Origin: Aspidapion aeneum
Lineage: Eukaryota; Arthropoda; Insecta; Coleoptera; Brentidae
Assembly (NCBI GenBank): GCA_963576565.1
Contig: OY755039.1
Coordinates: 143,599,369-143,663,368, forward strand
DNA: 64,000 nucleotides
Reading direction: 5' to 3'
A program made the position numbers and the translations under genes. Below the pieces are notes generated by a model. The model saw nothing but the letters and a program-made list of their open reading frames with translations. It searched no databases and had not been told where the DNA came from. Of the stretch, positions 1-64,000 are shown piece by piece; the stretch's first letter is position 1; each line of letters begins with the position of its first letter.

Positions 1-143
1 TTTTACTATTTTTGGAAAAACTTCGTAAAGAGGTTGAAGCCTTGAACAAACAGAATTTTTTAAAAAATTATATTACTAATTATAAAAAAATGATAAGTTG
101 ATTTCTCACACGTGCGGATATGGTGTTCTGTGGGGCGGATTAT

Positions 144-441
144 TATCCCAGAGAGAGGCTCCATTTCTTTTAAATACGCCTCTTACAAAAGACAAGAAGA
201 TTTGGATAGCTCTACTTGGATAACCTCTGTGGTTCTACACGAAGCCTCACCTATCAAATCTCCTGATGATATAAGAAGAGAAACATAGTATACAAAGTAT
301 TCCATCCCAGAGGGGCTCCATTTCTTTTAAATATGCCCCTCACAAAAGACGAGAAGATATGAATAGTTCTACATAGTCTTGAAGCTTCACTCATAAAATC
401 TCCTGACGAAATATGAAAAGAAACATTTGGTATACAAAGTT
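144..441. repeat. Imperfect tandem duplication, about 155 bp
   Basis: Two adjacent diverged copies (about 144-300 and 301-441) share the block 'ggctccatttcttttaaata', an 'acaaaagac.agaagat' segment and a 3' part 'aaatctcctga.ga.ata'. No open frame is conserved between them, so I call it only a local duplication of noncoding sequence. The rest of 1-600 shows nothing else I recognise. Confidence 0.7.
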
Positions 442-725
442 AAAATTATCATAAAAATTCAAAATAATGGATATGTATAGGGGAACATCCTTAAATTATG
501 CAACGCAAAAAGTCAGGATTTTTAACTCCCCCTCGTAATGCATTTTCAAGAAAAAACACATTAAAAAAACATTGCCTGTAATCATGACGCAAAGCCAATC
601 TCCCCCTCTTGAGTGTTTATATTCCTTATAAGGAATATAACTGGATCAATGTTTTTGAGGGGCTTAAATCAAATTTGGTAATAAAACATTTAAATAATAT
701 TGGTGTTCTTTGGATGGTTATACAT

Positions 726-868
726 CATGGGCGTACTCAGGGTGGGGCACTTGCCCCACCCTGCCTTGTCACCTGCACCATCCTGGCTTTAGCTCATTTA
801 GTAATACAAGAATTAAAGGGGAGCTATAAAATTTTTTGCTTTTTTGCCCCACCCTGACTACGCCCATG
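726..868. mobile_element. hAT-type MITE, 143 bp, 8-bp TSD
   Basis: The ends are inverted repeats (CATGGGCGTACTCAGG at the left, CCTGACTACGCCCATG at the right, with one internal mismatch). The element is flanked by the exact 8-bp duplication TTATACAT (718-725 and 869-876). An 8-bp duplication with CA..TG ends is the hAT pattern; the element is too short to code for a transposase. A short open frame crossing it is fortuitous. Confidence 0.9.
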
Positions 869-876
869 TTATACAT

Positions 877-1620
877 GGTTAGTTTACCAATTTTTAATAG
901 GTGCTTCTTTTTTTTAATTTAATTTGGCAGGTTTATAGGTACACTATCTGCTTATAGGTACTTACTATAGCTTTTTTAACTATAGACTATAGCAACCCCC
1001 ACAACTAAAATCATTATTTATTGCTACAAGCCTATGACATATATCCTATCCATTTTTTGTATTTTTTTAAATTTAACTTTGCATACCTATAGGTACTGTC
1101 CATGAAGATAAGATGAGATGAGAAGAATCATTGTTTCGACAGTGCTAGAATAAATTATTATTTACTTGTATAATATAATTCAATTTTTTTTTGTTAATAA
1201 ATTATTTAGAAACCTTATGCAGTAGGTACTTTTTTTCACTTTTATTGGGTCACTGAATAATGACTTTTCAGTCCTTTATTTTAAATCAAAAACTTTGAGT
1301 TTTTGGTTATTATAGAAAAAAAAGTTATCTAAAAATTTTACATTTTTTGTATCAATATGTTCTAATAAAAAATCTTATTTGAAATAATTGTCTTCTAAAA
1401 CATTTTCCTTGAATAAAAATAAGTTCAAAAACATTTTCTTTAAATAGAAATTTGTTCGAACAAACTTCTAATCGAACAAAATGTTTTTGAACAATTTTCT
1501 GTATAAAGAAAATTTTATTGAATGATTATCCTTTTGAAGAAAATGTTTTTTTAAATTTAATTATTGATTTAGAATCTTAGTAAGGTACTTTATTTTTTTT
1601 GATGTATTTTTGGTGATTAT
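877..1620. other. AT-rich spacer without a recognisable gene
   Basis: No coding potential is seen. From about 1385 to 1560 there are short related phrases ('aacattttc', 'aaatttgttcgaacaaa') that recur at 2050-2440, so part of this stretch is a decayed dispersed repeat. Confidence 0.6.
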
Positions 1621-2022
1621 AAAAATACTCTGCCAATATATGGGTACCTCTCACACTAGGTACTATAGTTATAGTGTATGTGTGAGCTAATATAACTAAA
1701 AACTGAAATATATTTTATTCAACTCCAGACACAATTACCTTTTGTTTGATACCACACAAGCCATGTTTTGACTTAATCTCTAATTTTTGAAATCTACCCC
1801 CACCCTGTTTTTTAATGAAAATGTATTTTGTTTAACTCCAGACTCAATTACCTTTCGTTTGAGATCACAGACGACATATTTTCACTTAAACTCTAATTTT
1901 TGAAATTGACTCCCACCCTTTTTTTTTAAAGAAGTTAAATTTATTTTGTTTAACTACAGACTCAATTACCTTTCGTTTGGTATGACACATGGCATATTTT
2001 CACATAAACTCTAATTTTTAAA
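1621..2022 (+). repeat. Repeat family A, copy 1 (5' part only)
   Basis: It starts with the family signature 'aaaatactctgccaatatat', followed by the palindromic block with ctcacac...gtgtgag (about 1650-1690). Three diverged tandem subunits of about 100 bp follow, each carrying 'tcaattacctttcgtttga' or a variant. The copy ends before the conserved 'gggaccatctcga' segment and has no ACAG tract, so it is a 5' fragment of the family described at 40044-41139. Confidence 0.8.
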
Positions 2023-2044
2023 ATTAAGATTTTACAGTTTTTGT

Positions 2045-2445
2045 AACATTTGAGTAAAAATATGTTCAAATGGAAAATTCTTCTAAATCATTTTCTCCTA
2101 AAACATTTTCCTTGTATGGAAATTTCTCCAAAAACATTTTCTTTAAATGGAAATTTGTGCAAACAAACTCTCTAAAATTAAGATTTTACATTTTTTTAGA
2201 ACATGGGGCATGTTCGAAGCATTTTTTGACATTTGAGTAAAAATATGTATGTAGTAGTTGTTTTTGATAACCCTCATAGAAAAAAAGCAGGTTGCACAAA
2301 TATCTTTAAAATTAATTTTATCGTTTAAATGGAAACTTGTACAAAATTATTTCATACTAAACATTTTCGGACAAACGGAAATTTGTGCAAAAACATTTTC
2401 AAGAAAATTTTATTGAATAATTATTCTTATGGAGAACCGAACAAA
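2045..2445. repeat. Dispersed AT-rich repeat fragments
   Basis: Phrases such as 'aaaacattttctttaaat.gaaatttgt' occur at about 1430-1455, 2125-2160 and 2320-2400 with variation. They look like degenerate copies of one short unit; no ends or target duplication can be set. Confidence 0.45.
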
Positions 2446-2480
2446 AAATGTTCTGTAAAACATGTACTCAAAGTATGTAG

Positions 2481-2717
2481 CAGGCACATAGATAGCTTTT
2501 TTTCTGGGGGGATACTCCCATATAGAAAGTGCTGTGCTGTTATTCAGTGATGGTGCATGATGTTTTGAACAGGGTAGGCAGAAATGCTTCACGGAGGCAA
2601 ATCCACTGAATACAGAACATTTTAGTGGTGATGTGCCCAACACTAAAATTTCCTGATAAAAACTTGTTCAAGAAGGGGGGAAATGTCCCCCAGTGCCCTC
2701 CCTTATCTATGTGCCTG
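2481..2717. repeat. Short TIR-bounded element, 237 bp
   Basis: 'CAGGCACATAGATA' at 2481-2494 is exactly inverted at 2704-2717. The outer 8 bases (gtatgtag and gtacctat) do not match well, so the target duplication is eroded or the ends are slightly misplaced. Probably a small nonautonomous DNA transposon. Confidence 0.55.
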
Positions 2718-2729
2718 GTACCTATTTCT

Positions 2730-4300
2730 CACAAACTATTATCAAACTGAACTTCACTTCATATATTGTTCAACTGTTTTTGTTTGTGGAAATGTAATCA
2801 CTTTACGCACTTTACTTATCAATAATATTATTTTTGATAATAATTATTAAATATTTGATAATACATTGTATTCAATTTCACATTCACATAGTTACATTAC
2901 TATAATTTGGGTGGCATCTGTCTGTGCTGGTCTGGTCAACAAGTTTTTTATTTGGACCCACATAGCAGATGATAGGGATTGCTTGCAACCTTGAGAAGTT
3001 TATCTCTGTTGCCTTGTAGACACATAAGTAACCTGTAACAAAAAAAATCCTATATTAAAAACCAATAATTTTCAAGAAGATGCAAATTTTCTAGCTCTAA
3101 GTATTTTTGAAAAGCCTGCCTTTAGAAATATTTCCAAGTGAAAAAAAAAACATTTTTTTGGCAAAGGGTGCCCAAAGGGGCTTGTTAGCGAAATACTAGA
3201 CAACACTAGACTAATACTTACGTTTGAACATACGGCCCAACAGCTAAACAACCAAAACTATCGAACGTTGAACAAATAATAAAAACATTAAATTCCTAAC
3301 CCACTTTATGCACACACCCAGAGACAAAATTTTCTCTATAAGAACACCAAGCTTATTTTTTGTTGTGAATTGCAGACTGGCGGGCCTTAGATGACGTAGT
3401 AACAAGCACAGTGGGCCAAATCAGATATCCAATGCAATTTTTCTTGGTAAAACTAGATATTACCAAAACTAAATTTTTTTAAAAGAATGGAATGAATGTA
3501 TGTTTATACGCCAAGGAAGTAGCTTGGGGGAGGGAGGGTAAGCCCTCTAAGATCAAAATTAGCCCCCTTCAAACGAAATGAACATAATCTATCAGGGGCG
3601 CTGACCAAGTCCACAAATAACATGCGGACTAGGCCTTCCTGCTCTGTTTTTTCTAGAATTTTAGTAACATAATTAAGTCCCATTATAAAAAAATAAGCTC
3701 CCCTAAAAAAAGAAAACATTATTTTACTTTAATTGCTGTTTTTGTAATTTAATAATAATATACAAATAGATTCCTACAAAAGTATAACTGCCTGTATTTC
3801 TATGAAAAGGGGTAAAGTAAGAGATTCCCCTCCCCCCATAACCAGCCCCCTCACAACCAACCTACCATAATCTGCCCTCCGTCCGATATCATAAGGACTG
3901 AAGATTTTTATTTAATGAAATGATGTAACTTTTTAAAACTCACTTTTGTATTTGGGTAGGGAAATGTGTCCACGATCAGACATAACAGGTATTTTCCTAA
4001 ATAAACCAGATCACGTTTTTATTTTCCATAAGTAAAGGCTCAACGAAATCTTTATGGTGAAATATAAAAGATAGATCAGAGTGTCCTCTTCTCATACAAA
4101 AAATGTTTTTAAAAAGAAGACAAAATTCTGTGCCGTTGTGGAACATGAGTTCCAAAGACAAGAGTTGCAATAATGTTTTAAGAAACTTGTAGGACTTAAA
4201 TATGTGTTTCAAACTTATGTATGTACTATGTTTTACTTAGTACACAGTTTTTTTTTGTACTGAATTTCTAATTCAAATCGGATCATATAAAATTTTTTAT
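2730..4300. other. Spacer without a recognisable gene
   Basis: Low-complexity AT-rich sequence with some C-rich stretches (about 3530-3620 and 3825-3890). The open frames here are short and show no domain. I see nothing I can annotate. Confidence 0.5.
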
Positions 4301-4305
4301 TTATA

Positions 4306-4861
4306 CAAGGTGTTTAAGTAATTGTAAGTCAAAAATTTTATATAAACATAGACACGCAAACGCTTAGTTTTCGAGATACAGGGTGTTAAAATTTCATATA
4401 TTTTTTAGTTTTTTGTTTATAGCTCGTGCAGTTTTTGAGATATGCAGCTCAAATTTAACACATATATTTAGCTGTTGTCATTACACTATAAGACATGCCA
4501 AACGATAGTAAAAATCTAGAAGGTTATACTTTTTCAGGGCTCATGTCACCTTTTTCCTGGGATATTTTGTGTTGTAAGCCACTGGTAGATTTTAAAACAA
4601 GAAATAAAATCCTTGTTTCGTTGTTTGTTTTTTGTCTCTTACAATTTTTTCGCATCTCTAACCGTTTAAAAAAAAGCTTTTGCGCCAAAGACTGCTAGCA
4701 TCAAAATAAAAAATGCTTCGGTATGGCATGGCGGCTATATCAAAATAAACAAAAAATATTATCTCGAAAACTAAGCGTTTGTAGATCTATGTTAATATGA
4801 ACTTTGTGTCTTAAAATCACTCAAGAAATTTAATACTAAAATTATGTTATTGAACAGCCTG
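4306..4861. mobile_element. TA-flanked TIR element, about 556 bp
   Basis: The left arm (ta-caaggtgtttaagtaatt) and right arm (caggctgttcaataacat in reverse complement) pair over more than 100 bp. Both contain the phrase 'aaacgcttagttttcgagat' (at about 4359 and, inverted, 4747). TA dinucleotides flank both ends, as in Tc1/mariner-type insertions. No transposase frame is present. The ends resemble the 'CAGGGTG' elements at 13359 and 46798. Confidence 0.65.
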
Positions 4862-4869
4862 TATATATG

Positions 4870-6660
4870 GGTCTGAGTGGAAGAGCGTGCTAAGCAAACG
4901 ATTTTTTTTTCTAATAGTGCCTAATTTTTCTCAAATTTTTGTACGCGGCGACATTTTTTTCATTGAATATTTTCTGTAATGTGCACAATAAGGTTAGTGG
5001 GTGGGTGGGAGGGTAGAAGAAAGAAAATTCTTATTATTTGTATTTTTTGCAATACTTATTTTAGGTACTAGCAGATGGAGCCCATCTTCAGTAAACTAAT
5101 CTAGCCTACCTAAACTATATCACACTCGTCCCCCTTGTACGAGTTTCCTTATATCTTCCATTACTTAAATCTTTTTCCGATCTAAAAATTAAACCTATCA
5201 AATGAACGGACGGTGGTGCAATAGTCTAGGTACTAATTGTAGGCTAGGCTACAAATGTCCGCACTTTTTTTGCATTGGTTCCGTTAGGTTTATGACTTTT
5301 GACCTAATTAGTCCATTAAACAAGTGTTTACTACTTTAGACATTATTTCATACATATGAAAGATGACCGATAGTTTTAAATAGTAGACAAGTATTAGTAA
5401 ACATAAATATTATTTTTCAAATTAAATCAAATTTTTATTATTTTTCCGTACAAATTGTACATAAAGAATGGGGGTTAAGAAATAACTGTACTAAAACATT
5501 AATTAAAAGTGGTTTGGTTAGTTATTATTAAAAAAAAACTTTAATTAAGTACCTGTTTGCATTTTCACGAATATAACAATATAACCATCAAAATGGAGTT
5601 ATTTTTATTTTATATTTGGATTGCCTTAAGAGTTTGACTTTTGAGTAGTGATTAAATTTAAAATTAAACCGATTTTAAAGGAAACAAACAATTATACCCA
5701 CATCCCAGCCAAAGCTATCAGGTAAAAACTATAAATAATCTAAAAATGCGGAATTATTTTTAAAAAGAGTATGAGTTATATAAATCCAAGTATGTGACAT
5801 TCTCTTTAATTTTTTTTTAATGACTGCCTTTTTAAATTAGTAGTTTTGTAACCGTGTAACCAAATTAAATATAAATGTTCCGTCAATTAAAACAAATAAG
5901 TTGTATAGTTTTAGCGTATAGTAGCCATCTTGAATTTTAAAAAAAGCCGTATTAATCTTTATTTGCATTTACAGCCTTAAGGAAGGTATCGGTTTCTTAT
6001 TCCAATTGATTAATAACTAACCTAAAAAAATAACAATAGCCGGCTTCGCTGGTTTGGCCTGACTTGCACATGTCATAGCGTAAAAAAATCGCCTTAACAA
6101 GGGAGAATGGCTTATAAAACAGGTATGCCAAATTTCAATAAAATTGGTTAAGTAGTATCTGAAATAAGCGATAAAAAACTCTCTACCTTTTGTATTGATA
6201 TACTGATGTAAACGCAGTATTTTTTTAATTAAAAGAAAATATATAAATGCCTCAGCTTTTAATTTTCTGCTATCTTTATTTTATATTTGCGATCATTTTT
6301 GTTTAGTTGGATTGTAAAACTTATTTACTTTACATATATTTTTAATTTTTTTAAATCAGTACCTAGTCAAATATTTAGCTGCATTTTAAATATGAAGTGT
6401 TTTTATAGGACACCCGGTACATCGGTAGCTAAAATTTTGAGGATTTACTACCCCTTAATCTTGTAATACAACCGCTAAATTATAACAATTGGTCCCACTG
6501 TGCGATGTCACTCCACGTTATTCATCGCGACTGCCAAGGGGTGCTGTGGAGTCTATACCGGCGGCGTTGCCGGGCTTCGCTTAAATCTTGAGGCTAAAAT
6601 TTTTTAGTCGGCCAAAACGATCGGAAGGTTAATATACAAAAATCGACCCCCAGAAGTCAA
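4870..6660. other. AT-rich spacer, possible promoter side of the next gene
   Basis: Nothing coding is recognised. The last 150 bases (about 6500-6660) are richer in G+C than the surroundings and lead into a possible first exon at 6678, so they may hold its 5' untranslated region; this is inference from position only. Confidence 0.4.
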
Positions 6661-6677
6661 ATTGAGAGGGTGTCAAC

Positions 6678-6696
6678 ATGGATAGTGATGCGGCAG
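6678..6696 (+). CDS. Possible first coding exon of the split gene
   Basis: ATG at 6678 opens a six-codon frame (MDSDAA plus one base) that runs directly into a strong splice donor, CAG|GTAAGT, at 6697. The exon ends in phase 1, and the large open frame downstream starts at 7426 straight after an AG with two bases left over, so joining the two keeps the frame. That agreement is the main reason to propose this exon. It has no domain of its own and could be chance; transcript evidence would be decisive. Confidence 0.45.
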
Positions 6697-7425
6697 GTAA
6701 GTACCTAATTTTGCAATTATTGTTAACAAACCAGTTATTTTTAGACTTGGTATATACAGGGTTTTATAAAATAGTATTTTTGATTAAAAAAAAAAATTCA
6801 TTTTTAAGTTTACTAGAGTTATAAAAAAAGTTCCGCCGAGTACACCGATATTTCTTTACTGGCTGAAAACCATATCTTATAGCCAATTTAAACAAGTATA
6901 ATTTACGTCCCCCTTTTTCCCCCTCTTTGTGCCAATTTTTGTTTCAAATTTTGCGACAGCTATTTCAGATACTTTCCGATGAGCTAGAGACTTGAAATTT
7001 GGTATAGGGTTTCGTATAAAAAATAAAAATGGTGGATTTTAAATGGCGGACTTATTTATTTGACAACCAATTTGCCTTCAATTTAAAAACTTGGACTGCT
7101 TGAGGTAACTTAATACAATTTTTGATTTAAACTTAAAAAAAGTATAATGACCGATCCAAAATGGCGGCCTGTCCAATTTACTAGTCGATATGTATCAAAT
7201 TCAAACCTTTAGGGGACTTTCGCTGATTATGACTTTTGACTCAAATTAAAAAAAAATATATCATTCTTCTTTAATTTTTAACTCAAACTTCTTAATTTAA
7301 AATCAAAATCGCGGATCCAAGTTTTTTATCTGGTATTTTTGGCATTGAGCACATTATTTTTAGGTAGTTGTGGAAACGATCCCGTTGAAAAAAAATGTAG
7401 ATTAAGAGAAGGGAGCTATTTATAG

Positions 7426-7961
7426 TGTTGAAAAATAATCAATTTTTTAAGCTATCGTCATCAGAGTGCAATGAACAGTTAGTACAGTATATAGTTGATA
7501 ATTTTGGGGTTAGTGAACTTTCTGAAAACTACGTAAAACAAATACAACTTTTAATAAAAGTGTTTGTCATAAGCTATTGGCAAAATGGCGTGATTGTAAA
7601 TACATGTACATTTATTAACACACATATGAAATGGCTTGATGATTACATAAAACTTCCAAAAATGAGGCAGCCACTACAGCATATAGCTTCAGCACCACGA
7701 GACAGGCCAAAAAAATCATTTGAAGAGAGTTGTAAACGCGGTAAACAAAGACATGTGCAATCGATTGTATCAAATCTCAGCCCAGAGCAGCTATGCTTAG
7801 CAGCAGAAACAAGCTTGGAAAAGTCAGGTAAAAGAACTGCCGCCCAAGTTATGAAGTTAGCACTTAAAACTTCGCCCAGACGGCTTAAAAAAATGAAAAT
7901 GGTAAACAATGCAGCCTCTAGTTCTACTACTGTAAGACCGTACAGTTCCCAGGAAGCTTTA
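7426..7961 (+). CDS. Exon of a conserved arthropod protein of unknown function
   Basis: About 179 codons are open. No ATG is needed if the exon starts at the AG acceptor at 7424-7425. The N-terminal half looks like a folded domain; around residues 90-150 is a basic linker (RPKKSFEESCKRGKQRH), a helix-like stretch 'SPEQLCLAAE' and a second basic stretch 'SPRRLKKMKM'. From memory this layout recurs in a multi-copy family of arthropod and cnidarian proteins, often transposon-associated, in which 'PYSSQEAL'-like sequence leads into a middle region. Possible donors are ACT|GTAAGA at 7932 and TTA|GTATGC at 7962. The middle of the protein is not found downstream, where other transposons lie, so the gene is probably broken. 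I cannot assign a function. Confidence 0.5.
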
Positions 7962-8184
7962 GTATGCAATTGTTTTCTTTTTAACTAAAATACTTAACCT
8001 CAAATAACATTTATTATGCATGTTTTTGCAAAATAAGCATTGAATATATGCCTCATAAGCATTTCTGATCATATTGTCACATAAAATCACCGCGACCCAA
8101 ATTTAATAATATATGTAATATTTGACAATCTTAAAAAATCTATGTTTTGTTTTTTATAATCGAGAATAAATGGACCATCTACGG

Positions 8185-8344
8185 CAGTGGCGTATATAGA
8201 AAAAAGTTTCGGGGTGGGCCCGAGACAGTTTTGGGAGGGGCCCGAGACCCCATGAGACCGTATTTTAGTTTTTATTCATAAAATATGTGGAAAATATCTA
8301 AAAAAATCTTAGCTTCGGGGGGGGGGGGCATATATACGCCACTG
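8185..8344. mobile_element. hAT-type MITE, 160 bp, 8-bp TSD
   Basis: The ends are CAGTGGCGTATATA and its inverse TATATACGCCACTG; the flanking duplication ATCTACGG (8177-8184 and 8345-8352) is exact. The inside is G-rich ('gggggggggg' near 8319) and noncoding. CAGTGGCG-type ends with 8-bp duplications are typical of hAT MITEs. A one-ended relative lies near 38800-38880. Confidence 0.92.
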
Positions 8345-8754
8345 ATCTACGGACATATCAATGTCATTGCTAAATAAAGACCATGACGATTAAAAATGCA
8401 AATGAATAGCGCCGATCTCACCTACCTGAACATAAATAGTAATAAAATGGGTAGATTTTAAGTCAGCTTTATGAAAAACTTTGTTAGTGAAAAACTTTAA
8501 AAGGGTAAAAGTTAAACAGCTCTTTCTGAAAAACTTTGTTAGTGAAAAACTCTACTGCCAACGTTTGTCGGTCGGTCGGTAGATGAATACAGGGTTTTTC
8601 CAAAAATACATGAAACTTTAGATAAAGTGAAACCTCCTAGAAGCGGACACCGCGGACACTCACGGTTTCTGCGATTTTGTCCGCTTATTGGAGGTTCATT
8701 CCGCTTACGGGAGAGAACTGCGAAATTTTAGTATATATTTATTAGATAGTTTAA

Positions 8755-9166
8755 GTTGGGCTACGTATTTTTACGTAAGCATGAGATTTGACAGTTACGC
8801 AAGCGCAATTCGTCACACCGTCGTCAAGCTCACGTTAGGAGCTTACGTATTTACGTTAGCTTACGGCAGTCTGCGGGCACCTTAACGTTACCAAAAAATA
8901 GAATTGGTTGATTGACCGATCGAAAAATGAGGCCTAGACGATAATTTCCGCTTCCAGTACAAACGATTCTTTGCAAATATATTCCTACTGTAGTTGAAAA
9001 GACAAAAACAAAATTGTAACATCAAAAAAACACAGTGCCGAATTCCATATTCTCTGCTATTAGTAAACTTGTTATGGTAACGTAAAAACATTCAACTTAA
9101 ACTCAAATTTGGAACAAAACGTAGAGCGCTTAACGTGCAGTTTTACGTAAAAATACGTAGCACAAC
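8755..9166. mobile_element. TIR MITE family I, copy 1
   Basis: Inverted ends GTTG(G/T)GCTACGTATTTTTA are conserved; inside are many ACGT-containing phrases such as 'cttacgtatttacgtta'. The left and right ends are each bordered by TTAA (8751-8754 and 9167-9170), which may be a target duplication as in piggyBac or Kolobok elements, but similar bases continue outside TTAA at three of four ends in the two copies, so the true end may lie about 10 bp further out. It interrupts the Tigger helix-turn-helix coding segment. The second copy is at 44536-44948. Confidence 0.8.
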
Positions 9167-9186
9167 TTAAACTATTTATTGACAAT

Positions 9187-9315
9187 TTACGCTGCTTGAG
9201 TTTTTCCGATATTAAAATTTGTAGCGATCTTTCGTGCTGATAGATGTTCCTTCTCCGAAACGTTAACAACTTCCATTTTTTCTCTTAAACTAAGAAGTTC
9301 TTTACTAGACGTCAT
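9187..9315 (-). pseudogene. N-terminal fragment of a Tigger/pogo transposase
   Basis: Reading the minus strand from ATG at 9315, about 42 codons give a CENP-B/pogo-type helix-turn-helix: a basic start (SSKELLSLREKMEVVN), then 'EKEHLSARKIATNFNIGKTQ', the recognition-helix style of this family. The frame then meets TAA (9189-9187), where family members usually have a charged residue, and soon after that the inserted MITE. The catalytic DDE part is absent, so it cannot be active. The family assignment rests on motif recognition. Confidence 0.6.
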
Positions 9316-9348
9316 TTCAAAAAGATCTATTAGTACCCAACTGAACAA

Positions 9349-10070
9349 TAAAAATAAATCAAACAAGTTTCATGGCTAATCGGGCAAAAAGGAGTTTTTT
9401 GTTTCCCTTATATTTTTCCGTGGGTAGCTTGAAAGCTTAACCTCACGGGGGTCCAAGATCTAATGGACACCTAATAAGTGTTGACAGTTAACCGTTTCGT
9501 CCTTATGAGACTCCTCAGAACACTGCTGGTCAAGTGACAAATCTTGCGAAGTTAATCAGACGGTTTTGTCTCTAATTAAATGTAATTAGTGAGCGAACTA
9601 TAGCAAGAAGCGCCATCTACCGAGATACGAGAGAAACAAAAAACCAAAAGCAGGGAAAAACACTGCTATACAATGTCGATTAATGAAAAGATCGAATGCA
9701 AATAAAAGAAAACAACTATAGTCCGTGACCTACGACAGCTCTTTGTCTTTTCAGGCCGGATCAACGCATTTTGCATTTTTACCCGTCATCAAGACAGTGA
9801 GCGTCAATCAACGGAATTTTTAAGCCAAATAATACTAACAAACGTGAAATTTCATACCCGTGAATTTAAAAATCAAACAAGTTTCATGGCAATCGGTTAA
9901 CTGTCAACACTTATTAGGTGTCCATTAGATCTTGGACCCCCGTGAGGTTAAGCTTTCAAGCTACCCACGGAAAAATATAAGGGAAACAAAAAACTCCTTT
10001 TTGCCCGATTAGCCATGAAACTTGTTTGATTTTTAAATTCACGGGTATGAAATTTCACGTTTGTTAATAA
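9349..10070. mobile_element. Ribozyme-bearing foldback repeat (family B), copy 1
   Basis: The left arm (about 9355-9490) and right arm (about 9890-10034) are inverted copies, including 'aatcaaacaagtttcatgg', 'gtgggtagcttgaaagctt' and 'gggggtccaagatctaatgg'. The left arm carries a minus-strand hammerhead ribozyme (9477-9524); the right arm starts inside the ribozyme's stem III region. A related full copy is at 36526-37107 and a truncated one at 31958-32172. No protein frame is seen. The arrangement resembles Penelope-dependent nonautonomous elements, which is inference. Confidence 0.65.
9477..9524 (-). ncRNA. Hammerhead ribozyme motif
   Basis: On the minus strand the order is: stem I AGTGTT (9524-9519), core CTGAGGA (matches CUGANGA), stem II GTCT/GGAC around a CATAA loop, core GAAA (9498-9495), stem III ACGG-TTAA-CTGT, cleavage base C17 at 9483, then stem I partner AACACT (9482-9477). 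All conserved core positions are present and all three stems pair, with only G-U wobbles. This is the layout of small hammerheads found in Penelope-like elements and retrozymes. Predicted self-cleavage lies between 9483 and 9482. Activity is not shown. Confidence 0.85.
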
Positions 10071-10389
10071 AAATAAAACACAGCAGTCCCGCTAAATAAA
10101 ATATGTTGTAAATACGACAGAAGTATTTAGTCTCCGCATTAAAACGGAAAGAGGTAATTCCCCGGCTGCAGAGTTGCCAACATACTACATAATCTTTATA
10201 ACCATGTCGTGCAGCGCTCCGCCCCGTTCTAAGAGGTTCACGTCCGGTTAAGGGAGCTTTCAGAGTTTTTTAACTAAAAAAAAATGTCCGCCTCTGTCCG
10301 GTTATATGAGTGAATTTTACATGTAAAGAAATAGGCTTGGTTCCAACAAATTTGTCCGGTTAAAAGAGAGGTTTTACTATATTTGGTTT

Positions 10390-10995
10390 TTCCTCTTTAA
10401 GAAATATATTTTTATTACTCTAAGACGTTTTTCCTAAGTATTGTTACGGGTTCTCCACAACAATTAAAAACTCGCAATTGTTGAAAACGATACGTCAATT
10501 TATTCCGACAAATTATGTACAAAAACACGCACTTAAACTTACTAATAACTTGCTAATAATTCACTACTTTAATACGCCTATTAACTTCGCGTTAACATCT
10601 AGCGATCACTACCATTGGTTATCTCTGGCGGACTAATGCACGACGTCCGGCCTTATATATGAGGGGCTGCCTACTATTCGAGAACCCTTCCATCCTTGTT
10701 CGATTCGGAATCATTCCAGCCTTTTCTAGACGGACCGTTCGCATACCAGTTTGTCACAGATAACGCAACTAAAACCTAGATTAAGAATACAACCATAAAA
10801 AACGTCAACCTAATACTACACTAAACTTAAATAAATTCTAACTAGAAAATTTAAATACTTAAATTTGTAACAGTATGTAAAGAATTGTTTTTTCGCCTAC
10901 GACGCTCGAAGCTTACATAGTCGGTTTTTTTAACGTAGCCGCCAAAAAAAATAATCTATATACACAGAACGAAAAACGTGCGTAGTTAACGATTA
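10390..10995. other. Spacer without a recognisable gene
   Basis: Mixed AT-rich sequence with no domain, repeat boundary or RNA that I recognise. Confidence 0.5.
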
Positions 10996-11000
10996 TTTTT

Positions 11001-12898
11001 TGCCAGACGTCCCCCCTACCCACTATAGGATAAAATATCCAAATTTTGGCCAATATAGGAAGAAAATAGGTTTACCTTTTAGTTATAAAATTACCACCAA
11101 AAATATTTAAAATGACCAAGTCATCAATATTTTTAATAATAACATTTGAAATCTAAGTAGGCTGTGCTTGATGACAGCGCAAAGTCAGCTTATACTTCGA
11201 ATAAAGTATTCCTTTGTTTTTTCTTTAAATATTTACTGATATTTCAAAAGGCGCTGTACCAAAGAAATTAATTTAAAAGTGATTTTTTTTTATTACCCAT
11301 GAAGAACGAAGGTAAGATTGATTAATTATATACCTTTTGTTTTTAGAAGCTTACCTATTTTTTATTTGCTGATTTTAAATCAATATATAGCAGAAATCTG
11401 GCAAAAGAAATAAAATTGTTTGGTTAGGTTGAATTACAAAATGAGATCCGCAAGGATCCGATCAGGCCGATATGTAATAATATTCTTTAGAGTTTAGGCT
11501 AAAAGGCTGTTGAAAACCGTTTGCAACTATTTGCAACAAAGGAGTTTTTTTTTACTTTTAGATGAACTCTGCATTAAAAATCAAGACCTTTTTGATGTGT
11601 GGTTGTCTGAGATAACACAAGTTTCCTTTGAATTAATTCATCATTTTTGGGTAATATTAGTTTCCCTGTGTTGCCAATTGCCTTTAAATTTGACAAACTT
11701 TGAGAACTACTGCTTTGAAACTGCTTATATTTTCATGAGCACTTATCCTTGGTTTCCTATGCCAGCTAGTGTACACAAGGTGCTTATTCACAGCAAGCAG
11801 ATTTTGCAGAATTGTTTATTACCAGCTGGGTTTTTGGGAGAGGAAGCCTCAGAAACGAGAAACAAGATCTACAAGCATGATCGGGAATACTATGCCCGAA
11901 AAAGTAGTAGAATAAATAATTTAACAGACATTTTCAATAGGGCAATGGACACTTCAGATCCGTTAATCTCAACTTTGTCACTTATGTAACGAAAATCCAA
12001 ACTGAAATCGAAAGTGTTACCTGAAGATGTTAGAAATTTTTTACAATCACCCGATGAATATTTATCTAAATCGGGTTTACTTGAAAATAATAGCCAATTC
12101 AGTAGTGTTGAGCCAGATCATGAATTTTTATTTGACATTTCAGAATTAGATAGCTTAGAGTTGGATTCAGAAATAAACGATTAAGTAAAACTTCAAGAAA
12201 AGTTAAGTGATCTGTAATATTTAGACTTTGCTATTTTTGAGTAAATATAACTTGTTCTGTTTTTGCAAAATTTTTCAATATCCAGCCATTTTAATTTGTG
12301 GAAGTATCCAGGAATTCCGGATAATTAGGGTGAATTTAAGATGTTTCTTATGAATATAGAACTAGAACAAACAGTGTAATTCTGATTTGGTACTTTTGGG
12401 GATTTTAAGGTTATTTAAAGGAAAGAGATAAAATATGAAGTTAACTTTTACGGTGAAAACTACATATTACCAAGCTACAGGGCGTTCTAAAAATTCTGCT
12501 TTTTGAAAAGTGTCTATAATCCTTTATGTCTGATTTTTTATGTGTTGTCTTTTTATATTTTAAAAAAAGTAAACTTTAACTTTGATCTGTTTAATTTTAA
12601 AAATCGATATTCAATTTGACTAAAATACAGCTCTACATATGCGGTTCTCTTATATCTCCTATGCAAGTTATTTTCAACACCCCAAAATTGCCCAATGGGG
12701 ATCACCCTGTACATAATAAAATCTTATATAATTTACTAAAATGATTTTAAACTCTTTAGTATACCACCTATAAAGGTCTTCAAAATATTGCTACTCAAAA
12801 AAATCGGTTTTGTTTGCTTAAATCATATTCTTCTAATATTGACCAAAATAAAGACGTCTTATCCTACTGTGCTACGGCGGGACGTCTGGCAACCCTGC
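11001..12898. repeat. Inverted ends enclosing the terminal part of the split gene
   Basis: 'tgccagacgtcccccctacc' with 'ctataggataa' at 11001-11033 is inverted at about 12860-12898, where the reverse complement reads CAGGGTTGCCAGACGTCC with 'taggataag'. CAGGGTTGCCAGA is an hAT-like terminus. The right end is well formed; the left lacks the outer CAGGG. The pair encloses the open frame 11498-12184, which raises the possibility that this frame is transposon cargo rather than host sequence. Confidence 0.5.
11498..12184 (+). pseudogene. C-terminal part of the same protein family, with an internal stop
   Basis: The frame is open from 11498 to 12181 apart from one TAA at 11987-11989; after it 64 further codons stay open up to TAA at 12182-12184. 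The first part (about 163 codons) has the features 'YCFETAYIFMSTYPWFPMP', 'VHKVLIHS' and 'EEASETRNKIYKHDREYYAR', which I recall as the C-terminal signature of an uncharacterised multi-copy arthropod protein family. The part after the stop is acidic (DHEFLFDISELDSLELDSE). An AG acceptor just upstream (about 11490-11505) fits a terminal exon. Together with 6678-7961 this could be one gene, but the middle exons are missing and the stop suggests decay. Confidence 0.55.
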
Positions 12899-13215
12899 TT
12901 AGGATCAGAGTCTTTGAGTAATGGAAATGAAACGTGTAAAATAAATTGTAAGACACTCTGTATATTAGTTTGTCTGTTTGCACAAAGAGAAGTTTAAAAG
13001 GTGGATGGCGATGTTATATGGCTGTCGTTTATTGGAAATACGTGCTTTTCAGGTTACGACTGCATTAACTTGATCTATCGTGCACAGTATTTTCCCCAAA
13101 TGCAAAATCGATTGCACTTTATAACAGTTCGCCACGTGTTTTGATATCTTAATAACTAAGTACTTTATTTACTCTTTTTAGTCTCCCAAATATATAGAGC
13201 ATAAATATGCAGCAT
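12190..13215. other. Spacer without a recognisable gene
   Basis: AT-rich noncoding sequence. A phrase 'ctacagggcgttctaaaaat' (12476) and 'atcaccctgtacat' (12704) hint at a decayed element with CAGGG-type ends, but the arms do not pair convincingly. Confidence 0.4.
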
Positions 13216-13358
13216 ACCAGTGTTGCTAGATGTACGATAATTATCGATTTTGTGCGATAATCTAACTTATATAACGAATGTACGATAGTAGCTATGCGAT
13301 AATGGTTTTTTGGACGATAATTTATAAATTACAACTAAAAATCCTATTGCAAAATATA

Positions 13359-15686
13359 CAGGGTGTCCCAGAACTAATGGTACATAGTTAAACTGTAGAT
13401 TTCCTGGGTCAAAATATTACGATTTAGCCACACTTATCTTAGTCAAAAAGTTTGTACTAACCGAGATACAGGGTGTTAAACTTTATTTTTTTAATTCGAT
13501 TTTCTTTAATAACTTTTTTACTAATTAATATTTTTGCAAAAAATAACCAGTGTGTAATTTTTATTGAAACTGTCAAGACGATTCCGTTGAAAATTTTGAT
13601 GTACAATGTACAGGGTGTTCCTTGGACCACTACCATTGCATTAAAATCACTGTATTTTTTTTGTGCCTCGGTGTATACTAGTTTTTATGTAAAATAATGG
13701 TTTTCCCATCCTTTTTATGTAAAAAAGTCATACTGTTTTAAAGTCGCTCAGAGCAACGGTTTTTGAGATTTTTGCGTTTAAAGTTTTTATTGCATGTGAG
13801 TGAAATGCCTAATTTATGTATGATACTTTCTTCAATTCTTCCTACTAATTAATATTTTTGCAAAAACTAACCAGCAAGTAGCTTTTTCTGAAATTTGCAA
13901 GACGATTCCGTTGAAAAAGTTGATGTACAATGTACAGGGTGCTCTTTGGACCACTACCATTGCATTAAAATCATCAGTGTATTTTTTTTGTGCCTCGGTG
14001 TATACTTAAGCAGGTTTTGAAACAGAATATGATTTTAATTATTAAGTAATTTTACAAAAAGTTCTGTAGTTTTAAGAAAGTTTGACAGAGTAAACGCAGA
14101 CAGCAACTTTATTGGATTTTATTGTTTTTTATTTTCAAAGCCTACTATAATAAACAATTTTAAGTTTGATTTACTAATTGTCAATTTTAAAATTTTGACT
14201 TTGTTTATATTTTTTTAAATAAATAATAAAATATTAATTTTATTAATAATTATAATTTTCTTTCAAAACAATAAAAAAATAGTTGCATTAATAAAGTATA
14301 CGTACTTACCATTTTTAAAAACAGTAATACGAAGAAGTTTTTGTTCCTCATTAAAAACATCGCCCTACACAGTCAGCGGCGTAGCGTGGGGGGGCGCGGG
14401 GGGTTCGTCGCCCCCCCGCCCCGAGGGTAGTGGCGCCCCATAGGTGGCCGAAGCGCCCTCAGCGTTATTAAGTCGGGCCGGTAACGGCCAATTGAGTGGG
14501 TGCCAAAGGAAACGAACGACATGAAGACCTTTTTTTTTGTGTCGCAAGATTCGTGAGAGGCGCCCTTGTGATTTATCGGCCGCCCCCTCACACATGATGA
14601 CCTTTTTTTTTTTTTGGTCGCAAGATTTTGACCTTTTTGTTTTTTTTTTGTCACAAGATTTTTCATCAGTTTTCAGAGGCGCCCTTTTTAGCTGTCGCCC
14701 CCCCGCCCTTTCGGGCACGCTACGCCGCTGTACACAGTTGCAATAACGGACAATAATTTACAATTGTTTTAACCCACTTGTGATAATTTAAGAACCATCC
14801 TGTATATTTTTTAACTTAATATTTCTTAAGAAAACATCCAATCTTAAAATGCAATAAAAAATTATTGATTATAGCTAATATGTAAGAAGTAATTAATAAT
14901 TTAATCAAAAATTTTTTACGCATACAATAAAAACTTATAATTTAAATATCTTAAAAACCGTTGCTCTAAGCGACATCTAAACACTATAACTTTTTCACTT
15001 AAAAAAAAATTAAAAAATTAATGTTTTTTTTTATAGAATCTTGTATACACCGAGGAATAAAAAAGTTAGACCTATTTTAATGTAACGGTACCGAGCCAGA
15101 GAACACCCTGTATAATATTTTTATTTTTTTAAACCAAAATTAAATTGTCCATGCCCTAAAATCACCAAACCCAATTTTATGTGCAAAATTATTAATTAGT
15201 AGAAAGAATTGAAAAAAGTATCATACATAAATTAGGCAGATCACTCACATGCAATAAAAAATTTAAATGCAGAAAACTCAAAAACCGTTGCTCTGAGCGA
15301 CTTTAAAACAGTATAACTTTTTTACATAAAATGGATGGGAAAACCATTATTTTACATAAAAACTGGTATACACTGAGGCACAAAAAAAATATACTGATTT
15401 TTATGCAATGGTAGTGCTCCAAGGAACACCCTGTACACTGTACATCAAATTCTTCAACGGAATCGTCTTGCCAATTTAAAAAAAAACTTACACGCTTGTT
15501 AGTATTTGCAAAAATATTAATTAGTAAAAAAGTTATTAAAATAAATCGAATTGAAAAAATAAAGTTTAACACCCTGTATCTCGGTTAATACGAACTTTTG
15601 GACTAAGGTAAGTATGCCTAAATCGTAATATTTTGACCCAAGGAATCTACAGTTTAACCATGTACCATTAGTTCTGGGACACCCTG
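13359..15686. mobile_element. TA-flanked foldback element with CAGGGTGTCCCA ends
   Basis: CAGGGTGTCCCAGAACTAAT at the left is inverted at the right, with TA on both sides (13357-13358 and 15687-15688). The arms pair for about 300 bp or more and carry 'gagatacagggtgttaaac' at 13461 and inverted near 15575. The left arm holds a second internal duplication ('ggaccactaccattgcatta' near 13620 and 13950). No transposase frame. Tc1/mariner-like by ends and TA flanks; class assignment is inference. Confidence 0.75.
14374..14730. mobile_element. hAT-type MITE, 357 bp, 8-bp TSD
   Basis: Ends CAGCGGCGTAGCGTG and CACGCTACGCCGCTG are exact inverses; the duplication TACACAGT (14366-14373 and 14731-14738) is exact. 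The inside is unusually G+C rich with C and G runs and T runs. Several overlapping open frames in it are an effect of that composition, not genes. It sits in the loop of the 13359-15686 foldback element. Confidence 0.93.
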
Positions 15687-15913
15687 TATAATGATATTTA
15701 AGTCATGAAATATTACAATGTAAAGTAAAGTAAAGTAATAGGATAATAACTGATACGCTAAATGGACGTTATCTTCCCAGCAAGTACGTTTAGAACAAGG
15801 CTGTATAAATTTCAGACCCAGTGACAAAATGTTAAAATGCATGACATCGGCTAACCTTTATCAGAAACAAACCAATCGGATTCAGACTGTAGAAATAGAC
15901 GAATCTGATGATG

Positions 15914-16819
15914 ATAATAGGGACCTATTGCAATAAAGCCAGGCACAAATTGTGCCGGGCACTATATTGACAGTTTCACATTATAAGAACAGCCAAGGCC
16001 AACACAAAAATAGAGGCCACGACCCTGAATAAATCAGCTGTTCTCCCGGGGCTGAATTTTACATTGAGTCTTATGGAAGGTCAGACGTTTTTTTATGATA
16101 TTTTCAAAATGACACTACAGATTTCCGCAAAATTTCAGTGAAATATTCTCAGACACCATCCCGATATTCCACCAAAGGTTTGTAAGGAAGCAACAAGATT
16201 AAAAGGTTAAAATCTTCAAGATTTAGCATTCCTCATTTTGAATTCAAATTACCCGCCATGTACCACATGGCAACTGTTATATTTGACGTGTATTTGACTT
16301 TGTCATCTGTGATTGTCACATTCGCTTCTGCTTTAAACTTAATTTTTGTGTGAGCTAATGAAGCGGCTATGAAAAATTAAGGATTACTATACATTTAAAA
16401 AAAATTGTTCTGCCAGAATAAAGTAAAAACAATCTCAAAAACGGCTTTATTTTAAAAAAGAATCAAATATTCATGAACCGTCATTCCAACTTCAATATTT
16501 TAAGTACAATCAGCTGTGTCGTAACGTGTCCATCAAAAAATATCAGCCCCGGATGTGACGTCAACAAAGTGGAGGATCGTGGCCCGTCCATTTTGATAGC
16601 CCTGGAACAGCTGTCTTCTTTCAAAATAAGGCCACTGTGTATTATAAGAGCCGGAATTAATAGTGACGCCACAATTAATGGAAAATAAACGACTGGATTT
16701 CTAAATTCGACTTTGGTATGTCAATTTTGAAAGATCAACTGTCAGTTTTTAATGCGAAACTTTCAATATAGTGCCCGGCACAATTTGTGCCTGGCTTTCT
16801 TGCAATAGGTCCCTATTAT
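15914..16819. mobile_element. TIR element carrying the 7-bp-TSD family
   Basis: Arms of about 60 bp are inverted: 'ggcacaaattgtgccgggca' begins at 15942 and pairs with 'gcccggcacaatttgtgcc' near 16772-16791, each followed outward by 'tattgcaa' and 'aggtcc'. Each arm also contains the small palindrome GGCACAAATTGTGCC. Outer TA dinucleotides are possible target duplications. The interior is occupied by the element at 15994-16604. Confidence 0.75.
15994..16604 (+). mobile_element. Family C TIR element, copy 1, 7-bp TSD
   Basis: The element starts CAAGGCCAAC and ends GATAGCCCTG, so both termini read CARGGC inward; the 60-bp subterminal arms are imperfectly inverted and share GGCCACGA, CGGGGCTGA and CAGCTG. 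It is flanked by an exact 7-bp duplication GAACAGC (15987-15993 and 16605-16611). No transposase frame. The other copy, 35557-36168, has almost the same length and also a 7-bp duplication. I do not know which superfamily this is. Confidence 0.88.
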
Positions 16820-17725
16820 ATTTGAAGAAATATAAACGTATTTTTGTTTTTTGTATTTATACCTATGACTATATGTAGAATAATCATTTTATAAAAATAA
16901 TACATCGTTTTAGTTCATTATAAAGATATGTAAACCAATTTTAAAGTATTTTTTAACCCCTTTTTCAAATATTTATTAAGCAGGAATGTTTACTTACGAT
17001 AATTTTAAACGGCTCATGCGATAATTCTCTTTGTGACGTGTAGCAACACTGGGGCATACCCATACATTCTCACACGCGATTCTTGAAGCCAGGACCCCTA
17101 TTTAATTCTTAATGTTCCTCTTTCCGGTAGACAGGATTTCGGTTACTGCGCATGCATTAGTTTTGATGGTTTTGGAACATACTCCGATACGTCACTACAT
17201 TATTTGACAATTCTCAAAAGTTTAGTATTGGGCGAGTTTGTAAAGTAATCTAATTTTGCTCACCGATTACATCGGTTTTTTGACATATGACGTTTGACGT
17301 TCATTTGACATTTTCATTCGGTGTGTCCGATGAACACCAGAAAATAAAAAAGAACGCGATGAATCAGATATCTAAACCTCGCTTTTTTTGATTTTGATTT
17401 ATTTTCTAAAAGATTCTCTGCATTAATACATGGAAACAACATTTTCAACGTAATCCTCAATCCTGTCATGCCGCGGTCTGATGATATCAAAATTTTAAAA
17501 ACAAAATAAAAACAGGATTTGTTTTTTCATATTTTATAAGTGTTTTAATGTTATTTAAAGTTTTTTTAAGCTTTTGTTAAGGTAGGCTTTTGTGCCTTTG
17601 TATAGATTAGGTTAGGATTAGGATGAGGAATTTTACTTGAAAAATTTACTCTAATTTAAAACAACTAAAACTCATTTATTTTAAAAATTCATATTAGCAT
17701 ATAAACTTAGCATAAAATAATAATG

Positions 17726-18203
17726 TTGTTTTGTTTTTTTGTTTTTTTTGTTTTTTGTTGTTTTGTTCTTATATCATCCACTAGAGTACGTTCACCCACT
17801 GTCATAATTTCTCTTATTCTTTGATTGGTAACTCTTTCTCTTTTTGATTTCCCTGCTGCTCTTCTCCAATAGTCCATCTCCGTAGCGGAAAGCATTTTTT
17901 CTGTTCTATCTTTGATTGGCCATACTTCTGAGCCGTATGTAATAATACTTTTTACAATGGTGTTATATATATATATAAACAACTGGTGTGGTACGGACAT
18001 GTACAAAGAATGGATGATGGAAGACTGCCTAAACAAATATTACAATGGAAACCAACTGGCCGAAGAAAACGAGGAAGACCAAGGAGAAGCTGGAGAGAAG
18101 GAATAGATAGTGAAATAAGAATAAGAGGCCTAGATGATGAATTATGGGCAAACAGAAACGAGTGGAGATTGGGTATCGGAAGACGTAGAACGTTGTGAAA
18201 CCG

Positions 18204-18281
<78 letters not shown>

Positions 18282-18298
18282 AATATATATATATATAT
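17726..18298. mobile_element. Twin-primed (5'-inverted) truncated RTE copy
   Basis: The right half (about 17976-18298, plus strand) matches the 3' end of the RTE at 56498-59866, including the C-terminal codons, the stop and the (AT)n tail. The left half (about 17757-17970) matches the adjacent upstream part of the same element in inverse orientation. A 14-bp duplication ATAAAATAATAATG flanks it (17712-17725 and 18299-18312). This is the footprint of twin priming. A T/G-rich filler of about 31 bp (17726-17756) lies at the 5' junction. Confidence 0.92.
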
Positions 18299-18300
18299 AT
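18207..18300. repeat. (AT)n microsatellite, 3' tail of the RTE copy
   Basis: The run begins right after the conserved 'gaaaccgataa' 3' end shared with 59803-59813, so it is the element's own tail, with a few interruptions ('aatataaat'). Confidence 0.9.
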
Positions 18301-18799
18301 AAAATAATAATGGTAAAGGGCTCTCGAGATTAAGTTCTTCTGCTCTTTAGAATAAATTAATAATAAGTTTGTAAACTGTAAATGATTTTATAACAATTTA
18401 ACTCGTATATAAATAAAGAAATTGAAATTGAAATTAACGCCAGATCTTCATCATCCGAGTCTTGAGTCACTATTTATATCTTTTAAGATAACCATCGAAA
18501 CTTTGTTTACCACACTGTGGAGCATTTAACAGAAAAAACAACAAAAGATATAAAATTACACAGCCGAAAAAAAAACACAAAAACACAGATGATTTTGACG
18601 TAATTGACATTCATCGAAGATTGCTCACCGACTCTCAGGGTCGGTGAGCATTAATGCAATCAATTGGTGCCTTGGTGAAATTCATCAGATAATTTATGAA
18701 CCCGATGGATTTCAACGAATTGCACTGATTAATTTAAAAACTTGATTGTTGTCATCGATGAGCTCATCGATGCCTTTACGAACTCGCCCTATTGTGTCT

Positions 18800-19090
18800 A
18801 TTATTTTTTTTTTCCAAAAACTAGTTGATTGGGTGAAAATTTATCAAATTGTGAATTAAAATTGTAGTTTTTTTAAACTAATTGTGCTGATTTGTTGTGG
18901 ACACCATAAAGAGTGTTTAATGGCATTTATAAACAACTCTTAACTTTATTAACAAATTATGACAAAAAATACAAGTAGTTACCTATGCAATGACACTCCC
19001 TTACTTCTCCCGGACATTTTTCCACAAATCGCACATGTTTTACATGATTTATTTCCCATTTTTCAGAGAAAAAAACATAATTGTACACGA
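18800..19090. other. Spacer without a recognisable gene
   Basis: Noncoding AT-rich sequence between two repeats; nothing further recognised. Confidence 0.4.
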
Positions 19091-20575
19091 CAAACGTAAA
19101 GCACCGCAAAATGTAAATAAGCAACAAAGATGGCCTCCGACCCACACAGCAGCTGTGTGTCTACATGACAAGACACATGCATGCGCACTTGCAAATTCGC
19201 GTCCACGAATTTAAATTTGCCATTGTTTTCAAATCCAGCTATAAGGGTTTCACTTTTCGATTGTTTGAACATGTACATACAGGGTGTTCGGCACCTGAAC
19301 CGTTAAAATTTTTTGGGATATTGTTGGGGTCATTTACTACCTTTTCACCTTGAAACTTGGGTCCTTAGAGTCACGGCTAAAGAGATATGATTTTTTTTTC
19401 TCAAATTACCCAAAATCCCACCTTTAAACCCTCGTAAGCTTTTTATTAATGTCTGGAAAAGCACCATTTTTTTTATAATTCTGTAATCTTATGCTACTTC
19501 AACTAATTAATAGATTTGTTAAAATTTATGTACCAAAGGGACATACGAGGTTTTTTATTGAAGAACATTAGTGATTTTGTGAAAGAAAATCAATTTCAAA
19601 ATTAAAAAATAAAAAAAGTATCCACACTTGAGAACTTCATTTTCTTTTAAAAACTTCTCTAGATGATTACCTTTCTAACGGTATGCTACACATTGATTAT
19701 AAAAAACAATTCTGCTTTAAAATACGGATATTCCGTGAGACGGGCAATAATCGTTCGGACTTGATAAGAAAAAAAAATTTGATGTTTATTATCGTTTCGA
19801 ACAAAACTTATAAATAAAGAACACAATACATTATTGTTAAAAGTTTAACTTTTGTTTAAGTAGGTAAACGATCATAAACATCAAATTGTTTTTCTTACCA
19901 ATTCCGAACGAGTCTCGCCCTTCTGACGGAATATCCGTATTTTAAAGCAGAAATGTTTTTTTTTATCAATGTGTAGCATACCGTTAGAAAGGTAATCAAC
20001 TAAAGAAGTTTTTAAAAGAAAATGAAGTTCTCAATTGTCGATACATTTTTTGATTTTTATTTTTGAAATTGATTTTCTTTCACAAAATCACTAATGTTCT
20101 TTAATAAAAAACCTAGTATGTCCCTTTGGTACATCAATTTTAACAAATCTATTAATTAGTTGAAGAAGCATAAGATTACAGAATTATAACAAAAAATGGT
20201 GCTTTTCCAGACATTAATAAAAAGCTTACGAGGGTTTTAAGGTGGGATTTTGGATAATTTGAGAAAAAAAAATTAAAAAATTCATGCCTCTTTAGCCGTG
20301 ACTCTTAGGACCCAAGTTCCAATGTTGAAAAGGTAGCAAATGACCCCAACAATATTCAAAAAATTTTGACGGTTCATGTGCCGAACACCCTGTATGTACA
20401 TGTTCAAACAATCGAAAAGTAAAACCCTTATAGCTGGATTTGAAAACAATGGCAAATTTAAATTCGTGGACGCGAATTTGCAAGTGCGCATGCGTGTGTC
20501 TTGTCATGTAGACACACAGCTGCTGTGTGGGTGGAAGCCATCTTTGTTGCTTATTTTTGCGGTGTTTTGCGTTTG
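19091..20575. repeat. 1.5 kb near-palindrome (long foldback element)
   Basis: The left arm from 'cgtaaagcaccgcaaaatg' to about 19800 pairs with the right arm from about 19865 to 20575 almost throughout. Shared landmarks are 'acacagcagctgtgtgtcta' (19144), 'acagggtgttcggcac' (19280, inverted at 20384) and 'taaagcagaa' near the centre. The spacer is only about 65 bp. The mirrored short open frames in the two arms are a by-product. The inner 'CAGGGTGTTCGGC' could be an older element's end that was later carried with its flanks. Confidence 0.85.
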
Positions 20576-20789
20576 TATTTGGGGTTCCCACAGGTTATCA
20601 TTAAGTTAAAAAAAAAATCGTAGAAAGATCTCAAAGGAAAATTGCATTACAGTCCAATGTCAAAAACTGAATTCTTAACGCTGGGCAAATACCTCTTAGG
20701 CACAGTGGTAAATTGAACATAAAGAAGTTTGGCTGTAATAGCAAAGTTTTAAAAAAACATTTCAAAAACTAGTAAGAATCTTTTATTTT

Positions 20790-21408
20790 AAAGAACACCG
20801 CACCCGTTTACACAGGCCTTATGGGAAATTTTTGGCTCGGTGGAATCAGCTATAATTTTAGTATGTTATAGTAGGATACGTAGCTAAAAAAATGTAAGTA
20901 AAGTTAAGTTTTTCTATGTACAGTTTTTGAGATATAAACGATCAAAGTTCGTTAAATGGTCATTTTTGGGTATGTTCTAATAGTAATAACTCTTAAATCT
21001 TGACCGAAAAAAATTAATTGACCATAAAAATTACTTAGTAAATGTCTAAGGCATTGACGTCCGGTTAATACGTTAATGGTCTAAGGACAGAGTCACTTAT
21101 GATGTCATTCTTGTCAATTTATTAAATAATATACGGGGGATAGTCAAAAGAACATTTTTTTTATATCTGCACTATTACCGAATTTTATTACTAGCATATT
21201 TTATTTTGGCACTGATTAATAGTTTTATATAATTTTTAAAGAAAATTTTTGTTTTTTTATTGCCCCCACTTTTATAGAAATAATTTTTTTTATTGCAGGT
21301 CTTTTTTAATTTTTGTTATATGGAAAATAGCTTAAATTTTATTAGTAAGAAAAAAACCATAACAAAAATTTGCCATAAGGCCTGTGTAAACGGGTGCGAT
21401 GTTCTTTG
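20790..21408. repeat. Inverted repeat inside the duplicated block
   Basis: 'aagaacaccgcacccgttta' with 'cacaggccttatgg' at 20790-20824 is inverted at 21373-21407. The corresponding copy in block 2 is near 34229-34890. Probably an old TIR element already present before the block was duplicated. Confidence 0.65.
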
Positions 21409-21539
21409 TATTGAAGAACTTGGCTTTACTTTTATCTCATTTCTTTTTACGGAATACCATTTTTGCATAGTTGGCTTTTTTAAAATGAAACGTTTTTGTT
21501 TCTATTTGAGGTGTTTTTAGGTCCTTCGGAAATGGTGAC

Positions 21540-21543
21540 ATAT
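21540..21543. other. 4-bp target duplication ATAT, left
   Basis: ATAT precedes the left LTR and recurs at 31065-31068. The second block copy has a single ATAT at 35029-35032 in otherwise matching sequence, so the empty site is directly visible. Confidence 0.95.
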
Positions 21544-23210
21544 TGTAGCATTTTTATTTCCCAGCCCATATTTTCTTAAAAATGCTACATTCGATTATTT
21601 TTAGTACATTAAATTCTATTTAAAAACATTTTATTATCATAAATAATTTTATAATAATTTGTATATTTTTTTATAGTAGTAAAGACGAGATGTCTTATAT
21701 AATTCATTAAATTTAATCTGCAACATTTCATCATGATCATTAAATGTGCAAAACCTTTTGACGGTCACTGGCAAAATTTTAGTTTAATTTAAAATAATAA
21801 AACTTGTTAGGAGCCACTGGTCACGGTTTTCAAATATCGAGAAAATACATGGTGTATCTACATCGAACAAATGCGAGGACATTTTTTGCTCCTGAGTTTG
21901 GAGATCTGGGGGCAAACTTGCTGCACGGAGACAAAGGTTTCAGTGTGGGAAATATCGGCCAACTATATGTGTGATTTTCAAATCGCCACCGGCAGATTTT
22001 CTCACAGCTCACATTTAAGTGATTTCAATTGAAAGTTCTGATGAGCTGTATTTAGTTAAAACCATATTCTGTTTTTGTGTTGAGTGAAGGATTATCTGAA
22101 ATTATGCTATCTTGGTATCAATGAGCGCAGCGGTGTTGCTGTCTTGGTTGCTGTGTTGCAAAATCAATTTTACCTGTTGCTGCCAGAAAGCGATTTATTT
22201 TCCCAACAACTTCCTCGATATTAAAACTATGTGGAGAGCTTATCTTTAGGAGTTACCCTCAAGGTTGAGGGTGCCAGGTACGAGTCAAAGCTTAGTCACA
22301 AGATACGTGTCAAGAGTCAAAGTTTGTCTTGCCAGATAGAAGTCAAGTTTAGAGTAAAAGCTCGTAGTCAAAAGTTACGTCATTATGAAACGGGTCATTG
22401 CCTGACCAAATTACTTCTGTCACCAGTACGCGGCAGAAATACAGCTATTTCCACTACATGGAGCTTGAAGAAGTTATGGTTTTGCAGGTTTTTATAAAGA
22501 AATAAGTCACGCACAGATGTGTAAATTTTCGCTATTATTTTATGGAATCTCTATTTTTTTAGAGATGATTTTGATAAAAAATACAGTTTAAAATCTGCGC
22601 TGCGCCTACTTAAAATTCATGAATTTTTACAGGTTGCCTCTGCTTGCGTTACGTAAATTGCGGTGATGATAACATGTCAAAATCATCTTAGATTTAATTT
22701 TTTTGGTATTTTCTAGGTTAAGACTTAGGGAAAGACTAGAATAAAATATTGTTACTTTTGTAAAATCTTTTCAGGTTTTAGACAATAAATTTAGAAATTG
22801 TCATATAATCACATTTATTTTAATTTATAAAATATCCATTACCTACCTACACAGTCAGTATTTAATATATTTAGTTCTGGAGATATTTAACTGACTTCAG
22901 TTAATTAAATATCACCAGATTACAATAATCTCGAGAACATAATGACCATCCAATCAAATTAAATATACGGGGTTTCCTAATTTTACCAGATATGATCTTT
23001 AGTTCCCGAGATATTTATATACATAAAATTGGGTGGCGCTCAACATTTTTGTTAAAGTAAATAATTCATATTTTCAATTACCTTCTCTGTTAATTTTTGT
23101 ACCACTTTATTCAAATCCCACAGTGCTCTCCGGCGAACAGCTACCGTAGCTATGTTAGCTGTCTAAAAAACGCTACACTAGCTATGTTAGCTGTCTAAAA
23201 AAACGCTACA
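21544..23210 (+). repeat. Left LTR
   Basis: TGTAGC...CGCTACA, 1667 bp. Its last 33 bp ('agctatgttagctgtctaaa' plus 'cgctaca') are tandemly duplicated compared with the right LTR. Short open frames inside recur identically in the right LTR (21830/29716 and 22231/30117) and have no domain; they are not counted as genes. Confidence 0.95.
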
Positions 23211-23218
23211 CATATTTA

Positions 23219-23236
23219 TGGCGCCCAACGTGGGGC
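23219..23236 (+). promoter_or_regulatory. Primer binding site, tRNA-Lys type
   Basis: TGGCGCCCAACGTGGGGC begins 8 bases after the left LTR. It is complementary to the 3' end of tRNA-Lys(CTT), including CCA, so minus-strand DNA synthesis would start there. Confidence 0.9.
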
Positions 23237-24344
23237 TTTCATATAAAACCAAGCTTAGCAGAGTGGGAAGAGGAACTACAAAGTATTTTTTTAATAAAAA
23301 AAAAAATTTTCTTTGTTATTTTTGAAGTTATTTTTTTTGATAAACTGACTGTAGGCAAGGGTGTGTTTTGTATATAACTAGAGAACTTTAATAATAGAAA
23401 TTTAATTCTTTTAAACAGAAAATATTTTATTCTAGTCAAATAAATAAAAGTTTTTTCTATACAGGCTTTAAAAATAATTCTTGCTGCTTAAAATTAAAAG
23501 TAGCATGCAAAAGAAAAAATGTGGCTCATAAAAAGTTATGTTTTTTTGCGCTTGACAACAACACTTTATAAAAATCGGTTGTATTTTTTTTAAACAAGAA
23601 AACAAGACCGCGTCAAGTCTTGTTTTTTTAATTTAACATTTCGAGGCGTATTATTTTATTTTAGGTGAGCATAAGAGTTAATGCATTATAGAGATTTAGC
23701 GTACGTAAATAGCGTAGCATTAGAGAGATATTGAAAAAATTTATACGCTATTTGGTTGACTCGTGTCCGGCAAAATTTGGTAATATTGAGTTTGAGCTTA
23801 TATGATTTTAGGTATTTTTTTTTTGAAAGCTCAAATTTTTTTTTGACAGCTTAATTTTTTGAAAGCATTAAATTATAGCTTGGATATTGTCCTAATTTAT
23901 TTGCTTAGGTTCGCTAGAACATTAGATTTTAAAAACTTGAATATGTAAGTGCGGCTTTTACAAAGAAGGTTTAGTAAAACCTAACTTTTTATTATCTAGG
24001 GATTTCGATCGCTATTTTGATACCCCAAAGATTTTTTTTAAAATTGCATAAATATTTTTTTTTATCATTTTCCTATGAGAACTAGCGAGCAACTGCTACT
24101 GAGAAACTTAGAAATTTTTATTTTCCGTAACAAAAAATCATTAAATTGATACCACACCAAAAGATAAAAAAAAAAATTTAACTTTGTTTTTTTATAGATT
24201 TTTTTTGTGGCAAAGACTTTATACCTTTTGTATTTCGCAAATATTTTTCTCTAAATTGATAGCCCTCAAAATATTTTTCATTTAATTTTTTAAATTTTAT
24301 ATTTTCAAAATTGAATCATTCATATATTTTAAAACATTTTAAAA

Positions 24345-25754
24345 ATGGATTACGTAATTAAAAGTGCTTCACACTTGACCGAAGCGGAGTTAGATTATGA
24401 ACTACAAATTAGAGATGTTGGTATAGCTAGACCTACCCCAGATAAGCGAAAAGTACTTGCGCCGTCTTTTAGCTAAGGAAAAAATTCAACCAGGCAAATT
24501 GTGTTGTACCAGATGCTTATAAATATACATTTTCTATTGAAAAAGAAGCAATTAAGACTTCAGTTGATTCAATTACAGAACAGATTGAAGATTTTGAAGG
24601 GAACCTGTCAAGATTCGATTTTTGTCAAACTTTTGTCGCGTATAGCTCACGTGAGCCAGAGGCTCGAACGATTAAAAGCTACGGTTACTGATACGGAAGA
24701 TAATACTGTAGAGGTAACAAATTTTAAAAAGGAAACTAAAGCTACTTATCTTAAATTGGAGGATGATTTGATGGAAAAATCAACTAAGGGAAACCAGAGA
24801 CCGACATCCCCTCTCTTCCCAACTTTTCAAACTCCAGTAATTAATGTTGCACCACCGGTGATTTCTTGTAATTCTAAAAATATTCCTATCTCAGAATGGG
24901 GTATAAAATTTAACGGAGATCCGAGAAATCTTTATTCATTTTTAGAACGCGGTAGTGAATTGGCAGCTTCTCGAAAAGTCAGTAATGACGAACTTTTTCA
25001 ATCAGCAGTTGAGTTTTTTATAAATACGCACGCATTCGCTTGGTATAGGAGAATTAAAAGTACACTTACAAATTGGGATTCATTGGTAGAGCGATTAAAA
25101 AAAGATTTTTTGTTGTCAGAAAATGATGAGGTTGTCTGGACAGAGATTCGGGCAAGGAAGCAAAAACCAAACGAGTCTGTTCATATTTTTTGTGGTCATT
25201 TAGAAGTTTTATTTAACAGATTATCTCGTCCTCCTCATGAAAGCACAAAAGTAAAACATGTTCGTAAAAATTTATTGTTTGGCTATGCGAGTCGTCTTGC
25301 TATTTCAGATTTTAATACAGTCGATGAACTGATTGATAGTTGTAGGAAAATTGATGAGTCAAATATTTTACAGTACGATTCTTCTCACAATATTTCTACT
25401 CTTTATGGTAACGATAGAACCGATTCTAATTTTAAATCTAGATATTTCGAATATAAAAAAGAGAATCAACAAAAACAATTTAAAAAACATAATGATTTTT
25501 CTAAACATAAAAATAATAGAAATTTTAATTTTCAAAAAGAAAGAAATAATTCAAAACCTTTAAATAGAAGCAATGATGACATTGAACATTCTGAAGGGCC
25601 TTCACAAAGGCACCGAGAACCAATAACTTGTTTTAACTGCGGTCAGTTAAATCATGTTTTTTCTGATTGCAAATTAAAGAGAAAATTATTTTGTTACAAA
25701 TGTGGTGCTCCAGATGTTCGAGTTAGCAATCGTCCATCTTGTTCAAAAAACTAA
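24345..25754 (+). pseudogene. gag: gag of the Ty3/Gypsy element, three apparent frameshifts
   Basis: The natural start is ATG 24345, whose frame reads an acidic helical N-terminus (SHLTEAELDYELQIRDVG). The coding sense then shifts by one base three times, near 24447 (AAAA), 24481 (A6) and 24605 (T5), returning to the first frame, which stays open to TAA 25752. The C-terminal part has a basic Asn/Lys-rich stretch and a CCHC zinc knuckle (CFNCGQLNHVFSDC). A second Cys cluster (CYKCGAPD..) follows, with Arg where a Cys would be expected in 'NRPSC'. Gag would form the particle and bind RNA. All three shifts are single extra bases in homopolymers, so the true gene may be intact. Confidence 0.85.
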
Positions 25755-28700
25755 ATAAGAAGGTGCATTTTAGTGGTTCGTGCACTGGTAAGTATTCCGA
25801 TTTTTCCGTAACCACATCTGTAAATAAAACTCTAAGCAATAAAAATAAATTTAGTTTAGCTGATTGGGAAGAATGGAAAAATACTGTATCAAAATTTTTC
25901 AAACAGTCGCGTGTAAATAAAATTTCCCCTCTTTTTATAGAAAAGCCCTTAGATAATCGCCCTTATATACAAGTTAAGTTATATGATCAAAATATAACCG
26001 TTTTATTAGATTCGGGTGCTACTAGTTCCGTAGTAGGTTCCCCTGGAATTGAAATTTTAAAACATTTTAACTTGGAGATTAGGCACTCCTCTTTTGAGAA
26101 AATTTGTACAGCCGATGGATCTCGTAAAATCGTTGATGGTGAGGTAGATTTACCTATTTATGTAGGCCAAACATGTCGAATTGTAAGAGCTTTAGTTGTC
26201 TCTGCACTACCCCAAGCTTTCATTTTCGGAAGCGATTTTGCAAAGCTTTTTCAGATTTGTGTGGATTTTAAAGCAAATTCGTGGCATGTTCAATGCGGTT
26301 TTATTGAAAATGAGTTAAATGTTATTTCAGTGCCGGATTCTAATAAAGTTTTTAGTTTTCTGCATTCTTTAGATTCTTTGAGTGAGTCTGACCGTCTAAG
26401 AGCGGAATCAGTTATAAAATCATTTGAAGATATTTCTAGTAAAGACCATATAGGTTGTACTGATGAATTAAAGTTGACAATTGATACAGGGAGTGCAAAG
26501 CCCTTTAGGAAACGTCCGTACCCACTTTCACCCTATATGTCTAAAATTTTGAACGACGAAATTGATGATATGTTAAGACTTGGGGTTATAGAACCCTCAA
26601 ATAGCCCTTGGTGCAGCCCAGTACTACTGGTGAAGAAGGCCAACGGTGAATTTCGCTTCTGCTTCGATGGGCGTGGCTTAAATGACGTCACAGTTCACGA
26701 TACATACCCACTACCTAATATAAATTCTATTTTGAGCATGTTAAGAGGTGCTAAGTATATTTCTTCAATCGATCTTCGTAAGGCATTTTGGCAAATTCCT
26801 CTCGATAATGAATCCAAACAAAAAACTGCATTTTCTGTTGTAGGTAGAGGATCCTTTCAGTTTAAAAGGGTTCCTTTTGGTTTGTGCAATGCTGCGCAAA
26901 CTCAACAAAGGTTAATTGATTCTATTTTTGGTGCGAAATATCCTAATATCTATTCCTATCTTGATGACCTTTGTTTGGCCAGTTCGGATTTAGAATCACA
27001 TTTAAAGTTACTGGAGGAAGTCCGTTTAAAATTGAAAGAGGCAAATCTTACAATTAACCTTGAAAAATCGGAGTTCTTCAAAACAGAAGTCAAGTTCCTT
27101 GGCTTTATTATTGGCTCAAACTCTCTTAGAACAGATCCTGAGAAAGTTTCTTGTATGATTAACTACCCCAGGCCTCGAACTACCACGGAGATAAAACGTT
27201 GGATAGGTCTTTGTTCTTGGTACCGTCGTTTTGTCAAAGATTTTGCTACTTTAATGGCTCCAATCAATGATCTTTTAAAAGGAAAAAAGAAAAATCAGCC
27301 GATCACTTGGTCTGAAGCGGCGGAGGAGTCGTTTGTCAAGGTCAAGCAGCTGTTGGTGTCCGCTCCAGTCTTAGCACAGCCAGACTATAGTGAGATGTTC
27401 ACGATACAGTGTGATGCGTCAAATGTAGGTCTAGGTGGTGTTCTGACACAGATTTTAGATGGCGAGGAGAAGGTAATCGCTTATGCCAGTAGGAGTTTGT
27501 CCAGAACAGAGAGAAATTATTCTACTGTAGAAAAGGAGTGTTTGGCAGTAATCTTTGCAATAGAACGTTTTCGCTGTTACGTAGAAGGTGCAAGTAAGTT
27601 CACGGTAATCACAGACTGCTATTCCTTGTTGTGGTTAAATAATATAAAAAATCCAAGTGGTAAGTTGGCTCGATGGGCTGTTAAATTAAGAGAACATAAT
27701 TTCGAATTGGTACACAGAAAGCGTACGTCAAATGTGGTACCTGATGCATTGTCTCGCATTCCTCCGGAAGTATCGTTAGTTGAGATAGATTTAGAGCAAA
27801 ATGATAACTGGTATGTAGATCTTCGATCCAAAATTCGTTCTGATCCTGAAATGTTTCCACAGTGGAAAGTTGATGGTGATTTTGTTTACAAGTTCATTCC
27901 AGAAAAATCTTATGTAAAAACTAGTCTTCCTGAATGGAAATTCTTAGTTCCTAAACATCAGAGAGTAAGCGTGTTAAAATGTTCTCATGATGAGAAAACT
28001 TCAGGACATTTTGGTTTCTTCAAAACTTTGTCTCGTGTACAGGAACTATATTATTGGCCCAAAATTAGAAGAGATGTCCTTCGATATTGCAAGTCTTGTA
28101 AGGTTTGTGGTTCTCAAAAAGCTTCAAATACTCGACAAATGGGACTCATGGGTAAAGAAAAGAAAATTAGCTATCCATTTGAAATGGTTGCCCTTGATCT
28201 AATGGGACCTTTTCCTCTGTCAAAGAGAAAAAATCGATTTATTCTTGTAGTTAGCGATTGGTTTACAAAGTACCAACTAATCTGCCCTCTTCGTTCTGCA
28301 AAAATTGGTCCAATAAATAAGTTTCTGGAAGAACAAGTATTTCTGGTTTATGGAGTTAGTAATTTGGTAATTGCAGATAATGGTTGTTTTAAAGCCAAAA
28401 GTTTTCGTGATCTTTGTAGCAATTATGGTATTGAAAAGGTTTGGTATACTGCTGTGTATTCACCTCAATGCAATTATGTTGAAAGGAATAACCGGACTGC
28501 TGGAACAATAATTCGATGTTTTGTAGAATCACATACAGATTGGGATATTGATATAGCTAAATGTCAACATGCTATTAACACTAGTAAGCATGAAGTTCAT
28601 GGCTACACCCCAGCATTTTTAAATTTCGGTAGACACATTCCTTCACATGCTGATTTTTATAAGTTAACCTCGGGTTCAATACATGAAGATGTTGAGATTC

Positions 28701-29101
28701 TCCCAGGCGATAGAAATGGTTATGCTGCAAATTTGAAGGGTATGAAAGAAATTTATTCCGAAGTTAGACAAAAGCTGCACGCAGCTTATGAGCGAAATAG
28801 TAAATCGTATAATTTAAGAAAAAGTGATATTGAGTTTAAAGTAGGAGACTATGTCTGGAGAAGAAATAAAATTCTCTCAGACGCTGGAAAGCGCTTTATG
28901 GCTAAACTTGCTCCTAGGTACATATTATGTACAGTTAAGAAGAAAATTTCTCGTTTAGTGTATGATTTGCGTGAGGTTGATTCCGGTCGTATGGTTAAAA
29001 ATTGGCATATAAAAGACCTAAAACCTTACCAAGAATATGATATTAATCAGTCGGATTCTGAAAATCCTTCAGAACTGTCTGAACAAGAAAATTTAGACTA
29101 A
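25739..29101 (+). CDS. pol: pol polyprotein of the Ty3/Gypsy element
   Basis: One uninterrupted frame of 1120 codons, entered by -1 frameshift from gag; there is no need for a start codon, and the first 16 bases overlap gag. Domains in order: aspartic protease with DSGA (residues 91-94); reverse transcriptase with SIDLRKAFWQ (D345) and YLDD (407-410); RNase H with CDAS (D559), E600 and TDC (D626); integrase with an HHCC zinc finger (H750/H757, C784/C787/C790 region), then D820, D880 and E915, giving the D,D(34)E spacing, and a GPY/F-like end (KLAPRY..). All catalytic residues are present. Products would cut the polyprotein, copy RNA to DNA and insert it in the genome. 'YSPQCNYVER' around E915 is an unusual version of the usual HPQ.N motif. 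No env follows. Confidence 0.96.
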   Translation: MFKKLNKKVHFSGSCTGKYSDFSVTTSVNKTLSNKNKFSLADWEEWKNTVSKFFKQSRVNKISPLFIEKPLDNRPYIQVKLYDQNITVLLDSGATSSVVGSPGIEILKHFNLEIRHSSFEKICTADGSRKIVDGEVDLPIYVGQTCRIVRALVVSALPQAFIFGSDFAKLFQICVDFKANSWHVQCGFIENELNVISVPDSNKVFSFLHSLDSLSESDRLRAESVIKSFEDISSKDHIGCTDELKLTIDTGSAKPFRKRPYPLSPYMSKILNDEIDDMLRLGVIEPSNSPWCSPVLLVKKANGEFRFCFDGRGLNDVTVHDTYPLPNINSILSMLRGAKYISSIDLRKAFWQIPLDNESKQKTAFSVVGRGSFQFKRVPFGLCNAAQTQQRLIDSIFGAKYPNIYSYLDDLCLASSDLESHLKLLEEVRLKLKEANLTINLEKSEFFKTEVKFLGFIIGSNSLRTDPEKVSCMINYPRPRTTTEIKRWIGLCSWYRRFVKDFATLMAPINDLLKGKKKNQPITWSEAAEESFVKVKQLLVSAPVLAQPDYSEMFTIQCDASNVGLGGVLTQILDGEEKVIAYASRSLSRTERNYSTVEKECLAVIFAIERFRCYVEGASKFTVITDCYSLLWLNNIKNPSGKLARWAVKLREHNFELVHRKRTSNVVPDALSRIPPEVSLVEIDLEQNDNWYVDLRSKIRSDPEMFPQWKVDGDFVYKFIPEKSYVKTSLPEWKFLVPKHQRVSVLKCSHDEKTSGHFGFFKTLSRVQELYYWPKIRRDVLRYCKSCKVCGSQKASNTRQMGLMGKEKKISYPFEMVALDLMGPFPLSKRKNRFILVVSDWFTKYQLICPLRSAKIGPINKFLEEQVFLVYGVSNLVIADNGCFKAKSFRDLCSNYGIEKVWYTAVYSPQCNYVERNNRTAGTIIRCFVESHTDWDIDIAKCQHAINTSKHEVHGYTPAFLNFGRHIPSHADFYKLTSGSIHEDVEILPGDRNGYAANLKGMKEIYSEVRQKLHAAYERNSKSYNLRKSDIEFKVGDYVWRRNKILSDAGKRFMAKLAPRYILCTVKKKISRLVYDLREVDSGRMVKNWHIKDLKPYQEYDINQSDSENPSELSEQENLD
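25745..25751 (+). promoter_or_regulatory. -1 ribosomal frameshift heptamer A AAA AAC
   Basis: In gag frame the codons read TCA AAA AAC TAA, so the slippery heptamer A AAA AAC sits directly before the gag stop. A one-base backward slip enters the pol frame. This is the classic X XXY YYZ arrangement. Confidence 0.85.
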
Positions 29102-29428
29102 GTCTATCTCTTACCATTGCGGTGCACCAATGTGTAGGAATAGTTATCCTTCCAATTTCGATTTTCGTGTTTGTACATAGCTTTTGGTGTTATTCTTTTG
29201 TTGATTTTGTTCTTTGCTTGGAAAGGAACATACCGATTTAGAGCCTACTCCATTATGACCTACCGATTTTGTCTCCTTTCAGGACGTTTAATACGCGTTA
29301 GATATTAAGTTTCAAGCTAAAGGCATAAAGAAATCGACATTAGTTTATGTAAAATAGATTTAATATTTTTGTCACGATGATTATGGATCATCAAGACAAA
29401 ACTATTATTGCTTTTAGGAGGGGGGCTG
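29102..29428 (+). other. 3' untranslated part and polypurine tract
   Basis: No env-like frame. The purine run AGGAGGGGGG (29416-29425) lies three bases before the right LTR and is the likely plus-strand primer. Confidence 0.85.
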
Positions 29429-31064
29429 TGTAGCATTTTTATTTCCCAGCCCTTATTTTCTTAAAAATGCTACATTCGATTATTTTTAGTACATTAAATT
29501 CTATTTAAAAACATTTTATTATCATAAATAATTTTATAATAATTTGTATATTTTTTTTATAGTAGTAAAGACGAGATGTCTTATATAATTCATTAAATTT
29601 AATCTGCAACATTTCATCATGATCATTAAATGTGCAAAACCTTTTGACGGTCACTGGCAAAATTTTAGTTTAATTTAAAATAATAAAACTTGTTAGGAGC
29701 CACTGGTCACGGTTTTCAAATATCGAGAAAATACATGGTGTATCTACATCGAACAAATGCGAGGACATTTTTTGCTCCTGAGTTTGGAGATCTGGGGGCA
29801 AACTTGCTGCACGGAGACAAAGGTTTCAGTGTGGGAAATATCGGCCAACTATATGTGTGATTTTCAAATCGCCACCGGCAGATTTTCTCACAGCTCACAT
29901 TTAAGTGATTTCAATTGAAAGTTCTGATGAGCTGTATTTAGTTAAAACCATATTCTGTTTTTGTGTTGAGTGAAGGATTATCTGAAATTATGCTATCTTG
30001 GTATCAATGAGCGCAGCGGTGTTGCTGTCTTGGTTGCTGTGTTGCAAAATCAATTTTACCTGTTGCTGCCAGAAAGCGATTTATTTTCCCAACAACTTCC
30101 TCGATATTAAAACTATGTGGAGAGCTTATCTTTAGGAGTTACCCTCAAGGTTGAGGGTGCCAGGTACGAGTCAAAGCTTAGTCACAAGATACGTGTCAAG
30201 AGTCAAAGTTTGTCTTGCCAGATAGAAGTCAAGTTTAGAGTAAAAGCTCGTAGTCAAAAGTTACGTCATTATGAAACGGGTCATTGCCTGACCAAATTAC
30301 TTCTGTCACCAGTACGCGGCAGAAATACAGCTATTTCCACTACATGGAGCTTGAAGAAGTTATGGTTTTGCAGGTTTTTATAAAGAAATAAGTCACGCAC
30401 AGATGTGTAAATTTTCGCTATTATTTTATGGAATCTCTATTTTTTTAGAGATGATTTTGATAAAAAATACAGTTTAAAATCTGCGCTGCGCCTACTTAAA
30501 ATTCATGAATTTTTACAGGTTGCCTCTGCTTGCGTTACGTAAATTGCGGTGATGATAACATGTCAAAATCATCTTAGATTTAATTTTTTTGGTATTTTCT
30601 AGGTTAAGACTTAGGGAAAGACTAGAATAAAATATTGTTACTTTTGTAAAATCTTTTTCAGGTTTTAGACAATAAATTTAGAAATTGTCATATAATCACA
30701 TTTATTTTAATTTATAAAATATCCATTACCTACCTACACAGTCAGTATTTAATATAATTAGTTCTGGAGATATTTAACTGACTTCAGTTAATTAAATATC
30801 ACCAGATTACAATAATCTCGAGAACATAATGACCATCCAATCAAATTAAATATACTGGGTTTCCTAATTTTACCAGATATGATCTTTAGTTCCCGAGATA
30901 TTTATATACATAAAATTGGGTGGCGCTCAACATTTTTGTTAAAGTAAATAATTCATATTTTCAATTACCTTCTCTGTTAATTTTTGTACCACTTTATTCA
31001 AATCCCACAGTGCTCTCCGGCGAACAGCTACCGTAGCTATGTTAGCTGTCTAAAAAACGCTACA
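29429..31064 (+). repeat. Right LTR
   Basis: 1636 bp, TGTAGC...CTACA, nearly identical to the left LTR (for example 'cccata' versus 'ccctta' near the start, and 'tatacggg' versus 'tatactgg' late). Followed by the ATAT duplication at 31065-31068. Confidence 0.96.
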
Positions 31065-31226
31065 ATATAATTTCGGTTAAATGAAAAAAAAGGTGGCCCT
31101 ATGCCGAGCTCAATCACATGTTGTATCCATACAAAAAAAATATCTACAGGATGTTTCAAAATATTTAGCAAAAACCGAGGGGTAAATATCTGCCCAAAAA
31201 GTTGTACACCATAAATACTTTTTGGC

Positions 31227-31392
31227 AATTAAATCCCTAGAAATCCTAATAAATCCCTAGGAATCCTGTTAAATCACCAATAATTTCCTATAAATCCTAA
31301 TAAGAACCCATTAATTTCTTTAAATCCCAATAATTCCGAAGAAATCCCGATAAATCCCCATAAATCCGAATACATCCCCGTAAATCCTATAT
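31227..31392. repeat. Degenerate AAATCC-type short tandem repeat, copy 1
   Basis: About 14 irregular units of the type 'aaatcc.nata' (9-13 bp). The same stretch, with the same unit order, is at 35168-35332, so it predates the block duplication. Confidence 0.75.
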
Positions 31393-31957
31393 AGTTTTAC
31401 TTATGTAGCTTGTTTTTAATTTAAACTTGGAAAATGACCTGACGGCATCGATGCGAGCGCAGGCAGGGGCAAACAATAAGATGCATTCAAAGATTTTAAT
31501 TAAAAAATTTATTAGCATTTATGCGGTTAACAAGTCAAGCCATTGAGATTAACTAATAACATGTCAACAGTTCTGCTTTTAATTTTATGAGATCCTTAGC
31601 TTGCAAAAGGTGGAGTAGTCGCAATTTTGACATATTATGTCGTTTATTATAGGAGTCCTAAACAGAAATTTGAGTTTTCGACATTGGGGGTAGCCGGCTC
31701 CCCCCCTCCATCTTGGATTTAATGTGCACGAAAAAGTTCTGTTTAAATTACTTGGTCCCTGTCCCGAGTTTTAAAGCACTCTAGCATCTTAGACCTTTTA
31801 GTAAATACTGGTGTAAACTCGCCCATTTTTTTAATGTCATCTTATGTTTCCTACATTTGGAGAATAGAAAGAAGCAGTGCGTTATTTGGCAACACCGAAT
31901 GGTTTAAAAACCAAAAATTGTTTTTTTTTAGAGAAATTGCAAATAAGATTAGTTAAA

Positions 31958-32172
31958 AATGAAACAAGTTTCGTGGCTAATCGGGTAAAAAGGAGTTTTT
32001 GTTCCTCTCATATTTTTCCGAGGGTAGCTCGAAAGCTTAAACTTACGGGGGTCCAAGATCTAATGGACACTTAATAAATGTTGACAGTTTCGTCCTTCTG
32101 GGGCTCCTCAGAACACTGCTTCATCAATGTCACACTCTTGCGAAGTTAATTAGACGGTTTGTCTCTCCTCAG
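31958..32172. mobile_element. Family B repeat, truncated copy
   Basis: Matches the left arm of the copy at 36526 ('aaacaagtttcgtggctaat' onward) and stops at the start of the 320-bp array. It carries the ribozyme-like segment at 32077-32117. Confidence 0.8.
32077..32117 (-). ncRNA. Degenerate hammerhead ribozyme motif
   Basis: Minus strand: AGTGTT, CTGAGGA, stem II GCCC/GGAC with one C-A mismatch, GAAA, C17 at 32083, AACATT. The core is intact but stem III is cut to ACTGT, which cannot form a normal loop, so cleavage would need dimer pairing or is lost. Confidence 0.55.
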
Positions 32173-32244
32173 TAAACACCATATTTCATATTTCTTTTTC
32201 AGATACCCACATCATCATTTCATCTCCTTCCATTTTATGGTTAT

Positions 32245-32290
32245 GCTCGGGCTGAACGAAGCCTAATGAGGCCGAAACGCGTCCCCGAGC
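32245..32290 (+). ncRNA. Hammerhead-like motif, array unit 1
   Basis: Stem I GCTCGGG pairs perfectly with CCCGAGC; between them are CTGAACGA (one base longer than CUGANGA), a short stem GCC/GGC with loop TAATGA, GAAA, and the palindrome ACGCGT as a minimal stem III followed by C17 (32283). Small stem III of this kind is known from hammerheads that cut as dimers. The extra core base is a caution. Confidence 0.6.
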
Positions 32291-32565
32291 TACCTTTACC
32301 TCTGAGGACTTGCCCGTGAAACTTTTTTGTTAAGACTTTTTACCTCGTGAACTTCCTTCAAATTTAAAAAATCCAGGGCTCAGGCTGTTTTCTGGGAGCA
32401 GATTATATCTGTCTCCGTCGCGACATCAAAATTAGCCCCAAAACAGAGGCAACCCTGACCGAAGCTGCAAATTGACAGTTGGTCTCTCCTCAGTAAACAC
32501 CATATTTCATATTTCTTTTTCAGATAGCCACATCATCATTTCATGTCCTTCCATTTTATGGTTAT

Positions 32566-32611
32566 GCTCGGGCTGAACGAAGCCTAATGAGGCCGAAACG
32601 CGTCCCCGAGC
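32566..32611 (+). ncRNA. Hammerhead-like motif, array unit 2
   Basis: Same sequence and pairing as in unit 1, with core CTGAACGA and GAAA. Confidence 0.6.
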
Positions 32612-32885
32612 TACCTTTACCTCTGAGGACTTGCCCGGAAACTTTTTCGTTAAGACTTTTTACCTCGTGAACTTCCTTCAAATTTAAAAAATCCAGGGCT
32701 CAGGCTGTTTTCTGGGAGCAGATTATATCTGTCTCCGTCGCGACATCAAAATTAGCCCCAAAACCGAGGCAACCCTGACCGAAGCTGCAAATTGACAGTT
32801 GGTCTCTTCTCAGTAAACACCGTATTTCATATTTCTTTTTCAGATACCCACATCATCATTTCATCTCCTTCCATTTTATGGTTAT

Positions 32886-32931
32886 GCTCGGGCTGAATGA
32901 AGCCTAATGAGGCCGAAACGCGTCCCCGAGC
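32886..32931 (+). ncRNA. Hammerhead-like motif, array unit 3
   Basis: Core reads CTGAATGA instead of CTGAACGA; stem I, GAAA and ACGCGT are kept. Confidence 0.58.
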
Positions 32932-33206
32932 TACCTTTACCTCTGAGGACTTGCCCGTGAAACTTTTTTGTTAAGACTTTTTACCTCGTGAACTTCCTTC
33001 AAATTTAAAAAATCCAGGGCTCAGGCTGTTTTCTGGGAGCAGATTATATCTGTCTCCGTCGCGACATCAAAATTAGCCCCAAAACAGAGGCAACCCTGAC
33101 CGAAGCTGCAAATTGACAGTTGGTCTCTCCTCAGTAAACACCATATTTCATATTTCTTTTTCAGATAGCCACATCATCATTTCATGTCCTTCCATTTTAT
33201 GGTTAT

Positions 33207-33252
33207 GCTCGGGCTGAACGAAGCCTAATGAGGCCGAAACGCGTCCCCGAGC
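33207..33252 (+). ncRNA. Hammerhead-like motif, array unit 4
   Basis: Identical in the conserved parts to units 1 and 2. Confidence 0.6.
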
Positions 33253-33526
33253 TACCTTTACCTCTGAGGACTTGCCCGGAAACTTTTTCGTTAAGACTTT
33301 TTACCTCGTGAACTTCCTTCAAATTTAAAAAATCCAGGGCTCAGGCTGTTTTCTGGGAGCAGATTATATCTGTCTCCGTCGCGACATCAAAATTAGCCCC
33401 AAAACCGAGGCAACCCTGACCGAAGCTGCAAATTGACAGTTGGTCTCTTCTCAGTAAACACCATATTTCATATTTCTTTTTCAGATACCCACATCATCAT
33501 TTCATCTCCTTCCATTTTATGGTTAT

Positions 33527-33572
33527 GCTCGGGCTGAATGAAGCCTAATGAGGCCGAAACGCGTCCCCGAGC
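33527..33572 (+). ncRNA. Hammerhead-like motif, array unit 5
   Basis: Same as unit 3 (CTGAATGA core). Confidence 0.58.
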
Positions 33573-33847
33573 TACCTTTACCTCTGAGGACTTGCCCGTG
33601 AAACTTTTTTGTTAAGACTTTTTACCTCGTGAACTTCCTTCAAATTTAAAAAATCCAGGGCTCAGGCTGTTTTCTGGGAGCAGATTATATCTGTCTCCGT
33701 CGCGACATCAAAATTAGCCCCAAAACCGAGGCAACCCTGACCGAAGCTGCAAATTGACAGTTGGTCTCTCCTCAGTAAACACCATATTTCATATTTCTTT
33801 TTCAGATACCCACATCATCATTTCATTTCCTTCCATTTTATGGTTAT

Positions 33848-33893
33848 GCTCGGGCTGAATGAAACCTAATGAGGCCAAAACGCGTCCCCGAGC
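33848..33893 (+). ncRNA. Hammerhead-like motif, array unit 6, core mutated
   Basis: The GAAA core is changed ('ggccaaaacgcg' in place of 'ggccgaaacgcg') and stem II is altered (gaaacc), so this terminal copy is probably dead. Confidence 0.5.
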
Positions 33894-35167
33894 TACCTTT
33901 ACCTCTGAGGACTTGCCCGTGAAACTTTTTTGTTAAGACTTTTTACCTTGTGAACTTCCTTCAAATTTAAAAATAGTAGGGAGATTTCAAAGGAAAATTG
34001 CCTTATAGTCCAATGTCAAAAACGGAATTATTAACGCTGAGCAAATGCCTCTTAGGCACAGTGCTAAATTGAACATAAAGAAGTTTGGCTGTAATAGCAA
34101 AGTTTAAAAAAAAAATTCAAACTAGTAAGAACCTTTCATTTTAAAGAACACCAAAAACTCAAATAAAAAAATCACTTGCGGCCTTTTAACTATCGGGGGT
34201 AGATGTCATGTTCAAGGGCGGTTAGGTCACCCGTTTACACAGGCCTTATGGGAAATTTTTGACTCGGTGGAATCGGTTATAATTTTAGTATGTTATAGTA
34301 GGATATGTAGCTAAAAAAATGTAAGTAAAGTTAAGTTTTTCTATGTACAGTTTTTGAGAAATAAACGATCAAACTTCGTTACATGGTTGTTTTTGGGTAT
34401 GTTCTAATAATAATAACTCTTAAATCTTGACCGAAAAAAAATAATTGACCATAAAAATTACTTAGTAAATGTCTAAGGCATTAACGTCCGGTTAATACGT
34501 TAATGGTCTAAGGACAGAGTCACTTATGATGTCATTCTTGTCAATTTATTAAATAATATACGGGGGATAGTCAAAAGAACATTTTTTTTATATCTGCACT
34601 ATTACCGAATTTTATAACTACCATATTTTATTTTGGCACTGATTAATAGTTTTATATAATATTTAAAGAAAAAAAATATTTTTGTTTTTTATTGCCCCCA
34701 CTTTTATAGATATTATTTTTTTATTGCAGGTCTTTTTTAATTTTTGTCATACGGAAAATAGGTTAAAAAAGCTAAAGTCAATTTTGTTTAGTAAGAAAAA
34801 AATTATAACATACTAAAATTATAGCCAATTACACCGAACCAAAAATTTGCTATAAGGCCTGTGTAAATGGGTGCGGTGTTCTTTGTATTGGAGAACTTGG
34901 CTTTACTTTTATCTCAGTTCTTTTTACGGAATACCATTTTTACATAGTTGGCTTTTTAAAATGAAACGTTTTTGTTATGATTTTTTATTTCTATTTGAGG
35001 TGTTATTAGGTCCTTCGGAAATGGTGACATATAATTTCGGTTCAATGAAAAAAATCACATTTTGTATCCATGCAAAAAAAATATCTACAGGATGTTTCAA
35101 AATATTTAGCAAAAACCGAGGGGTAAATATCTGCCCAAAAAGTTGTACACCATAAATACTTTTTGGC

Positions 35168-35332
35168 AATTAAATCCCTAGAAATCCTAATAAATCCCTA
35201 GGAATCCTGTTAAATCACCAATAATTTCCTATAAATCCTAATAAGAACCCATTAATTTCTTTAAATCCCAATAATTCCGAAGAAATCCCGATAAATCCCC
35301 ATAAATCCGAATACATCCCCGTAAATCCTATA
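35168..35332. repeat. Degenerate AAATCC-type short tandem repeat, copy 2
   Basis: Same unit order as 31227-31392. Confidence 0.75.
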
Positions 35333-35556
35333 TAGTTTTACTTATGTAGCTTGTTTTTAATTTAAACTTGGAAAATGACCTGACGGCATCGATGCGAGCG
35401 CAGGCAGGGGCAAATAATAAGATGCATTCAAAGATTTTAATTAAAAAAATTATTAGCATTTATGCGGTTAACAAGTCAAGCCATTGAGATTAACTAATAA
35501 CATGTCAACAGTTCTGCTTTTAATTTTATGAGATCCTTAGCTTGCAAAAGGTGGAG

Positions 35557-36168
35557 CAGGGCTATCAAAATGGACGGGCCACGATCCTCCACTTTGTTGA
35601 CGTCACATCCGGGGCTGATTTTTTTTTGATGGTCACGCTACGACACAGCTGATTGTCTTTAAAATATTGAAGTTGGAATGACAGTTCATGAATATTTGAT
35701 TTTTTTTAAATAAAGCCGTTTTTGAGATTGTTTTTACTTTATTCTGGCAGAACAATTTTTTTTTAATGTATGGTTATCTCTAATTTTTCATAGCCGCTTC
35801 ATTAGCTCACACAAAAATTAAGTTTAAAGCAATAGCGAATGTGACAATCACAGATGACAAAGTCAAATACATGTTAAATATAACAGTTGGCATGTGGTAC
35901 ATGGCGGGTAATTTGAATTCAAAATAAGGAATGCTAAATCTTGAAGATTTTAACCTTTTAATCATGTGTTGCTTCCTTACAAACCTTTGGTGGAATATCG
36001 GGATGGTGTCTGAGAATATTTCACTGAAATTTTGCGGAAATCTGTAGTGCCATTTTGAAAATATCATAAAAAAACGTCTGACCTCCCATAAGACCCAATG
36101 TAAAATTCAGCCCCGGGAGAACAGCTGATTTTTTCAGGGTCGTGGCCTCTATTTTTATGTTGGCCTTG
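35557..36168 (-). mobile_element. Family C TIR element, copy 2, 7-bp TSD with empty site
   Basis: Inverse orientation relative to copy 1 (15994-16604). Starts CAGGGCTATC and ends GTTGGCCTTG; flanked by GGTGGAG at 35550-35556 and 36169-36175. The matching place in block copy 1 (about 31611) has GGTGGAG only once, so the empty site confirms the ends (a 6-bp reading, GTGGAG, is possible). Noncoding. Confidence 0.92.
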
Positions 36169-36525
36169 GGTGGAGTAGTCGCAATTTTGACATATTATGT
36201 CGTTTATTATAGGAGTCCTAAACAGAAATTTGAGTTTTCGACAGTGGGGGTAGCCGGCTCCCCCCCTCCATCTTGGATTTAATGTGCACGAAAAAGTTTT
36301 TTTTAAATTACTTGGTCCCTGTCCCGAGTTTTAAAGCACTCTAGCATCTTAGACCTTTTAGTAAATACTGGTGTAAACTCGCCCATTTTTTTAATGTCAT
36401 CTTATGTTTCCTACATTTGAGGAATAGAAAGAAGCAGTGCGTTATTTGGCAACACCGAATGGTTTAAAAACCAAAAATTTTTTTTTTTTTTAGAGAAATT
36501 GCAAATAAGATTAGTTAAAAATGAA

Positions 36526-37107
36526 ACAAGTTTCGTGGCTAATCGGGTAAAAAGGAGTTTTTGTTCCTCTCATATTTTTCCGAGGGTAGCTCGAAAGCTT
36601 AAACTTACGGGGGTCCAAGATCTAATGGACACTTAATAAATGTTGACAGTTTCGTCCTTCTGGGGCTCCTCAGAACACTGCTTCATCAATGTCACACTCT
36701 TGCGAAGTTAATTAGACGGTTTGTCTCTAATCCTATGTAAATAGTGAGAAATCTCTCGCAAGAAGCGCCATCTACCGAGATACGTGAGAAACCAGAACAA
36801 GAGCAGACGAAAAAGATCGATTACAAATAAAAAGAAACAAACTAATCCGTGACCTACGACAGCTATTTTACCTTTCAGGCCAGATCAACGCTTATTGCGT
36901 TTTTATCCGCCATCAGACACGTGAACGTCAATCAGCGGAATTTTTAAGCCAAACAATACTAACAAACGTGAAATTTAGTACCCGCGAGGTTAAGCATTCG
37001 AGCTACCCACGGAAAAATATGAGAGAAACAAAAACTCCTTTTTACCCGATTAGCCACGAAACCTGTTTGATTTTTAAATTCACGTATACTAAATTTCAGT
37101 TTTGTTA
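36526..37107. mobile_element. Family B ribozyme-bearing repeat, full-length copy
   Basis: Left arm with 'aaacaagtttcgtggctaat' and 'ggtccaagatctaatgg'; right arm inverted (about 36985-37080) with 'gctacccacggaaaaatatg' and 'cgattagccacgaaacctg'. The centre (about 36690-36980) matches 9545-9885. Carries the motif at 36639-36679. The left 200 bases belong to block copy 2, so the element predates the duplication. Confidence 0.75.
36639..36679 (-). ncRNA. Degenerate hammerhead ribozyme motif
   Basis: Same as the copy at 32077-32117: intact CTGAGGA and GAAA cores, stem I AGTGTT/AACATT, shortened stem III. Confidence 0.55.
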
Positions 37108-37109
37108 AG

Positions 37110-37598
37110 ATTAGTAAAATTCTGGTTAAATGTTCAAAGGTTCATAATTTTGTATTAGCGACCATACGACCAAACAAATAACGTTTACGATTTTTTTCTA
37201 GCTCTTATACTTTTTTTGAGAAACCGTTTTGTAAAAGATATCTTTGAGATGTCTGAAAACTAACATTTATCAAACATTTAAAAAAGACGTATCTGAGATG
37301 TCGTCGTTTTTATCTTTTTACAAATTGACTTTTGCCTCAGGTTAAAAATAGTCAGTTTTATCTTTTGTGTATCCTATTATACTATTTTTATGGTCAGATT
37401 TTCTAAAAGCCATCCTATACATTTTGAAACGATATCTCCATAGTTTGGCACAGGCGTTTGCAAAAAGGAACAAAAAATAAGGAGATAAAGAAAGAATTTA
37501 CTTTAAAAGGGGTACACATAATATTTTATATACCGTGTATTTCAACATAACCTTAGCACAGACCTTTTAGCTCTTTTGAAATTTTAGTAGCCCGCGTC
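37110..37598. other. Spacer without a recognisable gene
   Basis: AT-rich, noncoding, no repeat ends found. Confidence 0.4.
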
Positions 37599-37600
37599 CC

Positions 37601-38741
37601 CATTGAGTATATTTTACCGAACGATTATAAACACACAGGATTGCTAATTTCCATTTAACTAATGTTAGCGTCGCTCAGCGAGACGAACAGTGTCTGCTTA
37701 CGTCACCAGCGGACCAGTTGCTTTATTTGTATTGAGAGTTCGTGTGATTTTAAGGTGTTTTTGACGTTTTTATCTCCGTTTTTTTGCGTTTTTTCATTAA
37801 TTTGACGGTGTGGTTGACTATTTAGGAGGTAAATAAACCTTTAAAAATGTGAATGAAGTGAATTGATATAAAGAAAGCACATTAATTTATTGTTGAAATA
37901 AAAGCTTTGTGTTCCCTCTTTCAGTGTAGAAATATAACCAAACTTTTATTTTTTTTTGCATTTTTGGAAACTCCTTGCTCATTAAAGTAATCATATTGAA
38001 GAAAATTGGTAATTATGCCGCAAAAGTACTTCTTTTATTAAACTGATTTTTGGAAAATTTATTTTGTAGACAGTTTCTCCAAGTTTAGTTTCAGTTTTTT
38101 TCTTAAGTTTTTTTAGTCTCTTTATAGAAGTTTTCTGAGACATGTTACAGAAGAAGGAGTGAAAACGGGCGCTGGGTGGGATAAAAACAACTCATAACAC
38201 AAACAATGTAAATCATTTGAAAAAAAACTTATGAAAATCTATTGATTTAAAGCATATGAAGTTGAAAAACACATCTTATTTGGCTGTTTTCTCCAAAAAC
38301 TCACTGGTTTTTGATATAATAATATAATAAATATTGCAATTGTAGATCTGAAATATCAAATCTTTTTGTTACTACATAATATGAGTGTATTTTATTTTTT
38401 TTTAAATCCCACTTCTATTCTAAAACTTTCAACTATTTAAAAAAGAAACTCCAACATATCGTCTGGTAGGAAAATCCAGCTCTCAGAGCAAACTCTTGAT
38501 TTATCAAATCATTTGTTTTGAATAAATGAAATTATTAATTTTATTTACTAACACGAATAAAAAATTTGTTTTCAAATAAGCAAGAAAAAAGCGGGAAAAA
38601 CTCACGAATGCAATGTGTATTAAATGAAACGCGCTGAGCAGAGGTCCACTAGTGACGTAAACAAGGCGCCGCCTTCCGCTAAAAGATTCGAGCAAATAGG
38701 CAATCCTGTGTGTTTAGAATCGTTGTATTTTACCCCAATAT
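37601..38741. mobile_element. TIR element, about 1.14 kb
   Basis: Imperfect inverted ends of about 150 bp: 'aaacacacaggattgc' (37631) is inverted at 38698-38715, and both arms carry 'ttacgtcac' and 'ctcagcg' phrases in the same order. The interior is AT-rich with no transposase. Target duplication not resolved; class unknown. Confidence 0.6.
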
Positions 38742-38789
38742 TTTGAACAGGAAAATTGGGTTAGGTCATAGACGCATAAACGTGCACGC

Positions 38790-38880
38790 AGTGGGGGCCT
38801 CAGGGACCGCCCCCCCCATAACCTAAGATTTTCTTAGATATTTTCCACATATTTCATAAATAAAAAACTAAAATAGTGTA
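38790..38880. repeat. One-ended hAT MITE fragment
   Basis: Contains 'gcagtgggggcctcagg', 'ccccccataacc' and 'agatattttccacatatttc', matching the interior of the MITE at 8185-8344 in inverse orientation. Only one end is preserved. Confidence 0.5.
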
Positions 38881-38904
38881 AAATACGATAATATGAATAT
38901 CTGG

Positions 38905-39108
38905 TAAAAGAAAAAATATTATTCCCTTTAAGAAAAACAAATAGACATTAAATTATTGGATAAAATGAAAACCTTAAATACATCGAAGAAAATTAAAAAT
39001 ATAACTTTAGAAGTTTAGAAATCGAAAGTACTCAAAGATTGTATTCGAAACGATTAGATGAAGAATTAATAAACACAGAACACTCATTTGAAGAGATATA
39101 TACTGTGT
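38905..39108 (+). pseudogene. RTE-type LINE fragment (after the endonuclease)
   Basis: Closely matches 62126-62330 of the RTE relative (for example 'aaatcgaaag.actcaaagat' and 'catttgaagagatatata') with indels. Frameshifted and short; a dead 5'- and 3'-truncated piece ending at the foldback element at 39106. Confidence 0.8.
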
Positions 39109-39855
39109 CCCAATTAAAACTTTCCACCCGGGATTTCTCGAGGTCTACTGAAAATTTTTAAAAATGCCGAGACTCGGTGATTTTGTTTTCGAGGGGAAGA
39201 CTTTTTGGCTATCTTGAAATTTTTGTAGCACGAGGGGTATACTTTACCCCTATATTTAGAATAAGGAAAGCGGGTCTAGTGATACCCTGTTTTGAAGTTC
39301 TCTTGAATATCTTTACAATCGTGTAAAAATTTCAAAAATCCATCGATTAGTTTTTGAGATATTTGCTTTCAAATTTAACATGGAATGATAAAATAAAAAT
39401 TAAATCCGAAAAATATATAATTCTAATTAATTTATTATTTTATCAGTCCATGTTAAATTTGAATGTTTGAAGGCAGATCATCAAACCAGAACAATGGACA
39501 GAACACTACAAGGGACCGCTGCAGGAAACGAGACCCGAATATCTGTCCTCTCCGAACCGAACCGAACATAGAAGTACATGCAGAGAAAGTAATCCATAGT
39601 AATTACGAAAAGAAAAAGCGAGCCGATAGAATTTCGAAATTTGTCCAGAGACTGAATGAATGAAGAAGAAGAAGAAGAACATGAATCAAGAGATTTTTAA
39701 ATAAAAGTATTACTCAACCCACTTTCCCTATTCAAAATATGGAGTTAAAGTGTACCCTTCGAAGGAGGTGGGTGCTTCAAATATTTCAGCAAAAAAGTGT
39801 GCCCTTCGCAAACAAAATTAACATTCCCGAGGATTTTTAGTTGAAACACACTGTG
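39106..39855. mobile_element. Foldback element that holds an RTE fragment
   Basis: The left end 'ctgtgtcccaattaaaac' and right end (inverse of 'gttgaaacacactgtg') are inverted with outer TA. Further pairing: 'ggggtatactttacccc' (39235) against 'agtgtacccttcg' (39750), and 'aaagcgggt' against 'acccacttt'. The middle (39470-39615) is RTE-derived sequence. Confidence 0.55.
39470..39615 (+). pseudogene. RTE-type LINE fragment (linker before the reverse transcriptase)
   Basis: Matches 62661-62800 ('gatcatcaaaccagaacaat', 'ggagacccgaatatctg', 'agaagtacatg'). It lies in the middle of the foldback element and is separated from the other fragment at 38905 by a deletion in RTE coordinates. Confidence 0.75.
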
Positions 39856-40043
39856 TATTTACAGCATATTTCTCCATTTTAAAGATCCGAGAAAAGTGCC
39901 AGATCATAAATCAGAAATTTATGCTGTTGTTTCGAAAGGACAATTTAGTTTAAATCTTTTATTTTATTTTGCGGCAAAAATCTACAGAGGTCCTAAATCG
40001 GGTAATTTTGGGTGTGTATTACTTAATAAAATCAACAAGAATT

Positions 40044-41139
<1,096 letters not shown>

Positions 41140-41209
41140 AAATACATAATATTCCGATCTATCTATCTATTTAGCCTTCTTCGATCGTTCTTTAGACATA
41201 GGCCTCCCC

Positions 41210-41356
41210 CATGGGCGCACCCAGGGGGGGAGGCCTTGGGGCCCGGTCCCCCCCAAGCCTGAAATTTTTCACACATCTCGTGAATAAACACAAAAAATAG
41301 CATAAAAAGGCCTCGAGTCCCCCCCCCCCCAAGACATATTTCTAGGTGCGCCACTG
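41210..41356. mobile_element. hAT-type MITE, about 147 bp
   Basis: CATGGGCGCACCCAGGG at the left is inverted as CTAGGTGCGCCACTG at the right; the inside has G and C runs. Flanks cctccccc and cgtccccc match 7 of 8 with a one-base ambiguity in the end. Related to the element at 726-868. Confidence 0.75.
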
Positions 41357-41946
41357 CGTCCCCCAATATCTTCCACTCTTCTCTGTCTGTCGCCTTGTTC
41401 ATCCAATCTAGTCCCCGCAATGACAATATCATTGGTCCTTTTTTCATCAAAGGTAATTTACGAGGGATAAATTATTAAACTCTGTTGCAGGACCATATCA
41501 TTCCTGCGATTCGAGAGGTGCCAAATGTTGATTTTAGCTCATGACACTATGCCTGTGAGAGTGTCTTTTTTTACCCAACTGCAGCACGGCGAAAGGAAGG
41601 GTAATGTTTTGCGATTGTTGTATGTATGTAAGTAAGTATGTTTGTCTCATGCTAGAGGCTAAACGGCTAAACCGATTTTGACAAAAAAGGTGTCGTTAAT
41701 TTGCTACTGATCCCGAAGGTGCTATAGGCTATATTTTTTTAAACAGGAATCAACATGGCGGTCTTCAGACGCCATTGTGTCACATGATGTAGGCTTTAAG
41801 GCAAATGTCCTCTAATTTGCTGTAGTAACTTTGTAGTCCTCCCTAATTTGCTGTAGTTACTTTGTAGTCCTCCCTGCTCCCACCCATATCCCCTCCTGTC
41901 ATTCCCCCACCCTATTCAAAAATGATATTCGCATAATTTTATCAAA

Positions 41947-42310
41947 CAGAGCGATTTTAAAAATTCTTTCTGCATACGCTTTCAGATATTTTTTCCAACA
42001 CCATTTTACTAGTTCCTTCCCCCCGCCTCTCTCTCTCTTCACCCTGCCATCCTTATTAGTAATAGTTATAGCTATAACTTTAACAAATATAAAGCGATTT
42101 CAAAAGTTCTTTCTGCGCACGATTGAAAACTTTTTTCCAACATCATTTTACTAGTCTCCCCCTCCCTCTCTTCTCCCCTCCCTCCTTATTAGTAGTAGTT
42201 GTAGCTATACCTTTCAGAAATTTAGAGCGATTTCAAAAATTCTTTCTGCACACGCTTTAAGACTTTTTTTAACATCATTTTACTAGTTCCCTCATCCCTC
42301 TCTCCTCCCT
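41947..42310. repeat. Three tandem units of about 125 bp
   Basis: Each unit has 'agcgatttcaaaa.ttctttctgc', 'acttttt.aacatcattttactag' and a C/T-rich stretch. The sequence before it (41575-41930, with 'gctaaacggctaaaccgatt') is a dispersed-repeat style stretch but I cannot class it. No gene is seen in 41360-42420. Confidence 0.7.
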
Positions 42311-42420
42311 CACCTTCACTCAATGGAAGGTTACACCGTTCGCGTCCGTAGAAAATCTACACGAACTTATTGGATAAAGCTAAATCAATTGTAAATGCAT
42401 AGTGCATAGTTGGAAATAAA

Positions 42421-42982
42421 AAAATACTCTGCCAATTTATGGGCACTTAAGCTCACACTAGATACTATATTTATAGTGTACGTGTGAGCTAATATAACTA
42501 AAAACTGAAATATATTTTATTCAACTCTAGACTCAATTACCTGTCGTTTGATACCACACAAGCCATGTTATTACTTAAACTCAAATTTGTGAAATCTACC
42601 CCCACTTTAAAAAAAAAACTAAAATGTATTTTGTTTAACTTCAGACTCAATTACCTTTCGTTTGATATCACACACGCCATATTTTCACAGAAATTCTAAT
42701 TTTTGAAATTTACCCCCACCCTTTTTTTGTTAAATAAACTAAAAAGTATTTTGTTTAACTCCAGACTCAATTACCTTGCGTTTGATATCACACACGCCAT
42801 ATTTTTACATAAACTTAATTTTTGAAATCTACCCCCACCCTTTTATTTGGCTTGTGTTTGGTGGATTTTGTTTATTTTTAAATGGGACCATCTCGAGCTA
42901 AAACCCAGCTTAGGTACCAAATTTCATTAAAATCGGGCTAGCGGTTTTTGAGTTATGCGCGTTGGTCCTTACAGACAGACAT

Positions 42983-43013
<31 letters not shown>
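42421..43013 (+). mobile_element. Repeat family A copy, cut at the ACAG tract
   Basis: Complete 5' part (signature, palindrome, three subunits, 'tgagttatgcgcgttgg') ending in a short (ACAG)n of about 10 units (42974-43013). The 3' part after the tract is missing and family N sequence follows. Confidence 0.85.
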
Positions 43014-43069
43014 GCTTTGAACTACTCACCTACCCAAATCAAAACAAACTAATACGTCTTCACTAAGGA

Positions 43070-43433
43070 TAGAACCGGCAACATATAGGAAGGGCAACAA
43101 ACGTTTTAGCACGATGAATATGGCCGACGCCAACTAAAACAAACATTCCTCTCGACCCCGCGCGAGAACAGCCACCCATACACCGCTGAAAAACGGCTGA
43201 AATTGAAATCTTGTCCCGCGCGGTGCTGCCGGCTTGTAATTATTTACGCTAATAAATTTCACCCAATTAATCGCTTGTTGTTAACCACAGATAATAAAAA
43301 GAACTAGACAATAATGTCGTATGGGAAGATTTAACTTTTCTTAAATAAATCAATTAAAAATACTGTTTGTTGTCTAGTTTTGGGAGGGCACTGCCCCATT
43401 GTCCTCCGTGTAGCAGCTACCACTGCATATCAC
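43070..43433 (+). repeat. Repeat family N, copy 1
   Basis: Shares 'cccgcgcgagaacagccacc', 'cttgtcccgcgcggtgctgc', 'ggcttgtaattatttacgct' and 'tcaattaaaaatactgttt' with copies at 46296 and 51487 (both inverse). It ends 'tagcagctaccactg', the inverse of a CAGTGG-type hAT end. Noncoding. Confidence 0.75.
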
Positions 43434-43439
43434 ATATTT

Positions 43440-44044
43440 TATACATGTTCTTATCTTACATACAGTAATAATTTCCCATGATCCTTATAGCATTAAATCA
43501 TGCTGTACACACAAATTTCCCAAATCGATGGTATGGTCCTTTGGCCAATCATTCTCTTACCCTCAGATGTACCGTAAGCACTTTTATGGGTTTAATTACA
43601 ATTAAGTCCTTGTTGCTCACATACAAAACAACAGAGGGACAATGGATTAGCTAAGCCCTTTTACGGTGCATCTGAGGGTTAGATTTTCTTGTGTGCGACG
43701 CGAGAACAGTCATCAACTCTCGGATATGACATATATTGCTTGATTTAATCTGACGCGATTTGAGATTTATACCGTCCTGCATAACTAGAAAAAAGGCTAC
43801 AAATTAAACCTTCGGGAAAATCTGCAAAATTTCTTCCGGGACAGTCGGGATAATGAGATATAAAACTTGCCATAGATAAATCTTGTCTTAAAAGCCTAGA
43901 CAAAAATTATAAAAATTAAAAATCTTAAGGTACGTCCAAACCGAGCAACATTTATTGCAACAGGCAACAAAATTCTTTGATTCCTTGTTCAAAACTCGTA
44001 AACAATGGTTGAGTAGAAACAAAATATCAGACTTCCATTTTCTT
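43440..44044. other. Spacer with a loose inverted repeat
   Basis: 'cttaccctcagatgtaccgt' (43556) and 'cggtgcatctgagggttaga' (43666) are inverted around 'ttgttgctcacatac', suggesting a small decayed TIR element. No gene. Confidence 0.45.
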
Positions 44045-44110
44045 TATTTATTCTAATATTACGACGTTTCGGTTAGTAAGTATCTCTAACCGTTTTCAAG
44101 TGTAAACTAA
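44045..44110 (-). ncRNA. Degenerate hammerhead-like end of a Penelope-like element
   Basis: On the minus strand 'cggttag' and 'ctaaccg' form a stem, followed by GAAACGTC (GAAA, mini stem III ACGT, C17). The first core (cttgaaaac) departs from CUGANGA, so activity is unlikely. The phrase 'ctaaccgaaacgtcgt' also ends the segment at 45862-45892 and is typical of Penelope-like terminal repeats. Confidence 0.45.
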
Positions 44111-44157
44111 ACAATCCTACAGGTTACTACTTCTATTACTTGGTGTGCAGTCAGGTG

Positions 44158-45073
44158 TGACGTCCCGCCCTCGGAGTGATGGATCTGTTGAAGCTCTGTC
44201 TTCGTAACTCTTACTTTCAAGTGAAAGATAAGTTTAACGCGCAAAATGATGGACTACCAAAGGGTTCGTCTCTTTCGCCAGCAGTTCGTCTCTTTCGGTA
44301 GCAAACATCTACATGGAGTGTTTCGAGGACACATTTATTATTCGGCCTTACCTTTTATGGATGTTCTGATATTCTTGTCAAACGACTAGAGAGAAACATT
44401 CAAACCACTGTATATAGGAAACCTACATACACCAGATAGTACCTAAATTTTAAGTCTAATCATACTGTTGCTACAAAACAAGGAGTTATAAGAAGTTTGT
44501 ATTTAAGAGCCGTAAATATTTGTAGTAACAATTAAGTTGTGCTACGTATTTTTACGTAAGTATGAGATTTGACAGTTACGCAAGCGCACTTCGTCACACC
44601 GTCGTCAAGGTCACGTTAGGAGCTTACGTATTTACGTTAGCTTACGGCAGTCTGCGGGCACCTTAACGTTACCAAAGAATAGAATTGGTTGATTGACCGA
44701 TCGAAAAATGAGGCCTAGACGATAATTTCCGCTTCCAGTACAAACGATTCTTTGCAAATATATTCCTACTGTAGTTGAAATAACAAAAAACAAAACTGTA
44801 ACATCAAAAAAACACAGTGCCGAATTCCATATTCTCTGCTATTAGTAGACTTGTTATGGTAACGTAAAAACATTCAACTTAAACTCAAATTTGGAACAAA
44901 ACGTAGAGCGCTTAACGTGCAGTTTTACGTAAAAATACGTAGCACAACTTAAACTATCTAATGACGAATTAACCACCGAAATCTACAACATTAAAAACGA
45001 CTTAGAACAGAATGGTTATTCCGAGAAATTAATAAACTCAACGATCTTTAAAATTAAAAACAAACCAAATTAG
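44158..45073 (+). pseudogene. Penelope-like retroelement fragment, split by a MITE
   Basis: Reverse-transcriptase pieces: 'CLRNSYFQVKDKFNAQNDG' leading into 'LPKGSSLSP', the Penelope-type G.PMGS.LSP region, then 'ANIYME' after a 20-bp tandem duplication. The YVDD part is deleted. Then 'TTVYRKPTYT' and 'LNFKSNH' in shifted frames, and after the MITE (44536-44948) 'NDELTTEIYNIKNDLEQNGY', the C-terminal linker. No GIY-YIG endonuclease is present. Frameshifts and deletions make it dead. It matters as evidence that Penelope-like elements, the known partners of hammerhead elements, occurred here. Confidence 0.75.
44536..44948. mobile_element. TIR MITE family I, copy 2
   Basis: Nearly identical to 8755-9166 (GTTGTGCTACG...CGTAGCACAAC), bounded by TTAA at 44532-44535 and 44949-44952. 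It interrupts the Penelope-like fragment. Confidence 0.88.
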
Positions 45074-45075
45074 TA

Positions 45076-45500
45076 AATCTCAAAATAATCATAATAATCA
45101 TCTGTGGATTGTAATTAACACTATAATATAAAAACAGTATTTTCATCGGGAAATACTGTCGAATACGATTATTTTTAAATCGAACCCTTAAATGAGGATG
45201 CCGTATTAGATCTCTTGTGTGTATAAAAAAAAGTTACAAAATTTAATGAATACAAAATAAAACTCTGTTGCAATTTACAAATGGTTACAAGACTTTTCTT
45301 ATGACCTATAAAACAAACAAGACCCAAAATATTACAATAAAAACTTTTACTTCAAACTGCAAAATGTTCTTCAAATAGAAAAATCTTATATTTCTTTACT
45401 GACAATTAATTTAGAGGTTTTAATTTAAGTTCAACAAAATTTAGAATGTGACCACCGACTTGTCTCCTCAAAGTTTGGTTTTTTATTAACGGTGGGTTGG
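45076..45500. other. Spacer without a recognisable gene
   Basis: AT-rich sequence after the Penelope fragment; possibly its untranslated 3' part. Confidence 0.4.
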
Positions 45501-45860
45501 ACCTAAATAATCCATTATCCTCTCTTTGAAGAGCTTGGAGGGACCAAGTCGGTGGCACTGCTGATAATCCTAAAATTTACTTTACTTTCTAGCTAATGAG
45601 CTAAACAATGAGGCTACACGAAAACAGAGATAAAATGACATTTTACAGACAACATTTTCTTATCTCACAGTTTTTCCATAGCCAATCAATTTAAAGGGAA
45701 AACCCTCTCTTTACTTGAGCTTTCCTTTCGCTTAACCATGACAACTCCCACTCTTAACTTTTCAGTAGTTTTTCTCGCATCAACCACCTGCTGTGTGGTA
45801 GGCGACACGTAGACGTTTACCATAGTGGAGGAAGGCCGAACCACTTTCCTATCTCTGCAA
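45500..45860 (-). repeat. Repeat family O, truncated copy
   Basis: Inverse relative of 54540-54905: shared are 'gagcttggagg.accaagtc', 'gctgataatcctaaaattta', 'cagacaacattttcttatct' and 'gaaaaccctctc'. The outer TIRs of the complete copy are missing here. Confidence 0.7.
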
Positions 45861-45861
45861 A

Positions 45862-45892
45862 ACCATGTTTTACTAACCGAAACGTCGTGTTT
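45862..45892 (+). other. Penelope-like terminal phrase
   Basis: 'ctaaccgaaacgtcgtgtt' repeats the ribozyme-end phrase seen inverted at 44045-44110. Without a CUGANGA core upstream it is only a remnant. From here to 46290 nothing else is recognised. Confidence 0.4.
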
Positions 45893-46295
45893 CAAATAAA
45901 TAAAGACAATGTAAGTCCGAAATTTTATTTCTAGAAGATGTAATGTTTTTAAAGCATCCTGAATACAAATTTTTTAACAATTTTGCGAAACTAATACATA
46001 CCTTTCTGAAAGATTCATTTTGTTTTTTCATTTTATTTTTTTATTAATAATCTAAGTCAGTAGATATATCGGTTTTCGCCACAAATTACTTCCCTTGGTA
46101 AATCAAATAATATCCTGATGACAGAAATTTGAAAGGGACTCAACTTGGAAATCTCACGACTTATAGGAAATTCGTTAACAGAAAAAATATTAAGAGCATA
46201 GAAATAGAAGTATAGAAATATACTATAATAATAATTCTTGTCTAACCTGCGCAGACTGTAGGAATTTGAAAGAAATTACCAGACCAGTGCAGTGC

Positions 46296-46625
46296 AGTGC
46301 AGTGCCCTCCCAAAACTAGAAAATAACCAGTATTTTTAATTGATTTATTAAAAAAAAAGTTAGTTTATCTGTCCTTACGACATGTCTAGTTCTTTTTTTA
46401 GTCTATGGTTAACTGGGTAAACTTTTTTAGCGTAAATAATTACAAGCCGGCAGCACCGCGCGGGACAAGATTTCAATTTCACCCGTTTTTCAGCGGTGTA
46501 TGGGTGGCTGTTCTCGCGCGGTGGTGGGAGGAATATTTGTTTAGTTTTAGTGAAGACGTATGAGTTGTTTTGATTTGGGGTACGTCAGGTTGAGTAGTTA
46601 AAAGCCTTGCCGGTCACCTGTCCAT
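46296..46625 (-). repeat. Repeat family N, copy 2
   Basis: Inverse of the 43070 copy; has 'gcagcaccgcgcgggacaag' and 'gtatgggtggctgttctcgc'. It starts with a (GTGCA)n-like stutter 'gcagtgcagtgcagtg'. Confidence 0.75.
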
Positions 46626-46630
46626 TGTTT

Positions 46631-48829
<2,199 letters not shown>

Positions 48830-48900
48830 TATATAAGATCCGAAGACCGATCTAATTCTAGGGACCGTGGTTACGCAGTAGTGAAGTCGCTAGCTAGTTA

Positions 48901-51167
<2,267 letters not shown>

Positions 51168-51169
51168 CT

Positions 51170-51480
51170 ATATCTATGATTTAAGAGGCATATTGATAAA
51201 CAAAGATTAAAAACTACGCTAATGCAAAAACTGATCTTCTGTCCATGGCTAATGAAAGTTTTTCATTTTACCCTGTTTTATTGTGTAGGTAGTCTTTTAG
51301 ATTTATAGAAAACAATTTAATTGAAAGGTTAGTTATTATTAGAAGGGTTATTATTATATCGAATAGTATGCAATTTGGTTTATTTTATACAGGTATTTTT
51401 CATTTTACTCAATTAAATCAATTTTAATTATCGTCTATTTTAGTGAATAGTTCCGCCATACTTTAAAACAAAAATAGTTA
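51170..51480. other. Spacer without a recognisable gene
   Basis: AT-rich, noncoding. Confidence 0.4.
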
Positions 51481-51486
51481 TTTACA

Positions 51487-51830
51487 GTGGCGGTTGCTAC
51501 AGGGAGGGCAACGGGGCAGTGCCTTCCCAAAATTAGACAACAAACAGTATTTTTAATTGATTTATTTAAAAAAGGTTAATTCTTCCCGCATGAGACCCCT
51601 AGTTCTTTTTTTTAGTCTCTGGTTAACAAAAGACGATTACTTGGGTAAACTTCTTTGGCGTAAATAATTACAAGCTGGCAGCACCGCGCGGGACAAGATT
51701 TCAATTTCACCCGTTTTTCAGCGATGTATGGGTGGCTGTTCTCGCGCGGGGGCGGAAGAAATGTTTGTTCATCGTAGTTAAAAGCATTGCCGGTCGCGTG
51801 TCCATTGATTGTTTTTGTTTTGTTTGGTTT
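51487..51830 (-). repeat. Repeat family N, copy 3
   Basis: Begins CAGTGGCGGTTGCTACAGGG, an hAT-like terminus, and continues in step with copies 1 and 2. The far end (near 51830) is not defined. A small open frame from 51732 is not conserved in the other copies. Nothing else is recognised up to 52165. Confidence 0.75.
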
Positions 51831-52173
51831 TCAAAATGGCGATTTTTTAAATTTATTGTCTTGTACCAAGGTCATCGATGTGATTATTTGTCATTTTCAA
51901 TATTTTTTTCTTAAAGCCTCTTGTTCTTATTTCTAAACAGTAGTAAAAATTTTTTTTGCAAAGTTCGTATTTTTTCAGGAAAAATCATAAATCATAGATA
52001 TGTTTTGGCAAATTAAGAAGATAAAACACCCTGTAGATTTAAGGAATCGCAACATTTTTTCAAATTTTTTATCTTGGTGTAATCAGTATCTTTAGAGGAA
52101 CCAAAAACTAAATTTTTATTAAAATCAAAATTTTTAAGTGCAAAAGGTGGCCGGGTTTCCAAATGGTTTTAAT

Positions 52174-52314
52174 TAGAGGCCCTCGATACATTTGACAATT
52201 GTTTTACACCAGAGGTCGTTTCACTTGTAAAACTGGATTTTGCCAGAAAGAGAGGGCAATATGAGTTACCGATCTCTGGTGTAAAACAATTGTCAAATGT
52301 ATCGAGGGCCTCTA
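52174..52314. mobile_element. hAT-type hairpin MITE, 141 bp, 8-bp TSD
   Basis: The ends TAGAGGCCCTCGATACATTT and the following bases to 'acaccagag' are exact inverses over about 41 bp, leaving a loop of about 59 bp. Flanked by GTTTTAAT (52166-52173 and 52315-52322). Confidence 0.93.
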
Positions 52315-52322
52315 GTTTTAAT

Positions 52323-52596
52323 TAGTTCACACTACTATACGATAGTGTGAGATTTGGTGATCCTAATTTTTTGGAGAAAAAAAAAGTTGCTCCGATTTCA
52401 AATTTTTAGCTCACACATATACTATACTATAGTAGTGTTAGCTCACACATATACTATACTATAGTAGTGTGAGCTATGGTGATCCTACTTTTTTCGAGAA
52501 AAAAAAAGTTGCTCCGATTTCAAAAATTTTTATATATCTTTGCGTTTCAGATGATTTTGAAACTTTTTTGTTGCGCCGCCTGTCTGTCTGTCTGTA

Positions 52597-52635
<39 letters not shown>

Positions 52636-53197
52636 ATGTCGGTAACGACCAACGCCCATAACTCAAAAACCGCTCGGCCGATTTTAATGAAATTTGGTAC
52701 CTAGGCTGGGTCTTGGGTCGAGATGGCCCCACTTAAAAATGAACAAAATCCACCGAACACAAACCAAATAAAAGGGTGGGGGTAGATTTCAAAAATTAGA
52801 GTTTATGTGAAAATATGGCGTGTGTGATATCAAACGAAAGGTAATTGAGTCTGGAGTTAAACAAAATACATTTTAATTTATTTTAAAAAAAGGGTGGGGG
52901 TATATTTCAAAAATTCGAGTTTAAGTGAAAATATGGCGTGTGTGATATCAAACGAAAGGTAATTGAGTCCGGAGTTTAACAAAATACATTTTAGTTTTTG
53001 CTTTTTTTAAGGGTGGGGGTAGATTTTAAAAATTTGAGTTTAAGTCAAAACATGGCTTGTGTGGTATCAAACAAAAGGTAATTTAGTCTGGAGTTGAATA
53101 AAATATATTTCAGTTTTTAGTTATATTAGCTCACACGTAAACTATAACTATAGTACCTAGTGTGAGCTTAGGGGCCCATATATTGGCAGAGTATTTT
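52323..53197 (-). mobile_element. Repeat family A, double-ended copy
   Basis: A truncated 3' end (52323-52406) is followed by a second complete copy from about 52407, whose palindromic end is itself repeated ('agctcacacatatactatac' twice). CTGT tract at about 52579-52642 with two CTGTATGT variants. It abuts the hAT MITE's target duplication. Confidence 0.85.
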
Positions 53198-53796
53198 ATA
53201 TATCTTTGCGTTTCAGATGATTTTGAACCTTTTTTGTCGCGCCGTCTGTCTGTCTGTCTGTAACAACCAACGCGCATAACTCAAAAACCGCTTGCCCGAT
53301 TTTAATGAAATTTGGTACCTAGGCTGGGTCTTGGGTCGAGATGGTCCCACTTAAATATGAACAAAATCCACCCAACACAAGTCAACTAAAAGGGTGGGGG
53401 TAAATTTCAAAAATTAGATTTTATGTGAAAATACGGCGTGTGTGATATCAAACGAAAGGTAATTGAGCCTGGAGTTTAAAAAAAAATTGTTAAAAAAAAG
53501 GGTGGGGGTAGATTTAAAAAATTTGAGTTTAAGTGAAATTATGGCGTGTCTGATATCAAACGAAAGGTAATTAAGTTTGGAGTTAAACAAAATACATCTT
53601 AGTATAAAAAAAGGTGGGGGTAGATTTAAAAAATTAGAGTTTAAGTCAAAACATGGCTTGTGTGGTATCAAACGAAAGGTAATTGAGTCTGGAGTCGAAT
53701 AAAATATATTTGAGACTTTAGTTATAATATCTCACACGTATACTATAACTATAGTACCTAGTGTGAGCTTAGGTGCCCATATATTGGCAGAGTATT
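53197..53796 (-). mobile_element. Repeat family A copy, truncated 3' part, in tandem
   Basis: Starts inside the family at 'atatctttgcgtttcagatg' directly after the previous copy and runs to 'ggcagagtatttt'. The CTGT tract is only about 5 units (53245-53263). Confidence 0.85.
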
Positions 53797-54468
53797 TTAC
53801 ATAGCACAAGAAATCAAAGAAACATGTAAGTATTTACTTTATAAAAAGTAGATATGTAATGAGCTTATTACTTGACTAGTGATTTAGAGCACATTACATT
53901 ACTAGTGTGAAAATAAAATTAATTAATAAAGTTAAAACAGGCTAAAATGAGTGGTTGTGTGTGGGTGGTGGATAAAAGGTTTTTAATTGTGTTTCGGTAT
54001 TTTTATTACAAAAAGAAAACGCCTATAAAAGGCTTGAAGAATTTCATATAAACGTTTTTTTATTACTCCCTCTTTTCATAACACACGACTTCTTCTATGA
54101 CATAGAATATTCCTTATAACATTCACTGAAGTCTGATTTTGTGTAACGCTCTAAAATCGCTATTTTCGTAAGGTGTACTGGTTTTTCATTTTTGATATGC
54201 CTGATTTTTGTTACCGGACTGGAACAGTAATGCGAGGAAAGTTATTAGATGTATAAAGTTAATAAAATCCTTAAAACCCCTTGATTTTAATTGCTGTAGC
54301 GCCATCTCTTAGATATCATTTGAACTGTATGACTAATAATCAATACTGCGAATCCATAATTAAGTGTACAGGTAGAGGTGGTTACTACACGCACAAACAA
54401 AATATTTAAGCGCGACTTTAATAAAAGAGCAAGCTAAAATAACGAAATAAATAATAATAACTATTTAT
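53797..54468. other. Spacer without a recognisable gene
   Basis: AT-rich noncoding sequence. Confidence 0.45.
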
Positions 54469-54915
54469 AATATTGTCAGGAATGCAAATAACCCCTGACT
54501 GTGCCACTGTACGAAACCATCTTGGAAAAGCGACAAACACAATTATGGTTCTGTTGAGATAAGAAAGTGGTTCCGCCTCCCTCCAAAATAGAAAACATTT
54601 GGTTGCCGCCCACTACACAGCAGATGGTTATGGCGAGAAAAACTATTGAAAAGTCTAGAGTGGGAGTCGTAATGGTTGAGCGTGGGGATACAGCAAGTAG
54701 CGAGAGGGTTTTCCCTTCAAAGTGATTGGACATGGAAATACTGTGAGATAAGAAAATGTTGTCTATAAAATGTATTTTATCTCTGTTTTTGTTTAGCTTA
54801 TCTTGTTTAGCTCATTAGCTAGAATGTAAAGTAAATTTTAGGATTATCAGCAACGCCACTGACTTGGTTCCTCCAAGCTCTTTAAAAAGGGGTTATTTGC
54901 ATTCCTGACAATATT
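54469..54915 (+). mobile_element. Repeat family O, complete TIR element, 447 bp
   Basis: AATATTGTCAGGAATGCAAA..ACCCC at the left is exactly inverted at the right over about 27 bases. The interior matches 45500-45860. No transposase. Target duplication uncertain because the outer bases merge into the inverted repeat. Confidence 0.85.
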
Positions 54916-54991
54916 CATATATATATGTACTAATAGCATTACAAACTTATAAAACTAATTTAAGTAAATAAATAAAATAAAACGAAACTTT

Positions 54992-56487
54992 TTAAAGATA
55001 AAAGACCTCGTCCAAAGGCTGCAGGTCCGGAAGGGTACCTAAAACAGAGGCGGCATTGCCCCTCTGAATGGCAAGGCTTATTCTCTGTTTTAAAAAATAG
55101 GTGGACCTAGGCTCGTAGGTAGAAACATAAATTTTAGCACCCAGTTCTTTCACAAATGATTTAGCTTTTTCCCCCACGGACCAAAAGTGTCCACACAAAA
55201 GGGAACAAATAAATAATTTGAAGAAATTTCTGAATACTTTTTAATTTTGATTTGTTCCGAATGTTTAGCAGCCTCTCGAGCTCTTCTAGATGTCAAATTT
55301 AGATAAGATGCTGCCAAAGTATCTGAGCAAGTCGCGTCCCACACAATTGGTTTTCCTCTGGACCATGGTACAAGAGAAAGACCATCTGCTCTTTTACCAT
55401 CAGATCTTAATATCCCATTTGGTTCTAGAATTGCTGGGACATGGGGCGACACTAAAGCACGTTTAATAATGTCATTAAAGCAACGGTGTCGAGACCAACT
55501 ACCTGCGCTCTTCCGGCAAGAAACGCCATGAAGCCCGTTTGGGAAAACAGTTTCACCGCAAGTGCAGGTGTGGCTCTCGCACACAGGTTGTCCAATACGC
55601 AAAGCAATAGAGATACGAAAAGAGGTATCGTCAAGATGAGTACCTAAAGAGGTAGAAGGAAGAGCATCAATCCAGACGTTACTTTCCTTTTTCTGAAGTG
55701 CCAAGATGCGGGCCTTATCATGAGGGTCGGATGTATTTTCTAAAATTTTGTGTATAAAAAAACTACATAATTGTTCATCTAAATTTTTTTGTTTTAAGGA
55801 ATTGCTTGGGAAAATTTTATTGTCGCAATATTTAGACCAATTTTGAGAAGCTTCCAAATAAAATACATCTGGAGTATTTTGAATAGATAAAGGAAGAAGG
55901 GTTTTAATTATTATGGAAACATAATTATTTGAAGCAATAAAAGAAGACAAACATAACGAAGAAATGTCTCTTATTCCCAATCCCCCAAATTTTACGGGTA
56001 ATTTACAAAAAGACCAAGCAGATGAATTAAAATTGCAATTTGTAATACCCTGACAAGTATTTTTTAAAATAGCATCATAGTTATCGAGAAGAATTGGCTC
56101 TTTCCATGTACAACATGATGTACATCTAATAAGGTATGATACTCTAGGGATTGCAAATGAATTTTTTAATAAATAAAATGCGGAATGAGAAGAAAGAACT
56201 TCCAAATTTTTTGAAAACATTTTTAGGGTATCAATTTTCTTTTCGAGATCACTAGATATACTATCTTTTCCAAGAGGGCACCCTAATAAAGTAATCTATA
56301 GTAATAATCTTTTTCAATAATTTTAATACTTGGATCAATAGAAATAAATTCACGAAAAAACGAAATATCATGACTGAAGTTTGGTGTAGAAATCAAAGAT
56401 ATCTCACACTTCCGAAAATTTATTTCCATTCCTATCTTCGAGCAATGTTTAATTAAAAATAACTATTCATTCGTCTTTTAAAAGTAG
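54992..56487 (-). pseudogene. C-terminal half of a retroelement protein with zinc motif and possible nuclease
   Basis: Minus strand, in order: end of a reverse transcriptase palm ('KHCSKIGMEINFRKCEI', about 56452-56402, in a frame that soon stops), then an open stretch from about 56280 to 55150 with 'LPVKFGGLGIRD' and 'WIDALPSTSLGTHLDD', then 'CTCGETVFPNGLHGVSC' (C-x-C..H-x4-C) with 'SRHRCFNDI', then 'GKRADGLSLVPW..KPIVWDATC', which looks like a restriction-type nuclease core, and finally 'PRSTYFLKQRISLAIQRGNA'. One extra G in a run of five (about 55172) shifts the end to the frame closing at 54992. Zinc motif plus nuclease after a reverse transcriptase recalls site-specific LINEs, but I cannot name the clade. 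The upstream part is cut by the RTE insertion. Confidence 0.6.
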
Positions 56488-56497
56488 AAATCTTACT
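56488..56497. other. 10-bp target duplication of the RTE, left
   Basis: AAATCTTACT here and at 59867-59876 flank the element exactly. Confidence 0.92.
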
Positions 56498-56898
56498 ACG
56501 GGTACGGGGTAGACCTCGTCAGATGTCTATCAGGGGAAATGAATCGACCCCTGCCCTCCGTAGATTCCAGGTACTCTCTGACCCGGAGAGTTAGCACCTG
56601 TTTAGGGTCCCATTCCCAGGGTTACGGGAGAAGACCACATCGGTATGAAAGGCGGAGAGGATGGACCTCGGTACGGTGATCATAGCGCAGGTGGCAAACC
56701 TTTCTTTTAGGGATAGTATAAAAGAAGAAGATGCTGCCTTGTAGTACCGGCGTTGGAATCGTCAAAGGCTAGGGGAAGAAAACCTCGATCAAAAATCACC
56801 TGGTCCTCCAGGTTGGGGGTTGGGGCATTAGACTAACTCTCTGATACCCGGAAAAAACGTACACTGTTAAAAAACCCAATCAAACGCCTCGGAAAGAA

Positions 56899-58212
56899 AT
56901 GAAAAACCTAAGACGAACCAAGCAAAGAAACAGGAATATGATTTTTGGTACATGGAACGTACAAGGAATGAGTCGAAAAGTGAATGATATAGTCCATGAG
57001 TGCAGCAGAATGAAAGTTGACCTTGCTGTACTAACAGAAACGAAGAAGAAAGGAAAAGGATCTGAAAACCTAGGACAGTATGACCATTTCTATAGCGGAG
57101 TGGCAAAAGAAAAACATGCGCAACAAGGAGTATCTATTTTGGTCAACAAAAGATTTAGAAAATATATCACCAACTGGGAAGCAGTAAATGAACGGCTAAT
57201 AAGAATGAATATAACAATAAAAGGAATGAGACTTACGATTTTTGGAATCTATGCGTATAATGATGATGCAAATGTAGCCGTGAAAGACAATTTTTTTGAA
57301 GAAATCCACAATGAAATATCAGCAGTAAGTACATCTAGAGAAATTGTAATATTGGGAGATTTAAATAGTAGAACAGGTAACAGAGTAAATGATCTGACAG
57401 TTGGCCAATATGGAGAAGATGTTGTTAATGACAATGGAAACCGGCTTATCACAGTATGTGAGCAATTAGACCTAAAAATCCAAAACGGTTTTTTCCAACA
57501 TAACAAAATACACAAATATACCTGGACCAAACCCTCACAAAACCTGAAATCCGTCATTGATTATCTTATCACTAAACAAAAGACAAAACTAAAAATTCAA
57601 GATGTCAGAACAAAGCGTGGATCAACATGCGGAAGTGATCACTATTTTCTGGAGACCAAAATTCTCTTTCCTTATCAAGGCCGAAGCCTCCATCAACAAA
57701 ATCTTGATGATACAGTGAATGAGGAAATTGATCACTGTCAATATAATCTACTAAGCCTAGAACATGACAGCGTAAAAAACTTATACAAAAAGAGACTGAA
57801 CGAAAAACTTAATTCAAGTTCAGGTGAAACCCCAGATGAGGAATACGAATGTATCACATTAAGCATCCATCAAGCTGCAAAAGAAGCACTAGGATTAGTG
57901 GAAGAAACTCCTAAAAGAACAAAAACATACTGGTGGGATGCTGAGATTGAAAGTGAAATAGAGGAAAAAAGGAAATTATATCACACGTACTTATCCCAAA
58001 AGACAGATAGAAGCAGAGAAGAATACAAAATCGCGCAATCAAAGGTGAGAAGAATGATCAGTGATAAGAAGAATCAATCATGGATGCAAAAGTGCCAGAA
58101 AATAGATTCTTACTTAGGAGGTAGGAGAAGTACCGAAAGCTGGAAAACTATAAGATCGATCAAAAAAGAAACATGCAGATATATTATTTCACCAATACCA
58201 GACAAAGAATAG
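56899..58212 (+). pseudogene. RTE endonuclease half of the single frame, closed by an amber codon
   Basis: 437 codons from ATG. The exonuclease-endonuclease-phosphatase fold shows TWNVQG (N20), TETK (E47), GVSILV, NERLIRM, GDLNSRTG (D154, N156) and GSDHYFLETK (D247, H248), the full catalytic set for nicking target DNA. The linker after residue 260 is charged. The frame ends at TAG 58210-58212 but continues in the same phase into the reverse transcriptase (DEHFKKLL..). The relative at 62688 has Trp at this place (QWTEHY), so TGG to TAG is the likely change. Without read-through, endonuclease and polymerase would be separated. Confidence 0.9.
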
Positions 58213-59805
58213 GATGAGCATTTTAAAAAACTTTTAACTGAAGATAGAGCAGAATTCAAGGAAGACGAAAGAGACAATATCATTAGAACGATGGGATCTC
58301 CAGTACCCCTCACAATATCTGAGGTCAAAAACGTGTGCAAAACCTTAAAAAGCGGTAAATCTGCCGGACCCGGAAATATCCCAGCTGAACTTATTAAATA
58401 TGGCACTGAAGAATTGTTTTGTAGATTACGGAATCTTTTCCAAAGATATTTAAATGGAGCTGTAGTACCAACTGAGTGGAAAACGTCATATATATCCACA
58501 ATACACAAAAAAGGAAGGAAAGATATATGTGACAATTATAGAGGTATATCTGTAACTAGTACGCTAAGCAGAATATATGGCAAAATAATAAGAAATAAAG
58601 TGGAGAGCGAATATAAAGATATGGAGGCAGAAGAACAAGCTGGTTTCAGGGCGGGTAGATCGACTTCAGATCATCTCTTTTGTATAACCCAAGTTATTGA
58701 AAAGAAAATGGCATACGGACAAGAGCTCCATCTGCTTTACGTAGATTTGCAGAAGGCATATGATAGTATACCACTAAATCTACTTTGGAAAGCGTTGGAA
58801 AAGACAAACATAAGCGTACAACTAATTAAGGCCATCAAAGAGTTATACCGCAATAGTAAGGCAAAAGTTAAAATAAAAGCAAAACTAACCAAAGGCTTTC
58901 AAGTAAATAAAGGTCTTAAACAAGGTTGCTGTATCTCGCCTACGCTCTTCAAGATATATTTGGAACAGGTCCTTAAAGTCTGGAAGAGAAAATGCCAAAA
59001 CATGGGAATTCCGTTGAATGAAACCACCTTGTATACTTTATGTTTCGCCGATGATCAGATAGTGGTGGCTCAGGATTATGACGACCTCGAATATATGACA
59101 CGAAAACTAATAGAAGAGTACAATAAGTGGGGACTAGAGGTTAATATCAATAAGACAGAGTATATGTGTATTGGTGGAACGAAACAGGATCTAATCTTAA
59201 ATACTGGGCAGCGAATTCAGTCCTGTGATGAGTATAAATACTTGGGTTTAAAAATTACAGCTGACGGAACACTAGACAAAGCTATAAAAGATAGAAACGT
59301 ACAAGGAAGAAAAGCAATAACTTTATTAAATGGAATAATTTGGGACCAAAGTATATCAAAACATAACAAAAAGCTTATATATAACACCATTGTAAAAAGT
59401 ATTATTACATACGGCTCAGAAGTATGGCCAATCAAAGATAGAACAGAAAAAATGCTTTCCGCTACGGAGATGGACTATTGGAGAAGAGCAGCAGGGAAAT
59501 CAAAAAGAGAAAGAGTTACCAATCAAAGAATAAGAGAAATTATGACAGTGGGTGAACGTACTCTAGTGGATGATATAAGAACAAAACAACTGGTGTGGTA
59601 CGGACATGTACAAAGAATGGATGATGGAAGACTACCTAAACAAATATTACAATGGAAACCAACTGGCCGAAGAAAACGAGGAAGACCAAGGAGAAGCTGG
59701 AGAGAAGGAATAGATAGTGAAATAAGAATAAGAGGCCTAGATGATGAATTATGGGCAAACAGAAACGAGTGGAGATTGGGTATCGGAAGACGTAGAACGT
59801 TGTGA
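58213..59805 (+). CDS. RTE reverse transcriptase half
   Basis: Same phase as the endonuclease; open after the amber codon, with the first ATG at 58291 (504 codons from there). Motifs counted from that Met: SGKSAGPGNIPAEL (21-34), NYRGISVTSTLSRIYGKI (82-99), QAGFRAGRS (116-124), YVDLQKAYDS (150-159), GLKQGCCISPTLF (208-220), FADD (252-255, catalytic aspartates), WGLEVNINKTEYM. The C-terminus is strongly basic (GRRKRGRPRRSW) and ends GIGRRRTL. All polymerase motifs are intact. The enzyme would copy its RNA at a nick made by the endonuclease. Confidence 0.93.
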   Translation, partial: DEHFKKLLTEDRAEFKEDERDNIIRTMGSPVPLTISEVKNVCKTLKSGKSAGPGNIPAELIKYGTEELFCRLRNLFQRYLNGAVVPTEWKTSYISTIHKKGRKDICDNYRGISVTSTLSRIYGKIIRNKVESEYKDMEAEEQAGFRAGRSTSDHLFCITQVIEKKMAYGQELHLLYVDLQKAYDSIPLNLLWKALEKTNISVQLIKAIKELYRNSKAKVKIKAKLTKGFQVNKGLKQGCCISPTLFKIYLEQVLKVWKRKCQNMGIPLNETTLYTLCFADDQIVVAQDYDDLEYMTRKLIEEYNKWGLEVNINKTEYMCIGGTKQDLILNTGQRIQSCDEYKYLGLKITADGTLDKAIKDRNVQGRKAITLLNGIIWDQSISKHNKKLIYNTIVKSIITYGSEVWPIKDRTEKMLSATEMDYWRRAAGKSKRERVTNQRIREIMTVGERTLVDDIRTKQLVWYGHVQRMDDGRLPKQILQWKPTGRRKRGRPRRSWREGIDSEIRIRGLDDELWANRNEWRLGIGRRRTL

Positions 59806-59810
59806 AACCG

Positions 59811-59813
<3 letters not shown>

Positions 59814-59866
<53 letters not shown>
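59814..59866 (+). repeat. (AT)n tail of the RTE
   Basis: About 26 AT units directly before the right target duplication. Confidence 0.95.
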
Positions 59867-59870
<4 letters not shown>

Positions 59871-59929
59871 CTTACTCCTGTTTAGTAATAAAAAACTATT
59901 AATGAATTTTGAGTCACTGCGGCAACCGC

Positions 59930-60144
59930 TCATGAATATGCGTGTCTTTGGTCCCTCACTGACTTCTTGCTTTCTATAAGTTCATCCTTTTTTATACGCT
60001 TTTCATAAATTCGAAGTCGAGCCCTGTCTGTTCTTAACTTTTGTGAAATTTGGTAAACACCCTTTCTATGCATTAAGAATTTTTCATTTGGACTAATGGC
60101 ATTCGTGCTGGAATCGTCCTCGGTATTTTTTTTAAATATAAAAT
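59930..60144 (-). CDS. Possible terminal exon, 70 codons, unknown protein
   Basis: On the minus strand a pyrimidine tract and ACAG (60147-60145 is the CAG) precede an open stretch that ends at TGA (59932-59930). The peptide is charged and helix-prone in its second half (KLRTDRARLRIYEKRIKKDE), preceded by a polar part (EDDSSTNAISPNEKF). No ATG start is needed if it is spliced in phase 1. No family is recognised and no partner exon is found upstream (60150-60420), so it may be the last exon of a host gene, or chance. Confidence 0.3.
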
Positions 60145-60423
60145 CTGTACGTCAAACAGAAAAAAAGAGCAAGATACGACATTTGCTTAGTAAAGAATGA
60201 GAATTTAAAAAAATATTTTTATTTAAAAACACAGTAGCGTACCATTATTTGCTTTAAAAATACTAAAACAATTCCCGCACAAACGACACTGGTCAATGTA
60301 TGTTCTATATTTTCCAAAACTATCTAGAGTAGTATTACATACCATTAGAGTAAAAGCTATACTGACCACGAAGATTCTTTTTAGAAAAAGAAAATACTTG
60401 ATAACACAGGAACAGGCTGTAAA

Positions 60424-61020
60424 GAACTGAAAAAAGAATAGTAAAAAACAGGTTATTAGATGTCAGTATTTTATGGAGCAGAGAGATAAAAAAAAATTTA
60501 AATTTGACATATATGAAACAATGGTGAAAAGCACGCTGTTGTAAGGAATAGAGACTTGTCGCCAAAAAAAAATTAAAATTTAACATATATGAAACAATGG
60601 TGAAAAGCACGCTGTTGTAAGAAATAGAGACTTGTCGCCTAACAGAAAAATTCAAAACAAAAATGGAAAGTATCGAAATGAATGCAATAAGATCAATGAG
60701 AATATCTAATACAGATCATATAAGAAATGAGATCATAAAAAAAAAGAATGGGTATCGGGGGAAGCATAACGGATGACATCACTAAAAGACAACTGATATC
60801 GTAACGCCATGTACAACGGATGAACGGCGAAAGATTACCAAAGCAGGTCCTAGAATGGTAACCAAGAGGGCCCAGAAAAAAGGGCGTTCTAAACTGGAAT
60901 GAAACAGTCAATTCAAAGATCAATGAGTCAAAAAATTCTAACAGAAGATGATTTTCAGGGTCGAAGGAGATGGAGAATAGGCGTCGGACAACGTAGAAAA
61001 ACGTTCTAAACCGACATAGT
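60424..61020 (+). pseudogene. Decayed 3' end of another RTE-type LINE
   Basis: In shifting frames one reads 'YETMVKSTLL', 'KMESIEMNAIRSMRIS', 'ERLPKQVLEW'-like and 'RRWRIGVGQRRK' pieces, the C-terminal order of the RTE at 59390-59805. About 83 bp (60480-60560) are tandemly duplicated at 60564-60640. The end 'taaaccgacatagtagtag' corresponds to 'tgaaaccgataa'. Many stops; dead. Confidence 0.75.
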
Positions 61021-61689
61021 AGTAGTGTGTATATTTTATTTTCTAGGGAGTGTTAATTACCCCGTTACCCCCTCCTTAAATACGCGCTTGCAGCCACCCT
61101 TAGGGCAATTTTCTGTATGCGCCGCTGTAAATACAAATAGAAGCGTGAAGAAGGACGGAACTGACAGCAAAAAACTTTTTTAATTTCAAACTTGTACATT
61201 TTATAAATTCGCTCTTTCCGCTGCGGATGCATTCAACTGTGACGTCATGACGTCTTTTCTACAGATTAGAGCGCAGCCCACCAAAAAAAGGCCCTACACG
61301 TCGAAGCAATGTAGAGACCCAAAACGAATTCTCGTGCAAAAACTTTCGGAACAGTGGTTCAATGAATACGTCATCAATATTTGGTGACGTCATTACTTTG
61401 TTCGTGGCTATCGTGTTTTTGACCTGACAAAGAATATCCTTGTCTTCATTTTAAAGGATTACTCCGTTTTTTCGAATACTACGTGCTCCATCACTTCTCA
61501 TAAATCAGTGAAAACACAATTCAAAAAACAAAAACAAAACATGCACCACCATTTCATTTTTGCCGAAACGTGACGTAGCGTTTGTGGACGCTCTTGAAGT
61601 TAGCCAATTGACGTAAGCTATGTCATGTTTTGAAACGAGGTAAAACCTTGTTTTGAAACTTTCGCTAAAATGACGTTCTTCGAGTTAAC
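61021..61689. other. Spacer without a recognisable gene
   Basis: Noncoding, with several CGT/ACG-rich phrases such as 'gacgtcatgacgtc' (61241). It may include eroded 5' sequence of the next LINE, but I see no clear match to 56498-56898. Confidence 0.4.
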
Positions 61690-63197
61690 ATGAAGATGCT
61701 TGGACACAATATAAGCATAATAGCAGCCTACGCACCATCAAATGACGAAACGGTGGCTATAAAACAAATGTTCTTCGACCAACTTGATGAGACTATCAGT
61801 AAAATCGGCAATACCAGGGAAATAATTATGCTTGGCGATTTTAATAGTCGAACTGGTAGACAAAGCCAAAGCAAAGTGGTAGGACCATTTGGAGAGGAAG
61901 TAACAAATGATAATGGCTTGAGACTGATACAATTGTGTGAACCCATAATCTAAAAATAAATAATGGTTTTTTTAAACATAAGGATATTCATCGGTATACC
62001 TGGATTCAGCCAACAAGAAATCTTAGATCAATCATTGATTATGCTATAGGTGGACAACACTCGGAACTAAAGTGGTATGATGTGCGCACACTTCGTGGTG
62101 TTACCTGTGGATCTGACCACCATCTGGTAAAAGCAAAAATATTATTCCCTGTAAGAAAAACAAATAAGGACGAAAGTATTAGAGAAAATGAAAATCTAGA
62201 ATGCATCGAAGACAAACAAAAATACAACTTTAGAATTCTAGAAATCGAAAGAACTCAAAGATTGTATCAGAACCGATTAGATGAAAAATTAATAAACACA
62301 GATCACTCATTTGAAGAGATATATACAAACATAGTAAAAGCTTGAAGGAAGCAAGCAAAGAAGCTGTTTGATACCAAGATAATAGAAATAACAATAAGAT
62401 GTGGTGGACGGAGGAAATACAGGAAACGGTCAAGGAGAAAAAACGCACATACTTGATATGGCTCCGTACTAAAGAGCAAAGAGACCTAGAAATCTACAGG
62501 CATACCAGAAGACAGCTAAGAAATTTGATACGCACAGAAAAGAATGAAATGTTCGAGCGCAAATGCCACGATATAAATACACACGTAGGAGGTAGGCTGA
62601 GTTGTGAAGTATGGAAATTCATTTCTACAGTAAAAAACCCAACAAAAGAAAAAGTAAACATCCAGAGCATCAAACCAGAACAATGGACAGAACACTATAA
62701 GGGGCTGCTGCAGGAGAGGAGACCCGAATATCTGGCAGCCTCTCCGAGGAGAGACATAGAAGTACATGGAGAGGAGGTAATCATCGAAAAAGAAATGATA
62801 AGGAATAGTATTAAAAAGCTTAAATCCGGAAAAGCTAGCGGACCTGGGGGAATATATGCTGAAATGCTTAAATATGGATCAGAGAAACTACTCGAAAATC
62901 TCACATATATAATCAATCAATGCATAAACGGACATCCAGTACCTGATGATTGGAAAATTGCATTCATATCCTCAATACATAAAAAAGGAAACAAGCTGGA
63001 TTGCAACAATTACAGAGGAATTTCAGTAACCAGTACTCTAAGTAGATTCTACGGTAGGATTCTTAGAGATCTAATAGAGAATGATTTTCATGAACAAGAA
63101 GAAGAAGAGCAAAGTGGGTTTCGTGCAGGCAGATCTTGTAGTGATAATGTTTTTGTCTTAAACAAGTAATCGAGAAAAGGAGCGCCAGAAATATAGA
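61690..63197 (+). pseudogene. Decayed RTE-type LINE, second family, endonuclease to start of polymerase
   Basis: 61690-61953: endonuclease centre (AAYAPSND, GDFNSRTG, DNGLRLIQLCE). After a frameshift: 'NGFFKHKDIHRYTW', 'SIIDYA', 'GSDHHLVKAKI'. Another shift near 62346 and TGA in place of TGG at about 62370. 62399-63169: WWTEEIQ, EQWTEHYKGLL, SGKASGPGGIYAEML, NYRGISVTSTLSRFYGRI and QSGFRAGRS. A lost A near 63155 then shifts the frame to 'KQVIEKRSARNIE', where the TIR element at 63206 is inserted; the coding sense resumes at 63985 (VTFVDL) and leaves the window. About 60 percent similar by eye to the RTE at 56498. Confidence 0.88.
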
Positions 63198-63205
63198 GAG
63201 TCATG

Positions 63206-63976
63206 CGAGGGGTCATCGGCACCCTAAAATTTTGTACAGCGTCCAACAGGACTTGAGTACTGTTGGGTACTGTCGTGTACTGTCGAGTACTGTTGGGTCC
63301 TGTCGAGTACTGTTAAGTACTGTCGTGTACTGTCGAGTACTGTTGGGTCCTGTCGAGTACTGTCGTGTACTGTTGGGTCCTGTCGTGTACTGTCGAGTAC
63401 TGTTGGGTCCTGTTGAGTACTGTCGTGTACTGTTGGGTCCTGTCGTGTACTGTCGAGTACTGTTGGGTCCTGTCGAGTACTGTTGAGTACTGTCGTGTAC
63501 TGTTGGGTCCTGTCGTGTACTGTCGAGTACTGTCGTGTACTGTTGGGTCCTGTCGTGTACTGTCGAGTACTGTCGAGTACTGTCGGGTCCTGTTGAGTAC
63601 TGTCGTGTACTGTTGGGTCCTGTCGTGTACTGTCGAGTACTGTTGGGTCCTGTCGAGTACTGTCGTGTACTGTGAGGTCATGTCGTGTACTGTCGAATAC
63701 TGTTGGGTCCTGTTGGGTACTGTCGAGTACTGTTGGGTCCTGTCGAGTACTGTTGAGTACTGTCGTGTACTGTCGAGTACTGTTGGGTCCTGTCGAGTAC
63801 TGTCGTGTACTGTTGGGTCCTGTCGTGTACTGTCGAGTACTGTTGGGTACTGTCGTGTACTGTCGAGTACAGTTGGGTCCTGTCGTGTACTGTCGAGTAC
63901 TGTTGGGTCCTGTCGTGGTACTGTCGGGTACTGTTGTGAAATTTGTACAGTACTGTTGAAAGCTGATGACCCCTCG
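63206..63976. mobile_element. TIR element made mostly of minisatellite, 8-bp TSD
   Basis: Ends CGAGGGGTCATCGGC (63206-63220) and GCTGATGACCCCTCG (63962-63976) are inverses with one mismatch. The exact duplication GAGTCATG (63198-63205 and 63977-63984) flanks it, and removing element plus one copy restores LINE coding sense across the join (ES-HV-TFVDL). Between short unique ends (for example 'ttttgtacag') lies the 10-bp repeat array. No transposase; superfamily unknown. Confidence 0.93.
63240..63955. repeat. Minisatellite of 10-bp units, about 72 copies
   Basis: Units are variants of TGTYG(A/T/G)GT(A/C)C: tgtcgagtac, tgtcgtgtac, tgttgggtcc, tgttgggtac, tgttgagtac. The variants recur in groups of 4-6 units (for example ..gggtcc-gtgtac-gagtac..), a higher-order pattern. 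Open frames on both strands are repeat translations. Confidence 0.95.
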
Positions 63977-64000
63977 GAGTCATGTTACCTTTGTGGACCT

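Follow-up and report, generated by a model that had tools for sequence, protein, structure and literature searches.

The 64,000 nucleotides of Aspidapion aeneum DNA analysed here (the window) contain one member of a dispersed family of tandem arrays whose units carry a variant hammerhead motif. In most of the sampled arrays, the insertion is bounded by two fixed outer ends, separated by about 32 nt of the unit and placed on either side of the insertion in a head-to-head arrangement. We put a probability of about 0.78 on the reading that the repeat is a mobile, non-coding element of retrozyme type, which a Penelope-like enzyme likely reverse-transcribes in trans; the template would be a predicted circular RNA released by the variant hammerhead. 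The original prediction, made from the letters of the window, had proposed a retrozyme candidate, and both the dispersal of the arrays and the retention of the fold between copies support it; the arrays also carry a Penelope-type insertion signature, invisible from the window sequence alone.

The array in the window is a mild case of this layout: the fixed 3′ end is present, inversion and target duplication are absent, and the 5′ side is joined through microhomology. Tandem Repeats Finder delimits a repeat of period 321 at 32148-33973, with 5.7 copies and 97% matches. Because the first 19 nt of this span (32148-32166) are identical to a flank copy at 36710-36728, the true 5′ junction of the array lies inside GTCTCT (32161-32166), in agreement with the predicted start at 32161; the predicted tandem array of 320-bp units is likewise borne out. 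The distances from motif to motif are 321, 320, 321, 320 and 321. Phases are given as nucleotides counted from the predicted cleavage site, and the coordinates of the tail region were obtained by counting, based on where 17 resolved insertions at other genomic sites end.

32161..33973, + strand: tandem array, 5.65 units of 320/321 bp (from Tandem Repeats Finder, the 5′ boundary and the unit spacing)
32161..32166, no strand: 5′ junction GTCTCT, microhomology between flank and unit, without inverted piece and without target duplication
32239..32294, + strand: hammerhead-like motif 1, predicted cleavage before 32284
32284..32604, + strand: cleavage-defined unit 1 (321 nt); unit 3 (32925-33245) has the same sequence
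32330..32366, + strand: tail region of unit 1, delimited by the two inferred reverse-transcription starts (phases about 47-48 and 79-83)
32560..32615, + strand: hammerhead-like motif 2, predicted cleavage before 32605
32605..32924, + strand: cleavage-defined unit 2 (320 nt), with a single difference from unit 4 (33246-33565)
32880..32935, + strand: hammerhead-like motif 3, predicted cleavage before 32925
33201..33256, + strand: hammerhead-like motif 4, predicted cleavage before 33246
33521..33576, + strand: hammerhead-like motif 5, predicted cleavage before 33566
33842..33897, + strand: hammerhead-like motif 6, core broken (G12A, AAAA for GAAA), stem II changed
33965..33973, + strand: 3′ end of the array, phase about 79-87, A-rich and partly shared with the flank; the fixed end that contains the tail

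The unit has a GC content of 0.43-0.44. Coding frames of at least 150 aa are absent from the array, as are, apart from the units themselves, LTR-like terminal repeats. The phrase tttctttttcag, which had been described as recurring, is indeed present in all six units. The array had also been placed near Penelope-like sequence. This part of the original prediction was not confirmed: no GIY-YIG domain was found in the 20 scanned reading frames of the 76 listed in the window, and Penelope-like elements are numerous elsewhere in the genome. A scan for viral-contig patterns found nothing. The identity of units 1 and 3, together with the single-base difference between units 2 and 4, points to a 641-bp duplication inside the window array. 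A dimeric RNA template was considered for the alternation of units 1-4 and dropped; since the terminal units, as read from the aligned columns, carry ancestral states, a later 641-bp duplication is the simpler account.

All six motifs share a 7-bp stem I (GCTCGGG/CCCGAGC), the core CTGAAYGA with its one extra base and the palindrome ACGCGT, as had been claimed for every unit; the GAAA that was included in the same claim is found in five, and the sixth reads AAAA. The elements are arranged as in a type I hammerhead: GGU-UAU-GCUCGGG, CUGAAYGA, a stem II of GCC/GGC with the loop UAAUGA, GAAA, ACGCGU, C and CCCGAGC-U-ACC, so that stem I consists of 7 bp plus an outer 3 bp beyond an internal loop. 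The core is one base longer than CUGANGA and has A-C at 10.1-11.1; with the extra base after A6, it departs from the canonical pattern CUGANGA ... GAAA ... NUH. We file the motif as a hammerhead variant, the extra base after A6 being a known rare one. In the predicted fold of a single motif, base-pair probabilities are 0.92-1.0 for stem I and 0.94-0.97 for stem II; when two copies are cofolded, ACGCGU is predicted to pair into the 6-bp intermolecular stem III of a dimeric hammerhead, with a predicted energy of -45.3 kcal/mol for the dimer vs -18.9 kcal/mol for the single motif. A descriptor of this architecture (stem I >=5, stem II >=3, core N1-2) finds five motifs in the window and none in 40 dinucleotide shuffles, which argues that the motifs are not due to chance. 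Rfam reports no hammerhead in the whole window at gathering scores, and at E<=10 the segments 31000-35500 and 32225-32640 return chance-level matches only and no hammerhead; either the core or the short stem III would explain why Rfam misses the family.

The extra core base had been suggested to mark a new variant. It is real and fixed in the sampled family; the position after A6, on the other hand, has been known since 2011, when the A6a insertion was reported as a rare variant of low activity (PMC3088659, section 8). Given this insertion and the 10.1-11.1 mismatch that most copies also carry, lower cleavage is to be expected (PMC3088659). The host genome (1.29 Gb in 149 contigs) contains at least 256 matches to the unit (40 of 1506 candidates scored), and the genome search that had been proposed as a check finds the unit dispersed in many arrays, with the fold kept between copies. 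For the extra-base pattern, in which CTGA and GA are separated by two bases, the genome gives 1,928 exact matches and the control none; the canonical-core pattern gives five, and one in its control. Two of these five belong to the family, one as a decayed member (L047) and one as an inversion junction (L049), and the remaining three have no similarity to the retrozyme unit; conversely, at least one of the 1,928, C1:11954323 among the matches listed, lies outside the family as judged by eye. If the majority sequence of each array of at least three units is taken as its founder, 28 of 28 founders of this amplified family carry the extra base, which is therefore not a defect of the window locus. 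Founder position 10.1 is A in 24, G in three and undecided in one; at 11.1, 17 founders have C and 11 have A.

As a whole, the hammerhead shows no more conservation among founders than the remainder of the unit does. Founders show 30 differences across its 56 sites vs 92 across the 264 sites outside, the corresponding within-array differences number 179 and 839, and Fisher's test (p 0.06) leans toward the hammerhead having changed more. A tally places 25 of these 30 founder differences at 10.1, at 11.1 and at an indel-prone spot in stem I, and the 14 catalytic-core sites have one founder difference vs 35 within arrays, which are small numbers. A fuzzy motif search recovered 118 motifs, fewer than the 196 full units.

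The insertion ends were analysed in 37 arrays (L009-L045) taken from among the matches listed and scored by likeness to the window unit, a sample that is not random; leaving out L015 and L044 as duplicates of L014 and L043 and adding the window array gives 36. The 3′ ends of 33 of these fall in phases 35-95 (Rayleigh R 0.80) and form two groups, near phase 49 and near 78-89. The inner 5′ starts are spread over the unit, with 4/34 in phases 35-95 and R 0.19 (L032 and L034, whose stretches are truncated, were left out of this count; the inverted piece of L034 is likewise cut at the stretch end). In 25 of 36 arrays (27/38 with the duplicates), the 5′ side opens with a short inverted piece of the array's own unit, head-to-head with the array and as short as 35 nt in L039, and the outer ends of these pieces sit at the same two points as the 3′ ends (R 0.88, n=25). 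The two sides of an insertion use opposite points in 20 of 25 cases, the same point in one and others in four. A flank string of at least 9 nt is common to both sides in 18 of 34 matched flank pairs vs 52 of 1122 mismatched ones. Among 24 inversion loci tested, 17 are resolved, meaning that they combine the inversion with a target duplication of at least 8 nt; the duplications are 8-13 bp long and AT-rich, and the ends lie 27-46 nt apart (median 32), the first of them at phases 35 and 39 in two cases and at 45-55 and 76-84 in the remainder. A second sample of six loci, picked for compactness among the extra-base pattern matches listed, has 3′ ends within phases 35-95 in all six. BLAST detects an inverted piece in four of them and visual reading adds a fifth, each at the opposite point; target duplications in this sample were also read by eye. 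Two of its members (L070 and L073) hold less than one unit in direct orientation. A CGTGAA(A)CTT repeat lies about 6-8 nt before each start point and is, at this stage, only a lead.

A comparable arrangement has been described for Penelope-like elements. According to PMC11167929, a Penelope-like protein, once purified, begins reverse transcription of its RNA from two neighbouring internal sites, extends both target strands in vitro on AT-rich target DNA, and leaves genomic copies with a 30-40-bp tail that corresponds to the stretch between the two start sites. In the same paper, the hammerhead cuts 26 bp into the ORF and the main start lies 111-118 bp into it, which by subtraction puts the start 85-92 nt after the cut. 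The two points of the retrozyme-like family lie about 48 and 79-83 nt after its predicted cut. For rotifer Penelope insertions, PMC3846280 describes an inverted pLTR, an optional 31-bp tail and 8-10-bp duplications, as well as one case in which the 5′ junction was formed via microhomology without duplication.

The Aspidapion genome contains at least 91 GIY-YIG matches (150 of 633 candidates scored), and 4 plus 15 Penelope-like loci out of the 91 were examined. Two of them (L051 and L052) combine RT and GIY-YIG in a single frame, followed downstream by a minimal hammerhead with a 3-bp stem I; requiring a 4-bp stem I, the hammerhead search yields 0/4 loci, and with a 3-bp stem I 5/19. One side of L051 ends at +59 from the cut and the inverted side at about +98; the element also shows an 11-12-bp duplication and an inverted copy placed head-to-head. 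In a second Penelope-like family, an end at about +66 precedes TA-rich DNA in 6/9 loci and a tail is seen in 3/9 (by eye), L057 being ambiguous. A solved-structure search with the L052 frame found nothing, and the retrozyme unit has no sequence similarity to the 19 Penelope-like loci (best E 0.2). Overall, the layout is common to the retrozyme-like family and the examined Penelope-like elements, whereas the sequences are not.

Several other explanations have to be weighed against this reading. An assembly error behind the inverted pieces and the fixed ends is barely credible: the layout is read from the assembly, but it recurs at many independent sites on many contigs, each with its own site-specific target duplication. 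It is also very unlikely that the family is ordinary satellite DNA, grown by unequal exchange only and carrying the hammerhead-like fold as a passenger. The 641-bp duplication in the window would suit such growth, and the lower differences within arrays are also expected from homogenisation; however, fixed ends, opposite points, head-to-head pieces and target duplications are what insertion from RNA leaves behind, and some insertions hold less than a full unit in direct orientation. Unequal exchange may have enlarged the array inside the window, although the end signature opposes it as the cause of the family's spread. LINE insertions can have 5′ inversions and target duplications of 8-13 bp, so that a LINE enzyme copying the RNA with twin priming would produce some of what is seen, and a LINE-type endonuclease and RT are encoded in the window. 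We nevertheless consider LINE mobilisation improbable: there are two fixed internal end points, and the long arm can start from either; the array ends inspected by eye showed no long run of poly(A); and the two-point layout is seen in Penelope-like elements of the same genome, in a comparison confined to Penelope-like ends.

A closer rival keeps the Penelope-like enzyme and replaces the circle: the template would be a linear multimeric transcript whose hammerhead no longer cleaves. The A6a insertion and the 10.1-11.1 mismatch lower activity (PMC3088659) and would fit this, as would the statement, in PMC11167929, that Penelope-like insertion in vitro is independent of ribozyme cleavage. Against it, units cluster by array, as templates of one monomer predict: a tree of the units has 57 changes of array label, compared with a minimum of 37 and a shuffled mean of 162, and the single founder difference at the catalytic-core sites, with the many more within arrays, points the same way on small tallied numbers. 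We regard this alternative as rather unlikely. Within-array differences are mostly below the mean difference to other arrays, and only 10/36 arrays are strictly monophyletic. The clustering by array favours one monomer turned many times as the template of the long arm, but could alternatively reflect local homogenisation or a linear multimer. The inverted piece tends to resemble the array that it precedes more than other arrays (mean rank 0.25, n=25, p 0.001), but at 5/25 loci at least 14 other arrays fit it better than its own, and therefore the two arms need not derive from one molecule. The predicted circle is not unusually self-paired (z -0.5, -0.05 and -0.29; 47-53% paired).

Under the preferred reading, a Penelope-like enzyme acting on a circular RNA, transcripts of an array would self-cleave, probably as dimers held together by the ACGCGU palindrome, and ligation of the monomers would yield circles. 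The tail region, 48-83 nt downstream of the cut, would be bound by a Penelope-like protein, which would prime on both target strands, one per start point. On one strand the enzyme would run several turns round the circle and generate the long arm; the two cDNAs would then be joined head-to-head or, as may have happened with the window array, one cDNA would be joined to the target by microhomology. A bolder version, which we offer as speculation and think rather unlikely, holds that animal retrozymes are parasites of Penelope-like elements, minimal RNAs with a hammerhead and a Penelope tail 48-83 nt later, spread by rolling-circle, double-ended target-primed reverse transcription; the fixed extra-base hammerhead of this family would be poor alone and would cut only as a dimer or with the Penelope protein bound, so that circles stay intact between rounds.

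The family resembles the animal non-LTR retrozymes described in PMC7229834 in its tandem units of about 320 bp (170-400 bp for the class), its GC of 43-44%, the lack of a coding frame, the type I motif order and the loops of stems I and II. The weak stem III formed from a palindromic tetraloop in one axolotl family has its counterpart here, and the target duplications of 8-13 bp in 17 family members agree with those of the class (>4 bp), the window array being without one. It differs from them in the extra core base of 28/28 founders, in the 10.1-11.1 mismatch of most, in a predicted circle that is not markedly self-paired (high self-pairing is perhaps not a defining trait) and in its Penelope-type end layout, of which the consulted text of PMC7229834 makes no mention. 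With Penelope-like elements (PMC11167929, PMC3846280) it shares a pair of end points that follow a hammerhead at a spacing of about 30-40 nt from each other, the use of both strands, a head-to-head inverted end, AT-rich targets and tandem copies, and its target duplications are of similar length to the 8-10 bp of rotifer Penelope (PMC3846280); its 320-bp unit, in contrast, has neither an RT nor a GIY-YIG frame. The Penelope-like hammerheads of this genome have a 3-bp stem I and ACGT, unlike the perfect 7-bp stem I and six-base palindrome of the retrozyme-like motif. The extra base after A6 is common to the A6a variant, but what was rare and of low activity there (PMC3088659) is the usual form in an amplified family here, with 1,928 pattern matches. 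The pDo500 satellite of Dolichopoda cave crickets also has a hammerhead in invertebrate tandem repeats, with variation at U7 (PMC2837043); its core, in contrast, has a single U7 position, and even its double form keeps each stem III inside a single sequence. Among the titles and abstract beginnings listed by searches of the open literature, we found no report of retrozyme insertion ends or of a fixed extra-base core.

Animal retrozymes themselves are known; what appears to be new, from sequence comparison, is a retrozyme-like element that combines a variant hammerhead with Penelope-type ends. How animal retrozymes spread is an open question. LINEs or Penelope-like elements have been proposed, though not demonstrated, as helpers, the latter as the strong candidate (PMC7229834); PMC7761336 likewise proposes Penelope-like helpers and reports no conserved repeat motif pointing to an autonomous partner, and a 2024 review again names LINE or Penelope-like elements (PMC11722881). 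The end signature described here points to Penelope-like elements as the source of the mobilising enzyme and supplies two start points that lend themselves to testing in vitro, and the length of an array may reflect the number of turns that the enzyme made round the circle. Since a search for the canonical core would also miss this extra-base family, other hidden families of the kind may exist.

A host stretch roughly 2 kb long is present as two direct copies, and the array of hammerhead-like units, a candidate retrozyme, lies at their junction, as though it had inserted together with a tandem duplication. The divergence between the copies is unequal, with 97-100% identity per 100 aligned nt across the A and B parts and 88-98% across the C part. 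The first copy is interrupted by a Gypsy-type element, whose two 1.64-kb repeats are 99.6% alike and for which inspection by eye gives a 4-bp duplication, ATAT; the array itself directly adjoins the left part of a foldback element, another copy of which contains a hammerhead-like motif whose core is canonical (9490-9518, minus strand).

20613-21543 and 31068-32166: host stretch, first direct copy
33969-36728: host stretch, second direct copy
21544-31067: Gypsy-type LTR retrotransposon inserted in the first host copy
9356-10078 and 36519-37119: foldback element, inverted arms
31953-32166: foldback element, left part
1706-2025, 42500-42849, 47740-48087, 50744-51075, 52770-53118 and 53388-53706: similar 112-118-bp tandem units

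The 112-118-bp units occur as approximately three tandem copies at each of the six places, some of them reversed, and (ACAG)n/(GTCT)n runs are found close to several of the six. Elsewhere in the genome, two loci retrieved with a canonical-core hammerhead pattern (L048 and L050) carry similar dispersed sequences at position 1501, CTGAAGAAGCCTTGATAATGGAGC...CTCCGAAACGCGTC; these gave no match when compared with the array unit, and perhaps represent another hammerhead-like element.

Each array unit contains TTTCTTTTTCAG (32191-33805); TTCTTTTTAG is located just upstream of the hammerhead in a second family of Penelope-like elements in the Aspidapion aeneum genome. Spliceosomal introns are said to occur in Penelope flanking repeats (PMC11722881), and the array units and second-family elements possibly have a 3′ splice site in common.
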